This document shows, piece by piece, positions 1 through 64,000 of a stretch of 64,000 bases of DNA. The notes below the pieces were generated by a model. That model was not told the origin of the DNA. It did no database searches and saw nothing but the letters and a program-made list of their open reading frames with translations. Origin of the DNA: Pandoraea sputorum (GTDB lineage Bacteria; Pseudomonadota; Gammaproteobacteria; Burkholderiales; Burkholderiaceae). The first letter of the stretch is position 1, and every line of letters starts with the position of its first letter. The stretch is from NCBI RefSeq assembly GCF_000814845.2, contig NZ_CP010431.2, positions 2,976,001 to 3,040,000 of the forward strand, written 5' to 3'. The position numbers were made by a program, and so were the translations under genes.

Positions 1-1101
1 ACGCGTGCCCAAACGCAACTCCCCTCGGACAAACGCGTTCCGCCGCTCACGAACTGCGGGCAACTCATCAGGCGATTCAGGAAATCGAAGTTCTCCTGCC
101 CGCGTGATCCTGCACGCATGAGTGACGCCGCGCCGGACAGCGTGTTGAGCGCGCGTCGGTAGCTCGCCGCGTCTCCCACACTCGCAAAGGGCTGGAACAG
201 CGGACCGGCGTCGACAAGCCCCTGATCCCAAAGCCATTGCAAGTGATTGGCAAACGACGACTGATTACCATTGAGCGCAACGCCTTGCGGTTTGAAGTTG
301 GCGTCGACGGAGATCAAGGGGTCCTGCGTGCCGCCGTAGTGGTCCTTCATCTGATAGCTGAAGACGAGCGCCGTGCTTTTCGCTGTTGCAGACTCGCCCG
401 TTGGCGCACGGTCGAAGTGACCAATTCCGAGCCAGATGTTCTTGACCGGATTGTGCAGCACCGGCACGACGCTGCCACCGAACGTCAACGCACCGGTAGT
501 CACCAGAAAATCGCTGTTGTGACGCGTGAAATCGAGGTCGGGCGCGTACACACCGGTGCCCGTTTGCGAAAACGCGCCGTCGACGGTCGATGCCTGAAAC
601 ACGCCCGGACCGCCCGGATTGAGCGTGCCGTAGTTCTGCAACAACCCCGTCGTGACGCGGCTGGCCGTGTGCAGTGCACCGCTTTGCTGGTTGACGAACG
701 TGCTGTCGGAAGTAAGCTGTACGTTCCCCTGGACCCGCCCGGTATTGCTCACACTTGCACGGCTCGCCGATTCGATGGCCGTGGCTGCCGTAAGTGTGCC
801 CGCGTTATCGACGCTCACGCCGTCGGTCGTGATCGCCAGCACACCGATCCCGGACGTCGCGTTGGCGGCTACAGTCGCCCCGCTGCCGATGGTCACGCTG
901 ATCGGCTTGCCTTGCGTGGTCTCGCTCGCATTACCTCCGGTGCGGCCCGTACTGATTGCAGCGATTGCGGGGGAGCCCGCACCCATCGCCACGACCGTCG
1001 CGCCCGGCGCAATCGCGACGCTCACTGTGCCACCACTGTTCCCGCTCGCATTGCCCGAGTTCTTGAGCAGGATGCCACCGTCGCTGAACACCGCCCCGCC
1101 C
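1..1101 (-). CDS. Autotransporter fragment 4: end of passenger and approach to the beta-domain, partial
   Basis: The frame is open from the third frameshift to the window edge, about 365 codons. It reads through a less glycine-rich region with the GTLNPGGPGV motif and with FSQTGTGVYAPDLDF, both common where an autotransporter passenger ends. It then passes to NFDFLNRLMSCPQF and SEGSCVWAR, which in known autotransporters sits at the entry to the C-terminal barrel. No start codon belongs to this piece, since it is a continuation of the upstream fragments. The gene continues left of position 1. Confidence 0.55.
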
Positions 1102-2083
1102 CAAGACTCATGGCGAGGATGGCCGGAGCATTGGCACCGTATGTGGCGACGCCACCCGCAACGTTGACGGTCACTGTGCTTCCCGTGCCCACCGCCCCCG
1201 CGATGTCGGCCAGATGGACAACGCTCGTCCCATAAGTGACGGACGCCGCATCGCCAGCAATGCCACCGCCGCCACCGACACTTTGTGCGAGGACGCCGAC
1301 CGCGCCGTCGCCGGTCGTCTTCACCTTGCCTGCGACCGATACGTCGACGGTGCCGCCATCGTTCACGCCAGCGGTCGTGAGCGTGTTGTTGAGCGACGCA
1401 AGCGTCACGCGACCGGGCGCCGTCGAAAGGCCAGCGATGCCACCGCCGCCCCCCACGCTTTGCGCGACGATACCGAACGCGTTGCGCCCCTGCGTCTGAA
1501 TCGCGGAGCCTGCGTCCGCCATCACACTGACCTGTGCCCCCGCGCCGCCGGTTTGCCCCTGCGCGCCTAACAGCAAACTGGTGATCGGCAACGACGACGG
1601 CTGCCCGTCGCTCACCGATGCGGCATAACCGCCGCCCCCGCCAATGCTTTGTGCGAGCACACCGAACGAAAGCGCACCAGCCGTCGCTATCGTTGTCGGA
1701 GCGCCGAGGGAGACGGTCACATTGCCAGCCATGCCCAAAAGGCTGTTGGCCCCCGATTGAGACGCGCCGAGTTGCATCACCGGTCCCGCAAGCAACGCCA
1801 TCGCGCCGCCGCTTGCGACCCACCCGGCGGCGCCCCCGCCGCCCGACACCGATTGCGCGAAGATGCCATGAGAGAGCGCCCCCGTGGTCTCGATGGTCGC
1901 GGTATTTGTCACCGTCGCCGTACCGCTGCGAACGAGCGCGGGTGCGGCCATGCCGGTCACCGACGCACCCAGCGACAATGCCGGTGACGTCGCCCCCTGT
2001 CCTTGCGCGAGATACGTGCTCGCGTTCCCGGCCAGATTGGCGACGGCAACGCCACCACCGCCCGCAATGTTCTGAGCGAGCAC
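1022..2083 (-). CDS. Autotransporter fragment 3: distal passenger
   Basis: This is the third open stretch, beginning VLAQNIAGGGG. It holds GIFAQSVSGGGG, GVLAQSIGGGGG, GIVAQSVGGGGG and GVLAQSVGGGGG repeats. The frame is lost at about 1099 (ILAMSLGAG followed by unrelated Arg/Cys-rich residues). One extra base in the C4 run at 1099-1102 restores LGGGAVFSDGGILLKNSG and the open frame of the terminal fragment. Confidence 0.5.
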   Translation of the reverse strand: MLAQNIAGGGGVAVANLAGNASTYLAQGQGATSPALSLGASVTGMAAPALVRSGTATVTNTATIETTGALSHGIFAQSVSGGGGAAGWVASGGAMALLAGPVMQLGASQSGANSLLGMAGNVTVSLGAPTTIATAGALSFGVLAQSIGGGGGYAASVSDGQPSSLPITSLLLGAQGQTGGAGAQVSVMADAGSAIQTQGRNAFGIVAQSVGGGGGIAGLSTAPGRVTLASLNNTLTTAGVNDGGTVDVSVAGKVKTTGDGAVGVLAQSVGGGGGIAGDAASVTYGTSVVHLADIAGAVGTGSTVTVNVAGGVATYGANAPAILAMSLGAGRCSATVASCSRTRAMRAGTVVAQ

Positions 2084-3189
2084 GCCGCTCGAATCGTCCC
2101 CGTGGGTGCTGATGGCCCCCCGCTTTTCACGACCACCGGAAACGACGTGCCGCTCACGCTGCTAATCGTCGAGTCATAAGCTGCGCCGAGCGAGAGCGCC
2201 AACGCGGGTTGCGTGGCCCCGGCCGTCGCGCCGAATGTGCTCGGTCCGAACGTATAGGCACTTGCGCCAGCGAGCCCCCCTCCACCAGCAATCCCATGCG
2301 CAAGGATGCCCGGTGAGTTGTCACCGAGCGTTTGAATCTGGCTCGACGCACTGCTTGCATCTACGGTGACCAACCCCGCATAGCCTGCGCCACCGCCTTT
2401 CGCACCAACGCTCACGTTCACGTTGTGTTGGGCGCTCGCCAGATTGGAGCCGAGAAGATCGACGATGCGGGTGATGTCGCTCAGAATGCCGGGGGCGTCC
2501 TTCGCGGCCCAGTTGGACAGGAAGACATCAAGATTCTGCGCAGTCGAAACGCCAGCACCGCCCCCGCCACCGATGCTTTGGGCAACGATGCCGGGGGAGG
2601 CGAAACCCTTCGTGACGATGGTGCCCGTTTGGGTTACACCGACCGGCCCGCCGTTGCCGCCGCTGCCGCCCGATCCGCCCACAGCAACATTGGTACCAGT
2701 GTTCGGTGACACCTGAAAATACTGTCCGATCTTCCCCGTCACCACACCGAGCAAGCTGTCGATGCTCGACATGAGGCTCGACGCGCTTGTCGACGTGGCC
2801 GTCCCGCCACTACCGCCCCCGCCGCCGACGCTTTGCGCGACGATGGCCGCTGCGCCGTCTCCCGTGGTCGTGACTTGCCCGTTGTTGAACACGCTGGCGC
2901 CAACGCCGTCACCGCCGCTGCCGCCCGAGCCGCCAACGCGCACGTCGACACCGACCTTGAGCGAGCCGAATTTCACGTTCAACGACTGACCGGACGTCTC
3001 CAGCCACTGCATGATCGTCTGCAACGTGCCTAGTGCGGATGTCGGCGAACCCAGCGTTGCCGAGAACGACTGGGCGGTCTCCTGCTGCACGCTGCCGCCA
3101 TTGCCGCCGCCACCGCCGACACTCTGCGCCAGAATGCCGATGGCGTGATCGCCGGATGTCTCGACGATGCCCGTGACGCTATTCGTCAC
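1957..3189 (-). CDS. Autotransporter fragment 2: central passenger
   Basis: This is the second open stretch of the same gene. The listed start is only the first GTG after the frameshift, not a likely real start. It contains GILAQSVGGGGG, AIVAQSVGGGGG, GIVAQSIGGGGG and GILAHGIAGGGG repeats separated by serine- and valine-rich segments, as expected for a beta-helical passenger. From about 2121 down to 1957 the translation is out of frame (Arg-rich, no repeats), because the C run at 2116-2121 appears one base short. Confidence 0.5.
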   Translation of the reverse strand: MTNSVTGIVETSGDHAIGILAQSVGGGGGNGGSVQQETAQSFSATLGSPTSALGTLQTIMQWLETSGQSLNVKFGSLKVGVDVRVGGSGGSGGDGVGASVFNNGQVTTTGDGAAAIVAQSVGGGGGSGGTATSTSASSLMSSIDSLLGVVTGKIGQYFQVSPNTGTNVAVGGSGGSGGNGGPVGVTQTGTIVTKGFASPGIVAQSIGGGGGAGVSTAQNLDVFLSNWAAKDAPGILSDITRIVDLLGSNLASAQHNVNVSVGAKGGGAGYAGLVTVDASSASSQIQTLGDNSPGILAHGIAGGGGLAGASAYTFGPSTFGATAGATQPALALSLGAAYDSTISSVSGTSFPVVVKSGGPSAPTGTIRAACSLRTLRAVVALPSPIWPGTRARISRKDRGRRHRHCRWVRR

Positions 3190-5573
3190 AGTGGCGACGC
3201 CGCCTGCGCCTCCGCTCCCCCCGCACCGCCGATAGACACGCCGACGCTCACGTCCAACCGGCTCCCCGGTGCGGACACCGTCTTCGCGCGTAACGGGGCG
3301 GCGGCGTTGCCGCCTGCGCCACCGCCGCCGCCAATACTCTGGGCCAGAATGCCGAGACTTCGGTCACCCTGCGTCACGATATTCCCGTCGTTTTCGACCT
3401 GCGCAAATCCGCCGTTTCCACCGCCTCCGCCACGTCCCCCGAGGCTGACGTGCGGACTGATCGTGCCCGTCGGGAGATCGGGCCCAAGATCGGGAGCGAT
3501 GGTGATGCTCGAAGCGCTGGCAAGGCCACCGTAACCGCCACCGCCGCCGATGCTCTGCGCGACCACGGCATCGCTGCTCACGCCTTGTGTGGTGATGCTC
3601 GCGTCGTCGTCCACGCTCACGCGGGCCGTGCCGCCCGTGCCGCCCTGTCCCCCGCTACCACCGTGACTGACGGCAACACCAAGTCCGATACCGACCGTGA
3701 TCGCGGACGACGATCCACCCACCCCACCGCCGCCGCCGATACTCTGCACGACCGCGCCAGCCGCCCCCGCCCCCGCTGTGGAAATCGCGCCCGCCTGATC
3801 GAGCGTAGCGGTGCCACCATCGCCGCCCGCCCCACCGCGACCGCCAGTGGCAATGCCTACGATAATGCCCGTGGTATCCGCGTCGCCGCCGTGCCCACCA
3901 CCGCCACCGATACTCTGCACCACGGCGGCAGGGCTCTGGTCGCCCGTCGTGAAAATCGCGCCGTTGTTCTGGACGTAGACATTGCCGCCTTGTCCGCCGT
4001 TGCCGCCCGCGCCGCCGCCAATGTTCATCAAACCCTGACTGATTTCGGCATTCCCAGCACCACCGCCGACGGCGTGCGTGAGGATGCCGATCGCATCGCG
4101 TCCGTTCGTGAGAATGTTGCCGTTATTGACGATGTTGACCGCGAGCGCCCCGGTATTGCCGCCAGCACCACCATCGCCGCCGTGCCCCGACCACGGCCCG
4201 GACGCTCCGCCGTTACCACCGCTGCCGCCAACGACCACCACGCGAATGCCGGTCGAGCCGAGCCCCTGCGTTGCGATGCTGCCGGAGTTCGTCACGGAAG
4301 CGCCGCCCGGTGTGCCACCGTCGCCGCCGGGGAATCCGCTCCCCGAATTGCCATCGCCACCATCACCGCCATCGCCGCCAAGGCTGTAGACGGCGATACC
4401 CGGCGCGTTGACACCGTCGGTGGAAATTGCCGCCCCGCTTTGTACGGAGACGTGCCCGGCATTGCCTCCATTCCCGCCTTTCACATCGATGCCCGCTCCT
4501 TTCGGGCTGCTGCCTCCGACGGCCCGGGCCAGAATTCCAGCCTCGCCGTTGCCGTGCGCGGTGATCGTGCCGTCGGCAATCGTCACATTGACATTGCCTG
4601 CATTGCCGCCCCATCCGGAATCGACATAACCGGCAATGTCGTCGTCGACACCAAGGCCACCCTGACCGCCAAGCGATTCCGCGCGAATCGCAGCGCCCCC
4701 CGTACCACTCACCGTGATCACGGCGCCGCCTTTGACCGTGATGTTTGCGTCTCCGGCATTGCCTCCGTACCCTGCGTTCAGGCCGGGAGTCAGGCCGCCC
4801 GAGGAAGGAATCGCGCTGTCCTTTCCGTTACCGCCGACGGATTGGGCCGAAAGTCCGTAGCCGATAGCGTTGACCGAGCCGCCGATCAGCGTGAGGGCGG
4901 CCAGATGACCGTCACCGCCAATGCCATGACCATCGCTGCGATTGCCCCAGAGGCCGCCATCGCCGCCAGCAGAGAGCACACTGACGCCGATGCCGGTGCT
5001 CATCACCGTGCTTTGTGCGAGTGTGAAGTCGATGATGCGGCCGATGCCACCATTGCCACCCCAGTGGTCACGGCCGTCGTCGTCGTCGTGGGGGTTGCCG
5101 TTTCCGCCATTACCGCCACTGACATCGACCAGCACGCCCGTGGCGCCGCCCGTCGTCTGAATGTTCAGTCCCGTCACGGACTGCGTGACGTCCTGACGGC
5201 CGTTTTCGCCGTTGTATCCGTTGCTGGACGTACAGCAGCCCCCGGTCGCGCCGCGATAGTTGAGTACGTAGGGGCCAGACGACTGTGCTGAGGCGTGACC
5301 GGCGAGGACGACGCTGGCCACCCCGCAGAGGGCCTTGAGCCGCAGTGGTGCCGTCAACGCGGCGGATTTGTCTCGCACGCTTCCCCCGAAATACCAGGCT
5401 GTGTTGCCGCTACGACAAGCGGTGTACCCGGCATGCAAATATGGCGCGCTTTCGCGGAGCTTCGCCGGGTACGCTGAGTTTCGCAGCAACATACCACCCG
5501 TTCGGCACGGCATTCCATCCCCAGAAATGAGTAATACGAAGAATTGACGGTCGATGTCGGTCGGGTGCCCCAT
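3186..5573 (-). CDS. Autotransporter fragment 1: signal peptide and first passenger repeats
   Basis: This is the N-terminal open stretch of the broken autotransporter, up to 795 residues. It carries the signal sequence, an unusual CC pair shortly after the predicted cleavage site (GGCCTSSNGYNG), and about ten repeats that become more regular toward the end (AVVQSIGGGGG, AVVAQSIGGGGG, GILAQSIGGGGG). The last residues, EAQAASPL, are read out of frame after a run of six C at 3217-3222. With seven, the frame would continue as GGAGGVATVTNSVTG, which is the start of fragment 2. Confidence 0.6.
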   Translation of the reverse strand: MGHPTDIDRQFFVLLISGDGMPCRTGGMLLRNSAYPAKLRESAPYLHAGYTACRSGNTAWYFGGSVRDKSAALTAPLRLKALCGVASVVLAGHASAQSSGPYVLNYRGATGGCCTSSNGYNGENGRQDVTQSVTGLNIQTTGGATGVLVDVSGGNGGNGNPHDDDDGRDHWGGNGGIGRIIDFTLAQSTVMSTGIGVSVLSAGGDGGLWGNRSDGHGIGGDGHLAALTLIGGSVNAIGYGLSAQSVGGNGKDSAIPSSGGLTPGLNAGYGGNAGDANITVKGGAVITVSGTGGAAIRAESLGGQGGLGVDDDIAGYVDSGWGGNAGNVNVTIADGTITAHGNGEAGILARAVGGSSPKGAGIDVKGGNGGNAGHVSVQSGAAISTDGVNAPGIAVYSLGGDGGDGGDGNSGSGFPGGDGGTPGGASVTNSGSIATQGLGSTGIRVVVVGGSGGNGGASGPWSGHGGDGGAGGNTGALAVNIVNNGNILTNGRDAIGILTHAVGGGAGNAEISQGLMNIGGGAGGNGGQGGNVYVQNNGAIFTTGDQSPAAVVQSIGGGGGHGGDADTTGIIVGIATGGRGGAGGDGGTATLDQAGAISTAGAGAAGAVVQSIGGGGGVGGSSSAITVGIGLGVAVSHGGSGGQGGTGGTARVSVDDDASITTQGVSSDAVVAQSIGGGGGYGGLASASSITIAPDLGPDLPTGTISPHVSLGGRGGGGGNGGFAQVENDGNIVTQGDRSLGILAQSIGGGGGAGGNAAAPLRAKTVSAPGSRLDVSVGVSIGGAGGAEAQAASPL

Positions 5574-5675
5574 CGACCTCCCCTGTTTCGGGGATGGCAG
5601 ACGCGTTCGCAGGCGTGCTATTTTGCGATACCGATGCTACGCCCCCCGTCTCTCCCTTCTTCCCCTTCGTCAGCC

Positions 5676-6410
5676 ATGTCTGCCAGCACGCTTGCGAATA
5701 TCGAACCGGTATTGCCCGGTCCGTTGTTGCTCGTAGAAGACGATCCGAGCATGCAAATTCGCATGCGCGCCATTCTCCATTCCCTTGGCTATACCGATGA
5801 CGCGGTGCAAGTCGCCGGGAGCCTTGCGCAGGCGCGGGCGGTGCTCGCCGACGAACCGTTCGCACTCATATTGATCGACGTCGGCTTGCCCGACGGCAGC
5901 GGCATCGACCTGATCGGCGAGTTGCATGCGCGCGACCCCGCCCTGCCGATTCTGGTAATCTCCGCGTGGAGTACGGAACAGATCATCGTTGGGGCCCTGC
6001 AACGCGGTGCCACGGGATATCTGCTCAAGGAGCGCGAGGACACAGAGATCGCGCTATCGATTCGCAGTGCGCTGCGCGGGGGCGCACCGATCGATCCGTT
6101 CGTGGCACGGCACATTCTGGGGCTGGTTGCACTCGCGCCCGGCGTGTCAGGCACACCGGTGCCGCCTTCCGGTACCGGCAGCGGCCTGGCGGCGGCGCGA
6201 ATGTCCGATGTTCCGTCGGCGCTAAGCCCGCGCGAAGTCGAGATTCTCGGACTCGTGGCCAAAGGCATGACGAACCGCGAGATTGCAGCATTGCTCTCCA
6301 TCTCCAGCCTCACGGTCGCATGTCACATCAAGAACATCTACAAGAAGTTGGCGGTCAATTCGCGCACACAGGCCGTGTTCGAAGCCCGCGTCTCCGGCTT
6401 GTTGCCCTGA
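5676..6410 (+). CDS. NarL/FixJ-type two-component response regulator
   Basis: This is a 244-residue DNA-binding response regulator. The receiver domain (LLLVEDDPSMQIRMR onward) has acidic residues ED near the N-terminus and a predicted phospho-acceptor Asp at about residue 68 in LIDVGLPDGSG. The C-terminal LuxR-type helix-turn-helix reads LSPREVEILGLVAKGMTNRE, with the recognition part TVACHIKNIYKKL. Ala-Cys replaces the usual Lys-Thr/Arg before His. ATG 5676 gives a normal receiver start; an in-frame ATG at 5634 would add 14 residues. The sensor kinase gene overlaps or abuts the 3' end, and the giant autotransporter is divergent, so it is a natural candidate target. That link is inference. 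Confidence 0.9.
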   Translation: MSASTLANIEPVLPGPLLLVEDDPSMQIRMRAILHSLGYTDDAVQVAGSLAQARAVLADEPFALILIDVGLPDGSGIDLIGELHARDPALPILVISAWSTEQIIVGALQRGATGYLLKEREDTEIALSIRSALRGGAPIDPFVARHILGLVALAPGVSGTPVPPSGTGSGLAAARMSDVPSALSPREVEILGLVAKGMTNREIAALLSISSLTVACHIKNIYKKLAVNSRTQAVFEARVSGLLP

Positions 6411-8293
6411 CACTGATCAAGCTGATCACACTGATCGCCCTGCTCTGGCTGTTTGCCGCCACTGCGCACGCGCAACGCTCCATCGCCCCACGCCCGGTTT
6501 CCGACGCCTCGTTGCCGTTCGAGCACATTGAAGCCGTGCGCGGCGACTGGCAAGCGACGCAGCCACCGAATGCCGGTTGGATTCCTGTAACGCTGCCGGA
6601 CGTATGGACATCGCACTGGCCGCGTTTCGATGGCGTGGTCTGGTACCGGCTGACATGGCAGGAGCCGTCGCCCGTCAAGGCACGGGGCCTGATGCTGGAA
6701 TACCTGAATATGGCCGGCATGGTCTATCTGAACGGCAGCCTGATCTCACGTGACGATTCGCTGGTCGAGCCGCTGAGTCGTGCCTGGAACACACCACGCC
6801 ATTGGGTCGTCGACGCGCCGACGCTTCGTGCCGGATCCAACGTGCTGCTGGTGCGTGTCTCTGGCCTTGCGGCGTATAGTCCGGGACTCGGTCCGGTGCT
6901 GCGGGGATCGCCTGACGAAATCCGTTCGGCGTACGACAAGGCACGATGGCTGCGCCACGATCTGCAGCTTTTCAGTCTGGCGATCACCGTCACGCTCGGC
7001 GTGGTAGTGCTTACGCTTTGGCTATACCGTCGGCAGGAGACGTCGTATGGGTGGTTCAGCCTCATGTCCTTCGCATGGTGGCTCTACGCCGTCAATCAGA
7101 TCGTCACGCGACCTTGGCCCTTTGCGACCAACGATGGCTGGCAGTTGTTCGTGTCCATCGCGTTTCTCTTTTACTGCGCGTGCTTCACCATGTTCGTGCT
7201 GCGCTTCTGCGGCAGACGCATGCCTCGGATCGAGGCCGCGATGTGGATCACGTTCGGAGTGGGCGCAGCAACGCTGATCGTTGCACCGCGAACCTATACG
7301 GAAACGCTGCGCGCGATCTGGGCCGTCGTGCCCGGCATGACGTGGCTGGCAACCTGCGTGCTGCTGTTCGTCCTGACGTGGCGCGAACGGCAGACGGAAC
7401 AACGAATCGTCTCGCTTTGTGCGCTCGTGTTCGTCGCCGCCGGGTTGCATGACTTTCTCGTGTTCTTCGGCATTCTGGACTCCAACGTCTACTACACCGC
7501 ACAAACCTCACAGATTCTGATGATCGGCATGGCCGTTGTGCTGGCACGACGATTTGCCAACAACGCCCGACGCATCTCACAGTTCAATGACGAACTCAAG
7601 CAGGCGATCGACGACGCCCGAGGCGAACTGTCGTCCACCCTGAATCGTCAGCATGAACTGCAAGTCGCCAACGTCAGGCTTGCCGAGCGGCTCAATCTCG
7701 CGCACGACCTGCATGACGGGTTGGGCGGTACGCTGGTGTCGGGCATTGCCGCTATCGAACATGCGCCACACACGCTGCCACCGGAGCGCTTTCTTGCGCT
7801 GCTGAAGGAATTACGGGACGAGTTGCGCTTCGTCGTCGACAGCGCAACGGTGCATCAGGCGGGAGAGCAGGCACTGGCCGAGCAGATTGCTTCCTTGCGC
7901 CATCGAATGACTGCGCGTTTCGAGATTCAGATGATCGAGTGCGAATGGCGCGTGGAAGGCATCGAGCGATGCGAAATGGGCGCCGCCCGATCTCTGGAAG
8001 TGCAACGCATTTTGCAAGAAGCGCTGACCAATGTCCTCAAGCACAGCAAGGCCAGCTGCGTGCGCGTGGATCTGCATGACGTCGACGGCGAATTTACGCT
8101 GCGAGTGGAAGACAACGGCGTTGGCTTCGACACTGGTCGGTTTGACGACGCTGGGGAAACCGTCCCTCGCGCGTCACACGAAGGTACCGGCTTGCACAGC
8201 ATGAAACGGCGCGCGCAAAAACTGGGCGGCACGATGACGATTACGCGGGAAGGAGGTTGCACAGTCTTGTGCGTCAGGATGGGAACCGCTTAG
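6320..8293 (+). CDS. Membrane sensor histidine kinase, HisKA_3 (NarX/DegS-like) class
   Basis: This is the probable partner of the upstream regulator. After a signal-like hydrophobic segment (LLWLFAATAHA) comes a periplasmic beta-sandwich resembling 7TMR-DISM sensor domains (WIPVTLPDVWTSHWPRFDGV, VWYRLTW). Several membrane segments follow, then a dimerisation helix with the phospho-acceptor His in LAHDLHDGLGGTLVSG (about residue 465), and an ATPase domain with EALTNVLKHSKA and VEDNGVGFD. The start is uncertain. The only ATG close by is 6320, overlapping the regulator gene by 91 bp. The signal peptide itself begins nearer 6407-6413, where only CTG codons exist in frame. Translational coupling to the regulator gene is likely. 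Confidence 0.85.
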   Translation: MSHQEHLQEVGGQFAHTGRVRSPRLRLVALTLIKLITLIALLWLFAATAHAQRSIAPRPVSDASLPFEHIEAVRGDWQATQPPNAGWIPVTLPDVWTSHWPRFDGVVWYRLTWQEPSPVKARGLMLEYLNMAGMVYLNGSLISRDDSLVEPLSRAWNTPRHWVVDAPTLRAGSNVLLVRVSGLAAYSPGLGPVLRGSPDEIRSAYDKARWLRHDLQLFSLAITVTLGVVVLTLWLYRRQETSYGWFSLMSFAWWLYAVNQIVTRPWPFATNDGWQLFVSIAFLFYCACFTMFVLRFCGRRMPRIEAAMWITFGVGAATLIVAPRTYTETLRAIWAVVPGMTWLATCVLLFVLTWRERQTEQRIVSLCALVFVAAGLHDFLVFFGILDSNVYYTAQTSQILMIGMAVVLARRFANNARRISQFNDELKQAIDDARGELSSTLNRQHELQVANVRLAERLNLAHDLHDGLGGTLVSGIAAIEHAPHTLPPERFLALLKELRDELRFVVDSATVHQAGEQALAEQIASLRHRMTARFEIQMIECEWRVEGIERCEMGAARSLEVQRILQEALTNVLKHSKASCVRVDLHDVDGEFTLRVEDNGVGFDTGRFDDAGETVPRASHEGTGLHSMKRRAQKLGGTMTITREGGCTVLCVRMGTA

Positions 8294-8342
8294 GTGATCT
8301 GAGTTTCGTCTCGACCACCGACTAAGGGCGCAAGATTCTTGG

Positions 8343-8369
8343 TGGCGGCTCAGATTGCCTGAGCCGCCA
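8343..8369. terminator. Strong hairpin between convergent kinase and guaA genes
   Basis: TGGCGGCTCAG and CTGAGCCGCCA form a perfect 11-bp stem around the loop ATTGC, about 50 bp after the kinase stop and about 90 bp after the guaA stop. There is no clear U tract on either side, so it is a possible bidirectional terminator or mRNA-end stabiliser rather than a classical one. Confidence 0.5.
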
Positions 8370-8460
8370 AACCTCGCTAAACCTTTAGCTAAACTTCTAT
8401 TTCACTATCGTCTCGTGCGGATTTCGATATATCCCGAAACGGTGTGAAGCGACGCCGGGA

Positions 8461-10044
8461 TTACTCCCACTCAATCGTCGCAGGCGGCTTACCCGAGATG
8501 TCATAGACGACACGGTTCAAACCACGCACTTCGTTGATGATGCGGTTCGAGACTTTGCCGAGCAGTTCGTGCGGCAGGTGTGCCCAGTGCGCCGTCATGA
8601 AGTCTTGCGTCTGTACGGCGCGCAGCGCCACGACCCACTCGTACGTGCGGCCATCGCCCATCACGCCAACGCTCTTGACCGGCAGGAACACCGCGAACGC
8701 CTGGCTCGTCAGTTCGTACCAGGTCTTGCCGCTGTTCGGCTCGACGGTGTTGCGCAGCTCTTCGATGAAGATCGCATCGGCGCGACGCAGCAGGTCCGCG
8801 TATTCCTGCTTCACTTCACCCAGAATACGCACCCCCAGACCCGGGCCCGGGAACGGGTGACGGTAGACCATGTCGTGCGGCAGGCCGAGCGCCACGCCCA
8901 GTTCGCGCACTTCGTCCTTGAACAGATCGCGCAGCGGTTCCAGCAACTTCAGACCCAGCGTCTCCGGCAGGCCGCCCACGTTGTGGTGGCTCTTGATCGT
9001 CGTCGCCTTCTTCGTCTTCGCACCGCCCGATTCGATCACGTCCGGATAAATCGTGCCTTGCGCCAGCCACTTCGCGTTCTTCAGCTTCTTCGCTTCCGCC
9101 TGGAACACTTCCACGAACTCGCGACCGATGATCTTGCGCTTTTGCTCCGGATCCGTCACGCCCGTCAGGTGGCCCATGAACTGTGCCGTCGCGTCGACGT
9201 GCACAACCTTCGCGTGCAGACGGCCCTCGAACATTTCCATCACCATCTTGCCTTCGTTCAGGCGCAGCAGACCGTGGTCGACGAACACGCACGTCAGCTG
9301 ATCGCCAATCGCACGATGAATCAGCGCCGCCGCAACGCTCGAATCCACACCGCCCGACAGACCGAGGATCACTTCCTCGTCGCCCACCTGCTCGCGGATC
9401 GCCTTGACGGCTTCCTCAATGTGGTCGCGCATGATCCAGTCCGGCTTCGCGCCTGCAATCTCCAGCACGAAGCGCTCAAGCAGTTCGCGGCCCTTCACGG
9501 TGTGCGTGACTTCCGGGTGGAACTGCACAGCGTAGTAATGACGCTTGACGTCGGCCATACCGGCGATCGGGCAGCTCGGCGTCGACGCCATCAGCGCAAA
9601 GCCTTCCGGCAGTTGCGTGACCTTGTCGCCGTGGCTCATCCACACCTTGAGCATGCCGTGACCGTCGTCGGTACGGAAATCTTCAAGGCCGTCGAGCAGC
9701 GGCGTATGGCCATGGGCGCGCACTTCGGCATAACCAAACTCGCGATGGTTGCTGGCTTCGACCTGACCGCCCAACTGGACCGTCATCGCGAACATGCCAT
9801 AGCAGATGCCCAGTACCGGCACGCCCAGATCCCAGACGGCCTGCGGCGCACGCAGATCCTGATCCTCATACGTGCTCGCGTGGCTACCCGACAGAATGAC
9901 AGCCTTCGGATTGAATTCGCGGATGAATTCGTCCGTTACGTCGTTCGGGTGGATCTCGCAGTAGACGTGCGCTTCGCGAACGCGGCGTCCAATGAGCTGG
10001 GTGACTTGCGAGCCGAAGTCAAGAATGAGGATTTTGTCGTGCAT
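8461..10044 (-). CDS. guaA: GMP synthase (glutamine-hydrolysing)
   Basis: It converts XMP, glutamine and ATP to GMP in the cytoplasm. The 527-residue length is normal. The N-terminal class I amidotransferase domain has the nucleophile Cys at residue 81 (LGICYGM) and the downstream His/Glu in [13 protein letters not shown]. The ATP-pyrophosphatase domain carries the PP-loop [15 protein letters not shown]. The C-terminal dimerisation domain ends [12 protein letters not shown] 10044 is chosen because [13 protein letters not shown] is the conserved N-terminus. It is the last gene of a guaB / membrane-protein / guaA operon, and the preceding gene overlaps it by 26 bp. Confidence 0.97.
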
Positions 10045-10711
10045 CGTGAGGTACGGATGAAGTGGATTCGTTGGACGTCGGCGCCGTGTCGGAAGGCACG
10101 GGCGTGACAATGCCGGTGGCGCCCACAGGCGCGACCGGCGTGCTATTGACTGGTGCGGAGCCGCCGCGAGGCGTCTCCATGCGCGGCTCAGCGCGCGTGC
10201 CACGGGCCTCGTCGACGACCCGCGCATCGGCATAATCTCTCGGTGCGTCGCGTCGCGTGTCGCTCACGACACCGCCTCGCACCCGCTCGCCTGCCTGCTG
10301 CGCCGCCTGTACGCGCTCTTTCGTGCGCACACTCGACGCGAGCTTGACGAGAATCCCGCCCACGACCAGCAGGACAGCCCCGAGCATGGCAAGCATCCAC
10401 TTGCCCCCGCTCGACACCACCAGCTGGCCGGAGATCAGCCACCCCAGCACGAACGCACCGCTGATCCAGTTGATATGTCCCGTCACTTTCGCGACGGTTG
10501 ACGTCAACTGGCCATTCACGGTGGCGTGCCATTGCAGCCAGGCCACGCCAATGAAGGCCACACCAAGTACCTGCGCATACAGCACAGGCGATGGCGCGGG
10601 CACATCAATGGCCGCATACAGCGATGACCAGAACGACGCAATCAGCAGCACACCAAGTGCCAGATTCAACGCCGCATCGAGGAACAGTACCGTACGCAAC
10701 ATGGCCTTCAT
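10019..10711 (-). CDS. Small membrane protein of unknown function between guaB and guaA
   Basis: I do not recognise this 230-residue family. The first ~130 residues hold about four hydrophobic membrane segments ([61 protein letters not shown]). The last ~100 residues are hydrophilic and low in complexity, rich in Arg, Pro, Ser and Thr, and look disordered. ATG 10711 lies 6 bp after the guaB stop codon, and the 3' end overlaps guaA by 26 bp, so all three genes are almost certainly co-transcribed and translationally coupled. No purine-related motif is visible. It may simply be carried in the operon. Confidence 0.8.
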
Positions 10712-10717
10712 GGGCAA

Positions 10718-12234
<1,517 letters not shown>

Positions 12235-12459
12235 GTCTGCCCCACATGTCAAGGGGCTTTTTCCCCGAGGGACGGATTCGGCACCGCCGCAAGGCAAAAC
12301 CAGCCGTCGCCCGGTCGAAAGCCGTGACGCGGGCCTTCCCCCGCCAAGTGCCGGATTTCACAATCTGCCTGCACGGAGCGAGTGCTATTCTTGCGCCCTT
12401 TCCGGCAGGCATTCGACCGGACGCTTCCTGTATTAACCACCATCCACGAGCTAGATTTC

Positions 12460-13389
12460 ATGGGCAAAGGCATTTCGTACGGACTGGCCGCGGGCGCACT
12501 ATGGGGACTAGTGTTCCTTGCCCCGCGCCTGCTGCCCGGCTTCTCGCCGCTGGAGTTGTCGGCAGCGCGCTACGTCCTGTACGGATTGGTCTCGGCGGCG
12601 TTCCTCGCCCCGCTCTGGCCACGTTTGCGTCATTCCGTCACGAGTAACGACTGGCGGGCGTTATTCCGCCTGAGTCTCGTCGGCAATCTGGTCTATTACC
12701 TGTTTGTCGCCGCGTCGGTGCAGATGGCGGGCATCGCGCCGGCGTCGCTGATCGTGGGCGTGCTGCCCGTGACCGTCACGCTGGTCGGCAGCCGCGATCA
12801 TGGCGCCCTCCCGCTGCGGAAGCTGGCAGGCCCTCTGGCCCTGGTCGTCGCTGGCATCGTCTGTATCAACGTCGACGTCTTCACGCATGCCGCTGCGAGT
12901 GGCGGCGACTGGCGGATGACGCTTGCCGGTGTCGTTTGTGCGGTGGGGGCACTCGCGAGCTGGACATGGTATGCCGTCGCGAACGCCCGATATCTCGCGA
13001 AATTCGGACATTTCACGAGTCAAGAATGGTCGTTACTGACGGGAGTGGCGACGGGGGTGCTGGCGTGCGCACTGGCGATTGCCGCCTTGCTGCTGCCGCA
13101 TCCGGTGACAGCGGACGTTCCGCGCGACTGGCAGATGTTTCTGATCGTGAATATCGCCGTGGCCATCGGCGCATCGACCATCGGCAATGCATTCTGGAAT
13201 GCAGCGAGCCGGACGCTGCCGCTCACGCTGTCAGGGCAACTGATCGTGTTTGAAACGCTGTTCGCGCTCGTCTACGGCTTCATCTATGAGCACCGGCTGC
13301 CGCGTCTGCTGGAGATCGCCGCGGTGGTGTTGTTGCTGGCAGGTGTCAGTGCGTCGGTGCGATTGCATTCGCGGGGATCGACGCACTGA
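12460..13389 (+). CDS. EamA/DMT-family transporter
   Basis: This is a 309-residue inner-membrane permease of the drug/metabolite transporter superfamily, with about ten hydrophobic helices in two repeats. The first begins ISYGLAAGALWGLVFLAPRL. Substrates of this family are mostly amino acids and metabolites exported from the cell; nothing in the sequence fixes the substrate here. ATG 12460 gives the expected short cytoplasmic N-terminus; the frame stays open upstream but is low in hydrophobicity there. It is divergent from guaB and convergent with rnfH. Confidence 0.85.
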   Translation: MGKGISYGLAAGALWGLVFLAPRLLPGFSPLELSAARYVLYGLVSAAFLAPLWPRLRHSVTSNDWRALFRLSLVGNLVYYLFVAASVQMAGIAPASLIVGVLPVTVTLVGSRDHGALPLRKLAGPLALVVAGIVCINVDVFTHAAASGGDWRMTLAGVVCAVGALASWTWYAVANARYLAKFGHFTSQEWSLLTGVATGVLACALAIAALLLPHPVTADVPRDWQMFLIVNIAVAIGASTIGNAFWNAASRTLPLTLSGQLIVFETLFALVYGFIYEHRLPRLLEIAAVVLLLAGVSASVRLHSRGSTH

Positions 13390-13445
13390 TTGACGGCCGA
13401 TTCCGATCGGAATGTCCGGTCCGGCTCGACCTTGCCTCACCGCCC

Positions 13446-13784
13446 TCAGCCACCCTTGCGGGCGCTGCCCAGCCACTTCTGCCCTTCGCGGCTGCCCTCG
13501 TTGCGGACTTTTTCCACGCGTCGCTGGCGCGCCAGCTTCGGATCGGCCTTGAGCGTGCGGTAGATCTCGACACGGTCGCCCGCCTCCACCGCCGCATCCA
13601 GCGCGCGCACCTTACCGAATACGCCGACCTTCATGCGGCCGAGATCCAGCTCTGGAAACCGTTGGAGCAGTCCGCTGCCCTCGATTGCATCGCGCATCGT
13701 CGCGCCTTGAGCCAGCGTCACCGGGACAATCGTTTGCTCGCCGGGCAGCGCGTAGCAGACTTCGACGTTCAGCTCACTTGGCAT
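13446..13784 (-). CDS. rnfH: RnfH family ubiquitin-like protein
   Basis: This is a 112-residue protein of the RnfH (UPF0125) family, which has a beta-grasp fold like ThiS/MoaD. The visible pattern is [20 protein letters not shown], then [20 protein letters not shown] and [14 protein letters not shown]. The C-terminal ~25 residues are basic. Its molecular role is not settled; it is usually encoded beside ratA, as here. ATG 13784 overlaps the end of ratA by 11 bp, which indicates translational coupling. Confidence 0.9.
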
Positions 13785-14208
13785 AAACCGTCTCCGCACG
13801 TTTGACGAAGGCGTCTACGAACGTATTCGCAATGTGACTGAACACCGGACCGATGACCTTTTCGAGCAGGAAATTCGCAAACTCGTAGTGCAGACCGAAT
13901 TCGATCTTGCAGGCGTTCTCGCGCAGGGCCGTAAACTTCCACGTACCGTGAAAACGTTTGAAAGGCCCCTCGACGAAGGTCATCTGTATGGAGTGCGGAC
14001 GCTCCTGGAGATTGCGCGTCGCGAACGAATGCTTCAGGCCTTTGAAGTCGATGATCAGCGACGCTTCCATGCTGTGCTCGTCCTGATGCCGAATATCGAC
14101 ACCGCCGCACCAAGGCAGGAATTTGGGGTAATCGGCGACATTGGTCACCAGATCGTACATTTGCTCGTCGGAAAAATGCACGAGAACGGTTTTACTGACT
14201 TCGGCCAT
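13774..14208 (-). CDS. ratA: RatA-like START/polyketide-cyclase domain protein
   Basis: This is a 144-residue protein of the START/aromatase-like fold family that includes E. coli RatA (reported to block 70S ribosome assembly) and eukaryotic COQ10, a ubiquinone-binding chaperone. Conserved features are the start [20 protein letters not shown], the motif [10 protein letters not shown], and the helix [20 protein letters not shown] near the C-terminus. It is paired with rnfH downstream and divergent from smpB, the same arrangement as in many proteobacteria. Whether it acts as a toxin or in ubiquinone function cannot be told from sequence. Confidence 0.88.
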
Positions 14209-14355
14209 CGTCTGTCGGGCTGTGAGTGCGAGCGAAACGTGCGCTGTCGATCCGCATGCGTCGCAAGCCGCCTCTTGCCGAGACTCTTTGTTAAAATCGC
14301 TATTTTACCCGAGCCCGACTCACCGGGTCCGACCAAGTTACCCCGCCAAGGATCC

Positions 14356-14802
14356 ATGAGCATCATCGACAACAGAAAGGCCTTCTTCGACTACTTCATC
14401 GAGGAGCGATTCGAAGCAGGGATCGCGCTCGAAGGGTGGGAAGTCAAGGCAATTCGCGCCGGGCGGGCGCAGATCAAGGAAGGCTATGTCGTCATCAAGA
14501 ATGGCGAGATCTTTCTGATCGGCGCGCACATCAGCCCGCTGCAATCGGCATCGACACACATCAACCCCGATCCGGTCCGCACCCGAAAACTGCTGCTCAA
14601 AGCCGACGAAATCAAGAAACTCATCGGCAAGGTCGAGCAACGCGGCTACACGATCGTCCCGCTTAACTTTCACTACAGCAAGGGCCTCGTGAAATGCGAG
14701 ATCGGACTGGGCAAGGGCAAGAAGCTGCACGACAAGCGCGAGACGGAAAAGGAACGCGACTGGAATCGCGAGAAAGCACGACTCATGCGCAATCCGACCT
14801 GA
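14356..14802 (+). CDS. smpB: SsrA-binding protein SmpB
   Basis: It binds tmRNA and delivers it to stalled ribosomes for trans-translation. It is 148 residues long, as expected. Landmarks are the N-terminal [20 protein letters not shown], the core [18 protein letters not shown], and the basic C-terminal tail [20 protein letters not shown], which enters the decoding centre. The start ATG 14356 has an AAGGA upstream. The 147-bp gap to ratA is unusually AT-rich around 14290-14308, the probable divergent promoter area. A factor-independent terminator follows at 14852. Confidence 0.96.
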
Positions 14803-14851
14803 GATTGACGCTAAACGACAAGTGACGAGCGACAGCGCTCTCGCGCAAAAG

Positions 14852-14875
14852 AAAACGGCCCGCTCGGGCCGTTTT
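14852..14875. terminator. Bidirectional terminator between smpB and the stomatin gene
   Basis: AAAACGGCCC and GGGCCGTTTT form a 10-bp stem with loop GCTC. The flanking A and T runs make it work on either strand. It lies 50 bp after smpB and 65 bp from the stop of the convergent SPFH gene. Confidence 0.9.
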
Positions 14876-14940
14876 CATGTCGTCAGTCACCTGTGCAACA
14901 GAGAACGCCTTCCGGCCCCTCCTCATCCGCCCGCTTGCAC

Positions 14941-15915
14941 TCAACGGCGCGGCACAGAATTACCGAAGCCACCGGCGCCACCGTCGACGGGTGCATTCGA
15001 ACCACCTTCGGTGCCACGCACGATCTTGAGCGCCGAGGCGATCATGCCGCTCATGTCCGAAAAGTTGCCCGGCACAATCAGTGTGTTGCTCGTCTTGGCG
15101 ACCTTGCTGAACGCGTCGACATACTGCTCTGCGACCTTCAGGTTGACGGCTTCCATGCCGCCTTGCGTCTGAATCGCCGTGGCAATCTTGTGGATGGCTT
15201 CGGCGTTAGCTTCTGCAACCGCAAGGATGGCCGCCGCCTCACCCTGCGCCTGATTGATCGCCGCCTGACGCTCACCTTCCGACTTCTGAATCGCCGCCTC
15301 ACGCGCACCGGACGCCAGGTTGATCTGCTCCTGCTTCTTCCCTTCCGATGCTGCGATCAGCGCACGCTTCTCACGCTCCGCCGTGATCTGCGCCTGCATG
15401 GCGTGCAGAATTTCCTTCGGCGGGGTCAGATCCTTGATCTCGTAGCGCAGAACCTTCACGCCCCAGTTCGCCGCCGCTTCGTCAAGCGCATTCACCACGC
15501 TGTGGTTGATGAACTCCCGCTCCTCGAACGTCTTGTCCAGTTCCAGCTTGCCGACCACGCTACGCAGAGTCGTCTGGGCGAGCTGCGTAATGGCCACGAT
15601 GAAGTTGCTCGAGCCGTACGACGCCTTCATCGGATCCGTCACCTGGAAGTACAGAATGCCGTCCACTTGCAACTGCGTGTTGTCCTTGGTGATACAGATC
15701 TGGCTCGGCACGTCGAGCGGGATTTCCTTGAGTACATGCTTGTAAGCGACACGGTCGACAAACGGCACGACGATCGACAGGCCCGGCGTAAGCGTCCCGT
15801 GATACTTACCGAGACGCTCCACCACCCACGCGTGCTGCTGCGGCACGATCTTGATCGACCGAGCCGCGATGATCACCGCAATGATGAAGAGAATGAAAGC
15901 GACGTTGGATAACAT
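14941..15915 (-). CDS. qmcA: SPFH/stomatin-like membrane protein (QmcA/paraslipin type)
   Basis: This 324-residue protein has an N-terminal membrane anchor (VAFILFIIAVIIAA). An SPFH (band 7) domain follows (IVPQQHAWVVERLGKYHGTL to ANWGVKVLRYEIKDLTPP), then a long Ala/Glu/Gln-rich coiled-coil region and a glycine-rich tail. Members form large membrane-bound cages and are linked to membrane-protein quality control and lipid domains. The nfeD gene lies 154 bp upstream on the same strand, the typical partner arrangement. The precise function in this organism is not known. Confidence 0.92.
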   Translation of the reverse strand: MLSNVAFILFIIAVIIAARSIKIVPQQHAWVVERLGKYHGTLTPGLSIVVPFVDRVAYKHVLKEIPLDVPSQICITKDNTQLQVDGILYFQVTDPMKASYGSSNFIVAITQLAQTTLRSVVGKLELDKTFEEREFINHSVVNALDEAAANWGVKVLRYEIKDLTPPKEILHAMQAQITAEREKRALIAASEGKKQEQINLASGAREAAIQKSEGERQAAINQAQGEAAAILAVAEANAEAIHKIATAIQTQGGMEAVNLKVAEQYVDAFSKVAKTSNTLIVPGNFSDMSGMIASALKIVRGTEGGSNAPVDGGAGGFGNSVPRR

Positions 15916-16069
15916 GTTTTCCCCTGAAGCGCCGACCTTGATGGTCAGCTAGTTCCCCGATGCCCCGCAATGGCGGGACATGTCGTCAGACAGCAACGAC
16001 GCCGAAGTGTTCTGTACACGCATCGACGTCAGGCGAAAGGCTTCGACGTCGACCATTGAACCGTACGAT

Positions 16070-16504
16070 CTATGCCGTCACATGCGCGACGTACAACCGG
16101 CTACCGCGCACCTCGCGGATGACGAACCACCCCGCATCGGGTGCCTCCCCCGGCATCAATTCCACATCCCACTCAGCGCCCCGATACATGGCACGCGCCT
16201 GACCATCAGGACGCCATCCGTCGACATGCAAACGCTGGCCGATATCGAGATTGGTGTTGGGGTCGGCCGAGGCATCGACCTTGATGCGACGCTGGCCAAA
16301 CCGGCTGCGCCGCAACAGCCAGACCGCCACCCCGGCGACGATCGCCGCCACGACCCACTGCAACGGCCCGTCGGCACGCAGCAGCGCCGCAATGCCGCCG
16401 GCTGCCACGCCAAGCGCCACCATGAGGAGATAGAACGTCCCGCTCGCCAGCTCCAGCACCACGATCAATCCGGCAACGCCGAACCAAAGCCAAGCCTGCT
16501 CCAT
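16070..16504 (-). CDS. NfeD family membrane protein
   Basis: This 144-residue protein has two or three hydrophobic helices in the first 65 residues (WLWFGVAGLIVVLELASGTF, LLMVALGVAAGGIAALL, VVAAIVAGVAVWLL). A short soluble OB-fold domain follows (LDIGQRLHVDGWRPDGQARA through GWFVIREVRGSRLYV). It is the short NfeD form, without a serine-protease domain. NfeD proteins are thought to partner SPFH proteins, and the SPFH gene is next in the same direction. Confidence 0.88.
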   Translation of the reverse strand: MEQAWLWFGVAGLIVVLELASGTFYLLMVALGVAAGGIAALLRADGPLQWVVAAIVAGVAVWLLRRSRFGQRRIKVDASADPNTNLDIGQRLHVDGWRPDGQARAMYRGAEWDVELMPGEAPDAGWFVIREVRGSRLYVAHVTA

Positions 16505-16524
16505 CGCAACCCCCAGAAACGAAA

Positions 16525-16549
16525 AAACCCCGGTGTTATACCGGGGTTT
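16525..16549 (-). terminator. Factor-independent terminator of ppsA
   Basis: Read on the minus strand, AAACCCCGGT and ACCGGGGTTT form a 10-bp stem with a 5-nt loop, followed by a run of T (complement of 16522-16527). It lies about 110 bp beyond the ppsA stop codon and just before nfeD, so it separates the two units. Confidence 0.88.
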
Positions 16550-16660
16550 ATAGCACGAAACCCACCGAGCAGCGCACGCGTCCCAAGGGATTGCGCAGCG
16601 TTTCAGTGGCGTCCGAGATGCCGCTCGGACGCTTCCTATTTCAGGTGTTTCTCGCGACGC

Positions 16661-19051
16661 TTACTTTGCCACCTTGGCGAGTTGCTGCCACGTTTCCACG
16701 ACCGTGTCCGGGTTGAGGGACATCGAGACGATACCTTCCTTGACCAGCCACTCGGCCAGATCCGGATGGTCCGACGGGCCCTGACCGCAGATGCCAACGT
16801 ACTTGCCTTGCGCCAGGCAGGCCTTGATGGCACGGCTGAGCATGAACTGCACTGCCGGGTCACGCTCGTCGAAGTCCTTCGCCAGCAATTCCATCCCCGA
16901 ATCACGGTCCAGACCCAGCGTGAGCTGCGTCAGGTCGTTCGAGCCGATCGAGAAGCCATCGAAGTACTCGAGGAACTGGTCGGCCAGAATCGCATTCGAC
17001 GGCACTTCGCACATCATGATCAGCTTGAGGCCGTTTTCACCACGCTTCAGACCATAGCCTGCGAGCATGTTGACCACGCGCTCCGCCTGACCCAGCGTGC
17101 GCACGAACGGCACCATGATCTCGACGTTCGTCAGACCCATTTCGTCGCGAACGCGCTTGAGCGCACGGCACTCCATCTCGAACGCTTCGGCGAAGTCTTC
17201 CGAGATGTAACGCGACGCGCCACGGAAACCCAGCATCGGGTTTTCTTCATCCGGCTCGTAACGCGAGCCGCCGATGAGCTTCTTGTACTCGTTGGACTTG
17301 AAGTCCGACAGACGCACGATGACGCTCTTCGGATAGAAAGCTGCCGCAATCGTGGCGATGCCTTCAGCGAGCTTGTCGACGTAAAACGCACGCGGCGACG
17401 CATGACCGCGAGCCACCGATTCCACCGCCTTCTTCAGGTCGGCGTCGATATTCGGGTACTCGAGAATCGCGCGCGGGTGCACGCCGATGTTGTTGTTGAT
17501 GATGAATTCCAGACGCGCCAGACCCACACCGCTGTTCGGGAGTTGCGCGAAGTCGAAGGCCAGTTGCGGATTGCCCACGTTCATCGTGATCTTCACCGGG
17601 ATCTTCGGCATTTCGCCACGCTGAATCTCGGTCACTTCGGTCTCGAGCAGACCGTCGTAGATCTTGCCTTCGTCGCCTTCTGCGCACGACACGGTCACGA
17701 GCGCGCCGTCCTTCAGCAGGTCGGTGGCGTCACCGCAACCGACCACGGCCGGCACACCCAGCTCACGCGCGATGATGGCCGCGTGGCACGTACGACCGCC
17801 GCGGTTCGTCACGATGGCTGAAGCGCGCTTCATCACCGGCTCCCAGTTCGGGTCGGTCATGTCGGCAACCAACACGTCGCCCGGCTGAACGCGTTCCATC
17901 TCGCTCGGATCCATGATCACGCGCACCGGACCCGCGCCGATCTTCTGGCCGATCGCGCGCCCCGTGGTCAGCACCGGTGCGTCGCCCTTGAGCTTGAAGC
18001 GTTGCTCAGCCTTGCCGACGGACTGGCTCTTCACCGTCTCCGGACGCGCCTGAAGAATGTAGATCTTGCCGTCCTTGCCGTCCTTGCCCCACTCGATGTC
18101 CATCGGACGACCGTAGTGCTTCTCGATGATCAGCGCGAACTTGGCCAGCTCGACGCAATCGTCGTCGTTGATCGAATAGCGGTTACGCAATTCCATCGGC
18201 ACGTCGACGGTCTTCACACGGCCCGGTTCGCCCGGTTGCGTGAATTCCATCTTGAGCAGCTTCGAGCCGAGCGTGCGACGGATGATCGGGTACTTGCCGG
18301 CGTTGAGCGTCGGCTTAAAGACGTAGAACTCGTCCGGATTCACCGCGCCCTGAACGACCGTTTCACCCAGGCCATAGCTGGCCGTGATGAACACCACGTC
18401 CTGGAAGCCCGACTCGGTGTCGATCGTGAACATCACGCCCGATGCGCCGCAGTCCGAGCGCACCATGCGTTGCACACCGGCCGACAACGCCACTTCGGCG
18501 TGCGTGAAGCCCTTATGAACGCGATACGAAATGGCACGGTCGTTATACAGCGACGCGAACACGTGCTTCATGCGATCCAGCACGTCATCGATACCGACAA
18601 CGTTCAGATAGCTTTCCTGCTGACCGGCGAACGAGGCGTCCGGCAGATCTTCGGCGGTTGCCGAGGAACGCACGGCAAACGACGCATCCGGCTGGTCGGC
18701 CGTGATGCGTGCGAACTGTTCGCGGATGTCCTTCTCGAGCTGCGGTTGCAGCGGCGCGTCGACGATCCATTGACGGATTTCGGCACCGGCTTCTGCGAGC
18801 GCCTTGACGTTATCCACGTCGAGACCCTCGAGACGCTTTGCAACGCGCTCGGTCAGGTTGTTGTGCTGGAGGAACTCGCGGAATGCGAAAGACGTCGTGG
18901 CGAAGCCACCCGGCACGCGAACACCTGCGTTGGCCAGTTGGCTGATCATTTCGCCAAGCGATGCATTCTTGCCGCCGACCGACTCGACGTCGGTCATGCG
19001 CAGATGCTCAAACGGCACCACGTAGGCGCCGTCGTGTGCTGCGTTAGTCAT
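16661..19051 (-). CDS. ppsA: Phosphoenolpyruvate synthase
   Basis: It makes PEP from pyruvate and ATP, releasing AMP and phosphate, during gluconeogenesis. It has 796 residues, like the E. coli enzyme. Domain order: an ATP-binding domain ([35 protein letters not shown]), a swivelling phosphohistidine domain with the catalytic His at about residue 423 ([19 protein letters not shown]), and a PEP-binding barrel with [16 protein letters not shown] and [21 protein letters not shown] 19051 begins [18 protein letters not shown]. The divergent gene encodes its regulatory kinase/phosphorylase. Confidence 0.97.
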
Positions 19052-19317
19052 AAAAGCCCCTAAGGTAAGAAAAAAAATTCTCGGCGGACCGGCTGGGACT
19101 GACGTGGGCCGGTCGACCTGTTGGATAAGAAATCGCGCCTTGGCAGCGTCGGGGACCAGGGGCTGAGCGCCCGACGTCCTGCATCGGACCACCGTCATTT
19201 CCCGGAGCGCCCCGTCAGACGGGGCTGACATGGAACCGGGCGCGATGGCCGCGCAATTGCTTATCCAACAAGTTGCCGCTATTCTACCGTGCAATGCACC
19301 ATTTTGCGATTCTGCGC
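19052..19317. promoter_or_regulatory. Shared ppsA/ppsR control region with a repeated 11-bp element
   Basis: This 266-bp divergent region carries CTTATCCAACA at 19260-19270 on plus, and the same 11 bases on minus at 19129-19119. Each copy therefore points toward its own gene, 48-68 bp before the start codon. A palindrome, GCCCCG-TCAGA-CGGGGC, lies at 19209-19225. A plausible ppsR promoter is TTGCTT (19257-19262), a 17-bp spacer and TATTCT (19280-19285), which overlaps the plus-strand copy. The element reads like a common operator, but no regulator is identified. Confidence 0.5.
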
Positions 19318-20208
19318 ATGAGCGACGCCATCACTCCCGGAAATTCCCCTACACCCGCCCCTGAGGCCCCCGCCGCGCCGGTCAAACCGGTTGCCGCAAG
19401 GCCCGTCTTCATCGTCTCCGATGGCACAGGGATTACGGCCGAAACGTTTGCGCATTCGATCCTTGCGCAATTCGAGATGCGTTTCCGTCAGATTCGCGTT
19501 CCGTTCGTGGATTCCGTCGATAAAGCCTATGAAACGGCCCAACGCATCAATGAAATGTATCGGACGGAAAACGTTCGTCCGATCATTTTCAGCACGTTGG
19601 TGGACGCGAGGGCCAACGAGATCCTGCGCAATTGCCAGGGCGTGATTCTCGACATGTTCCAGACGTTCATCGAGCCGCTGGAGCAGGAACTCAATCTCAA
19701 GTCGATGCATGCCATTGGCCGCGTTCACCAGAACGCCGACAGCGAAGCGTACAAGAACCGTATCGAGGCGGTGAACTTCTCGCTCGCCCACGACGACGGG
19801 CAGTCCAACAAGAACCTGCAAAGCGCCGACGTGATTCTCGTGGGCGTCTCTCGCAGCGGCAAGACGCCGACGACGCTCTATCTCGCCATGCAGTACGGCG
19901 TGAAGGCGGCCAACTATCCGCTGATCCCGGACGATTTCGAGCGCGAGAAACTACCCTCCACGCTTGACCAGTACAAAGAAAAGATTTTCGGACTTTCCAT
20001 CGATCCGCAACGGCTTTCGGAAATCCGTAACGAGCGTCGTCCGGGCAGCAAGTATGCATCGCTCGAAAACTGCCGCTATGAGGTCAACGAAGCCGAAGCA
20101 ATGATGCGTCGCGAAGGGATCAAGTGGCTCTCCTCGACGCACAAGTCGATTGAGGAAATCGCGACGACGATCCTTCAGGAAATCAAGCTGGAGCGCGACG
20201 TCTACTAA
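19318..20208 (+). CDS. ppsR: PEP synthase regulatory protein (kinase/pyrophosphorylase)
   Basis: It inactivates PEP synthase by ADP-dependent phosphorylation and reactivates it by phosphate-dependent removal of that group. It is 296 residues long. The DUF299 family signature is seen in [20 protein letters not shown] and in the P-loop-like [19 protein letters not shown], about residues 178-196. After [10 protein letters not shown] there is a Pro/Ala-rich leader of ~25 residues before the domain. ATG 19318 is chosen; ATG 19294 is also in frame. It is divergent from its target gene ppsA. Confidence 0.95.
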
Positions 20209-20264
20209 CGTCCAACAACGTCGACCGACGCCCGCCTGAGATCTATTTGGCACGATGGCAACGC

Positions 20265-20291
20265 AAAAGGGACGCATTAGCGTCCCTTTTT
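20265..20291. terminator. Bidirectional terminator between ppsR and the methyltransferase gene
   Basis: AAAAGGGACGC and GCGTCCCTTTT pair as an 11-bp stem around ATTA, followed by a further T. It is placed between two convergent stop codons and has A and T runs on both sides. Confidence 0.9.
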
Positions 20292-20315
20292 CATTCGCAC
20301 CGGCCGACATCAGAC

Positions 20316-21095
20316 TTACGACAATCGCTGCCGCACGGCTTCAAACAAGCAAATAGCGGCGCACGCTGCGACGTTCAACGACTCCATCCCGCCCGGCTGA
20401 GGAATGCGGATCGGCGTCTGCACTCGCTCGAGCCAATGGGGCGACACGCCCGCCCCTTCGTTGCCGAAAACCCACGCCACCGGACTACGCAAATCCTGCT
20501 CGTAAAGCGACGTGCTCGCTTGCAAGCTTGTGGCCAGCAATGGCACCGACAGTCGCGGCGCCAGCGAATCCGGCGTGCAATGCTCGACGATGTTCAAAGA
20601 AAAATGTGCCCCCATACCCGAGCGCAACACCTTGCTGGACCAGGTAAGCGCAGTGCCTGACATGCAGTAGACGTCGCGCACGCCTGCGGCCGCCGCGCTG
20701 CGCAGGATCGAGCCTACGTTACCGGCATCCTGAACGGCATCGAGAATCACGCAATCCGTCGTCTGTGACGCCGGCAGACGCCCCGAAGGCATCTCCACCA
20801 CGAAGAGCAGCGACACGCCGTTGACCAGCGTCGACAACGGCTCGAACAGCGCCTCGGGCAAACACACGCGCCGATCCGCCTCGACCCGCGCCCAAATCTG
20901 CGCGACCTCGTCGTTATCCAACGCCGAGTCTGCCGCCACGCAAACGAGTGGCTGTCCTAGCGCGCCGAGATAGGCGTCAGCAAGATGCACGCCTTCGAGC
21001 AGCGTCTGGCCCAGCTTGCGGCGCTGCTGGTTCGACTGCGCGAGTAACTTCAGGCGCTTGTAGAAGGGATTGTCTTTGGAACTGATGAGCTTCAT
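20316..21095 (-). CDS. TrmH/SpoU family RNA 2'-O-methyltransferase
   Basis: This 259-residue SPOUT-class enzyme transfers methyl from S-adenosylmethionine to a ribose of rRNA or tRNA. An N-terminal substrate-binding domain ([26 protein letters not shown]) leads into the knotted catalytic domain. Its three motifs are visible: [31 protein letters not shown], and [20 protein letters not shown]. The RNA target cannot be assigned. Its ATG overlaps the rnhB stop codon (ATGA), so it is the last gene of the lpx cluster. Confidence 0.9.
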
Positions 21096-21841
21096 GACGT
21101 ACGGACCACGCGTGACACCGTCAACGCGCCGAAAATTTCAAACGCTTCGCGCACAGGCGCAAACGACTGGCGGTGATGCGGACTCGGTCCGTGGGTGCGA
21201 AGCGCTTCGAGGTGCCTGGGCGTACCGTATCCGACGTGCTCGTCGAAACCATACTGCGGAAACTCCTCGTGAAGTGCCGCCAATTGACGGTCACGTGTAA
21301 CTTTCGCCAGAATCGACGCCGCCGAAATCGCGGGCACCTTGTCGTCCCCCTTGATCACGGCTTCGGCACGCATCGGCAACACCGGGCACCGATTGCCATC
21401 GATAAGCGCCAATGCTGGCACGCGCGAAAGTCCGTTCACCGCACGCTGCATGGCGAGCATCGTCGCATGAAGGATATTCAGAGAATCGATTTCCGCCACG
21501 CTCGCCTCGGCGATACAAAATGCCAGCGAGCGCTCGACGATTTCCTCGTAAAGCGCCTCGCGACGAAGCGCGGTGAGCTTCTTCGAGTCAGCCAGCCCTT
21601 TGATCGGGCGCGACGGGTCGAGAATCACCGCCGCTGTCACGACCGGACCGGCCAGCGGTCCGCGACCGACTTCGTCGACGCCGCAGGTCAGATCGGCTGC
21701 GATATCCGCGAACAGATCGAACGTCATCTGCGCAGTCGTAGCTTTCACCGTACGCGTGCGGGGCTTCACGGCGGGAGACGTTACGCTATCGCTCACGGAA
21801 GTTTTACGCGTCGTGCGACGCACTTTCACGTCGTCCGTCAT
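21092..21841 (-). CDS. rnhB: Ribonuclease HII
   Basis: It removes ribonucleotides and RNA of RNA-DNA hybrids. ATG 21841 (4-bp ATGA overlap with lpxB) gives 249 residues. The first ~50 residues are a Thr/Arg/Lys-rich extension ([19 protein letters not shown]) ahead of the catalytic domain, which begins [20 protein letters not shown] with the metal-binding Asp-Glu pair. Other landmarks are [34 protein letters not shown] and [11 protein letters not shown]. The extension is longer than in E. coli RNase HII (about 200 residues). Confidence 0.95.
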
Positions 21842-23013
21842 AGCCGTCCCTTTTCGCGCAGTACGCGCTCGATGACCTCTGCCGAGCGTGCCGCCGTGTT
21901 CTGACGCAATTCCTCGTGAATCTTCGTGAAACGCGCTTGCAACGATGCGCGCAGCGCCGGATCGGTCAATTGCTGCCAGACGGCATCGGCCAGGGCTTCC
22001 GGCGTTGCGAAATGCTGCAAAAGCTCTGGCACGACGAATTCGCCGCACAGAATGTTCGGCAAGCCGACGTAAGGCAAATAGCCCTGACGCTTCATGATCT
22101 GCGCCGTCAGCCAGGGCACCTTGTACGAGATCACCATTGGCTTCTTGTACAGCGCGGCCTCCAGCGTTGCTGTACCGCTAGCAAGAAGCACGCTGTCTGC
22201 GGCTTCCAATGCCAGCGGTGCGCGTCCGTCGATCACCGTCAGATTGAGGTCGCTGTGGGCATCGAAAATCGGCTGCATCAGCACGCGCAGACGAGGCGTT
22301 GCAACCGGCAGGACGAATCGAATCGACGGCTCTCGCTTGGCTAACAAACGCATCGCCGCAAAAAACACCGGCGTGAGACGCTGCACTTCAGACGTACGGC
22401 TACCCGGCAGAATCGCAACGACAGGCCCGTCGCCCTGAAGTCCCAATGTGGCGCGCGCCCCCGCGACGTCGGGCACCATCGGAATCTTGTCCGCCATCGG
22501 ATGACCGACAAACGTGGCGTCAATTCCAGCGCGGTGATAGATCTCTGGCTCGAACGGAAACAGGCACAGCATGTGATCGACGGCGCGCTTGATCTTCTTA
22601 ATGCGTCCGCCGCGCCACGCCCAGATCGACGGACTCACAAAGTGAATCGTCGGGATGCCCGCTTCACGCAGCTTGATTTCGAGATCGAAGTTGAAATCCG
22701 GCGCATCGAAGCCAACGAACGCGACCGGCTTTTCCGCCAGCCAGCGCTCGCGCAATTGCTTTCGAATCGAGAGGATTTCGCGCAGATGCTTGATGACTTC
22801 GACGTAGCCCATGACGGAGAGCTTGTCGATCGGCCAATAGGCGTCGAAGCCCTCTTGCGCCATATGCGGACCACCGACACCCGCGTAGGCGATGTCGGCC
22901 GGAAGACTCTGCTTGAGTCCGGCAAGCACGTTGCCGGCAATGAGATCGCCTGACAGCTCCCCGGCCACCATCGCCAGGGTTCGCTGGCCGGCGCCGGGAA
23001 GGGTCGGCGACAT
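21838..23013 (-). CDS. lpxB: Lipid-A-disaccharide synthase
   Basis: It joins UDP-2,3-diacylglucosamine and lipid X to make the lipid A disaccharide at the inner membrane. It has 391 residues, a GT-B type glycosyltransferase. Landmarks are [20 protein letters not shown] at the N-terminus, [32 protein letters not shown], and the sugar-nucleotide region [16 protein letters not shown]. It starts 3 bp after lpxA and overlaps rnhB by 4 bp. Confidence 0.96.
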
Positions 23014-23016
23014 AGG

Positions 23017-23808
23017 TCAGCGCACGATACCGCGCGTGCTTGCGTTGAGGAAATCGAGCAGTGCGCGCACTGCCTCGAAAACGTCCGGAGCGCCGGCATT
23101 GCCGAAGGCTTCGATCTGCACCTTGGCTTCGTCCAACGTCAACCCGCTCTTGTAGAGCAGCTTGTACGCGTGGCGCAGCGCCGTGATTGCATCGGCGGAA
23201 AAGCCGCGACGACGCAACCCTTCGACGTTGATGCCGTACGGTACCGCACGATCACCGGAAGCGATCACGAACGACGGCACGTCCTGCACGAGCACCGACG
23301 CACCGCCCACCATCGCGTGAGCACCGATACGCACGAACTGATGCACACCGGTCATACCGCCAATGATGGCCCAGTCGTCGACATGGACGTGGCCCGCCAA
23401 CTGCGCATTGCTCGAAAACACCGTGTGATTACCGACGTGGCAATCGTGCGCGATATGCACATAAGCCATGATCCAGTTATCGTTGCCGACACTCGTCAGG
23501 CCACCGTCCTGCACCGTACCGGTGTGGATGGTCGTGAATTCGCGAATCGTATTGCGGTCGCCGATGACGAGCTTGGTCGGCTCGCCCGCGTACTTCATAT
23601 CCTGCGGACTGCCACCGACCGACGCGAACGGGCCAATCTTGTTGCCCTCGCCCAGCGTCGTATGACCGTCGATCACCGTATGCGCAAGAATCTGTGTACC
23701 CGCACCGACCGTCACGTTCGGGCCGACAATCGCGTACGGACCGACAACGACATCGGCCGCCAGTTGCGCCTTCGGATCGACGACGGCTGTGGAATGAATG
23801 TTCGTCAT
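23017..23808 (-). CDS. lpxA: UDP-N-acetylglucosamine acyltransferase
   Basis: This enzyme carries out the first step of lipid A synthesis, 3-O-acylation of UDP-GlcNAc from acyl-ACP. It has 263 residues of left-handed beta-helix (hexapeptide repeats from [12 protein letters not shown] onward) and a C-terminal helical domain ([20 protein letters not shown]). The catalytic His lies in [18 protein letters not shown] 23808 gives the standard N-terminus [12 protein letters not shown]. It follows fabZ after 17 bp. Confidence 0.96.
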
Positions 23809-23825
23809 GAGCGTCTCAGTTCCGG

Positions 23826-24284
23826 TTATTCGCCGTTCTTCTTGACCATGCACATGAACTCGGCTTCGGCAGCCAGCTTGCCATCCACCGTTGCCTCACC
23901 CTTGAACTTATAAAAGCCGCGCTTGTGGCTGATGAAATCGACCGAGAGAATGAGCTGATCACCCGGTTCGACCGGACGCTTGAAGCGTACGTTCTCGATA
24001 CCCACGAAATAATAGAGCGTGTTTTCGTCGTGCACCGCCTCTTCCGAGAAAGTGAGCAACGCTGCGGCCTGCGCCAACGCTTCAACGATCAGCACACCCG
24101 GCATCACCGGACGCTGCGGGTAATGGCCGGTGAAGTACGGCTCATTGATCGTGACGTTCTTGATGACCTTGATGTTCTTGTGCGGCTCCAGTCCGATCAC
24201 GCGATCCACCATCAGCATCGGATACCGATGCGGCAGCAGCTTCATGATCTTGTGGATGTCGATAGTAATAGTGGTCTCGCTCAT
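23826..24284 (-). CDS. fabZ: 3-hydroxyacyl-[acyl-carrier-protein] dehydratase FabZ
   Basis: It dehydrates beta-hydroxyacyl-ACP in fatty-acid elongation, competing with LpxA/LpxD for hydroxyacyl-ACP. It is 152 residues, a hot-dog fold. Active-site His and Glu are visible in [20 protein letters not shown]. The N-terminal [20 protein letters not shown] is conserved. The ATG overlaps the lpxD stop (ATGA). Confidence 0.97.
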
Positions 24285-25387
24285 TTATCTTGCAGGTCCT
24301 TGACCTTCGCTTCAAGTTGACGCACGCGGTCGCGCATCTTGTCCAGATTGCGCATGATCGCCGCGTTTTTATTCCATTCTGCGTTCGGGATCGCCGGAAA
24401 CGCGCTGGTGTAAGTGCCCGGGCCGGGAATCGATTTCGATACACCCGACTTTGCCGTCACGATGACCTTGTCTCCAAGCGTCACATGGCCCGCAATGCCG
24501 ACGTTGCCGCCCAACATGCAGAATTTACCGATCGTGCTGCTCCCGGCAATACCGGTGCATGCTGCAATGACCGTAAAGGCGCCAACGCGCACGTTGTGCG
24601 CGATCTGTACCTGATTGTCGATCTTGCAACCGCGCTCGATCACGGTATCCGCCATGGCGCCACGGTCAATGGTCGTCGACGCGCCGATCTCGACGTCATC
24701 TTCGATCACCGCACGCCCCACCTGCGGAATCTTCACCCATTCGCCGCCTGTCGCGGAGAAATCGGGCGCAAAACCAAACCCGTCCGAACCGATGACCGTG
24801 CCTGCGTGAATCACGCAACGCGCACCGATCACACTCGTGTGATAAAGCGTGGCATTCGGATAGACGAGCACATCGTCGCCCAGCGTCGTGCCCCGGCCGA
24901 CGAACACATTCGCCATCAGACGGACACGCTCGCCCAGACGCACGCCCGCTTCGATCACGACGTTCGGTCCGATTACGCACGAAGCCGGCACGACGGCGGA
25001 CGCATCGACGACAGCACTTGGATGGACGCTAGCAGGCGGCACCGGTGTCGCCGCGTCGGCGAACATCTGTGCCACGCGGGCGAAGTACGCGTACGGATTC
25101 GGCGCGACGATCCACGCACGGCCTTCATGCGAAGGCAGCTTGTCGAAGTCTGCTTTGGAGAGAATGACAGCAGCCGCGCCCGAGTTGGGCACTTCCGCCA
25201 GATAAAGCGGATTGGACAGGAAGGCCAGTTGCTTTGCGCCCGCGCGATCAAGCGGCGCCAGGCCTTCGACGGCAACGTTGCCATCGCCCACCAGCTCGCC
25301 GCCAAAGCGTGCGACCAGTTGGGCCAGTGTGACCGATGGCACAGATGGAGTAGACGACGATCCCGACATCGAATGCACGCCCGTCAC
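24281..25387 (-). CDS. lpxD: UDP-3-O-acylglucosamine N-acyltransferase
   Basis: This third-step enzyme of lipid A synthesis N-acylates the deacetylated sugar. A full-length 362-368 residues carries an N-terminal uridine-binding domain ([20 protein letters not shown]), a hexapeptide beta-helix ([20 protein letters not shown] onward) and a C-terminal helix ([19 protein letters not shown]). The catalytic His region reads [16 protein letters not shown]. Two starts are possible: GTG 25387, which overlaps the skp stop (GTGA), or ATG 25369. Neither has a strong ribosome binding site. Confidence 0.94.
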
Positions 25388-25920
25388 TTGCCGCTGGTGC
25401 CGCCACCCGAACTTGCGTTCAGCGTCTTGAGCACCTTGTCCGTAATGTCGATACGCGGGCTGACGTAGACCGCTTCCTGCACGATCAGATCGTACTTGTC
25501 CGCCTCGGCAATCTGCTTGATGACGCGGTTCGCGCGATCGAGCACGGCCGCGAGTTCTTCGTTACGACGCTGGTTCAGGTCTTCACGGAACTCGCGTTGC
25601 TTACGCTGAAATTCGGTGTCGGCAGCGGCCAGATCACGCTGACGCTTGGCGCGCTCGGCGTCGCTCAACGTCGGATTGTCCTTGTCGAGCTTGTCCGACA
25701 TCGCCTTGAGACGTTGAGCCATGTCTTGCAGCGCCTTGTCCCGTGTGGAGAACTCAGCCTCAAGTTTGGCTTGTGCGGCCTTGGCCGGCGTGGAATCGCG
25801 CAGAATGCGATCCGAATTCACAGCGGCGATGCGCGCATCCTGAGCCGTGGCAGCAAAGGCCGCACCGGCCAGCAACGCCGCGGCGACGCCGCGAAGGCAA
25901 TGCTTACGGATACCGTTCAA
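25384..25920 (-). CDS. skp: Periplasmic chaperone Skp/OmpH
   Basis: This periplasmic holdase delivers unfolded outer-membrane proteins to the BAM complex. The start is a TTG at 25920, preceded 7 bp upstream by AAGGGG (25928-25933). It yields 178 residues with a clean signal peptide ([17 protein letters not shown]). The mature part is the charged, helical arm region ([40 protein letters not shown]) of the OmpH fold. No ATG fits: the open frame further upstream has no ATG near the signal peptide and overlaps bamA. It lies between bamA and lpxD, as in E. coli. Confidence 0.93.
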
Positions 25921-25972
25921 TGTATTACCCCTTACAACGATGAAACGTTCGGAACCGGTCGATCTGCCGTTA

Positions 25973-28276
25973 TTAGAACGACGTACCGACCTGGAACTGG
26001 AATTTCTGATACTGGTCGCCCGTCTTCTTGACGAGCGGGAAGCCCATCGAGAGCTTGAGCGGGCCAATCGGTGAAATCCACGACAGACCGAAACCGTAAG
26101 AATAGCGCAGGTTATTGAAGGTAATCGCCTGGCCGTTATCGAACACGTTACCGCCGTCGAAGAACGTAAAGATGCGCAGCGTACGATCGTAACCCGTGCC
26201 CGGCAGCGGGAACGTCAGTTCGACGTTACCGATCAGCTTCGATGCACCCCCCAGCGGTTCGCCGTTCGTGTCCTTCGGACCCAGCGAGCTCGGCTCATAA
26301 CCACGCACCGAACCGATACCGCCCGCGAAGTAGTTCTTGAAAATCGGGAACGGCTGACCGCCCATACCGTGGCCGTAGCCCACTTCGCCGTTCAGCGCCA
26401 GCGTAAAGCCGCGGCTCACCGGGTAGTAGTACTGGTGCTGATAGTACGCGCGGAAGTACTTGGTCGTTCCGATCGGCGTACCGATTTCGATGTTCGCCTG
26501 CTGGTAGTGACCACGGTTCGGGATCAGCGCGCTGTCACGCGAGTCGCGCGACCAGCCCACCGTCAGCGGATAGTTGTTGCTGACGTAACCGAACTGGTTG
26601 GCATAGTCGATGTAGCGTTGCGGCGTCGTGCCGTCGCTCGTCAGATGCAGACGCGTCTGTTCGAAGCCCAGACCGAAGAAGACCGTGTCGACTTCCGAGA
26701 ACGGCACGCCGAACTTCAGGTTGCCGCCCAGCGTATTGATACGGAAATCCGAATCGCTGGTCAGCAGCAGCGGCTGATACGTACGGTAGTAGATGTCGGT
26801 AATACGGCTCACACCGTCAACCGTGAAATACGGGTCGACTTGCGTTACGGCCAACGTACGATACGTCTTACCGGTGTTCACGTTCACGGACAGCGACGTA
26901 CCTGAGCCGAACACGTTGTCCTGGCTGATACCTGCCTGCAACACCACCTTGTCGGTCGAGGAGAAGCCGGCACCGACGTTGATCGTGCCCGTCGGCTTTT
27001 CTTCCACCTTCACCTGGAGGTCGACCTGATCGTTCGAACCGGCCACCGGCTCGGTCGTGACGTTCACGTCGGTGAAGTAGCCCAGACGGTTGATACGGTC
27101 CTGCGACAGCTTCAGGCGGTCGGCGTCGTACCACGAGCTCTCGAGCTGACGCAGTTCGCGGCGAATCACTTCGTCACGCGTACGCGAGTTGCCGACGATG
27201 TTGATCTTGCGCACGTACACACGACGGCCCGGATCGATCGACAGATTGAGCGCGACGGTGTGGTTGTTACGGTCGATGTTCGGTTGGGCGTTCACGTTCG
27301 CAAACGCGAAACCATAGTTGCCCAACAAATCGGAGATGGCTTTCGTGCTCGCCTGCAGTTTGGCCGCCGAGAAGGTATCGCCGGCCTTGAGTTGGATGAG
27401 CTTCTGGATGTCGTCTTGCTTACCGAGCATTTCGCCCGTCAGCTTGACGTCCGACACCTTGTAGGGCTCGCCTTCGTGAATGTTGATCGTGAGGAACATC
27501 TCGTCCTTGTCCGGCGTAATCGAGACGTCGGTGGAGTCGATGTTGAATTCCAGATAACCGCGGTTCAGATAGAACGAACGCAGCTTTTCCAGATCGCCCG
27601 TGAGCTTGTCCTTCGAGTACAGGTCGTTCTTCGAATACCACGACAGCCAGTTCGGCGTGCCCAGTTCCATCTCGGCCGTCAGGTCCGACGACGAGAAGGC
27701 CTTGTTGCCCACGAAGTTGATCTGCTGAATCGTCGCCTTCGGACCTTCCGTCACGGCGAACTGGATGCCCACGCGATTGCGCTCGAGCGGCGTGATCGTC
27801 GTCTTGACCTCGGCAGCGTAGTAACCGCGCGTAAGGTATTGACGCTTAAGTTCTTGCTCAGACTTGTCGAGCAGGTTGCGGTCGAAGGTGCGACCTTCAG
27901 TCAGGCCGACCGAGCGCAGTGCCTTCTTCAGACCGTCTTTGTCGAATTCCTTGATGCCGAGGAAGTCGATGGAAGCAATTGCGGGACGCTCGTTGACGTG
28001 CACCACCAGCACGCTGCCCTGCGCTTCAACGCTCACGTCCGAGAACAGGCCCGTGGCATAAAGGGCACGAATTGCTTCGGTGCCCTTATCATCGTTGAAC
28101 TTGTCACCGGGTTTGACCGGCAGGTACGAGAAGACAGTACCGGGTTCAATACGCTGCAAGCCCTCCACTCGGATATCCTTGACCACAAACGGCTCGACGG
28201 CCCGTGCCAGGAAACTGTGTGCCGCCAGAACCGCAATCACCAGGGTCTTCGGAACAAGGTGGTATTTATTCGACAA
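25973..28276 (-). CDS. bamA: Outer membrane protein assembly factor BamA
   Basis: This is the essential Omp85 insertase of the BAM complex. The 767-residue precursor has signal peptide TLVIAVLAAHSFLARA, five POTRA domains (from FVVKDIRVEGLQRIEPGTVF to about residue 425), and a 16-strand barrel with the VRGYEPSSLG motif. It ends in Phe (FQFQVGTSF), the expected C-terminal insertion signal. The start is TTG 28276 with GGGGAAG just upstream; the next Met is far inside the POTRA region. rseP precedes it and skp follows. Confidence 0.97.
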   Translation of the reverse strand: MSNKYHLVPKTLVIAVLAAHSFLARAVEPFVVKDIRVEGLQRIEPGTVFSYLPVKPGDKFNDDKGTEAIRALYATGLFSDVSVEAQGSVLVVHVNERPAIASIDFLGIKEFDKDGLKKALRSVGLTEGRTFDRNLLDKSEQELKRQYLTRGYYAAEVKTTITPLERNRVGIQFAVTEGPKATIQQINFVGNKAFSSSDLTAEMELGTPNWLSWYSKNDLYSKDKLTGDLEKLRSFYLNRGYLEFNIDSTDVSITPDKDEMFLTINIHEGEPYKVSDVKLTGEMLGKQDDIQKLIQLKAGDTFSAAKLQASTKAISDLLGNYGFAFANVNAQPNIDRNNHTVALNLSIDPGRRVYVRKINIVGNSRTRDEVIRRELRQLESSWYDADRLKLSQDRINRLGYFTDVNVTTEPVAGSNDQVDLQVKVEEKPTGTINVGAGFSSTDKVVLQAGISQDNVFGSGTSLSVNVNTGKTYRTLAVTQVDPYFTVDGVSRITDIYYRTYQPLLLTSDSDFRINTLGGNLKFGVPFSEVDTVFFGLGFEQTRLHLTSDGTTPQRYIDYANQFGYVSNNYPLTVGWSRDSRDSALIPNRGHYQQANIEIGTPIGTTKYFRAYYQHQYYYPVSRGFTLALNGEVGYGHGMGGQPFPIFKNYFAGGIGSVRGYEPSSLGPKDTNGEPLGGASKLIGNVELTFPLPGTGYDRTLRIFTFFDGGNVFDNGQAITFNNLRYSYGFGLSWISPIGPLKLSMGFPLVKKTGDQYQKFQFQVGTSF

Positions 28277-28349
28277 CTTGCTTCCCCAAGAAACAATTGA
28301 ATCGTAAAAACTCGGATTTGCCTGCGACCGGCAGGCACGTGACGCTGTC

Positions 28350-29741
28350 CTAGTGCAACAACTTCGACAGGTCGTTGAAAAGTGCTACGGCAGAGAGCGC
28401 AAGGATGCAAACGATGCCCACTCGTTGCAGCGCGCCCTGCCACCGTTCGGAAACTGCCCGACCGGTAATCGCTTCGACCGCATAATATAACAGATAGCCA
28501 CCGTCCAAAACCGGAATCGGCAATAGATTCAATACGCCGAGGCTAATGCTGACAAGCGCCAGAAAGGCGATGAAATAATCCAGACCGAGCCGAGCCGAAC
28601 GCCCTGCGTAATCCGCAATCGTCACCGGACCGCTCAGATTCTTGAGCGATGCCTGCCCAATGATCATCTTCCCAAACATGCGCACGCTGAAGGCTGTCAC
28701 ATCCCACGTGCGCTGCGCCCCGCGGCCAATCGCCTCGAATAGCCCGTAGCGGACGGTCACCGAATCGACCTGACTGGCCAGCGCTGCGCCGATCTTGCCC
28801 ACACGCTCGCCCCCCGTCGTTGCCGAATCGACTTCCACATTCGGCGTCAGTGTGACGTTTTGAGGGCTGCCGTCCCGGCGCACCGTCAGGGTCATCGGCT
28901 TGCCCGGGTGGGCACGAACGGCATCGACGAGCGCCTTGGCGGACGTCACCGGACTGCCATCCACCGCCGTAATCTCGTCGCCCACGCGTAACCCGGCAAG
29001 TCCGGCAGCACCGCCTGCGATGATCTGTCCTACCTTGACGCGCGCTGAGGGCACCAGGCCCAGACGCTGCATGAAGTCCTGTTCGCCATCTGCGTCGAAA
29101 TGCTGCCCGGCCGCGTCCAGCGTGTATTCCGCACGGCCATCGCGCGTGCGCGCCACCAGCGTCACGCGCTGCCCTTCGATCATCGGGTCGACCAGGCGCC
29201 AGCGAAGATCTTCCCAGGAACGCACTGCCGCTTCCTCGCCGACGGCCTCATCGGGACTTCGGCCGTTTTCCCGCACCCCGGTGATCAGTTCGCCGCCGGA
29301 CAACCCTGCACGGGCTGCAAGCGTGCCGGCCGCAGGCGGCGCGATTCGCGCGACAGGCTCCGCCACCCCCGCCAGATTCAGGCTCGCATAGAGGGCAATG
29401 GCAAGGAGGAAGTTGGCGACCGGACCGGCCGCCACAATGGCGAAACGCTTGTAGACAGACTTTTGATTGAACGCACGCGCCCGGTCTTCCGGGGCGACGA
29501 TCTGCGTTTCGTCACGCTCGTCAAGCATGCGGACGTAACCGCCGAGCGGCAATGCGCAGACCGTCCATTCGGTGCGGTCCCGCCCCATCGTCCATTTGAG
29601 GAGCGGCGTCCCGAAGCCCACCGAGAATCGCAGAACCTTCACGCCGCAAAGCCTTGCGACCGTGTAGTGGCCCAACTCATGGAACACCACCAGAACACCA
29701 ATGGCGATGGCGAACGCTAGCAACGTGGTCAGCAGATTCAT
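28350..29741 (-). CDS. rseP: Site-2 zinc protease RseP
   Basis: This inner-membrane intramembrane protease cleaves anti-sigma factors in the envelope stress response. It has 463 residues. The zinc motif HELGH is at residues 21-25 in the first helix. Two PDZ-like regions follow (AGLSGGELITGVRENG; AGLAGLRVGDEITAVDGSPV). The second metal-ligand motif NLLPIPVLDGGYLLYYAVE is in a late helix. It sits between dxr and bamA, the standard order. Confidence 0.96.
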   Translation of the reverse strand: MNLLTTLLAFAIAIGVLVVFHELGHYTVARLCGVKVLRFSVGFGTPLLKWTMGRDRTEWTVCALPLGGYVRMLDERDETQIVAPEDRARAFNQKSVYKRFAIVAAGPVANFLLAIALYASLNLAGVAEPVARIAPPAAGTLAARAGLSGGELITGVRENGRSPDEAVGEEAAVRSWEDLRWRLVDPMIEGQRVTLVARTRDGRAEYTLDAAGQHFDADGEQDFMQRLGLVPSARVKVGQIIAGGAAGLAGLRVGDEITAVDGSPVTSAKALVDAVRAHPGKPMTLTVRRDGSPQNVTLTPNVEVDSATTGGERVGKIGAALASQVDSVTVRYGLFEAIGRGAQRTWDVTAFSVRMFGKMIIGQASLKNLSGPVTIADYAGRSARLGLDYFIAFLALVSISLGVLNLLPIPVLDGGYLLYYAVEAITGRAVSERWQGALQRVGIVCILALSAVALFNDLSKLLH

Positions 29742-29783
29742 GAGCGGACGAGCCCCGGGGAAATTACGACATGGGCAGCGGCG

Positions 29784-30983
29784 TCAGGAACGCGCTGGTG
29801 CAGGCAAACCGGCAACGATCTCCGTCGCGAGTTCGCGGGCACGATGGTCGGCTTCAAGCACGACCTCGAGCGAGGTGGCCTCACCCACGGCGACGGTGTC
29901 GAGCACGCGCTCGACCACCTGCGCAATCGCGGTGAAACGGATGCGTCCTTCTAGGAACGCCGCCACGGCCACTTCGTTGGATGCATTGAGCAAAGCACCC
30001 GCCGTACCGCCGCGATGCAGCGTGTCGAACGCCAGACGCAGACATGGGAAACGGCGCAGATCCGGCGCCTCAAAGGTCAGCTTGCCGATGTCCGCGAGAT
30101 TAAGTCCGGCAACACCAGACGTCACCCGATCGGGAAACGCCAACGCGTGAGCGATCGGCGTGCGCATATCGGGGTTGCCAAGCTGCGCCAGTGTCGAGCC
30201 ATCTGTGTACGTGACCATCGAGTGAATCACGCTTTGCGGATGAATCAGTACCTCGATCTTCTCCGGCGGCATATTGAACAGCCAGTGCGCCTCAATGACT
30301 TCAAGGCCCTTGTTCATCATGCTCGCCGAGTCCACCGAGATCTTGCGGCCCATCACCCAGTTCGGATGCGCGCATGCTTCGTCGGGCGTCACATTCTCGA
30401 GCGACGCCAGCTCGCGCTCACGGAACGGGCCACCCGAAGCGGTCAGCACCAGTTTCTCGACACCACGTGTCGAAATACGGTTCTCCCCGGCGACTTGCGG
30501 CAAGCATTGGAAAATGGCGTTGTGTTCGCTATCGAGCGGCAGCAACGTGGCGCCCGCGCGCTCTGCGGTCGCCATGAACAACGCACCGGAAAGCACCAGT
30601 GACTCTTTGTTCGCGAGCAGAATGCGCTTGCCTGCGCGTGCAGCAGCGAGCGTCGATTGCAGACCTGCCGCACCCACGATCGCCGCCACAACCATCGTGA
30701 CCTCGCCGGCCTCGGCGATTTCGATCAGCGCTTGCGGGCCATACGTCACGTCGATCTTCAGGCCCGCCTCGGCCAGACGCGCCGACAGCGCGCGTGCGCC
30801 ATCTGCATCGGCCACGACCGCCACTTGCGGACGATGAGCGACACACTGCTCAAAAAGACGATCGAGATTACGGTGCGCCGACAGCGCATAGACCGAGAAG
30901 CGATCCGGATGACGCCCCACGACATCGAGCGTGCTAACGCCAATGGAGCCAGTGGAGCCGAGAATGGAAAGACGTTGCGACAT
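29784..30983 (-). CDS. dxr: 1-deoxy-D-xylulose-5-phosphate reductoisomerase
   Basis: It is the second step of the MEP isoprenoid pathway, with NADPH as cofactor, and supplies the precursors that UppS elongates. It has 399 residues. Landmarks are the NADPH-binding [29 protein letters not shown], the metal/substrate motif [15 protein letters not shown], and [23 protein letters not shown] 30983 is 2 bp from the cdsA stop region, so the pair is tightly coupled. Confidence 0.97.
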
Positions 30984-30985
30984 GA

Positions 30986-31795
30986 TCAGACGAAGAGCAT
31001 AGCCAGTGGGAGCACCGGGAGCAGCGCATCGATTCGATCGAGCACACCGCCATGACCGGGCAGCAGCGCGCTGGAATCCTTCACGCCGGCTTGCCGCTTG
31101 AGTTGAGATTCGAACAGATCGCCTACGACCGAGAAAGCCACCAGCACCGTCAACGCCAATGCGCCGAGTGCGAGGCCCAACGTGCTGGCGAGATGAGAAA
31201 CGATGGTCGGCGCCTGCAATCCGCTGACGAGCACTGCCGCAGCAATCACGAGGACCAGCAGCCACCCGCCGATAGCACCTTCCCACGACTTTCCGGGACT
31301 GATGGACGGCGCGAGCTTGCGTTTGCCGAAAGCTCGTCCGGCGAAATAAGCGCCGGTGTCGGCGAGCCAAACGATGATGAGCACCGACAGCAGGAAGGCG
31401 ACGCCACGCTCACGCGCGAGACAAAGCGCCTGCCAGGCGGCAATCAGCAATACCGGCCCAGCCACCAGCAACAGACCACGCCACGCGCCTTGCGTCGCGG
31501 GCTTACGTGCGAGGGTGTAGGGTCCGGCGAGAATCCAGAAGACAGCGGCCGGTTTGAGCCAGATCGACGACAGCGTCCAGCCCCCTGCCCAGGTCAGCCC
31601 GACACCCAACAGGGCCAGCGCGCCATAAAAAACGGCACCCGTGCCGTTCAGTCCGACCAAACGCCCCCACTCCCACCCGGCGGCAGCAACGATAACGGCC
31701 GCGAGCAGCGCGAACTGCGCCGGCGTACCGACGAAGATCACGGGCAAAAGGATGGCAAGAAGTACGACAGCGGTAATAACGCGTGTCTTGAGCAT
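30986..31795 (-). CDS. cdsA: Phosphatidate cytidylyltransferase
   Basis: It makes CDP-diacylglycerol, the common precursor of phospholipids, in the inner membrane. It has 269 residues with multiple hydrophobic helices beginning [20 protein letters not shown]. The family signature is at the C-terminus, [20 protein letters not shown], preceded by [13 protein letters not shown]. Its start overlaps the uppS stop codon by one base. Confidence 0.95.
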
Positions 31796-32577
31796 CAGGC
31801 GGATTGTCCCGAGGGGTTCTGGACTTGCGCGCTGGTACGGCCAAAGCGGCGCTCGCGCTGCTGAAACTCGGCGACCGCCCGCTTAAGCGTATTGGCGTTG
31901 AAGTCCGGCCAGAATTCTTCGGTGAAATACAGTTCAGTGTACGCCAGTTGCCAAAGCAGAAAATTACTGACGCGCTGGTCGCCGCCGGTACGGATAAAGA
32001 GATCCGGCTCCGGTGCATAAGCCATGCTCAGATAGGGCGCGAGATCGTCTTCCGAAAACGACGTATCGAGCGCTGCAGCCCCCCCCTGCGCGACACGCGC
32101 AGCGGCGAGCTTCTGAGCTGCCTGGAGAATATCCCACCGCCCGCCATAATTGGCGGCGATGGTCAAAGTGAGACCTTTGTTGTCCTGCGTACGCTCTTCC
32201 GCACGCCTGACGAGTTCCTGAATGCGCGGCTCGAACGCTTCGAGCGCACCAATGACGCGAAGACGGATGCCGTTGCTGTGCAGCTTCCCCACCTCGCGCT
32301 CGAGCGCGAGAATGAAAAGCTGCATGAGCGTCGAGACTTCATCCTGCGGACGACGCCAGTTCTCGGAACTGAACGCAAACAGGGTCAGGTACTCGACGCC
32401 AAGCTCGGCACATGCCGTCACCGCTTCACGCACGGCGTCAACACCACGCTTGTGCCCCGCAACGCGAGGCAATTTACGACTGGTAGCCCAACGCCCGTTG
32501 CCGTCCATGACGATGGCAACGTGGCGCGGAATGCTCGCTGTCTCAGGAGCAGAAAGCGTAGAGCTGAGAAAACCCAT
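31795..32577 (-). CDS. uppS: Undecaprenyl (isoprenyl) diphosphate synthase
   Basis: This cis-prenyltransferase makes the C55 lipid carrier for peptidoglycan. It has 260 residues. The catalytic Asp is in [18 protein letters not shown]; other conserved blocks are [31 protein letters not shown], and the substrate-binding [20 protein letters not shown]. The C-terminal ~20 residues ([18 protein letters not shown]) are a variable tail. Confidence 0.96.
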
Positions 32578-32641
32578 TGAGTTACGGCGCGGAGTCGGGC
32601 GCGAAAGTCTGCGGAGATTGAGCGGTAAGTGCCGTGAGCAC

Positions 32642-33202
32642 TTAAACCGTCATGATCTCAGCGTCCTTCTGCTTCACCAACTCGTCGATTTCGGCGACGA
32701 ATTTGTCGGTGAACTTCTGGACATCGTCGCCACCACGGCGCTCGTCGTCTTCAGAAATCTCCTTGTCCTTCACCATCTTCTTGAGCTGCTCGTTCGCGTC
32801 GCGGCGCAGGTTGCGCACGGCAACCTTGGCGTTTTCGCCTTCCGACTTGACCAGCTTCGTCATTTCGCGACGGCGCTCTTCGGTCAGTTGGGGCATCGGC
32901 ACGCGAATCAGATCGCCCTGCGTCGCCGGGTTCAGGCCCAGATCCGACTCGCGGATGGCCTTTTCGACCTTGGGGACCATGTTCTTTTCCCACGCCTGCA
33001 CACCGATCGTACGGGCGTCGACAAGGCTCACGTTGGCGACTTGAGAGATGGGCACCATCGAACCGTAATAATCGACCTGGACGTGATCGAGCAGGCCAAC
33101 GTGCGCGCGGCCGGTACGAATCTTCGCCAGGTTGTTCTTGAACGACTCGATCGAGCTCTTCATCTTTTGCTCGACATTTTTCTTGACGTCAGCAACGCTC
33201 AT
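32642..33202 (-). CDS. frr: Ribosome recycling factor
   Basis: It splits post-termination ribosomes together with EF-G. It is 186 residues, the usual length. The N-terminus [20 protein letters not shown] fixes ATG 33202. The helical domain includes [20 protein letters not shown] and the C-terminal repeat [20 protein letters not shown]. It follows pyrH after an 84-bp gap that contains a large hairpin. Confidence 0.97.
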
Positions 33203-33244
33203 GGCAACCTCCAAACCTAAATTGTTACGCAAACATAAATGATA

Positions 33245-33276
33245 CGGCGTCGACGCGCCAATGCGCGTCGACGCCG
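33245..33276 (-). promoter_or_regulatory. Perfect 14-bp hairpin between pyrH and frr
   Basis: CGGCGTCGACGCGC and GCGCGTCGACGCCG pair fully around the 4-nt loop CAAT. It begins 10 bp after the pyrH stop. On the coding (minus) strand it is followed by TATCATTTATG rather than a T run, so it is not a classical terminator. It may pause polymerase, block 3' exonucleases or mark RNase processing. Confidence 0.7.
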
Positions 33277-33286
33277 CAATTTGAAC

Positions 33287-34000
33287 TCAAACGTGGACGA
33301 GCGTTCCCTCGTCCTCGCCGAGGATGACGTGCTTGAGCGCGCCCGGCTTCACGATCGAGAAAACGCGCACCGGCATCTTCTGATCGCGACACAGCGCGAA
33401 AGCCGTCGCGTCCATGACCTGCAGGTTCTTCGAGATCGCCTCGTCGAAACTGATGGTCGAGTACTTCACTGCGTCCGGAACCTTCTTCGGGTCGGCCGAG
33501 TACACGCCGTCGACCTTGGTCGCTTTGAGCACGACTTCGGCGCCAACTTCCGAGCCACGCAGCGCAGCGGCTGTGTCGGTCGTGAAGAACGGGTTGCCCG
33601 TGCCAGCGGCGAAGATCACGACTTTACCCTCTTCGAGCTGACGAATCGCGCGGGGGCGGATATACGGTTCGACGACCTGGTCCATACGCAGCGCGGATTG
33701 CACACGCGCTTCGATGCCAGCGTGACGCATCGCGTCCTGCAGCGCCAGGGCGTTCATCATCGTGGCGAGCATGCCCATGTAATCGGCCGTCGCGCGGTCC
33801 ATACCTGCGGCACCGCCTGCCACCCCCCGGAAAATATTGCCACCGCCGATCACGACGGCCAATTGCGTGCCCAGGCGAACGACTTCAGCAATGTCACCAA
33901 CCATCCGCTCGATGGTTGCGCGGTTGATGCCGAACGAATCGTCACCCATGAGGGCTTCACCAGAGAGCTTGAGAAGTACGCGTTTGTAAGGAGTAGACAT
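33287..34000 (-). CDS. pyrH: Uridylate kinase
   Basis: It phosphorylates UMP to UDP and is a hexamer regulated by GTP and UTP. It has 237 residues of the amino-acid kinase fold: [60 protein letters not shown], and [18 protein letters not shown] 34000 is preceded by a good AAGGAG-like site. It sits between tsf and frr. Confidence 0.97.
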
Positions 34001-34054
34001 GGCGGTCCTTAAGAAGTCTGGTCGGGCACTGTTGGGGTATTCTGGATGAAACAA

Positions 34055-34077
34055 CGGGGACGACACTGTCGCCCCCG
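34055..34077 (-). terminator. Weak hairpin between tsf and pyrH
   Basis: CGGGG-A-CGAC and GTCG-C-CCCCG pair around ACT with one mismatch. On the coding strand it is followed by GTTGTTTC, a poor U tract. It may attenuate transcription into pyrH. Confidence 0.4.
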
Positions 34078-34098
34078 GATACTACGGTACTGCTTGAA

Positions 34099-34980
34099 TT
34101 ACGACTGCTTGGCAGCGGCCACTTGAGCAGCCACTTCAGCAGCGAAGTCGTCTTGCTTCTTCTCGATGCCTTCGCCGACCACGAACATAGTGAAGCCCTT
34201 GACCGTGGTGTTGTTGGCCTTGAGCATCTGCTCGACGGTTGCCTTGTCGTCCTTCACGTACGTCTGGTTGAACAGCGAGACTTCCTTCAGGAACTTCTGC
34301 ACGCTGCCTTCCACCATCTTGGCGACGATCTCGGCCGGCTTGCCCGATTCTGCGGCCTTTTCGGCGGCGACCTTGCGTTCCTTCTCGATCAGATCTGCCG
34401 CGACTTGATCGCCCGACACGGCGACCGGCTTCATGGCGGCGATGTGCATCGCGACGTTCTTGCCCACTTCAGCGTCAGCACCTTCGTACTCGACGATCAC
34501 GCCGATACGCGTGCCGTGCAGGTACGATGCCAGCTTGGCCGACGTTTCGTAACGCTGGAAGCGACGAATCGTCATGTTTTCGCCGATCTTGCCGATCAGG
34601 TCGGCACGGACCTGGTCAACGGTCTTGCCGTCGAGCGGCAGAGCCGACAGGGCAGCGACGTCGGCCGGGTTGTTCTCGGCGACCAGCTTGGCCAGGTTTT
34701 CTGCGAACTTCAGGAAGTCGTCGTTCTTCGAGACAAAGTCGGTTTCGCAGTTGATTTCAACCACGGCACCCTTGCCACCGTCGATGTAGGCCGAGATCAC
34801 GCCTTCAGCCGTGATACGGCTTGCAGCCTTGCTGGCCTTGCTACCCAGCTTGACACGCAGGATTTCTTCAGCACGGACCATGTCGCCGTCGGCTTCGGTC
34901 AGCGCCTTCTTGCATTCCATCATCGGCGCATCGGTCTTGGCGCGCAGTTCGCCCACCATTGCTGCAGTAATTGCCGGCAT
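34099..34980 (-). CDS. tsf: Translation elongation factor Ts
   Basis: This is the guanine-nucleotide exchange factor for EF-Tu. It has 293 residues. The N-terminal UBA-like helix domain reads [20 protein letters not shown], and the core contains [20 protein letters not shown]. The C-terminal module contains [19 protein letters not shown]. It is downstream of rpsB across an internal terminator-like hairpin. Confidence 0.97.
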
Positions 34981-35083
34981 ATCGTTACTCCTGTATATCG
35001 AATCAGTCGGGAGAGGGTTTCACAAGAGCGGCCTCACTGCCCGCCCTTGGCGCCCCACTCACCCGACGCGGGGAAATCGGACT

Positions 35084-35115
35084 AAAAAAAAGGGGCGCCA
35101 CAAGCAGCCCCTTTT
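35084..35115 (-). terminator. Terminator/attenuator between rpsB and tsf
   Basis: On the minus strand AAAAGGGGC and GCCCCTTTT form a 9-bp stem with a 10-nt loop, followed by a run of eight T. It lies 19-51 bp past the rpsB stop. Because tsf follows directly with no obvious new promoter, partial read-through is likely. A terminator in this gap is also known in E. coli, where it sets the S2 to EF-Ts ratio. Confidence 0.85.
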
Positions 35116-35134
35116 GTTACGCAGCGGTGGCCGC

Positions 35135-35884
35135 TTACGCCTCTTCGTTCACTTCGACGAACTCGTCGCCTTCGCCGCGAACGGCTTCGACGACTTCCTT
35201 GACGGCGTTTGCACGGCCTTCGAGGATTGCGTCGGCAACGCCTTGCACGTACAGCTCGACAGCCTTGCTCGAGTCGTCGTTACCCGGGATCACGTAATCC
35301 ACACCTTCCGGCGAGTGGTTCGTATCGACCACGGCGATCACCGGAATGCCCAGCTTGTTGGCTTCGGTGATGGCGATCTTGTGGTAGCCGACGTCGACGA
35401 CGAAGATGGCGTCGGGCATGCCGCCCATTTCCTTCACGCCACCGATCGACTTTTGCAGCTTGGCCATTTCGCGATCGAACAGCAGCGCTTCCTTCTTGCT
35501 CATGCGCTCTTGCTCGCCGGCTTCCAGAGCCTGCTCCATGTCCTTGAGCTTCTTGATCGACGACTTCAGCGTCTTGAAGTTCGTCAGCATGCCGCCCAGC
35601 CAACGGTTGTTGACGTAAGGCATGCCGGCACGTGCCGCGGCTTCCGCCACGATGTCACGCGCTTGACGCTTCGTGCCCACGAACAGGATCGTGCCGCGGT
35701 TTGCTGCCAGTTGACGCACATACTTCAGCGCGTCCTGGTACATCGGCAACGTCTTTTCGAGGTTGATGATGTGAATCTTGTTGCGATGGCCGAAGATATA
35801 GGGGGCCATCTTGGGGTTCCAGAAACGGGTTTGGTGACCAAAGTGGACGCCCGCTTCCAGCATCTGACGCATCGTGACAGACAT
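35135..35884 (-). CDS. rpsB: Small-subunit ribosomal protein S2
   Basis: It is 249 residues, a normal length. The N-terminal [20 protein letters not shown], the block [20 protein letters not shown], and [20 protein letters not shown] are typical of bacterial S2. A Shine-Dalgarno-like GGAG is located just upstream of ATG 35884. It is the first gene of the large minus-strand cluster and has a ~280-nt leader. Confidence 0.98.
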
Positions 35885-36413
35885 GTGATTCTCCGTGAGG
35901 GTTAGGTCTTAGACCGGCTGCCGTACCCGTTTCGTCAGACTGCCATACAGCTTTGCATGACCCGCCTGCGAAGATCGGGCACCCTGGGTGCGCCGGCCCG
36001 CGATTTCAAAATTCCCAAGCCGAGAAGACAGATCGCTGCCCGTCGAATCACCGAATTTGGCGCCTTTCAGCACCAACTTGGGGCCAAACACCCCAAAACT
36101 CCGGCGAATCGCGCCAAAAACCAAGGGGAAACCCTTGACCATATTGACAACTCGTCCTCGACTTAGCCCGAGATTATAGCATCGCACCGAGCCATCACTC
36201 AAGAGGCTCGTGAACTTGTGGTGACAGACCGCGAATGCCCGATTTGCGCGGCATACCGGCCAGTTCGGGATGGCTTCCGGCGCCCCCATCGGAACTGCGG
36301 AAGTTCACCGTCGGAATGCTCCGAAATCCACGCTACACAAGGCCGAAACCCGGCCAAAACCCTCCATTGGTGCGATAATGCGTCACTGTTTCCGCAATTT
36401 GCCCGATTCCGCA
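35885..36413. promoter_or_regulatory. Divergent rpsB/map control region with a long rpsB leader
   Basis: This 529-bp gene-free stretch contains, on minus, the predicted rpsB promoter (36173-36202) and the rpsB leader (about 36166 to 35885). On plus there is an extended -10 sequence TGCGATAAT (36371-36379) 34 bp before the map ATG, with no good -35. The small open frames here are not supported by codon pattern or start signals. In E. coli, S2 represses its own mRNA through the leader. A similar role is plausible, but I did not recognise a specific motif. Confidence 0.5.
36173..36202 (-). promoter_or_regulatory. Predicted sigma70 promoter of rpsB
   Basis: On minus, TTGAGT (36202 to 36197), an 18-bp spacer and a perfect TATAAT (36178 to 36173). 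The start point would be near 36166, giving a leader of about 280 nt before the rpsB ATG. Confidence 0.7.
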
Positions 36414-37241
36414 ATGGCCATCACTCTCAAAAATGCCCACGACATTGAAATGATGCGCGTCGCTTGCCGTCTGGCCAGCGAAGTGCTCGATTTCATTACG
36501 CCGCACGTGCGCGCCGGCGTCACCACCGGGGAGCTCGACCGCCTCTGCCACGAATTCATGATTAAGGAACAGGGCACCGTCCCTGCCCCGCTGAACTACC
36601 AGCCGCCCGGCTACCCGCCCTACCCGAAGGCCACCTGCATCTCGGTCAATGACGTGATCTGCCATGGCATTCCCGGCGACAAGGTACTCAAAAACGGTGA
36701 CGCGCTGAACATCGACATCACTGTCATCAAGGACGGCTACTTCGGTGACACGAGCCGCATGTTCATCGTCGGCGATGGCACGATTCTGGCCAAACGCCTG
36801 GCGCAGGTCACCTATGAGTGCATGTGGCTTGGCATCAACCAGGTGCGTCCGGGCGCGCGTCTCGGCGACATCGGCCAGGCGATCCAGACGCACGCCGAGG
36901 CGCAGGGCTACAGCGTTGTGCGCGAGTATTGCGGGCACGGGATCGGCCAGGTGTTCCATGAAGACCCACAAATCCTGCACTATGGACGTCAGGGCACTGG
37001 CCTGGAATTGCAGGCCGGCATGATCTTCACCATCGAACCGATGATCAACGCTGGCAAGCGCGAAATTCGGACGATGCCCGATCAGTGGACCGTCAAGACG
37101 CGCGACCGCAGCCTGTCGGCTCAGTGGGAACATACCGTGCTGGTGACGGAAACGGGCCACGAGGTGCTGACGCATTCGGCCCAGACGCCTGCACCTCCGC
37201 CCGGCTCGTCGTACGTCACGTCGTTCGCAGCAGCAGCTTAA
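36414..37241 (+). CDS. map: Methionine aminopeptidase, type I
   Basis: It removes the initiator Met from nascent proteins. It has 275 residues. Metal ligands are recognisable in LNIDITVIKDGYFGDTSRMF, CGHGIGQVFHEDPQIL, GMIFTIEPMIN, and WEHTVLVTETGHEVLT. ATG 36414 gives MAITLKNAHDIEMMRVACRL, the usual N-terminus. It is divergent from rpsB, a common bacterial arrangement. Confidence 0.97.
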   Translation: MAITLKNAHDIEMMRVACRLASEVLDFITPHVRAGVTTGELDRLCHEFMIKEQGTVPAPLNYQPPGYPPYPKATCISVNDVICHGIPGDKVLKNGDALNIDITVIKDGYFGDTSRMFIVGDGTILAKRLAQVTYECMWLGINQVRPGARLGDIGQAIQTHAEAQGYSVVREYCGHGIGQVFHEDPQILHYGRQGTGLELQAGMIFTIEPMINAGKREIRTMPDQWTVKTRDRSLSAQWEHTVLVTETGHEVLTHSAQTPAPPPGSSYVTSFAAAA

Positions 37242-37379
37242 CAACGTAAGAACCGTTAGATTCCAACGAAGCAGTAACGTCCGGCCGCCGGCAACTCTGG
37301 TGGCCGCCCGGCCCGGCCTCGCCGCATTTCGCAGCGCGTTGCCGGACCTGACTCGTTTATCCACTCCCTGGAAGCCGCC

Positions 37380-39944
37380 ATGCACGCACGTGCACACGCC
37401 CCTTCTCCGCTACGTCAGGCCCTCAAGGACCGAAAGGCCGAACTCGTCGAACGATTTGTCGCAAACGGCAAGATCGACGGGCTTCTTCACGGTTTGTGCC
37501 ACGCCGTCGATCAGGCCATGCGCGATGCGTGGGCCGAGTACCGGATGCCGGACGACTTCGCGCTCGTGGCGGTCGGCGGTTACGGACGCGGCGAGTTGTA
37601 TCCGTATTCGGACGTGGACATTCTGTTGCTGCACCCGGGCACCGATAGCGAGGCGCTGACGTCGCACGTCGAGCCGTTCATCGGATTTCTCTGGGATATC
37701 GGCGTCGAGATCGGTTCATCGGTGCGCACTGTCGACGAGTGCATTTCCGAAGCACAGGCCGACATCACAGTGCAAACGAGCCTGCTGGAAGCGCGTCTAC
37801 TCACCGGCAATCAAGCGCTGTTCGACGAATTTCAGGCACGTTTCGCCGACGACCTCGACCCGCTCGCGTTCTTTCGGAGCAAGCAACTCGAGATCCGTCA
37901 GCGCCACGCCAAGTATCAGGACACGCCATACAGCCTGGAGCCGAACTGCAAGGAAAGCCCGGGCGGCTTACGCGACCTGCAAGTGATTCTGTGGATGACG
38001 AAGGCGGCCGGGCTCGGCAATAGCTGGGCAGAGCTGTCCACGCGCGATCTGCTGACCGATCGTGAACTCAAGGAGTTGCGTCGCAACGAGCAATTCCTGA
38101 AGGGTTTGCGAGCGCGACTCCATCTGCTGGCACGTCGTCGGCAGGACGTGCTGGTATTCGACCTTCAGACGGCCCTTGCGCAAAGCCTCGGCTTCGACGC
38201 CACGACCACGAAGCGCGCCAGCGAGCAACTCATGCGGCGCTATTACTGGGCGGCAAAGGCGGTCTCACAGCTCAATACGGTGTTGCTGCTGAACGTTGAA
38301 GCCCGACTGTTCCCGCAGACTAGCGGCGTTACTCGCGTGATCAACGAGCGCTTCGTCGAGAAGCAAGGGATGATCGAGATCGTCGACGACGAACTGTACA
38401 CACGTCATCCGAATGCGATTCTCGAAACGTTCCTGCTGTACGAGCAGGTCGTCGGGGTAAAAGGATTGTCCGCCCGAACCCTACGTGCGCTCTACAATGC
38501 GCGCGAACTCATGAACGGACAGTGGCGTGCGGACCCCGAGAACCGTCGCACGTTCCTCCAGATTTTGCAGCAGCCGCAGGGCATCACTCATGCATTGCGG
38601 CTGATGAACCAGACCAGTGTGCTGGGTCGCTACCTGATCAACTTCCGTCGCGTGGTCGGGCAGATGCAGCACGACCTGTATCACGTGTACACCGTCGATC
38701 AGCACATTCTGATGGTAGTGCGTAATATTCGCCGTTTCGCGGTCGCGGAGCATACGCACGAGTATCCGTTCTGCAGTCAATTGATCGCGAACTTCGACCG
38801 TCCGTGGGTGCTGACGATCGCCGCCCTCTTCCACGATATTGCGAAGGGCCGCGGCGGTGACCACTCGACGCTCGGCATGGTCGATGCGCGCACCTTCTGC
38901 ACACGCCACGGCATCTCGAAGGAAGACACCGATCTGATCGTCTGGCTGGTTGGTGAACACCTGACGATGAGCACTGTGGCGCAGAAGCAGGACACCACCG
39001 ATCCGGAAGTCATCCGACGTTTTGCGGAAAAAGTGGAAAACGAGCGTCGCCTGACGGCGCTTTACCTGCTCACCGTGGCGGACATTCGCGGTACCAGCCC
39101 GAAAGTCTGGAACGCCTGGAAAGGCAAGCTGCTCGAAGACCTTTATCGTCTGACATTGCAAGTGCTGGGCGGCGCCAACCCGGACCCGCACGCACAATTG
39201 AAGGCGCGCAAGGAGGAAGCGCTCGGACTGCTGCGCCTCTATACCGTGCCGGAACGCGCGCAGGAAGCGCTCTGGAACACGCTGGACGTCGCGTACTTTC
39301 TGCGCAACGACCCGGCGGACGTGGCGTGGCAAACGCGCCATCTGTGGCGGCATGTCGACAGTGCGTCGCCCATCGTCAAGGCGCGTCCGTCGCCCATCGG
39401 CGAAGGGCTGCAGGTGTTGGTTTATGTCCGCGATCAGGTCGATCTGTTTGCGCGTATCTGTGGCTACTTCGAGCGCAAGGGCCTGTCGATTCTTGACGCC
39501 AAAGTGCACACCACTAGCCAGGGCTTCGCGCTCGACAGTTTCCTGCTGACCGACCCGGGCCTCGACACCAGTTATCGCGACATCATCAATCTGGTGGAAA
39601 GCGAACTGGTGTCGCTGCTCACACGGGAAGAGCCCCTGGCAGAACCGAGCAAGGGGCGTCTGCCGCGCCGTTCGCGCAGCTTTCCGGTCACGCCTCGTGT
39701 CGATCTTCGGCCCGATGAGCGCGGCCAGTACTACTTGCTATCGGTGTCGGCCAACGACCGCACCGGTTTGCTTTATGCGGTCGCTCGCGTGCTTGCGCGT
39801 CACGGCGTCAGCGTGCGAACCGCCCGCATCAATACCCTCGGCGAACGTGTCGAAGACACGTTTCTGCTCGACGGCAGCCGTTTGCAGGATAGTCGCCTGC
39901 AAATTGCCGTCGAGACCGAATTACTCGAAGCATTGGAACCATGA
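37380..39944 (+). CDS. glnD: PII uridylyltransferase / uridylyl-removing enzyme
   Basis: It is the primary nitrogen sensor: it adds UMP to PII proteins when glutamine is low and removes it when glutamine is high. It has 854 residues. The nucleotidyltransferase motif is [21 protein letters not shown] central domain is followed by an HD phosphohydrolase domain ([20 protein letters not shown]) and two C-terminal ACT domains ([40 protein letters not shown]). It overlaps the next gene by ATGA. Confidence 0.96.
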
Positions 39945-41923
39945 GCGATACCCCGCGCGCCAAACTGAGCGCCAAACACCCCCGCACCCTCGACAAGACG
40001 CGCTCCCCTGTGCGCTCGGCTGGCGCATTGCGCCGTCCGACCAAGTCAGTGCCTGCGTCGATGCTCGACGCCAGCGGCGCGAAGAAACCTGCAGGGAAAC
40101 CGGCGCGTCCGCGTCCGGTGGACGATAACGCGACGCCGGGTGGCGCTCGTCGCCCGGTCGGCAGCGGTGCGGCGCCGCGCAAGCCGGCAGGTGGCGGCGC
40201 GCCCTACGAAAAGCGTCCGATGGGTGAACGCCCGCCAGCACGCGGGCAACGCGAGCGCGTTGCCGGGGCACGCCCTGCCCGTTTCGACGACGAATCCCGC
40301 GCACGTCGCGACTTCGATGATCGCGCACCGCGTCGCTTCGACGAAGATCGTCCGCGTCGTAGCACCGAAGGTGGTGCACGCGGTGACTTCGCCCGTCCAG
40401 TGAAGCGAGACTTCGACAATCGTGCACCGCGTCGCTTTGACGAAGATCGTCCGCGGCGTAATACCGAAGGTGGTGCACGCGGTGACTTCGCCCGTCCGAA
40501 GCGTGACTTCGATGACCGTGCACCCCGTCGCTTCGACGAAGAGCGTCCGCGTCGCAACACCGAAGGTGGCGCACGTGGTGACTTCGCCCGTCCGGTGAAG
40601 CGAGACTTCGACAATCGTGCACCGCGTCGCTTTGACGAAGACCGCCCCCGTCGCAACACCGAAGGTGGCGCACGTGGCGACTTCGCTCGTCCGGTGAAGC
40701 GAGACTTCGACAATCGTGCACCGCGTCGCTTTGAGGAAGATCGTCCGCGTCGTAATACCGAAGGTGGCGCACGTGGTGACTTCGCCCGCCCGGTGAAGCG
40801 TGAATTCGATGATCGTGCACCGCGTCGCTTTGACGAAGATCGTCCGCGTCGCAACACCGAAGGTGGCGCACGTGGTGACTTCGCCCGCCCGGTGAAGCGT
40901 GACTTCGATGATCGTGCACCGCGTCGCTTTGACGAAGATCGTCCGCGTCGTAATACCGAGGGTGGTGCACGTGGCAGCTTCGACAATCGCGCACCGCGTC
41001 GCTCTGACGAAGACCGTCCGCGTCGCACTAATGAAGGGGCCCCGCGTGGTCGCTTCTCGCGCGATGATCGCGACAATCAGGCGAACCGCACCGCACGTCC
41101 CTCGCGTGCACCGCGAGTTGAGCGCGACGACGATGACGACGATATCAAGATCCACCACGACGCCGCAGGCTCGCTGCGTTTGTCCAAGCGGATGTCTGAA
41201 CTCGGCCTGTGCTCGCGTCGCGAAGCGGACGAGTGGATCGCCAAGGGCTGGGTCCGTGTCGACGGCAAGGTGGTGAAGGAACTAGGCACGAAGATCCTGC
41301 CGACGCAGGAAATCACCGTCGTGCAAGCCGCGCAGAAGGAACAGGCCGGTCGTGTCACGATCCTGCTGCACAAGCCGGTGGGTTACGTGTCGGGTCAGGC
41401 AGAAGACGGCTACGATCCCGCTGTCGTGCTGGTGACCAGCGAACACCACTGGGCCGAAGACGACGCCGGCGTGCGCTTCTCGCCGTCGCATCTGCGCAGC
41501 CTGGCACCTGCCGGACGCCTCGACATCGACTCCACGGGTCTGCTCGTTCTCACACAGGACGGCCGCATTGCCAAGCAGTTGATCGGCGAGGATTCGGACA
41601 TCGAGAAGGAGTATCTCGTGCGCGTGTCGTACAACGAGCACTCGCAAAACGTGCAGGCGCACTTCCCGGCCGATCGCCTGGCGCTGCTGCGTCATGGACT
41701 GGAGCTTGACGACCAACCGCTCAAGCCCGCACAGGTGGATTGGCAGAACCCGGAGCAACTTCGCTTTGTGCTCAAGGAAGGCAAGAAGCGTCAGATTCGC
41801 CGCATGTGCGAACTGGTCGGTTTGCACGTGACGGGCCTCAAGCGAGTCCGCATGGGACAAATCACCCTGGGCAACCTGCCCGTGGGCGAATGGCGTTACC
41901 TGCGCGCCGGCGAAGGGTTCTGA
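39941..41923 (+). CDS. S4-type 23S rRNA pseudouridine synthase (RluB/RluE/RluF-like) with long tandem-repeat N-terminus
   Basis: This 660-residue protein has its enzyme in the last ~260 residues. An S4 RNA-binding domain ([20 protein letters not shown]) precedes the RsuA/RluB-type catalytic domain with the active Asp in [20 protein letters not shown] and the motif [19 protein letters not shown]. The first ~120 residues are basic and Pro/Ala/Arg rich. Residues ~123-370 are seven near-identical 32-33 residue repeats of the form [19 protein letters not shown] plus [14 protein letters not shown], then a degenerate eighth. This highly charged, disordered part probably binds RNA. The exact uridine target is not determined. 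The start overlaps the glnD stop. Confidence 0.9.
40307..41060 (+). repeat. In-frame tandem repeat of about 99 bp, seven copies plus a degenerate one
   Basis: Copies begin at about 40307, 40406, 40502, 40601, 40700, 40799 and 40898, with a diverged partial copy from about 40978. All units are 99 bp except the second, which is 96 bp (one Val codon missing). All lengths are multiples of three, so gain or loss of a unit keeps the frame. DNA identity between units is very high, differing mostly at synonymous GAT/GAC, CGT/CGC and Asp/Asn positions, which suggests recent expansion. Confidence 0.95.
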
Positions 41924-41953
41924 TTCGGCGACGATTCCCCCATCGCGACCATG

Positions 41954-41990
41954 AAAAAGCCCGCCATCTCGGCGGGCTTTTTTTTTTTTG
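41954..41990 (+). terminator. Strong factor-independent terminator
   Basis: AAAAAGCCCGCC and GGCGGGCTTTTT form a 12-bp stem with loop ATCTC and a long T run afterward. It ends the map/glnD/pseudouridine-synthase direction and faces the convergent def gene. Confidence 0.93.
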
Positions 41991-42060
41991 TGTCGTTTCC
42001 GGCAAGCGCCGGGTGAAACGTCAATCGCAGATCAGCGACACAGCGATTCCGGCGTCGCAC

Positions 42061-42594
42061 TCAATCGTCACTATTCGGATCGAGCCCCGGGAAGAGGATC
42101 TCGGTAAAGCCGAACTTGCTGAAGTCGGTAATCCGCATTGGATAGAGCTTGCCGATCAGATGATCGCACTCGTGCTGCACGACGCGCGCATGAAAGCCTT
42201 CCGCCACGCGGTCGATGGCGTGACCGTGCTGGTCAAATCCTTCGTAGCGCAGCATCGAATAGCGGTTGACCATACCGCGAAGCCCCGGCACCGACAGGCA
42301 ACCTTCCCAGCCCTCTTCCATGTCCTGCGTCAACGGCGTAATGACCGGGTTGATCAGCACGGTTTCAGGCACTTCCGGGGCGTCCGGATAGCGCTCGTTA
42401 TGCTCGAAGCCGAAGATCACCACTTGCAGATCGACGCCGATCTGCGGTGCGGCAAGCCCGGCGCCGTTGGCATGCTTCATGGTCTCGAACATGTCGGCAA
42501 TAAGCTCGTCCAACTCGGGCGTGCCGAACTGTTCGACGGGTTTGGCGATGCGCAGCAAGCGCGGATCGCCCATCTTCAGAATATCGCGAATCAT
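42061..42594 (-). CDS. def: Peptide deformylase
   Basis: It removes the formyl group from nascent proteins, acting before methionine aminopeptidase. It has 177 residues. All three metal-site motifs are intact: [18 protein letters not shown] and [15 protein letters not shown] 42594 begins [20 protein letters not shown]. It lies 16 bp after ligA in the same direction. Confidence 0.97.
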
Positions 42595-42610
42595 CGGTTC
42601 GATCCTCACA

Positions 42611-44821
<2,211 letters not shown>

Positions 44822-44832
44822 TCAATCGGAAC

Positions 44833-44864
44833 AAAAACGCCGCTCACCCGACGGTGAACGGCGT
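44833..44864 (-). terminator. Factor-independent terminator downstream of zipA
   Basis: On minus, ACGCCG-TTCACC and GGTGA-G-CGGCGT pair with one mismatch around a 4-nt loop, followed by TTTTTG. It lies about 66 bp past the zipA stop and separates smc-zipA from ligA-def. Confidence 0.8.
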
Positions 44865-44929
44865 GCATCGAACGCGGTGGCAGGCCGAGTGAAGCTCGCC
44901 CTGCCCGAACGCAGCAAATCGCGCTGAAC

Positions 44930-46426
44930 TTACTGGCTGAACAGACGGCGCGTGACGGGCGAACCCGCCGGCAGACCGCGCGCTTCAAGGCGTTCGTACA
45001 GCTTGAGCAACTGCTTGTCGACGTTTTGCAGCGCAGCATCCGAGAGTGGACGGCGTTGATCGTCCACCACGCGGCCACCGATACGCTGTCCGATCGAACG
45101 CGCGTAATCGCACATCAGACGGAACGGCAGGAGGTCTTCGTCGGCCACCGGCACGTCGAGCAGCATGGTGATCAGGTCGCCGCCCTTGTACGTCAGGTCG
45201 TCGCGCAAGAAGTTGGTGTCACCGAATTGCAGCATGAACACCGGGTTCTGACGCGAATCGAGTTTGACGAAACGCATGCCATCGCGCGAGAGCAGCAATC
45301 CATCCTGCGTGGCGACAGCCTGCACGTAATTGGCCGACCACGGTGCGCCGTCCGACAGCACGTTCACCGACAGCTGAGCGTCGCATTGCGCGGCAAAGCT
45401 GTCGAGTTCACGGCCACGGGCGACCGTTTCCATCATGTCGGGCAATTCCGGCAAAGCATCGACGGCATCCGCCAGCGTCTGCACGAGATTCGAGAACTCG
45501 GAGAACTCGACTTCGTTGAGGGCGCCCGCGCGATTGGCCAGTTGCACGGCCATGCGCAGTTGGTGATATCGGCCACCCGTGCGAATCGGCTCCCATGCGG
45601 ACGCTTCGTCGACACGCCCTTCCACGTTCACGGGCTTGCTGCCCGCGCGACGCATGCGCACCGTCAGCGGCATCAGCCGTTCGGCAGCCACCATGTTCGC
45701 CAGCGGCAACTCGACGATGCAGTCGATGCGTTCGTCGATGATCGGCGGCGGACCGCTCGGTACTGCCGGACGTGCAGCCGCTACCGGTGCTTCTGGCGCT
45801 GCCGGTGCAGGCACCGCCACATCGGTGGATGTGGGTGCCGTATCGACGTGCGCTGCCTGCGCTTCGGCATCGGGTGCCGCTGCGGCGCTAGCGGCAGCGC
45901 CCGCCGTGGCAGCGTCTACCGTATCGTCGGCGGCCAGTTCGGCGTCGACGCGTGCGACTGCGCTGGCTGCCGCTGCGTCCTGTGCATCGCGGCGTTGCGC
46001 CGCTTCCGCGTCATGCGGCTGGACGGGCGCCGTGTCGGCAACCACGTCCGACTCGCTGCCTTCCGCAGCCCGCGCCGCTGCTTCCTGCGCGGCACGCTTG
46101 CGCGCTGCCGGCGGGGCATCCCAGGCATCTTCGTTGATAGCGAAAGCATCTTGCACCGACGTTCCGGCGGCGGCCGGTCCAAGCGTCGGCTCGCGACGCT
46201 CGCCCGACTGTGCGGGCACGCGCGGCGGCGACAGCGTCGGTTCGATGAACGGGCGGTCGTCGTCGGCATCGGGCGTACCGGCGGTCGCGTCGATACCCGC
46301 ACCGTCGACCGGCATGCGACGCGGTATGCGCGCGCGTGCCTTGCTGCCTTGCCAGGCGTTATAGGCCACCACTCCCAGCAGTACCACTACCCCTGCGGCA
46401 ATCAAGCTCAGCTGCAGTTCATTCAT
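44930..46426 (-). CDS. zipA: Cell division protein ZipA
   Basis: It tethers FtsZ to the inner membrane at the septum. It has 498 residues, longer than the 328 of E. coli ZipA. The N-terminus MNELQLSLIAAGVVVLLGVV is the membrane anchor. A long Ala/Pro/Asp-rich linker follows (about residues 40-240, with AAAASAVARVDAELAADDT). The C-terminal FtsZ-binding domain starts near PPIIDERIDCIVELPLAN and includes DVPVADEDLLPFRLMCDYA. The extra length lies in the linker. Its start is 39 bp after the smc stop. Confidence 0.92.
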   Translation of the reverse strand: MNELQLSLIAAGVVVLLGVVAYNAWQGSKARARIPRRMPVDGAGIDATAGTPDADDDRPFIEPTLSPPRVPAQSGERREPTLGPAAAGTSVQDAFAINEDAWDAPPAARKRAAQEAAARAAEGSESDVVADTAPVQPHDAEAAQRRDAQDAAAASAVARVDAELAADDTVDAATAGAAASAAAAPDAEAQAAHVDTAPTSTDVAVPAPAAPEAPVAAARPAVPSGPPPIIDERIDCIVELPLANMVAAERLMPLTVRMRRAGSKPVNVEGRVDEASAWEPIRTGGRYHQLRMAVQLANRAGALNEVEFSEFSNLVQTLADAVDALPELPDMMETVARGRELDSFAAQCDAQLSVNVLSDGAPWSANYVQAVATQDGLLLSRDGMRFVKLDSRQNPVFMLQFGDTNFLRDDLTYKGGDLITMLLDVPVADEDLLPFRLMCDYARSIGQRIGGRVVDDQRRPLSDAALQNVDKQLLKLYERLEARGLPAGSPVTRRLFSQ

Positions 46427-46465
46427 GCGCGGCGTTCCTCTCTCTTCTCCATCGTAGGCGCGGGG

Positions 46466-49400
46466 TCAGGCGATCTCGGCCAGATTGATCGCAGACTCCA
46501 TGTCCACCGCCACGATCCGCGACACCCCTTGTTCCTGCATGGTGACGCCGATGAGCTGATTGGCCATTTCCATCGCGATTTTGTTATGCGAAATAAATAC
46601 GAATTGGGTACGGTCCGACATGCGCGCCACCATCTTGGCGTAGCGCTCGGTGTTGGCGTCGTCGAGCGGCGCGTCCACCTCGTCAAGCAAACAGAACGGC
46701 GCAGGATTGAGCTGGAACATCCCGAACACCAGCGCAATGGCCGTGAGCGCCTTCTCTCCTCCTGACAGCAGATGGATCGTGGAGTTCTTCTTGCCCGGCG
46801 GTTGCGCCATGACCTGCACACCGGCGTCGAGAATTTCGTCGCCAGTCATGATGAGTTTCGCCTGGCCGCCACCGAACAGCATCGGGAACAGTTCGCCGAA
46901 ATGCTTGTTCACTTCGTCGAACGTGCCTTGCAGCAGCACACGCGTCTCTTCGTCGATCTTGCGGATGGCGCCTTCTAGGGTCTCGATGGCGTCGTTCAGG
47001 TCGGCCGATTGCGCATCGAGGAAGACCTTGCGCTCGCGCGCCGTCTCCAACTCTTCGAGCGCGGCCATGTTGACCGGTCCGAGCGCGTTGATTGCGTTGT
47101 TGATGCGTGTGACTTCGCCTTGCAGATACGACGGCTTCATATCCGCCGTCAGCTTTGCGGAGAGCGCCTCTTCGTCCACTTCGGCCGTCGTCAACTGCTC
47201 AACAAACTGCTCGCGATTCAGGCGCGCAGCCTGCTCCTTTAACTGCAATTCCGTGATGCGATCGCGCAGGGGCTGCAAACCACGCTCTGCGGCCAGTCGC
47301 TCTTCGTCGCTTTGACGCAGCTTTTGCGTCAGCGCGTCGAGTTCGATGCGAGCTGCACCCAGAATCTCTTCCTTCTCGGCGCGCAGTTCGAGTGCGTCCT
47401 GCAAACCGTTTTCGGCCGTCTGCTCGGTGATCAGCGCGAGTTCTGCCTGCGCCTGCTCGATCGAGACGACGAGACGCTCAGCCTGTTCGAGTGCCGTCTG
47501 AATGCTACGTCGATGCTCGTCGATCTTGCTGGAGATACCCTTCTGGCCGTACGACGCTTCCTGCGCCAGACGTTCCAGTTCACGGGCGCGATTACGCGCA
47601 TCGGACAACTGGCTGTCGAGGGATTCGAATTCGAGCTGACCGTCTTCGAACGTGGCTTGCAATTCGGCCAGACGCGCGTCGCTTTGCTCGAAGTTTGCCT
47701 CCGACTCGGCGCGCATCGCCAGTTGCTCTTCGATCTGCGCGGCGATTTCACGCAGTTCTTCGTCGATCTGCGTACTGCGGGCGTTGTAACGCTCGTAAGC
47801 CTGCGTGAGCTTGAGCACGTCCATCTGCAATGCGTGCACGCGTTGCGTGGCGCGCTCGGCACGTCCGCGCACCTCGCTCAGCGACTGCGCTGCCTGACTG
47901 TATGCCGCCTCGGCACGCACGGCAGCCGATTTGGCTTCGTCGGAAAGTAATGCCTGCGCACGCAGCTGCTTGCCCAGATTCTCGATTTCCTGCTGACGGG
48001 CGAGCAAACCGGCCTGCTCGGAGTCCGCCGCATAAAGCTGGACGCCGACACGCGTAACCTGATGGCCTGCCTTGACGACAATCGATGCGCCTTCGGGCAA
48101 CTGTGCGCGGGCAACCATCGCCTGCGCGAGATCGTCGGCAACGAACACGTGACCGAGCCATTCCTGCAGCACGGCGCGCAGGCCCGGATCGTCGATGCGC
48201 AGCAACGACAACAGCGGACGCAGCGACGCCGGGGCTTCCATCGGACGTGCGGCCGGCGGCGGCGAATAGAACGCCAGCTTGGCCGGCGGCGCATCGCTCG
48301 CGAAGGCCTTCACCCAATCGAGATTGCTGATTTCTAGCGCAGCGAGACGTTCGCGCAGCACCGATTCGAGCGCCGGCTCCCAGCCCGGCTCGATATGCAG
48401 CTTCTTCCACAGACGCGGCAATTGCGCCAGCTCGTGCTTGTCGAGCCACGGCTGCACCTTGCCCTCCGTCTGGACACTTTCCTGGAGTTGCTTGAGCGCG
48501 GTCAGACGTGCCTCAAGCTGAGCGATCGTCGCCGCTTCCGACTGCACGCGCGCCTGCGCTTCAGCACGCTCGGCCTCGAGTCGCGGCAGACGCTCTTCGG
48601 CATCGGCCAGTTCGGCCTGCGCATCTTCGAGCATCGCCTGATGTTCGGCGAGGTCGCCGCGTTGCATCTCAAGCTCGGCTTCGTCGGGCTTGTCGAGCCC
48701 GCGCGCCTCGCCCTGCAAACGCTCCTGACGCTGCTGCAACTGCTGCAACGCCTGATCGGCATTGCGCTGATGCGCGGCTTCAAGTTTCAGGCTCTGCTCG
48801 ACCTGCGCGATCTCACTGCGTTGCTCGTTGAGCAGGTTCTGTGCGTCGCGCCAGCCGGATTCGAGCGCGGGCAGCGCCTCGTTCTGATCGGCGGCCTGGT
48901 CCTGCGCAGTCGCCGCGCGTTCCTCGGCGATGATGAGCTCTTCTTCGGCGAGTGCGAGCTCTTCTTCCGACTGCGCCGAACGGGCCTGCCACTGCTCGCG
49001 CTGCGAGGTCAGCGCCGCCAACTGGGCCTGCACGCGATTGCGCGACTCGACCACGTAACGAATCTCGGCTTCCAGACGGCTGACTTCCGAGTTCGCTTCG
49101 TACATGGCGCTTTGCGCGGCCTGTACGGCGTCGGTGGCCGTGTAGTGCGCGGCACGCAGCGTTTCGAGATCGGACTCGGAGCCGCGCAGACGTGACATCT
49201 GCGCTTCCAGATCGACCTGCGCCGACTCGATGGCACGCTGCTGGCGCTCTTGCTCGTTCTGCGCTTCGTTCTTGCGAAGCAGCCAGAGCAACTGCTGCTT
49301 TTCTTCGCCGTCGCGCTGCAAGTCCTTGAATCGATTGGCGACGACCGCCTGCGATTCAAGCTTTTCGAGGTTGGTTCCGAGTTCGCGAAGAATGTCTTCT

Positions 49401-49981
49401 ACGCGCGTCAGGTTTTCGCGCGTGTCCTGCAAACGGTTCTCGGTCTCGCGGCGGCGTTCCTTGTACTTGGAGACGCCCGCGGCTTCTTCGAGGAACACGC
49501 GCAGCTCTTCCGGCTTCGCCTCGATGATTCGCGAAATCATCCCCTGGCCGATGATGGCGTAGGCGCGCGGCCCAAGGCCCGTGCCGAGGAAGATGTCCTG
49601 AATATCGCGGCGGCGTGCCGGCAGGTTATTGATGTAATAGCTGGAGGTGCCATCGCGCGTGAGCACGCGCTTGACGGCGATTTCGGCGTACTGGCTCCAC
49701 TGCCCGGCGGCGCGCCCGGCGCTGTTGTCGAACACCAGTTCGACGCTCGCGCGGCTCGCCTGCTTGCGGGCAGTCGATCCGTTGAAAATCACGTCCTGCA
49801 TCGATTCGCCGCGCAGCTCGGAAGCGCGCGACTCGCCGAGCACCCAGCGCACGGCATCGATGATGTTGGATTTGCCGCACCCGTTCGGGCCGACGATCCC
49901 GACCAGTTGGCCGGGCACCGCGAAGTTCGTCGGGTCGACGAAAGATTTGAAGCCAGCGAGTTTGATGGAAGTCAGACGCAC
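46466..49981 (-). CDS. smc: Chromosome segregation ATPase SMC
   Basis: It condenses and organises the chromosome. It has 1171 residues. The Walker A motif is in GPNGCGKSNIIDAVRWVLGE. There are long coiled coils on either side of a hinge (about residues 500-660) and a C-terminal ATPase half with LLSGGEKALTAIALVFGMFQ and CLLDEVDAPLDDANTERYAK. The start is GTG 49981 (VRLTSIKLAGFKSFVDPTNF). ScpA/ScpB partners are not in the window. Confidence 0.97.
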   Translation of the reverse strand: MRLTSIKLAGFKSFVDPTNFAVPGQLVGIVGPNGCGKSNIIDAVRWVLGESRASELRGESMQDVIFNGSTARKQASRASVELVFDNSAGRAAGQWSQYAEIAVKRVLTRDGTSSYYINNLPARRRDIQDIFLGTGLGPRAYAIIGQGMISRIIEAKPEELRVFLEEAAGVSKYKERRRETENRLQDTRENLTRVEDILRELGTNLEKLESQAVVANRFKDLQRDGEEKQQLLWLLRKNEAQNEQERQQRAIESAQVDLEAQMSRLRGSESDLETLRAAHYTATDAVQAAQSAMYEANSEVSRLEAEIRYVVESRNRVQAQLAALTSQREQWQARSAQSEEELALAEEELIIAEERAATAQDQAADQNEALPALESGWRDAQNLLNEQRSEIAQVEQSLKLEAAHQRNADQALQQLQQRQERLQGEARGLDKPDEAELEMQRGDLAEHQAMLEDAQAELADAEERLPRLEAERAEAQARVQSEAATIAQLEARLTALKQLQESVQTEGKVQPWLDKHELAQLPRLWKKLHIEPGWEPALESVLRERLAALEISNLDWVKAFASDAPPAKLAFYSPPPAARPMEAPASLRPLLSLLRIDDPGLRAVLQEWLGHVFVADDLAQAMVARAQLPEGASIVVKAGHQVTRVGVQLYAADSEQAGLLARQQEIENLGKQLRAQALLSDEAKSAAVRAEAAYSQAAQSLSEVRGRAERATQRVHALQMDVLKLTQAYERYNARSTQIDEELREIAAQIEEQLAMRAESEANFEQSDARLAELQATFEDGQLEFESLDSQLSDARNRARELERLAQEASYGQKGISSKIDEHRRSIQTALEQAERLVVSIEQAQAELALITEQTAENGLQDALELRAEKEEILGAARIELDALTQKLRQSDEERLAAERGLQPLRDRITELQLKEQAARLNREQFVEQLTTAEVDEEALSAKLTADMKPSYLQGEVTRINNAINALGPVNMAALEELETARERKVFLDAQSADLNDAIETLEGAIRKIDEETRVLLQGTFDEVNKHFGELFPMLFGGGQAKLIMTGDEILDAGVQVMAQPPGKKNSTIHLLSGGEKALTAIALVFGMFQLNPAPFCLLDEVDAPLDDANTERYAKMVARMSDRTQFVFISHNKIAMEMANQLIGVTMQEQGVSRIVAVDMESAINLAEIA

Positions 49982-50147
49982 GGCAGGTTCGCTTTATCGG
50001 TCATTGAATGATAGGAAAGACGCAGACGCGCTAGCTGGTCCTGTCGGGCCTGCGCACGCTGGCGTGCACGGGCCACTTTTCTTGCTGCTGTCTTGCCGCA
50101 TTTTTGCCGCTTTAGGCGTGCTTACGACGTTACAACGACGGTACGCA

Positions 50148-51143
50148 TCATACCATCGCATCCCCCGCCGTCGCGGATTTACAACGTCGTGAATCGGGCA
50201 ATATTCCGGACAGCACGCCCGCCGCCACGATGCACAGCCCACCGGCGATTTCCCGCACCCCCAGGCCTTCGCTGGCCAGCCACCAGGACGATATCGCCGC
50301 CACCACGATTTCGAAGAGCATGATGAGCGCCGCCTGATTGGCCGGCACCCGCGCCAGACCGAATTGCACGATGACGTTGGTCACGGCGATGGTGCAACCC
50401 AGCGCCAGCGCAACTGCAGCCGTCGCAGCACCAGACGTGAGCGCCGAGACCGCCGCCTGTCCGGCCTGCACCCCGCCGTCGAACGGCAAGACCAGCAAAC
50501 CGCCCACGACGCAGCCCAAATAGAGCGTCCAACTGCGCATTTCGGCCGGCACGCCGGGCAACGCCTGGCTGACTCGCCGCAACAACACGTTATTAAGCGC
50601 AAATGCCGCCCCGGCAATAGCACCGGCCCATTCGCCCGGATTGTTCGGAACAGGCCAACCCAGTTCGGGCGACCAGAGCATCAGGCCCGCCCCGCCCAGC
50701 GCCAGCGCTATGAGTCCCACACCACGCAGGCCGACCCGTTCGCCGAGCAACCAGTGGGCAAACAACGCCGTCCAGACCGGGGTCAGATAGAAAAGCAGCA
50801 ACACGCGCATGACGTGGCCGTGCGTAGTGCCCCAGACGAAGGCGACGTTGGTCGTGCCCCCGGCGAACGCCACGCCGACAAGCAGCCACGACCAGCGCAG
50901 CGTGCCGAGCGAGCGTCGGTAGACGAGCGAGAGCAGCAGGATGGCCACGGTGGCCGTGCAGATCTGGGCGGGCACCGCTGCAACGCCCCACTGAGCCAGA
51001 ATGCGGTACGGGAACCAGGCCAGCCCCCAGACGGACGATCCGATAAGAATGGCCAGGGCGGGCGCTGCCCGGGTGCCAAAGGTAGTGCTGGAGGCGCCGG
51101 ATGCGGATTCCGGGCCGCCCGCGCCGTTGCCGGCTACGGTCAT
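50148..51143 (-). CDS. EamA/DMT-family transporter
   Basis: This is a second, unrelated member of the drug/metabolite transporter superfamily. It has 331 residues and about ten membrane helices, with EamA hallmarks ILIGSSVWGLAWFPYRILAQ and LTPVWTALFAHWLLGERVGL. The first ~25 residues are Gly/Ser-rich and precede the first helix. The substrate is unknown. It lies upstream of and divergent to dapC; a role in exporting a lysine-related metabolite would be speculation. Confidence 0.85.
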   Translation of the reverse strand: MTVAGNGAGGPESASGASSTTFGTRAAPALAILIGSSVWGLAWFPYRILAQWGVAAVPAQICTATVAILLLSLVYRRSLGTLRWSWLLVGVAFAGGTTNVAFVWGTTHGHVMRVLLLFYLTPVWTALFAHWLLGERVGLRGVGLIALALGGAGLMLWSPELGWPVPNNPGEWAGAIAGAAFALNNVLLRRVSQALPGVPAEMRSWTLYLGCVVGGLLVLPFDGGVQAGQAAVSALTSGAATAAVALALGCTIAVTNVIVQFGLARVPANQAALIMLFEIVVAAISSWWLASEGLGVREIAGGLCIVAAGVLSGILPDSRRCKSATAGDAMV

Positions 51144-51505
51144 ACGCTTAACTCCTGAAAAACCTGAGATACTCCGCAGACTTGCCCCATTGGCGCCTCG
51201 GAATATGCTGAATTACGCGCTGGTCGCGCTTTGTGGGCGCCGTAACGGTATAATTTTCGCTTTGCCGATCTTGCCATTCTTGAACGCGTCCGGGAACCCC
51301 TTGGCGTGATGAAGCGGATAAGCGCCAGCCTATGCCCGGCCTGCGATCCGCCGAATCTGAGGCAGGAAAGGTACGGTGTCGCGCAGCGCGCCGGTGCGCC
51401 TTCCGCCTCGCCCAGCCGCCCTGTGCGTTCCCGGGTGGCCCGAATCCGCTCGACAACGCCTCGACTGGCGTTGCGAACCCTAGCCCTGAGTCTGTTTGAA
51501 TCCAA
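51144..51505 (+). promoter_or_regulatory. Promoter and long leader of dapC
   Basis: These 362 bp have no recognised gene. A perfect TATAAT lies at 51249-51254, but its -35 region is weak. A start near 51261 leaves a ~245-nt leader. In it, CCGGGAAC (51290-51297) can pair with GTTCCCGG (51427-51434), enclosing smaller hairpins. A 66-67 codon frame begins at GTG 51306 or ATG 51309, and its TGA overlaps the dapC GTG. No known riboswitch was recognised. Confidence 0.45.
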
Positions 51506-52708
51506 GTGAACCCATTACTCGACAAGCTCCAGCCCTATCCCTTTGAACGCCTGAAGGCACTGGTGGCGGACGTCACGCCCGCCAATACCTACAAGGCCAT
51601 CAGTTTCGGCATCGGTGAGCCCAAGCATCCGACGCCGCAGTTCATCAAGGAAGCCCTGATCGAAGGGCTGGGCGGTCTCTCGAACTATCCGGCCACGGCC
51701 GGCGGCGAGCCGCTGCGCGCGGCCATCGCCCAGTGGCTGGAACGCCGTTACGCGCTGCCCAATGTGAACCCGGCCACCGAAGTGCTGCCGGTCACGGGCT
51801 CGCGCGAAGCGCTCTTCTCGTTCGCTCAGGCCGTTGTCGACGGCAGCAAATCAGGCGCGCGCGTGCTTTGCCCGAACCCGTTCTATCAGATCTACGAAGG
51901 CGCGACGTTGCTCGCGGGCGCTACGCCCTATTACGCCGACAGCGATCCGGCGCGCAACTTCGCCCCCGACTACGACGCCGTGCCAGCCGACGTCTGGCGC
52001 GACGTTCAGCTCGTCTACCTTTGCTCGCCGGGCAACCCGACCGGGGCTGTGCTGAGTCTGGCCGACTGGAAGCGTTTGTTCGAATTGTCGGACGAATACG
52101 GCTTCGTGATCGCATCCGACGAGTGTTACTCCGAGATTTACTTCGACGAAGAACGCGCGCCGCTGGGCGGTTTGGCTGCCGCCCATCAACTGGGCCGGAG
52201 CTTTGAGCGGCTGGTGGTCTTTTCGAGCCTCTCGAAGCGCTCGAACGTGCCAGGCATGCGCTCGGGCTTCGTGGCGGGCGACGCTGCAATCCTCAAGAAA
52301 TTCCTGCTGTACCGCACCTACCATGGCTGCGCCATGAGCCCAGCCGTGCAGGCCGCGAGCATCGCCGCCTGGAACGACGAGGCGCACGTGCGCCTGAACC
52401 GCAGCAAGTACCTGAAGAAATTCCAGACGGTTACGCCGATGCTCGCCGAAGTGCTCGACGTGCGGCTTCCCGACGCCGGTTTCTATCTGTGGGCCAAGGT
52501 CGACACGAAAACCGGCCTGTCGGACACGGAATTCACGCGCCAGTTGCTGGCGCAATACAATGTGGCCGTCTTGCCCGGATCCTATCTGGGACGCGCGGCG
52601 CACGGCGCCAATCCGGCAGAGAACTATGTCCGTATCGCCCTCGTGGCCGATGTGGACGAATGCACCGAAGGCGCCCAGCGCATCGTGCAGTTCTGCCAAT
52701 CCCTTTAA
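51506..52708 (+). CDS. dapC: Succinyldiaminopimelate transaminase
   Basis: This PLP enzyme transfers an amino group from glutamate in the succinylase branch of lysine/diaminopimelate synthesis. It has 400 residues of aminotransferase class I/II. Landmarks are ISFGIGEPKHPTPQFI, YLCSPGNPTGAVLSLADW, and the PLP-binding Lys in FSSLSKRSNVPGMRSGFVAG. The start must be GTG 51506: an in-frame stop lies three codons upstream and no Met codon follows for a long way. It leads the dapC-dapD-dapE group. Confidence 0.92.
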   Translation: MNPLLDKLQPYPFERLKALVADVTPANTYKAISFGIGEPKHPTPQFIKEALIEGLGGLSNYPATAGGEPLRAAIAQWLERRYALPNVNPATEVLPVTGSREALFSFAQAVVDGSKSGARVLCPNPFYQIYEGATLLAGATPYYADSDPARNFAPDYDAVPADVWRDVQLVYLCSPGNPTGAVLSLADWKRLFELSDEYGFVIASDECYSEIYFDEERAPLGGLAAAHQLGRSFERLVVFSSLSKRSNVPGMRSGFVAGDAAILKKFLLYRTYHGCAMSPAVQAASIAAWNDEAHVRLNRSKYLKKFQTVTPMLAEVLDVRLPDAGFYLWAKVDTKTGLSDTEFTRQLLAQYNVAVLPGSYLGRAAHGANPAENYVRIALVADVDECTEGAQRIVQFCQSL

Positions 52709-52732
52709 TTCCAACTGCAACTGATTCTCGCC

Positions 52733-53560
52733 ATGTCGCAACAACTGCAAACCATCATCGATCAAGCCTGGGAAAACCGTGCCGAGATTTCGGCCAAGGC
52801 CGCGCCCGCCGACGTGCGCGAAGCCGTCTCCCACGTCATCGCCGAACTGGACAAGGGCGCGCTGCGCGTCGCCCAGAAGCAAGACGGTCAATGGATCGTC
52901 AACCAGTGGATCAAGAAGGCCGTGCTGTTGTCGTTCCGTCTGGAAGATAACGCCGTGATGCCCGCCGGCGGCTTCAGCCAGTTCTACGACAAGGTGCCGA
53001 GCAAGTTCGCCAACTACACCGCAGAAGACTTCGCCCGTGGCGGCTTCCGCGTCGTGCCGCCCGCCGTGGCTCGCCGTGGTTCGTTCATCGGCAAGAATGT
53101 GGTGCTGATGCCGTCGTACACCAACATCGGCGCATACGTCGACGAAGGCACGATGGTCGACACGTGGGCCACCGTCGGTTCGTGCGCCCAGATCGGCAAG
53201 AACGTTCACCTGTCGGGCGGTGTCGGCATCGGCGGCGTGCTCGAGCCGCTGCAAGCCAATCCGGTCATCATCGAAGATAACTGCTTCATCGGTGCCCGCT
53301 CGGAAGTCGTGGAAGGCGTGATCGTCGAAGAGAACTCGGTGATCTCGATGGGCGTGTATCTGGGTCAGTCGACCAAGATCTACGACCGCGAAACGGGTGA
53401 AGTCCATTACGGCCGCGTGCCGGCCGGTTCGGTCGTCGTGCCGGGCAACCTGCCCTCGAAGGACGGCAAGTACAGCCTGTATTGCGCCGTGATCGTCAAG
53501 AAGGTCGACGCGCAAACCCGCGCCAAGACGGCCATCAACGACCTGCTGCGCGGCGAATAA
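52733..53560 (+). CDS. dapD: Tetrahydrodipicolinate N-succinyltransferase
   Basis: It succinylates tetrahydrodipicolinate from succinyl-CoA, the step before DapC. It has 275 residues of left-handed beta-helix, with hexapeptide region [20 protein letters not shown] and the block [20 protein letters not shown]. The N-terminal helical domain starts [20 protein letters not shown]. It follows dapC after 24 bp. Confidence 0.97.
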
Positions 53561-53703
53561 TTCCACGCAAGCGCCAAGGAGCCAACGTCGCAGCGGGTGC
53601 TGCGGCGCTGGCTTTGACCTTTGCGCGATGAAGTTCACGTCGATGATCGCATCGACGTTGTTGTGCCTATTGTTTTGCAATCGCCATCTCAGGAGTACCG
53701 GCA

Positions 53704-55207
<1,504 letters not shown>

Positions 55208-55234
55208 GACACAGGCACACGAGGCGAATCCATC

Positions 55235-56131
55235 ATGACGACTCAGAAGACCCACCCATTCCAGACGTTGCGCGATCTGCTGCGCTACGCGGTCTCGCGC
55301 TTCACCGAGGCCGAGCTGGCTTTCGGGCACGGCACCGCTACGGCGTACGACGAAGCGGCGTACCTGCTGCTGCACACGCTGCACCTGCCCATCGACACGC
55401 TCGATCCGTTCCTCGACGCCCGCTTGCTGCCGGACGAAATCGAGCGCGCACTGTCGGTCATCAACCGTCGCGCGGGCGAGCGCGTTCCCGCGTCGTACAT
55501 CACGAACGAAGCGTGGATGCACGGCCATCGGTTCTATGTAGACGAACGGGTTATCGTGCCGCGCTCGTTCATCGGCGAATTGTTGGAAGACGCATTGCAG
55601 CCGTGGGTGAATCATCCGGACGACGTCGCCGACGTGCTCGAACTGTGCACCGGCTCCGGATGCCTTGCGATCCTCGCTGCCGAGACGTTCCCGGCTGCGC
55701 AGATCGACGCCGTCGATATTTCGCACGATGCGCTGGACGTGGCAAAGATCAACGTGGCCGACTATGGTCTCGACGACCGCGTCGCGTTGCATCTGGGCGA
55801 CCTGTACGCGCCGCTGCCGGAGGGCAAGCGCTACGAAGTCATCATCACCAACCCGCCTTACGTCAACGAAGGCTCCATGCAGGTGCTTCCCGCGGAGTAT
55901 CGCCACGAGCCACGCCTTGCGCTCGCCGGTGGTGACGACGGCATGGACATCGTGCGACGGATCATCGCAGGAGCCCGCGAACGCCTGACGGACGACGGCG
56001 TGCTGGTCGTGGAAATCGGTAACGAGCGTCACTTTGTCGAAGCGGCGTTCCCCGAGTTGCCGATCACATGGCTGGCCACCAGCGCCGGCGACGACATGGT
56101 CTTCCTGGTGCAAGCTGCCGATCTGCCGTAA
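55235..56131 (+). CDS. prmB: Ribosomal protein L3 N5-glutamine methyltransferase
   Basis: It methylates a glutamine of ribosomal protein L3 using S-adenosylmethionine. It has 298 residues. The methyltransferase motif I is VLELCTGSGCLAILAAETFP and the glutamine-methyltransferase motif is ITNPPYVNEGSM. The N-terminal helical domain (TLRDLLRYAVSRFTEAELAF) and the upstream ERVPASYITNEAWMHGHRF favour PrmB over PrmC. It is probably co-transcribed with dapE, 27 bp away. Confidence 0.92.
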   Translation: MTTQKTHPFQTLRDLLRYAVSRFTEAELAFGHGTATAYDEAAYLLLHTLHLPIDTLDPFLDARLLPDEIERALSVINRRAGERVPASYITNEAWMHGHRFYVDERVIVPRSFIGELLEDALQPWVNHPDDVADVLELCTGSGCLAILAAETFPAAQIDAVDISHDALDVAKINVADYGLDDRVALHLGDLYAPLPEGKRYEVIITNPPYVNEGSMQVLPAEYRHEPRLALAGGDDGMDIVRRIIAGARERLTDDGVLVVEIGNERHFVEAAFPELPITWLATSAGDDMVFLVQAADLP

Positions 56132-56276
56132 CAATACGTTTTGCCTCAAGGGCTCGTGCCCCCCCGATGTCGATATTGTCGTCGGTGCCGCGAGCCCTCG
56201 CCTAAGTCCACGCACCCCGGTTACACTCAGGGTCCCGAGTCGGCGCGACTCACGGCATGGAGGTATCTGAACCGTC

Positions 56277-57704
56277 ATGGTGCTCAACTGGCTCGACGTC
56301 GGCTTTGCCGTCGCCTGTCTCCACGCACTGGGGATCGCCGCCGCGATCCATGCCGTTCTGACGGTGCGCACCTCTCAGGGCGCCGTCGCCTGGGCCGTCT
56401 CGCTCGTGACGATGCCCTATCTCACGCTCGTCCCCTATCTGTTCCTCGGACGCTCGAAGTTCATCGGCTACGTGGAAGCACGTCGTGCGCGCAATGAAGT
56501 ACTGCAATCCCGAATGGGCGAGACGCAGTGGAGCGGCGAGCCACCTGTCGCAATGGAAGCGCACCCGGAGTTTGCAGCGCTCACAGCCATGACAGGAATG
56601 TCGTTCGTGGCAGGTAATCGCGTCAGGTTGCTCGTCAACGGACGAGCCACGTTCGACGCCATCTTCGCCGCAATCGACCGCGCACGCGATTACGTCATTG
56701 TGCAGTTCTTCATCATCAAGGACGACGCGCTCGGGCGCGCCCTGTCCGCTCGCTTGTTGGCGCGCGCCGCAACGGGTGTGAAGGTCTATCTCCTGTACGA
56801 CAGCATCGGCAGCCACGACCTGCCGCGCAGTTATTGTCAGAAGCTGCGCGAAGGTGGCGTGCAGGTGCACGAGTTCGCCGCCAAAAAGCGCGGCATCTTC
56901 GTCAATCGCTTTCAGTTGAATTTCCGCAATCACCGCAAGATCGTGGTGATCGACGGCAACGAAGCGTTCATTGGGGGGCACAACGTCGGGGTGGAATATC
57001 TCGGCGAGAAGCCGCCGCTCGCACCGTGGCGTGACACGCACATTTCCGTGCGTGGACCGGCAGTGGTGGGTATTCAGCGCGCCTTTGCCGAGGACTGGCA
57101 CTGGTCTACCGGAATGGTGCCGGAGCTCAACCGTCAACCTGTCGCCTCCGGTGAAGACATGCACTGTCAGGTGGTGCCGAGCGGCCCGGCGGATCGTCTT
57201 GAGACGTCCTCGCTCTTCTTCGTGACGGCGATCAATGCTGCACAAAAGCGTATTTGGCTCACCACGCCCTACTTCGTCCCTGACGAAGCCGTATTCGCCG
57301 CGCTGCGCCTGGCGGTGCTGCGCGGTGTCGACGTGCGCATACTGATTCCGGACCGGGCGGACCATTATGTGGTGTTCGAGGCGACGACATCGTATGCCTA
57401 CGAGGCGGCGCGTAGTGGCATCAACGTCTATCGCTATCACCACGGCTTCATCCATCAGAAGGTCGTGCTGATCGACGACAACGCGGCGGCGGTCGGCAGC
57501 GCAAACCTCGACAACCGGTCGTTCCGCCTGAACTTCGAACTCATGCTACTCACGGTGGACCGCGGTTTCGCCGATGACGTCGCTTTCATGCTCACGCACG
57601 ACTTCGAACACGCCGGGCTGCTGAACAAAGACGACTTCCGGAAGATGCCGAAATGGCGTCAGATCGTGATGCGCGTCGCAAGGTTGTTTGCACCGATTCT
57701 CTAG
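56277..57704 (+). CDS. cls: Cardiolipin synthase
   Basis: This phospholipase-D superfamily membrane enzyme condenses phosphatidylglycerol into cardiolipin. It has 475 residues. Two N-terminal membrane helices come first (VGFAVACLHALGIAAAIHAV; AVAWAVSLVTMPYLTLVPYL). The two HKD motifs follow in NHRKIVVIDGNEAFIGGHNV and IHQKVVLIDDNAAAVGSANL. ATG 56277 is used; a GGAGGT at 56259-56264 is 12 bp upstream, slightly far. Position between prmB and the ABC-F gene suggests its own unit. Confidence 0.93.
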   Translation: MVLNWLDVGFAVACLHALGIAAAIHAVLTVRTSQGAVAWAVSLVTMPYLTLVPYLFLGRSKFIGYVEARRARNEVLQSRMGETQWSGEPPVAMEAHPEFAALTAMTGMSFVAGNRVRLLVNGRATFDAIFAAIDRARDYVIVQFFIIKDDALGRALSARLLARAATGVKVYLLYDSIGSHDLPRSYCQKLREGGVQVHEFAAKKRGIFVNRFQLNFRNHRKIVVIDGNEAFIGGHNVGVEYLGEKPPLAPWRDTHISVRGPAVVGIQRAFAEDWHWSTGMVPELNRQPVASGEDMHCQVVPSGPADRLETSSLFFVTAINAAQKRIWLTTPYFVPDEAVFAALRLAVLRGVDVRILIPDRADHYVVFEATTSYAYEAARSGINVYRYHHGFIHQKVVLIDDNAAAVGSANLDNRSFRLNFELMLLTVDRGFADDVAFMLTHDFEHAGLLNKDDFRKMPKWRQIVMRVARLFAPIL

Positions 57705-57907
57705 GCGGCCGGGGGCCTGCCCCCCCTACCCCCCATCATCAATGGTCGAAGCCCAAGGTCGGCGCCCCCCCGCGCGCAAAACTGAGCAAGGATCGACGCA
57801 AGCCGTAGCACCCGACGCGCGGCACTGTAAAATGTGCACTTTCGCCGTGCGCGTGCGCTGGCCTCGTTCCATTACGTTTTTCGTCTGCCCCCAATTCCCC
57901 TTTCGCT

Positions 57908-59848
57908 GTGATCCGATTCGAACACCTCAGCCTCGCCCGCGGCACCAAGTCGCTCTTCGAAGACACCTCCGTCACGCTGAACCCGGGCGAGCGCGTCGGC
58001 CTCGTCGGCGCGAACGGCGCAGGCAAATCCACGCTCTTCGCGCTGCTGCGCGGCCAGTTACACGCCGATAGCGGCGACGCCTTCGTGCCCAGCAGTTGGC
58101 GCGTCGCGCACGTCATGCAGGAGACGCCTGCCGTCGATCGCACAGCGCTCGACTACGTGCTCGATGGCGACACTCGTTTGCGGGAAATCGAAGCGAAGCT
58201 CGCCGCCGCCGAAGCCGCCCACGACGGACACGCCCAAGGTGAAGCCCACGCTGCCTTCGCCGACGCCGACGGGTACACCGCCCCCGCACGCGGCGAGGCC
58301 CTGCTCCTCGGCCTCGGCTTCACGCTCGCGCAAACGCAGTTGCCGGTTGCCAGCTTCTCCGGCGGCTGGCGCATGCGTCTGAATCTGGCGCAGGCGCTGA
58401 TGTGCCCGTCCGATCTGCTGCTGCTCGACGAACCGACCAACCACCTGGATCTGGACGCGATTGTCTGGCTCGAAGACTGGCTCAAGCGCTACGCAGGCAC
58501 GCTGATCGTGATTTCCCACGATCGCGAATTTCTGGACGAGGTCTGTAACGTCACCCTGCATCTCGAGAACCAACAGATCAAGCGCTACGGCGGCAACTAC
58601 AGCCAATTCGAAATCACGCGCGGCCAGCAACTGGCGCTGCAACAAAACGCCTTTGATAAGCAGCAGAAGACGATTGCTCACCTCGAATCGTTCATCACGC
58701 GCTTCAAAGCCAAGGCGACCAAGGCGCGTCAGGCGCAGAGCCGCATGAAGGCGCTCGAAAAGATGGAGCGCATCGCGCCCGCACACGTCGCGTCGCCGTT
58801 CACGTTCGAATTCCGACCGGCCGATAGCGCACCGAATCCGATGCTCGTGCTCGAAGGCGTTCGCTGCGGCTATCACCTCGATGATGGCGGCGAAAAGGTG
58901 ATCTTGCCCCATGTGACGATGTCGGTGCAGAACGAGCAACGCATCGGCCTGCTCGGCGCGAACGGGCAAGGGAAATCGACACTGATCAAGACATTGGCCG
59001 GCACGCTTGAAGCACTTGCCGGAGACGTGAAGACCGGCAAGGGATTACAGATCGGCTACTTCGCGCAACATCAGGTCGAAACCTTGCGTCACGACGATTC
59101 GCCGTTGCAGCACCTGCAGCGTCTCGCGCCCGACACGCGCGAGCAGGAATTGCGCGACTTCCTCGGCGGATTCAACTTCCGGGGCGATATGGCGACGTCG
59201 TCCATCGCGCCCTTCTCCGGCGGTGAAAAGGCGCGTCTCGCGCTCGCACTGATCATCTGGCAAAAGCCGAACCTTCTGCTGCTGGACGAGCCGACCAATC
59301 ACCTGGATCTGGAAACGCGCCACGCGCTGACGATGGCGCTCGCACAGTTCGACGGCACGCTGATTCTCGTCTCGCACGACCGGCATCTGCTGCGCGCAAC
59401 GACCGATCAGTTCCTTCTCGTCGCCGGCGGCGAAGTGAAGCCGTTCGACGGTGATCTCGACGATTACCGCGACTGGCTGCTGCAGCACGCGGCCGATCAG
59501 CGCGCAGCCGCACGCGAAGCCAGCGCAGGCGCCGGCGATAGCGCGAGTGGCGACGATGGCGTCAATCGCCGCGATCAGAAGCGTGCCGAGGCGCAAGAAC
59601 GCCAGCGTCTGTCGCAACTGCGCAAGCCGCTCCAGCGCAAGATCGAAAAACTGGAAGCATCGATGAGCCAACTGTCGGACGAGAAGGCCCGGCTCGATGC
59701 CATCCTCGCGGACAGTGCCACATACGAAGACGCGAAGAAATCGCTCCTGACCGATAGCCTCAGGCAGCAGGCCGATGTGACCGCCAGGCTCGCCAACGTC
59801 GAAGCCGAATGGCTCGAAGCGCAGGAAGCCATGGAGCAGATCGTCTGA
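57908..59848 (+). CDS. ABC-F family ribosome-associated ATPase (YheS-like)
   Basis: This soluble tandem ATPase of 646 residues has no membrane domain. The first ATPase has GLVGANGAGKSTLFALL, the signature FSGGWRMRLNLAQAL and LLLLDEPTNHLDLDAIVWL. The second has GLLGANGQGKSTLIKTL, FSGGEKARLALALIIWQ and LLLDEPTNHLDLETRHALTM. Between lies the linker with TKARQAQSRMKALEKMERI. The C-terminus is a coiled coil. ABC-F proteins act on the ribosome E site, in translation or antibiotic protection. The start is GTG 57908; length and layout match YheS. Confidence 0.93.
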   Translation: MIRFEHLSLARGTKSLFEDTSVTLNPGERVGLVGANGAGKSTLFALLRGQLHADSGDAFVPSSWRVAHVMQETPAVDRTALDYVLDGDTRLREIEAKLAAAEAAHDGHAQGEAHAAFADADGYTAPARGEALLLGLGFTLAQTQLPVASFSGGWRMRLNLAQALMCPSDLLLLDEPTNHLDLDAIVWLEDWLKRYAGTLIVISHDREFLDEVCNVTLHLENQQIKRYGGNYSQFEITRGQQLALQQNAFDKQQKTIAHLESFITRFKAKATKARQAQSRMKALEKMERIAPAHVASPFTFEFRPADSAPNPMLVLEGVRCGYHLDDGGEKVILPHVTMSVQNEQRIGLLGANGQGKSTLIKTLAGTLEALAGDVKTGKGLQIGYFAQHQVETLRHDDSPLQHLQRLAPDTREQELRDFLGGFNFRGDMATSSIAPFSGGEKARLALALIIWQKPNLLLLDEPTNHLDLETRHALTMALAQFDGTLILVSHDRHLLRATTDQFLLVAGGEVKPFDGDLDDYRDWLLQHAADQRAAAREASAGAGDSASGDDGVNRRDQKRAEAQERQRLSQLRKPLQRKIEKLEASMSQLSDEKARLDAILADSATYEDAKKSLLTDSLRQQADVTARLANVEAEWLEAQEAMEQIV

Positions 59849-59897
59849 CAGGTGTCGTGGCGATACCTTCTACCGATCTGAAACCGATTCGAACACG

Positions 59898-60626
59898 ATG
59901 TCGACATCAACGATTGATGCACGCATGGATGCGCTGATCGCATCCATGACGACGACTGAGACAGTGCTTAAGACACTTACTCAAACGGACCGCACAGCGC
60001 TTGGGCTCGCTCAGGCGGCACTGAGCGCGTCGAAGCCGCAGTCGGTCGGTAAGCCCACCAGCTCGGCCGCATTGGGTGAAATTGCCGGAGAAATGCACTT
60101 CCTGTCGCACGTCTCGATGAATGACCTGCTCGACGAGTGGCGTCGCCTTTATGCGGAAGGCCCCATGCAAGCGCCGCAAGCCGCCAACGATATGGACGCA
60201 GCGCCACGGCTAGTGGAACATCAGGCGATCTTCCGCACGATGGTCGCGCATTTGAAAACCATGGCGACCGTCAGAAATCGAGAGGCAGACACCTTGCGCA
60301 CCGCCTTCGCTTCGCTGGCTGAACTGATCGGGCAAAACGCCCCCGTCGAGAAGACGTTGATTGCGCGCATGCGTGCCGTCGGCGCGCAGTTACTGCACAA
60401 CGAGACGTGGCTGAGCGCTGGCACCAATGCTGGCGCTCAAGCGCGCAACGTGACCTATCAATCGCTGCAGCGCGAGGGGATGACGTCCAATGCACAAGCC
60501 GAGCAACTCGTCGAACTGATCCAACTCGATTTGATGCGCCTGAAGTGGGTGAGCGAGTTCGAACCCGCTCTGAAGGCACAGACGGAGGCGCTTGCCTCCG
60601 CCAGCGCGGCACTCGGCGACAGTTGA
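59898..60626 (+). CDS. Hypothetical protein, helical, unrecognised
   Basis: I do not recognise this 242-residue protein. It has no signal peptide or membrane segment. The predicted content is mostly helical, with Leu/Ala-rich amphipathic stretches (VLKTLTQTDRTALGLAQAAL, AEQLVELIQLDLMRLKWVSE) and Trp/His-containing GEMHFLSHVSMNDLLDEWRR. No Cys is present. Codon use looks like its neighbours, and ATG 59898 follows the ABC-F stop by 49 bp, so it may be co-transcribed. It could be an orphan or lineage-specific gene. No function is proposed. Confidence 0.65.
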   Translation: MSTSTIDARMDALIASMTTTETVLKTLTQTDRTALGLAQAALSASKPQSVGKPTSSAALGEIAGEMHFLSHVSMNDLLDEWRRLYAEGPMQAPQAANDMDAAPRLVEHQAIFRTMVAHLKTMATVRNREADTLRTAFASLAELIGQNAPVEKTLIARMRAVGAQLLHNETWLSAGTNAGAQARNVTYQSLQREGMTSNAQAEQLVELIQLDLMRLKWVSEFEPALKAQTEALASASAALGDS

Positions 60627-60695
60627 TGCCCGCCGGGCCGCTCACGTCGGCACACGATGCGCCGACGCGTCGTTCGACGCTACGACGAACGTGAA

Positions 60696-62069
60696 CTACA
60701 GTCCTGCCACCACCGAGATGGCTTGTTCCAGACGGTCGACGGCATGGACCTCCAGCCCGTCGATCGGCTGCTTCGGCGCATTTGCCTTCGGAATGATCGC
60801 AATCGAGAAGCCCAGCTTAGCCGCCTCTTTGAGACGATCCTGACCGCGCGGACTCGGCCGGATTTCCCCGGCAAGCCCCACTTCCCCGAACGCCACGATG
60901 CCTCGTGGCAGCGGTTTGTTGCGCAATGACGAATGGATCGCGAGCAACACCGCCAGGTCGGCAGCCGGTTCGGTAATCTTCACACCGCCGACGGCATTCA
61001 GAAACACGTCCTGATCGAAACAGGCGATGCCCGCATGACGATGCATCACCGCCAGCAACATGGCCAGGCGGTTCTGCTCCAGACCCACGGCCAGACGTCG
61101 CGGATTCGGCACCTGCGCAGTATCGACCAGCGCCTGCACTTCGACGAGCAGCGGCCGTGTGCCCTCCTGCGTCACCAGCACACACGAACCAGGCACGCTT
61201 TGCTCATGCTGCGAGAGGAAGAGCGCCGACGGGTTGGCCACGCCACGCAACCCCTTTTCCGTCATTGCAAACACGCCCAGCTCATTCACAGCGCCGAAGC
61301 GGTTCTTGAACGCGCGCACCAGACGATACGACGAATGCGTATCGCCTTCGAAGTAAAGCACCGTGTCCACAATGTGTTCCAACACGCGTGGCCCGGCGAG
61401 ACTACCTTCCTTCGTCACGTGGCCGACCATGATGACCGTCACGCCACTCTGCTTGGCGGTGCGCGTCAGTTGCGCTGCGCACTCTCGCACTTGCGCGACC
61501 GATCCCGGGGCCGACGTCAGCGCTTCGGAATAGATCGTCTGAATCGAGTCGATGACGACGACGTCGGGTTTTTCCGATTCGATCGCACCGAGAATCTTCT
61601 CAAGCTGGATTTCGGCGAGCAGATCGAGTTCGCCACCGCCCTCGCCAGCCGCCCCAAGGCCGAGCCGCTGCGCACGCAACGCAATCTGCGCGCCGGACTC
61701 TTCGCCGCTCACATACAACGCCCGACGCTCACGCGCGAGATGCGCGAGCGATTGCAGCAGCAGCGTCGACTTGCCGATCCCCGGGTCACCGCCGATCAAC
61801 ACCACACCGCCCGCGACGAGACCTCCGCCCAGCACGCGATCGAATTCGCTCACGCCGCTGGAAAAACGCGGTACATCAGAGGCTTCGATTTCCGCCAGTT
61901 TGCGAATCGGCGTGCTCTTGGCCAGCGATTGATAGCGATGACCGGTAGACGCTTCCGCTACCGATTCGACGAGCGTATTCCAGCCATTGCAATTGGGACA
62001 CTGGCCAGCCCACTTGGGGGTCTGGCCACCGCACTCGGTACAGATATAGACGGTCTTGGCTTTAGCCAT
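60696..62069 (-). CDS. radA: DNA repair protein RadA
   Basis: This is a branch-migration ATPase/helicase of homologous recombination. It has 457 residues. The N-terminal zinc finger has two CxxC pairs (VYICTECGGQTPKWAGQCPNC). The Walker A site is GGDPGIGKSTLLLQSLAHL. The RadA-specific KNRFG motif is in FKNRFGAVNELGVFAM. The C-terminal Lon-like domain has NAVGGVKITEPAADLAVLLA. ATG 62069 lies 22 bp from the alr stop, so alr and radA probably form one unit. Confidence 0.96.
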   Translation of the reverse strand: MAKAKTVYICTECGGQTPKWAGQCPNCNGWNTLVESVAEASTGHRYQSLAKSTPIRKLAEIEASDVPRFSSGVSEFDRVLGGGLVAGGVVLIGGDPGIGKSTLLLQSLAHLARERRALYVSGEESGAQIALRAQRLGLGAAGEGGGELDLLAEIQLEKILGAIESEKPDVVVIDSIQTIYSEALTSAPGSVAQVRECAAQLTRTAKQSGVTVIMVGHVTKEGSLAGPRVLEHIVDTVLYFEGDTHSSYRLVRAFKNRFGAVNELGVFAMTEKGLRGVANPSALFLSQHEQSVPGSCVLVTQEGTRPLLVEVQALVDTAQVPNPRRLAVGLEQNRLAMLLAVMHRHAGIACFDQDVFLNAVGGVKITEPAADLAVLLAIHSSLRNKPLPRGIVAFGEVGLAGEIRPSPRGQDRLKEAAKLGFSIAIIPKANAPKQPIDGLEVHAVDRLEQAISVVAGL

Positions 62070-62091
62070 GCAGGCAATCCTGTCGCGCGGT

Positions 62092-63162
62092 TCAGACGGC
62101 GTGGATCGGTACGCGACGCGCCACCGCACACATCAGTTCATAACCCAGCGTACCAGCCGAGGCGGCGACTTCGTCGATGCACAGGCCGCGCCCCCACAAG
62201 GTAACGGACGCCCCCACGCGCGCCTGCGGCACCGGGGTGAGATCGACAGACAACATGTCCATCGATACGCGGCCAACGGTGCGCGTGCGCACGCCGTCCA
62301 CCAGAATCGGCGTACCCGTGGGCGCGACACGCGGATAGCCGTCGGCATAACCACATGCCACGGTGCCTACGCGCATCGGCGTCTGCGCAACGAACGAACT
62401 GCCGTAGCCCACTGAGCCACCGGCAGGCACGTCCTGAATGCCGATGAGTTCGGCTTCGAGTGTCTGCGTCGGCTGAAGGTCGAGTTGCGCGGCCGTGACT
62501 TCCAACCCCTTCGGCGAAGAACCGTAGAGCATGATGCCGGGGCGCACCCACGCACCATGCGCAGTCGGATGGAACAGCGTGGCGGCCGAGTTAGACAGGC
62601 TGCGCTCGCCCGGCACGTCGCAAGCGCCGCGCTCGAACGTCTCCATCTGGTGCGCGATGCCCCGCTCGCCGTCGGCGTCGGAGAAGTGCGTCATCAGCAC
62701 GATCTGACTCACACCGGGGATGGCACGTGCGCGCTCCCACGCGGCGCGAAAGCGCTCCGGCGCGAAACCGAGGCGGTTCATGCCGGAGTTCATCTTGAGC
62801 TGGATATTGAGCGGCTTCGTTAACCGCGTGGTCTCGAGCATGCGCAACTGTTCGTCGCTATGCACCGTGGTCGTCAGACCGTACTTGTCGACGATGGCGA
62901 GGTCTTCGGGCTTGAAGAACCCTTCGAGCAGCAGGATCGGACCAGCCCAGCCCAGCTCTCGCAGGCGCACGGCCTCATCGAGGTCGAGCAGGCCGAAACC
63001 ATCGGTGTCACGCAATCCGGGGTAAGCGTTTTCGATGCCGTGTCCGTAGGCATTGGCCTTGACCACCGCCCAGACTTTGCTGTTGGGGGCGTGACGGCGG
63101 GCGACATCGAGATTATGGGCGAGTGCTGCGGTATGAATCGAAGCTTTGATTGGACGAGGCAT
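62092..63162 (-). CDS. alr: Alanine racemase
   Basis: This PLP enzyme makes D-alanine for peptidoglycan. It has 356 residues. The N-terminal barrel has the PLP Lys in [18 protein letters not shown], and the C-terminal beta-domain holds [18 protein letters not shown] and the region [17 protein letters not shown]. The C-terminal [13 protein letters not shown] is typical. ATG 63162 gives [20 protein letters not shown]; the upstream open frame is not conserved in character. Confidence 0.95.
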
Positions 63163-63500
63163 GGCAGGATCGAATCTTAGGAGAAGCTGCGCCAGCATGG
63201 GCCGGCGGCATAACGCATCGGCATATTTTCGTGTTATAAAGCCGTGCGCACAACTTGTTTTGCCGAAATCTTTTTCCCGATAACAATATCGGTCTCAGAC
63301 CGAGGGCGACCGGGCGCCCGGCACGGGGGCTTCAAGACCGAACATACGGTCCATTAGCGACTTTTGCATGGCCGATGAGCGCAGATACCCCTGTGTTTAA
63401 GCCCGGTTTCTTCCCGTATGGGTATCCCTGACGGGATACCGCGGATTCCGACAACCGAGACACGCAAGTTTTACGCCGCACGGGATCGACTCAAGTACCG
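63163..63500. promoter_or_regulatory. Divergent alr/lplT intergenic region with several dyads
   Basis: This is a 338-bp non-coding stretch between alr and lplT. Three compact palindromes are visible: CGGTCTCAGACCG (63290-63302), CCGGGCGCCCGG (63310-63321), and GGTATCCC-TGAC-GGGATACC (63421-63440). No clear TTGACA/TATAAT pair was found on either strand. Palindromes of this size are compatible with operators or hairpins near the lplT start. Confidence 0.45.
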
Positions 63501-64000
63501 ATGAAGAAAGGCTTTTATACCATCATGGCCGCGCAGTTTTTTTCGTCGCTGGCCGACAATGCATTGCTAATTGCCGCAATCGCACTCCTGAAGGATCTGC
63601 ATTCCCCGCAGTGGATGACACCACTGCTCAAACTCTTCTTCGTTCTCTCGTACGTCATTCTCGCCGCCTACGTCGGTGCATTCGCCGACTCGATGCCCAA
63701 GGGCAAGGTCATGTTCATCAGCAACACGATCAAGGTCGTGGGCTGCATGATGATGCTGTTCGGCTCGCATCCGTTGATTGCGTACGGCGTGGTGGGCTTC
63801 GGCGCAGCGGCGTACTCACCTGCGAAGTACGGCATTCTCACGGAGCTATTGCCCGCCGAGAAACTCGTCGCGGCGAACGGCTGGATCGAAGGGTTGACCG
63901 TCAGTTCGATCATTCTCGGCACCGTACTCGGCGGTGCGCTTATCAGTCCGCACATATCCGCATGGGTGCTGCATCACACCCCTGAGGTGATCAGCTCGCC
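63501..64000 (+). CDS. lplT: Lysophospholipid transporter LplT, N-terminal part
   Basis: This major facilitator transporter moves lysophospholipids across the inner membrane for re-acylation. Only the first ~166 residues are present; the gene runs off the right edge. The start MKKGFYTIMAAQFFSSLADN and the motifs YVGAFADSMPKGKVMFISN and AAYSPAKYGILTELLP are characteristic. Several membrane helices are visible. Its usual partner, the acyltransferase gene aas, is often fused or adjacent and would be to the right if present. Confidence 0.9.
   Translation, partial: MKKGFYTIMAAQFFSSLADNALLIAAIALLKDLHSPQWMTPLLKLFFVLSYVILAAYVGAFADSMPKGKVMFISNTIKVVGCMMMLFGSHPLIAYGVVGFGAAAYSPAKYGILTELLPAEKLVAANGWIEGLTVSSIILGTVLGGALISPHISAWVLHHTPEVISS

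What the first reader, a model, noticed from the sequence alone, without database searches (positions are those of the whole stretch)
1099..3222. Three one-base frameshifts, all at C runs, in a single giant autotransporter
The frame breaks at 3217-3222 (C6), 2116-2121 (C6) and 1099-1102 (C4). At each, one added base restores the AQSIGGGGG repeat register and joins fragments into one frame. No other gene in the window shows a break. This is compatible with phase-variable surface expression, with pseudogene decay, or with assembly error in a repetitive, GC-rich locus. Three errors of the same sign in one gene and none elsewhere is notable.
Basis: partly seen in the sequence, partly recalled or inferred. 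Interest (0 to 1): 0.75.

Follow-up and report, generated by a model that had tools for sequence, protein, structure and literature searches.

The report
Broken giant autotransporter, not a switch
A giant surface-protein gene of a Pandoraea bacterium is cut into four reading-frame pieces by three one-base changes, while close relatives carry it whole, so it looks like a recent loss or a sequencing fault rather than an on/off switch.

Summary
One autotransporter gene (Gly-rich passenger plus PF03797 barrel) runs on the minus strand from window 5573 to 801 bases beyond the window's low end, in four overlapping frame pieces. Nine of 10 other Pandoraea genomes with a match carry it as one frame of 2078-2161 codons; the tenth is a draft, probably a MAG. 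A database protein about 97-99% identical to every piece is intact.

Phase variation is not supported: short runs, no widely shared tract, three separate lesions. Long decay is not supported either: substitutions show purifying selection. Genome-wide error is not raised: 1 of 299 other tested genes has an internal frame change.

New here: breaks cluster in autotransporters. Of nine with comparable orthologues, four are broken (five one-base frame changes, one nonsense codon), against 0 of 16 orthologues in two relatives. I put genuine recent, strain-private inactivation slightly ahead of local consensus error in a probably PacBio-only assembly. Reads must decide. Interest is low to moderate.

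The parts
3186..5573 (-). Piece 1: N-terminus with signal-like segment and first part of the Gly-rich repeat passenger (795-aa ORF; 816 codons stop to stop)
   Evidence: 783/787 identical to P0001 residues 1-787. Six of nine intact relatives match only from about residue 46-75 on, so the true start may be further inside (inference).
3205..3225 (-).
   Evidence: Piece 1 matches to residue 787 and piece 2 from 785 of the intact relative.
1957..3189 (-). Piece 2: passenger (410-aa ORF from an internal GTG; 468 codons stop to stop)
   Evidence: 355/358 identical to P0001 796-1153.
2105..2125 (-).
   Evidence: Frames meet at residue 1153 of the intact relative.
1022..2083 (-). Piece 3: passenger (353-aa ORF; 379 codons stop to stop)
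   Evidence: 320/330 identical to P0001 1165-1494.
1090..1105 (-).
   Evidence: Frames meet at residues 1493-1494 of the intact relative.
1..2126 (-). Piece 4: end of passenger; the 975-codon frame runs 801 bases beyond the window (L034 7199-10126) and carries the PF03797 barrel (G000 2975262-2976014)
   Evidence: PF03797 at 3.7e-39 in this piece; 361/366 identical to P0001 1493-1858 within the window.
5676..6410 (+). Divergent LuxR-type response regulator, probable regulator of the autotransporter
   Evidence: PF00072 and PF00196; found beside the autotransporter in 8 of 10 relatives. Regulation itself is inferred.
5966..8293 (+). 7TMR-DISM sensor histidine kinase ORF (true start inside)
   Evidence: PF07695, PF02518; beside the gene in the same 8 of 10 relatives.

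Best explanation
A genuine, very recent, strain-private inactivation of a conserved two-component-linked autotransporter, one of several autotransporters broken in this Pandoraea genome. Intact, the protein would be a classical autotransporter: a signal segment, a long Gly-rich repeat passenger and a C-terminal barrel that brings the passenger to the surface. Here translation leaves the frame after about 787 codons, far before the barrel, so no passenger would reach the surface. Shown: the four pieces, the barrel on the last one, intact relatives, purifying selection until recently, other broken autotransporters. Inferred: that the DNA sequence is right, that expression fails, and that loss was tolerated or favoured.
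For: Intact in 9 of 10 other matching genomes and in a near-identical database protein, so the breaks are recent. Breaks concentrate in autotransporters: frame changes in 3 of 9 against 1 of 299 other genes (Fisher 7e-5; without this gene 2 of 8, 0.0018). One sibling is broken by a single-substitution TAA codon where both relatives have sense, which is not a homopolymer error. Homopolymer contractions are not raised in this genome: 5 of 1899 scored runs, against 2 of 1901 in G004 and 8 of 1904 in G001.
Against: Three one-base losses of one sign in one gene, with little sign of relaxed selection: private substitutions by codon position 40/28/185, controls 27/25/204 and 43/31/164; private residues since the split from P0001 10 against 5 (P 0.30). 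The chance of two further such losses in the time allowed came out as 0.6-5%, 21% (loose bound) and 3-15%. Five of six lesions in the class being one-base losses has P 0.4-17% under neutral spectra. All of these rest on rough rates. The autotransporter comparison was made after seeing short frames, and these genes are long.
Confidence: 0.47

Rival explanations
1. Local consensus error: the gene is intact in the organism, and an assembly probably made from PacBio reads alone lost single bases at short G/C runs in this GC-rich repeat gene.
For: All three changes are one-base losses at or beside G/C runs; the gene is rich in such runs (3.7 runs of 5 or more per kb against 0.95 in 880 kb of the genome); selection looks intact; 9 of 10 other matching genomes are intact. 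The probable species' type-strain genome of DSM 21091 was PacBio with HGAP3 (PMC6691176, passages and one section). Long-read indel errors are mostly at homopolymers (PMC12007338, passages).
Against: No genome-wide excess of run contractions or frame changes. By run count 0.074 changes were expected in the gene. The orthologue in G016, a single-contig genome whose size is within 29 bases of a PacBio assembly listed in PMC6691176, is unbroken with two runs of 8; that identity is a guess. A sibling break is a nonsense codon, and another lies outside a run.
Confidence: 0.4
2. Phase-variable surface expression by slippage at the runs.
For: C6/C7 slippage in bvgS of Bordetella pertussis is a real precedent at this run length (PMC1891110, passages). 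Runs of 6 or more sit at the first break site in 3 of 11 genomes and at the second in 2 of 11, this one included.
Against: No site has such a run in more than 4 of 11 genomes, and the longest run is 8. Three lesions would have to switch together, one of them at a run of 4. Nine of 10 relatives are in frame.
Confidence: 0.04
3. Mixture: one real break plus one or two consensus errors in the same gene.
For: Would explain a real class of broken autotransporters and the single sign of the changes.
Against: Needs two causes in one gene; nothing here tests it directly.
Confidence: 0.09

Closest known systems
Lineage-associated decay of capC/capD autotransporters in Campylobacter (PMC7168839, abstract and passages)
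   Same: Autotransporter genes found intact or inactive through frameshifts and stops; for capC, inactivation did not follow the poly-G tract length.
   Different: There thousands of genomes were compared; here one strain against one genome per species, and nothing shows lineage inheritance.
bvgS C6/C7 phase variation in Bordetella pertussis (PMC1891110, passages)
   Same: One-base change in a six-C run that truncates a protein.
   Different: One tract, mixed populations shown; here three sites, no population data, no widely shared tract.
Autotransporter outer membrane beta-barrel domain-containing proteins of Pandoraea, Cupriavidus, Achromobacter and Bordetella
   Same: Full-length homologues of about 2030-2130 aa at 43-95% identity, with the barrel at the end.
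   Different: The hits listed are full-length proteins; this copy is in four pieces.

Membership tests
Classical (type Va) autotransporter | C-terminal PF03797 beta-barrel | tested here: met
   PF03797 in piece 4 at 3.7e-39 and at G000 2975262-2976014 at 5.5e-40; the whole intact relative protein gave 0 Pfam families in hmmscan.
Classical (type Va) autotransporter | N-terminal signal peptide | tested here: inconclusive
   A hydrophobic segment ending AxA is seen by eye in piece 1; no predictor was run.
Classical (type Va) autotransporter | Beta-helical passenger | tested here: inconclusive
   Piece 3 folded alone gave strands only, mean pLDDT 35.7; piece 4 had no PDB sequence match at E 0.01.
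Phase-variable contingency gene | Unstable tract kept at a fixed place among relatives | tested here: not met
   No site has a G/C run of 6 or more in more than 4 of 11 genomes; longest 8.
Phase-variable contingency gene | Mixed tract lengths within a population | not testable with these tools
   No reads available.
Pseudogene | Broken frame where orthologues are intact | tested here: met
   Four pieces here; one frame in 9 of 10 other matching genomes.
Pseudogene | Relaxed selection | tested here: not met
   Private changes by codon position 40/28/185, like the controls; 10 against 5 private residues, P 0.30.
Sequencing or consensus error | Excess of one-base homopolymer changes across the assembly | tested here: not met
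   One-base contractions in 5 of 1899 runs, controls 2 of 1901 and 8 of 1904.
Sequencing or consensus error | Reads contradict the consensus | not testable with these tools
   No reads available.

The most novel reading that the evidence does not exclude
This strain is shedding its autotransporter set: several independent recent lesions silence different surface autotransporters while the rest of the genome stays intact, as would be expected from selection against surface exposure in a chronic-infection isolate or from culture-collection adaptation.
Probability: 0.3. Interest if true: 0.45.

Novelty: new member of a known kind. Interest (0 to 1): 0.22.

Why it matters
If real, it adds Pandoraea to the bacteria that lose autotransporters by recent inactivation, and gives a list of candidate surface genes to check in other isolates. 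If artefactual, several giant surface genes of the probable reference genome are misread, and work that takes its gene list at face value would miss them.

Tried and rejected
Looking for the same fragments in other assemblies: a search with piece 1 gave 3 proteins, none near-identical (best 57%), and piece 2 gave none. The database is clustered at 90%, so fragments may be absorbed in P0001's 34-member cluster; this is uninformative.

A first reading that the bamA-like gene at 25973-28276 was also broken was dropped: the change lies upstream of the frame shared with both relatives.

A first estimate that neutral decay was nearly excluded was weakened by the noncoding indel rates, and both are reported. 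A first count of 16 against 5 private residues fell to 10 against 5 when residues near the breaks were left out.

A structure of piece 3 was too poor to use. A second broken draft, G027, breaks at another place (matches end near query residue 727 instead of 787); its contig length equals that of a protein labelled MAG. In G016 another autotransporter has lost its barrel region; the alignment there showed no small non-triplet change. The plasmid collection held no match to window 1-6000.

Dropped before the count of nine autotransporters: five of 14 barrel hits in G000 (1327491, 1329977, 2751190, 5576497 for want of a clear orthologue at 70% identity or of a fetched one; 5336679 as below cut-off). 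Two of the nine (4338121, 4865024) were judged by open-frame length only. AT627 and AT5390 were compared with G004 alone.

Full report
What and where. The window is G000:C1:2976001-3040000 of a 5,742,997-base single-contig genome. The nearest named relatives found with piece 1 are Pandoraea aquatica LMG 31011 (95%) and P. anapnoica LMG 31117 (93%). Size and G+C (62.6% in 880 kb) fit the P. sputorum type strain: NCTC13161 is held under a BioProject named in PMC10939042 (passages), a 5.74-Mb, 62.78% P. sputorum assembly is listed in PMC9355198 (one passage), and DSM 21091 is listed at 5,751,958 bases, 62.80%, PacBio with HGAP3 at 215x in PMC6691176 (passages and section 16). The identification is an inference; no call names the genome.

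The gene. On the minus strand, from window 5573 to 801 bases beyond the window's low end, four overlapping frame pieces make up one autotransporter. The last piece carries PF03797. A divergent LuxR-type response regulator and a 7TMR-DISM histidine kinase lie beside it, and they lie beside it in 8 of 10 relatives too, so the pair probably regulates it (inference). Homologues of similar length at 43-49% identity occur in Cupriavidus, Achromobacter, Variovorax and Bordetella.

The breaks. In a three-way DNA alignment they are three one-base losses private to this genome, with none in G004 or G001. Of 32 genomes of the genus searched, 11 match, this one included; 9 of the other 10 have a single frame of 2078-2161 codons, and G027, a 210-contig draft, has two pieces broken elsewhere. 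The intact database protein P0001 matches the pieces at 783/787, 355/358, 320/330 and 361/366; its strain is not shown.

Is the genome generally faulty? Three regions of G000 (880 kb fetched) were compared with the matching stretches of G004 and G001. Genes entered the test if intact in the other two genomes. Internal frame changes with at least 100 matching residues on both sides, read off the table, occur in 1 of 299 genes besides this one in G000, 0 of 294 in G004 and 1 of 293 in G001; frame changes of any kind in 11 of 300, 6 of 294 and 8 of 293; in-frame stops in 16, 11 and 19 genes, not examined further. At homopolymers of 4 or more that are equal in the other two genomes, one-base contractions number 5 of 1899, 2 of 1901 and 8 of 1904, and one-base expansions 7, 8 and 5. 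So errors are not raised across the assembly. The gene itself is rich in runs: 24 of 5 or more G/C (3.73 per kb against 0.95), 5 of 6 or more (0.78 against 0.18).

Is it old decay? Private substitutions by codon position are 40/28/185 here, against 27/25/204 and 43/31/164 in the relatives. Against P0001, private residues are 10 here and 5 there, outside the break zones (2036 columns, binomial P 0.30). The gene was under selection until very recently. Whether three one-base losses fit into so short a time is unsure: estimates for two further losses run from 0.6-5% through 3-15% to 21% under a loose bound. The first estimate used G/C runs only, the later ones noncoding indel rates.

Is it a switch? 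Runs of 6 or more G/C occur in all 11 genomes, but no site has one in more than 4 of 11, and the longest is 8. The first break site has such a run in 3 of 11 and the second in 2 of 11, this genome included. bvgS shows that C6/C7 slippage can switch a gene (PMC1891110, passages), but here three sites are hit and 9 of 10 relatives are in frame.

The class. G000 has 14 PF03797 hits, 13 over the cut-off. Nine could be compared with orthologues. Four are broken: this gene; 1436289, with one frame change, a one-base loss at a G/C run; 627065, with one frame change, a one-base loss outside a run, compared with G004 only; and 3863502, with a TAA at codon 509 of 1119, one substitution from sense in both relatives. 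Five are not broken (1440036, 2870070, 5390354 by tblastn; 4338121 and 4865024 by open-frame length). Orthologues in the relatives: 0 of 16 broken (9 in G004, 7 in G001). One search gave Fisher 0.008 with 17; a recount gives 16, for which hand arithmetic gives 0.010. Frame changes alone: 3 of 9 against 1 of 299, P 7e-5; without this gene 2 of 8, P 0.0018. These tests came after the short frames had been seen, and autotransporters are longer than most genes; by length, two changes in about 35.5 kb against 0.105 expected has P 0.005.

Verdict. Class clustering, a nonsense codon and a clean background favour inactivation; one sign, run context and intact selection favour error. Of six class lesions, five being one-base losses has P 0.4-17% under neutral spectra. 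The known parallel is autotransporter decay in Campylobacter (PMC7168839, abstract and passages). A literature search for Pandoraea with autotransporter gave 4 papers, none with both in the title or abstract (listing only).

Noticed in passing
G000:C1:1436289, 627065 and 3863502 (outside the window; L167, L170, L169): Three other autotransporter genes are broken against intact relatives: two by one-base frame changes, one by a nonsense codon.
   Followed up: partly
G000:C1:4702563-4703568 (L144): The one non-autotransporter gene with an internal frame change in 299 tested: a private one-base gain at a run of seven G. The N-terminus looks anti-sigma-like by eye (recalled, no call).
   Followed up: partly
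window 28277-28443: Private contraction of a T run upstream of the bamA-like gene; could affect its expression, not its frame.
   Followed up: partly
window 5676-8293: A LuxR-type response regulator and 7TMR-DISM kinase lie divergent to the autotransporter and stay beside it in 8 of 10 relatives; not found near it in G013 and G027.
   Followed up: partly
L187 (G016:C1:1408001-1416000): Another autotransporter in G016 matches its relatives only to about residue 606 of 818 and lacks the rest of its barrel.
   Followed up: partly
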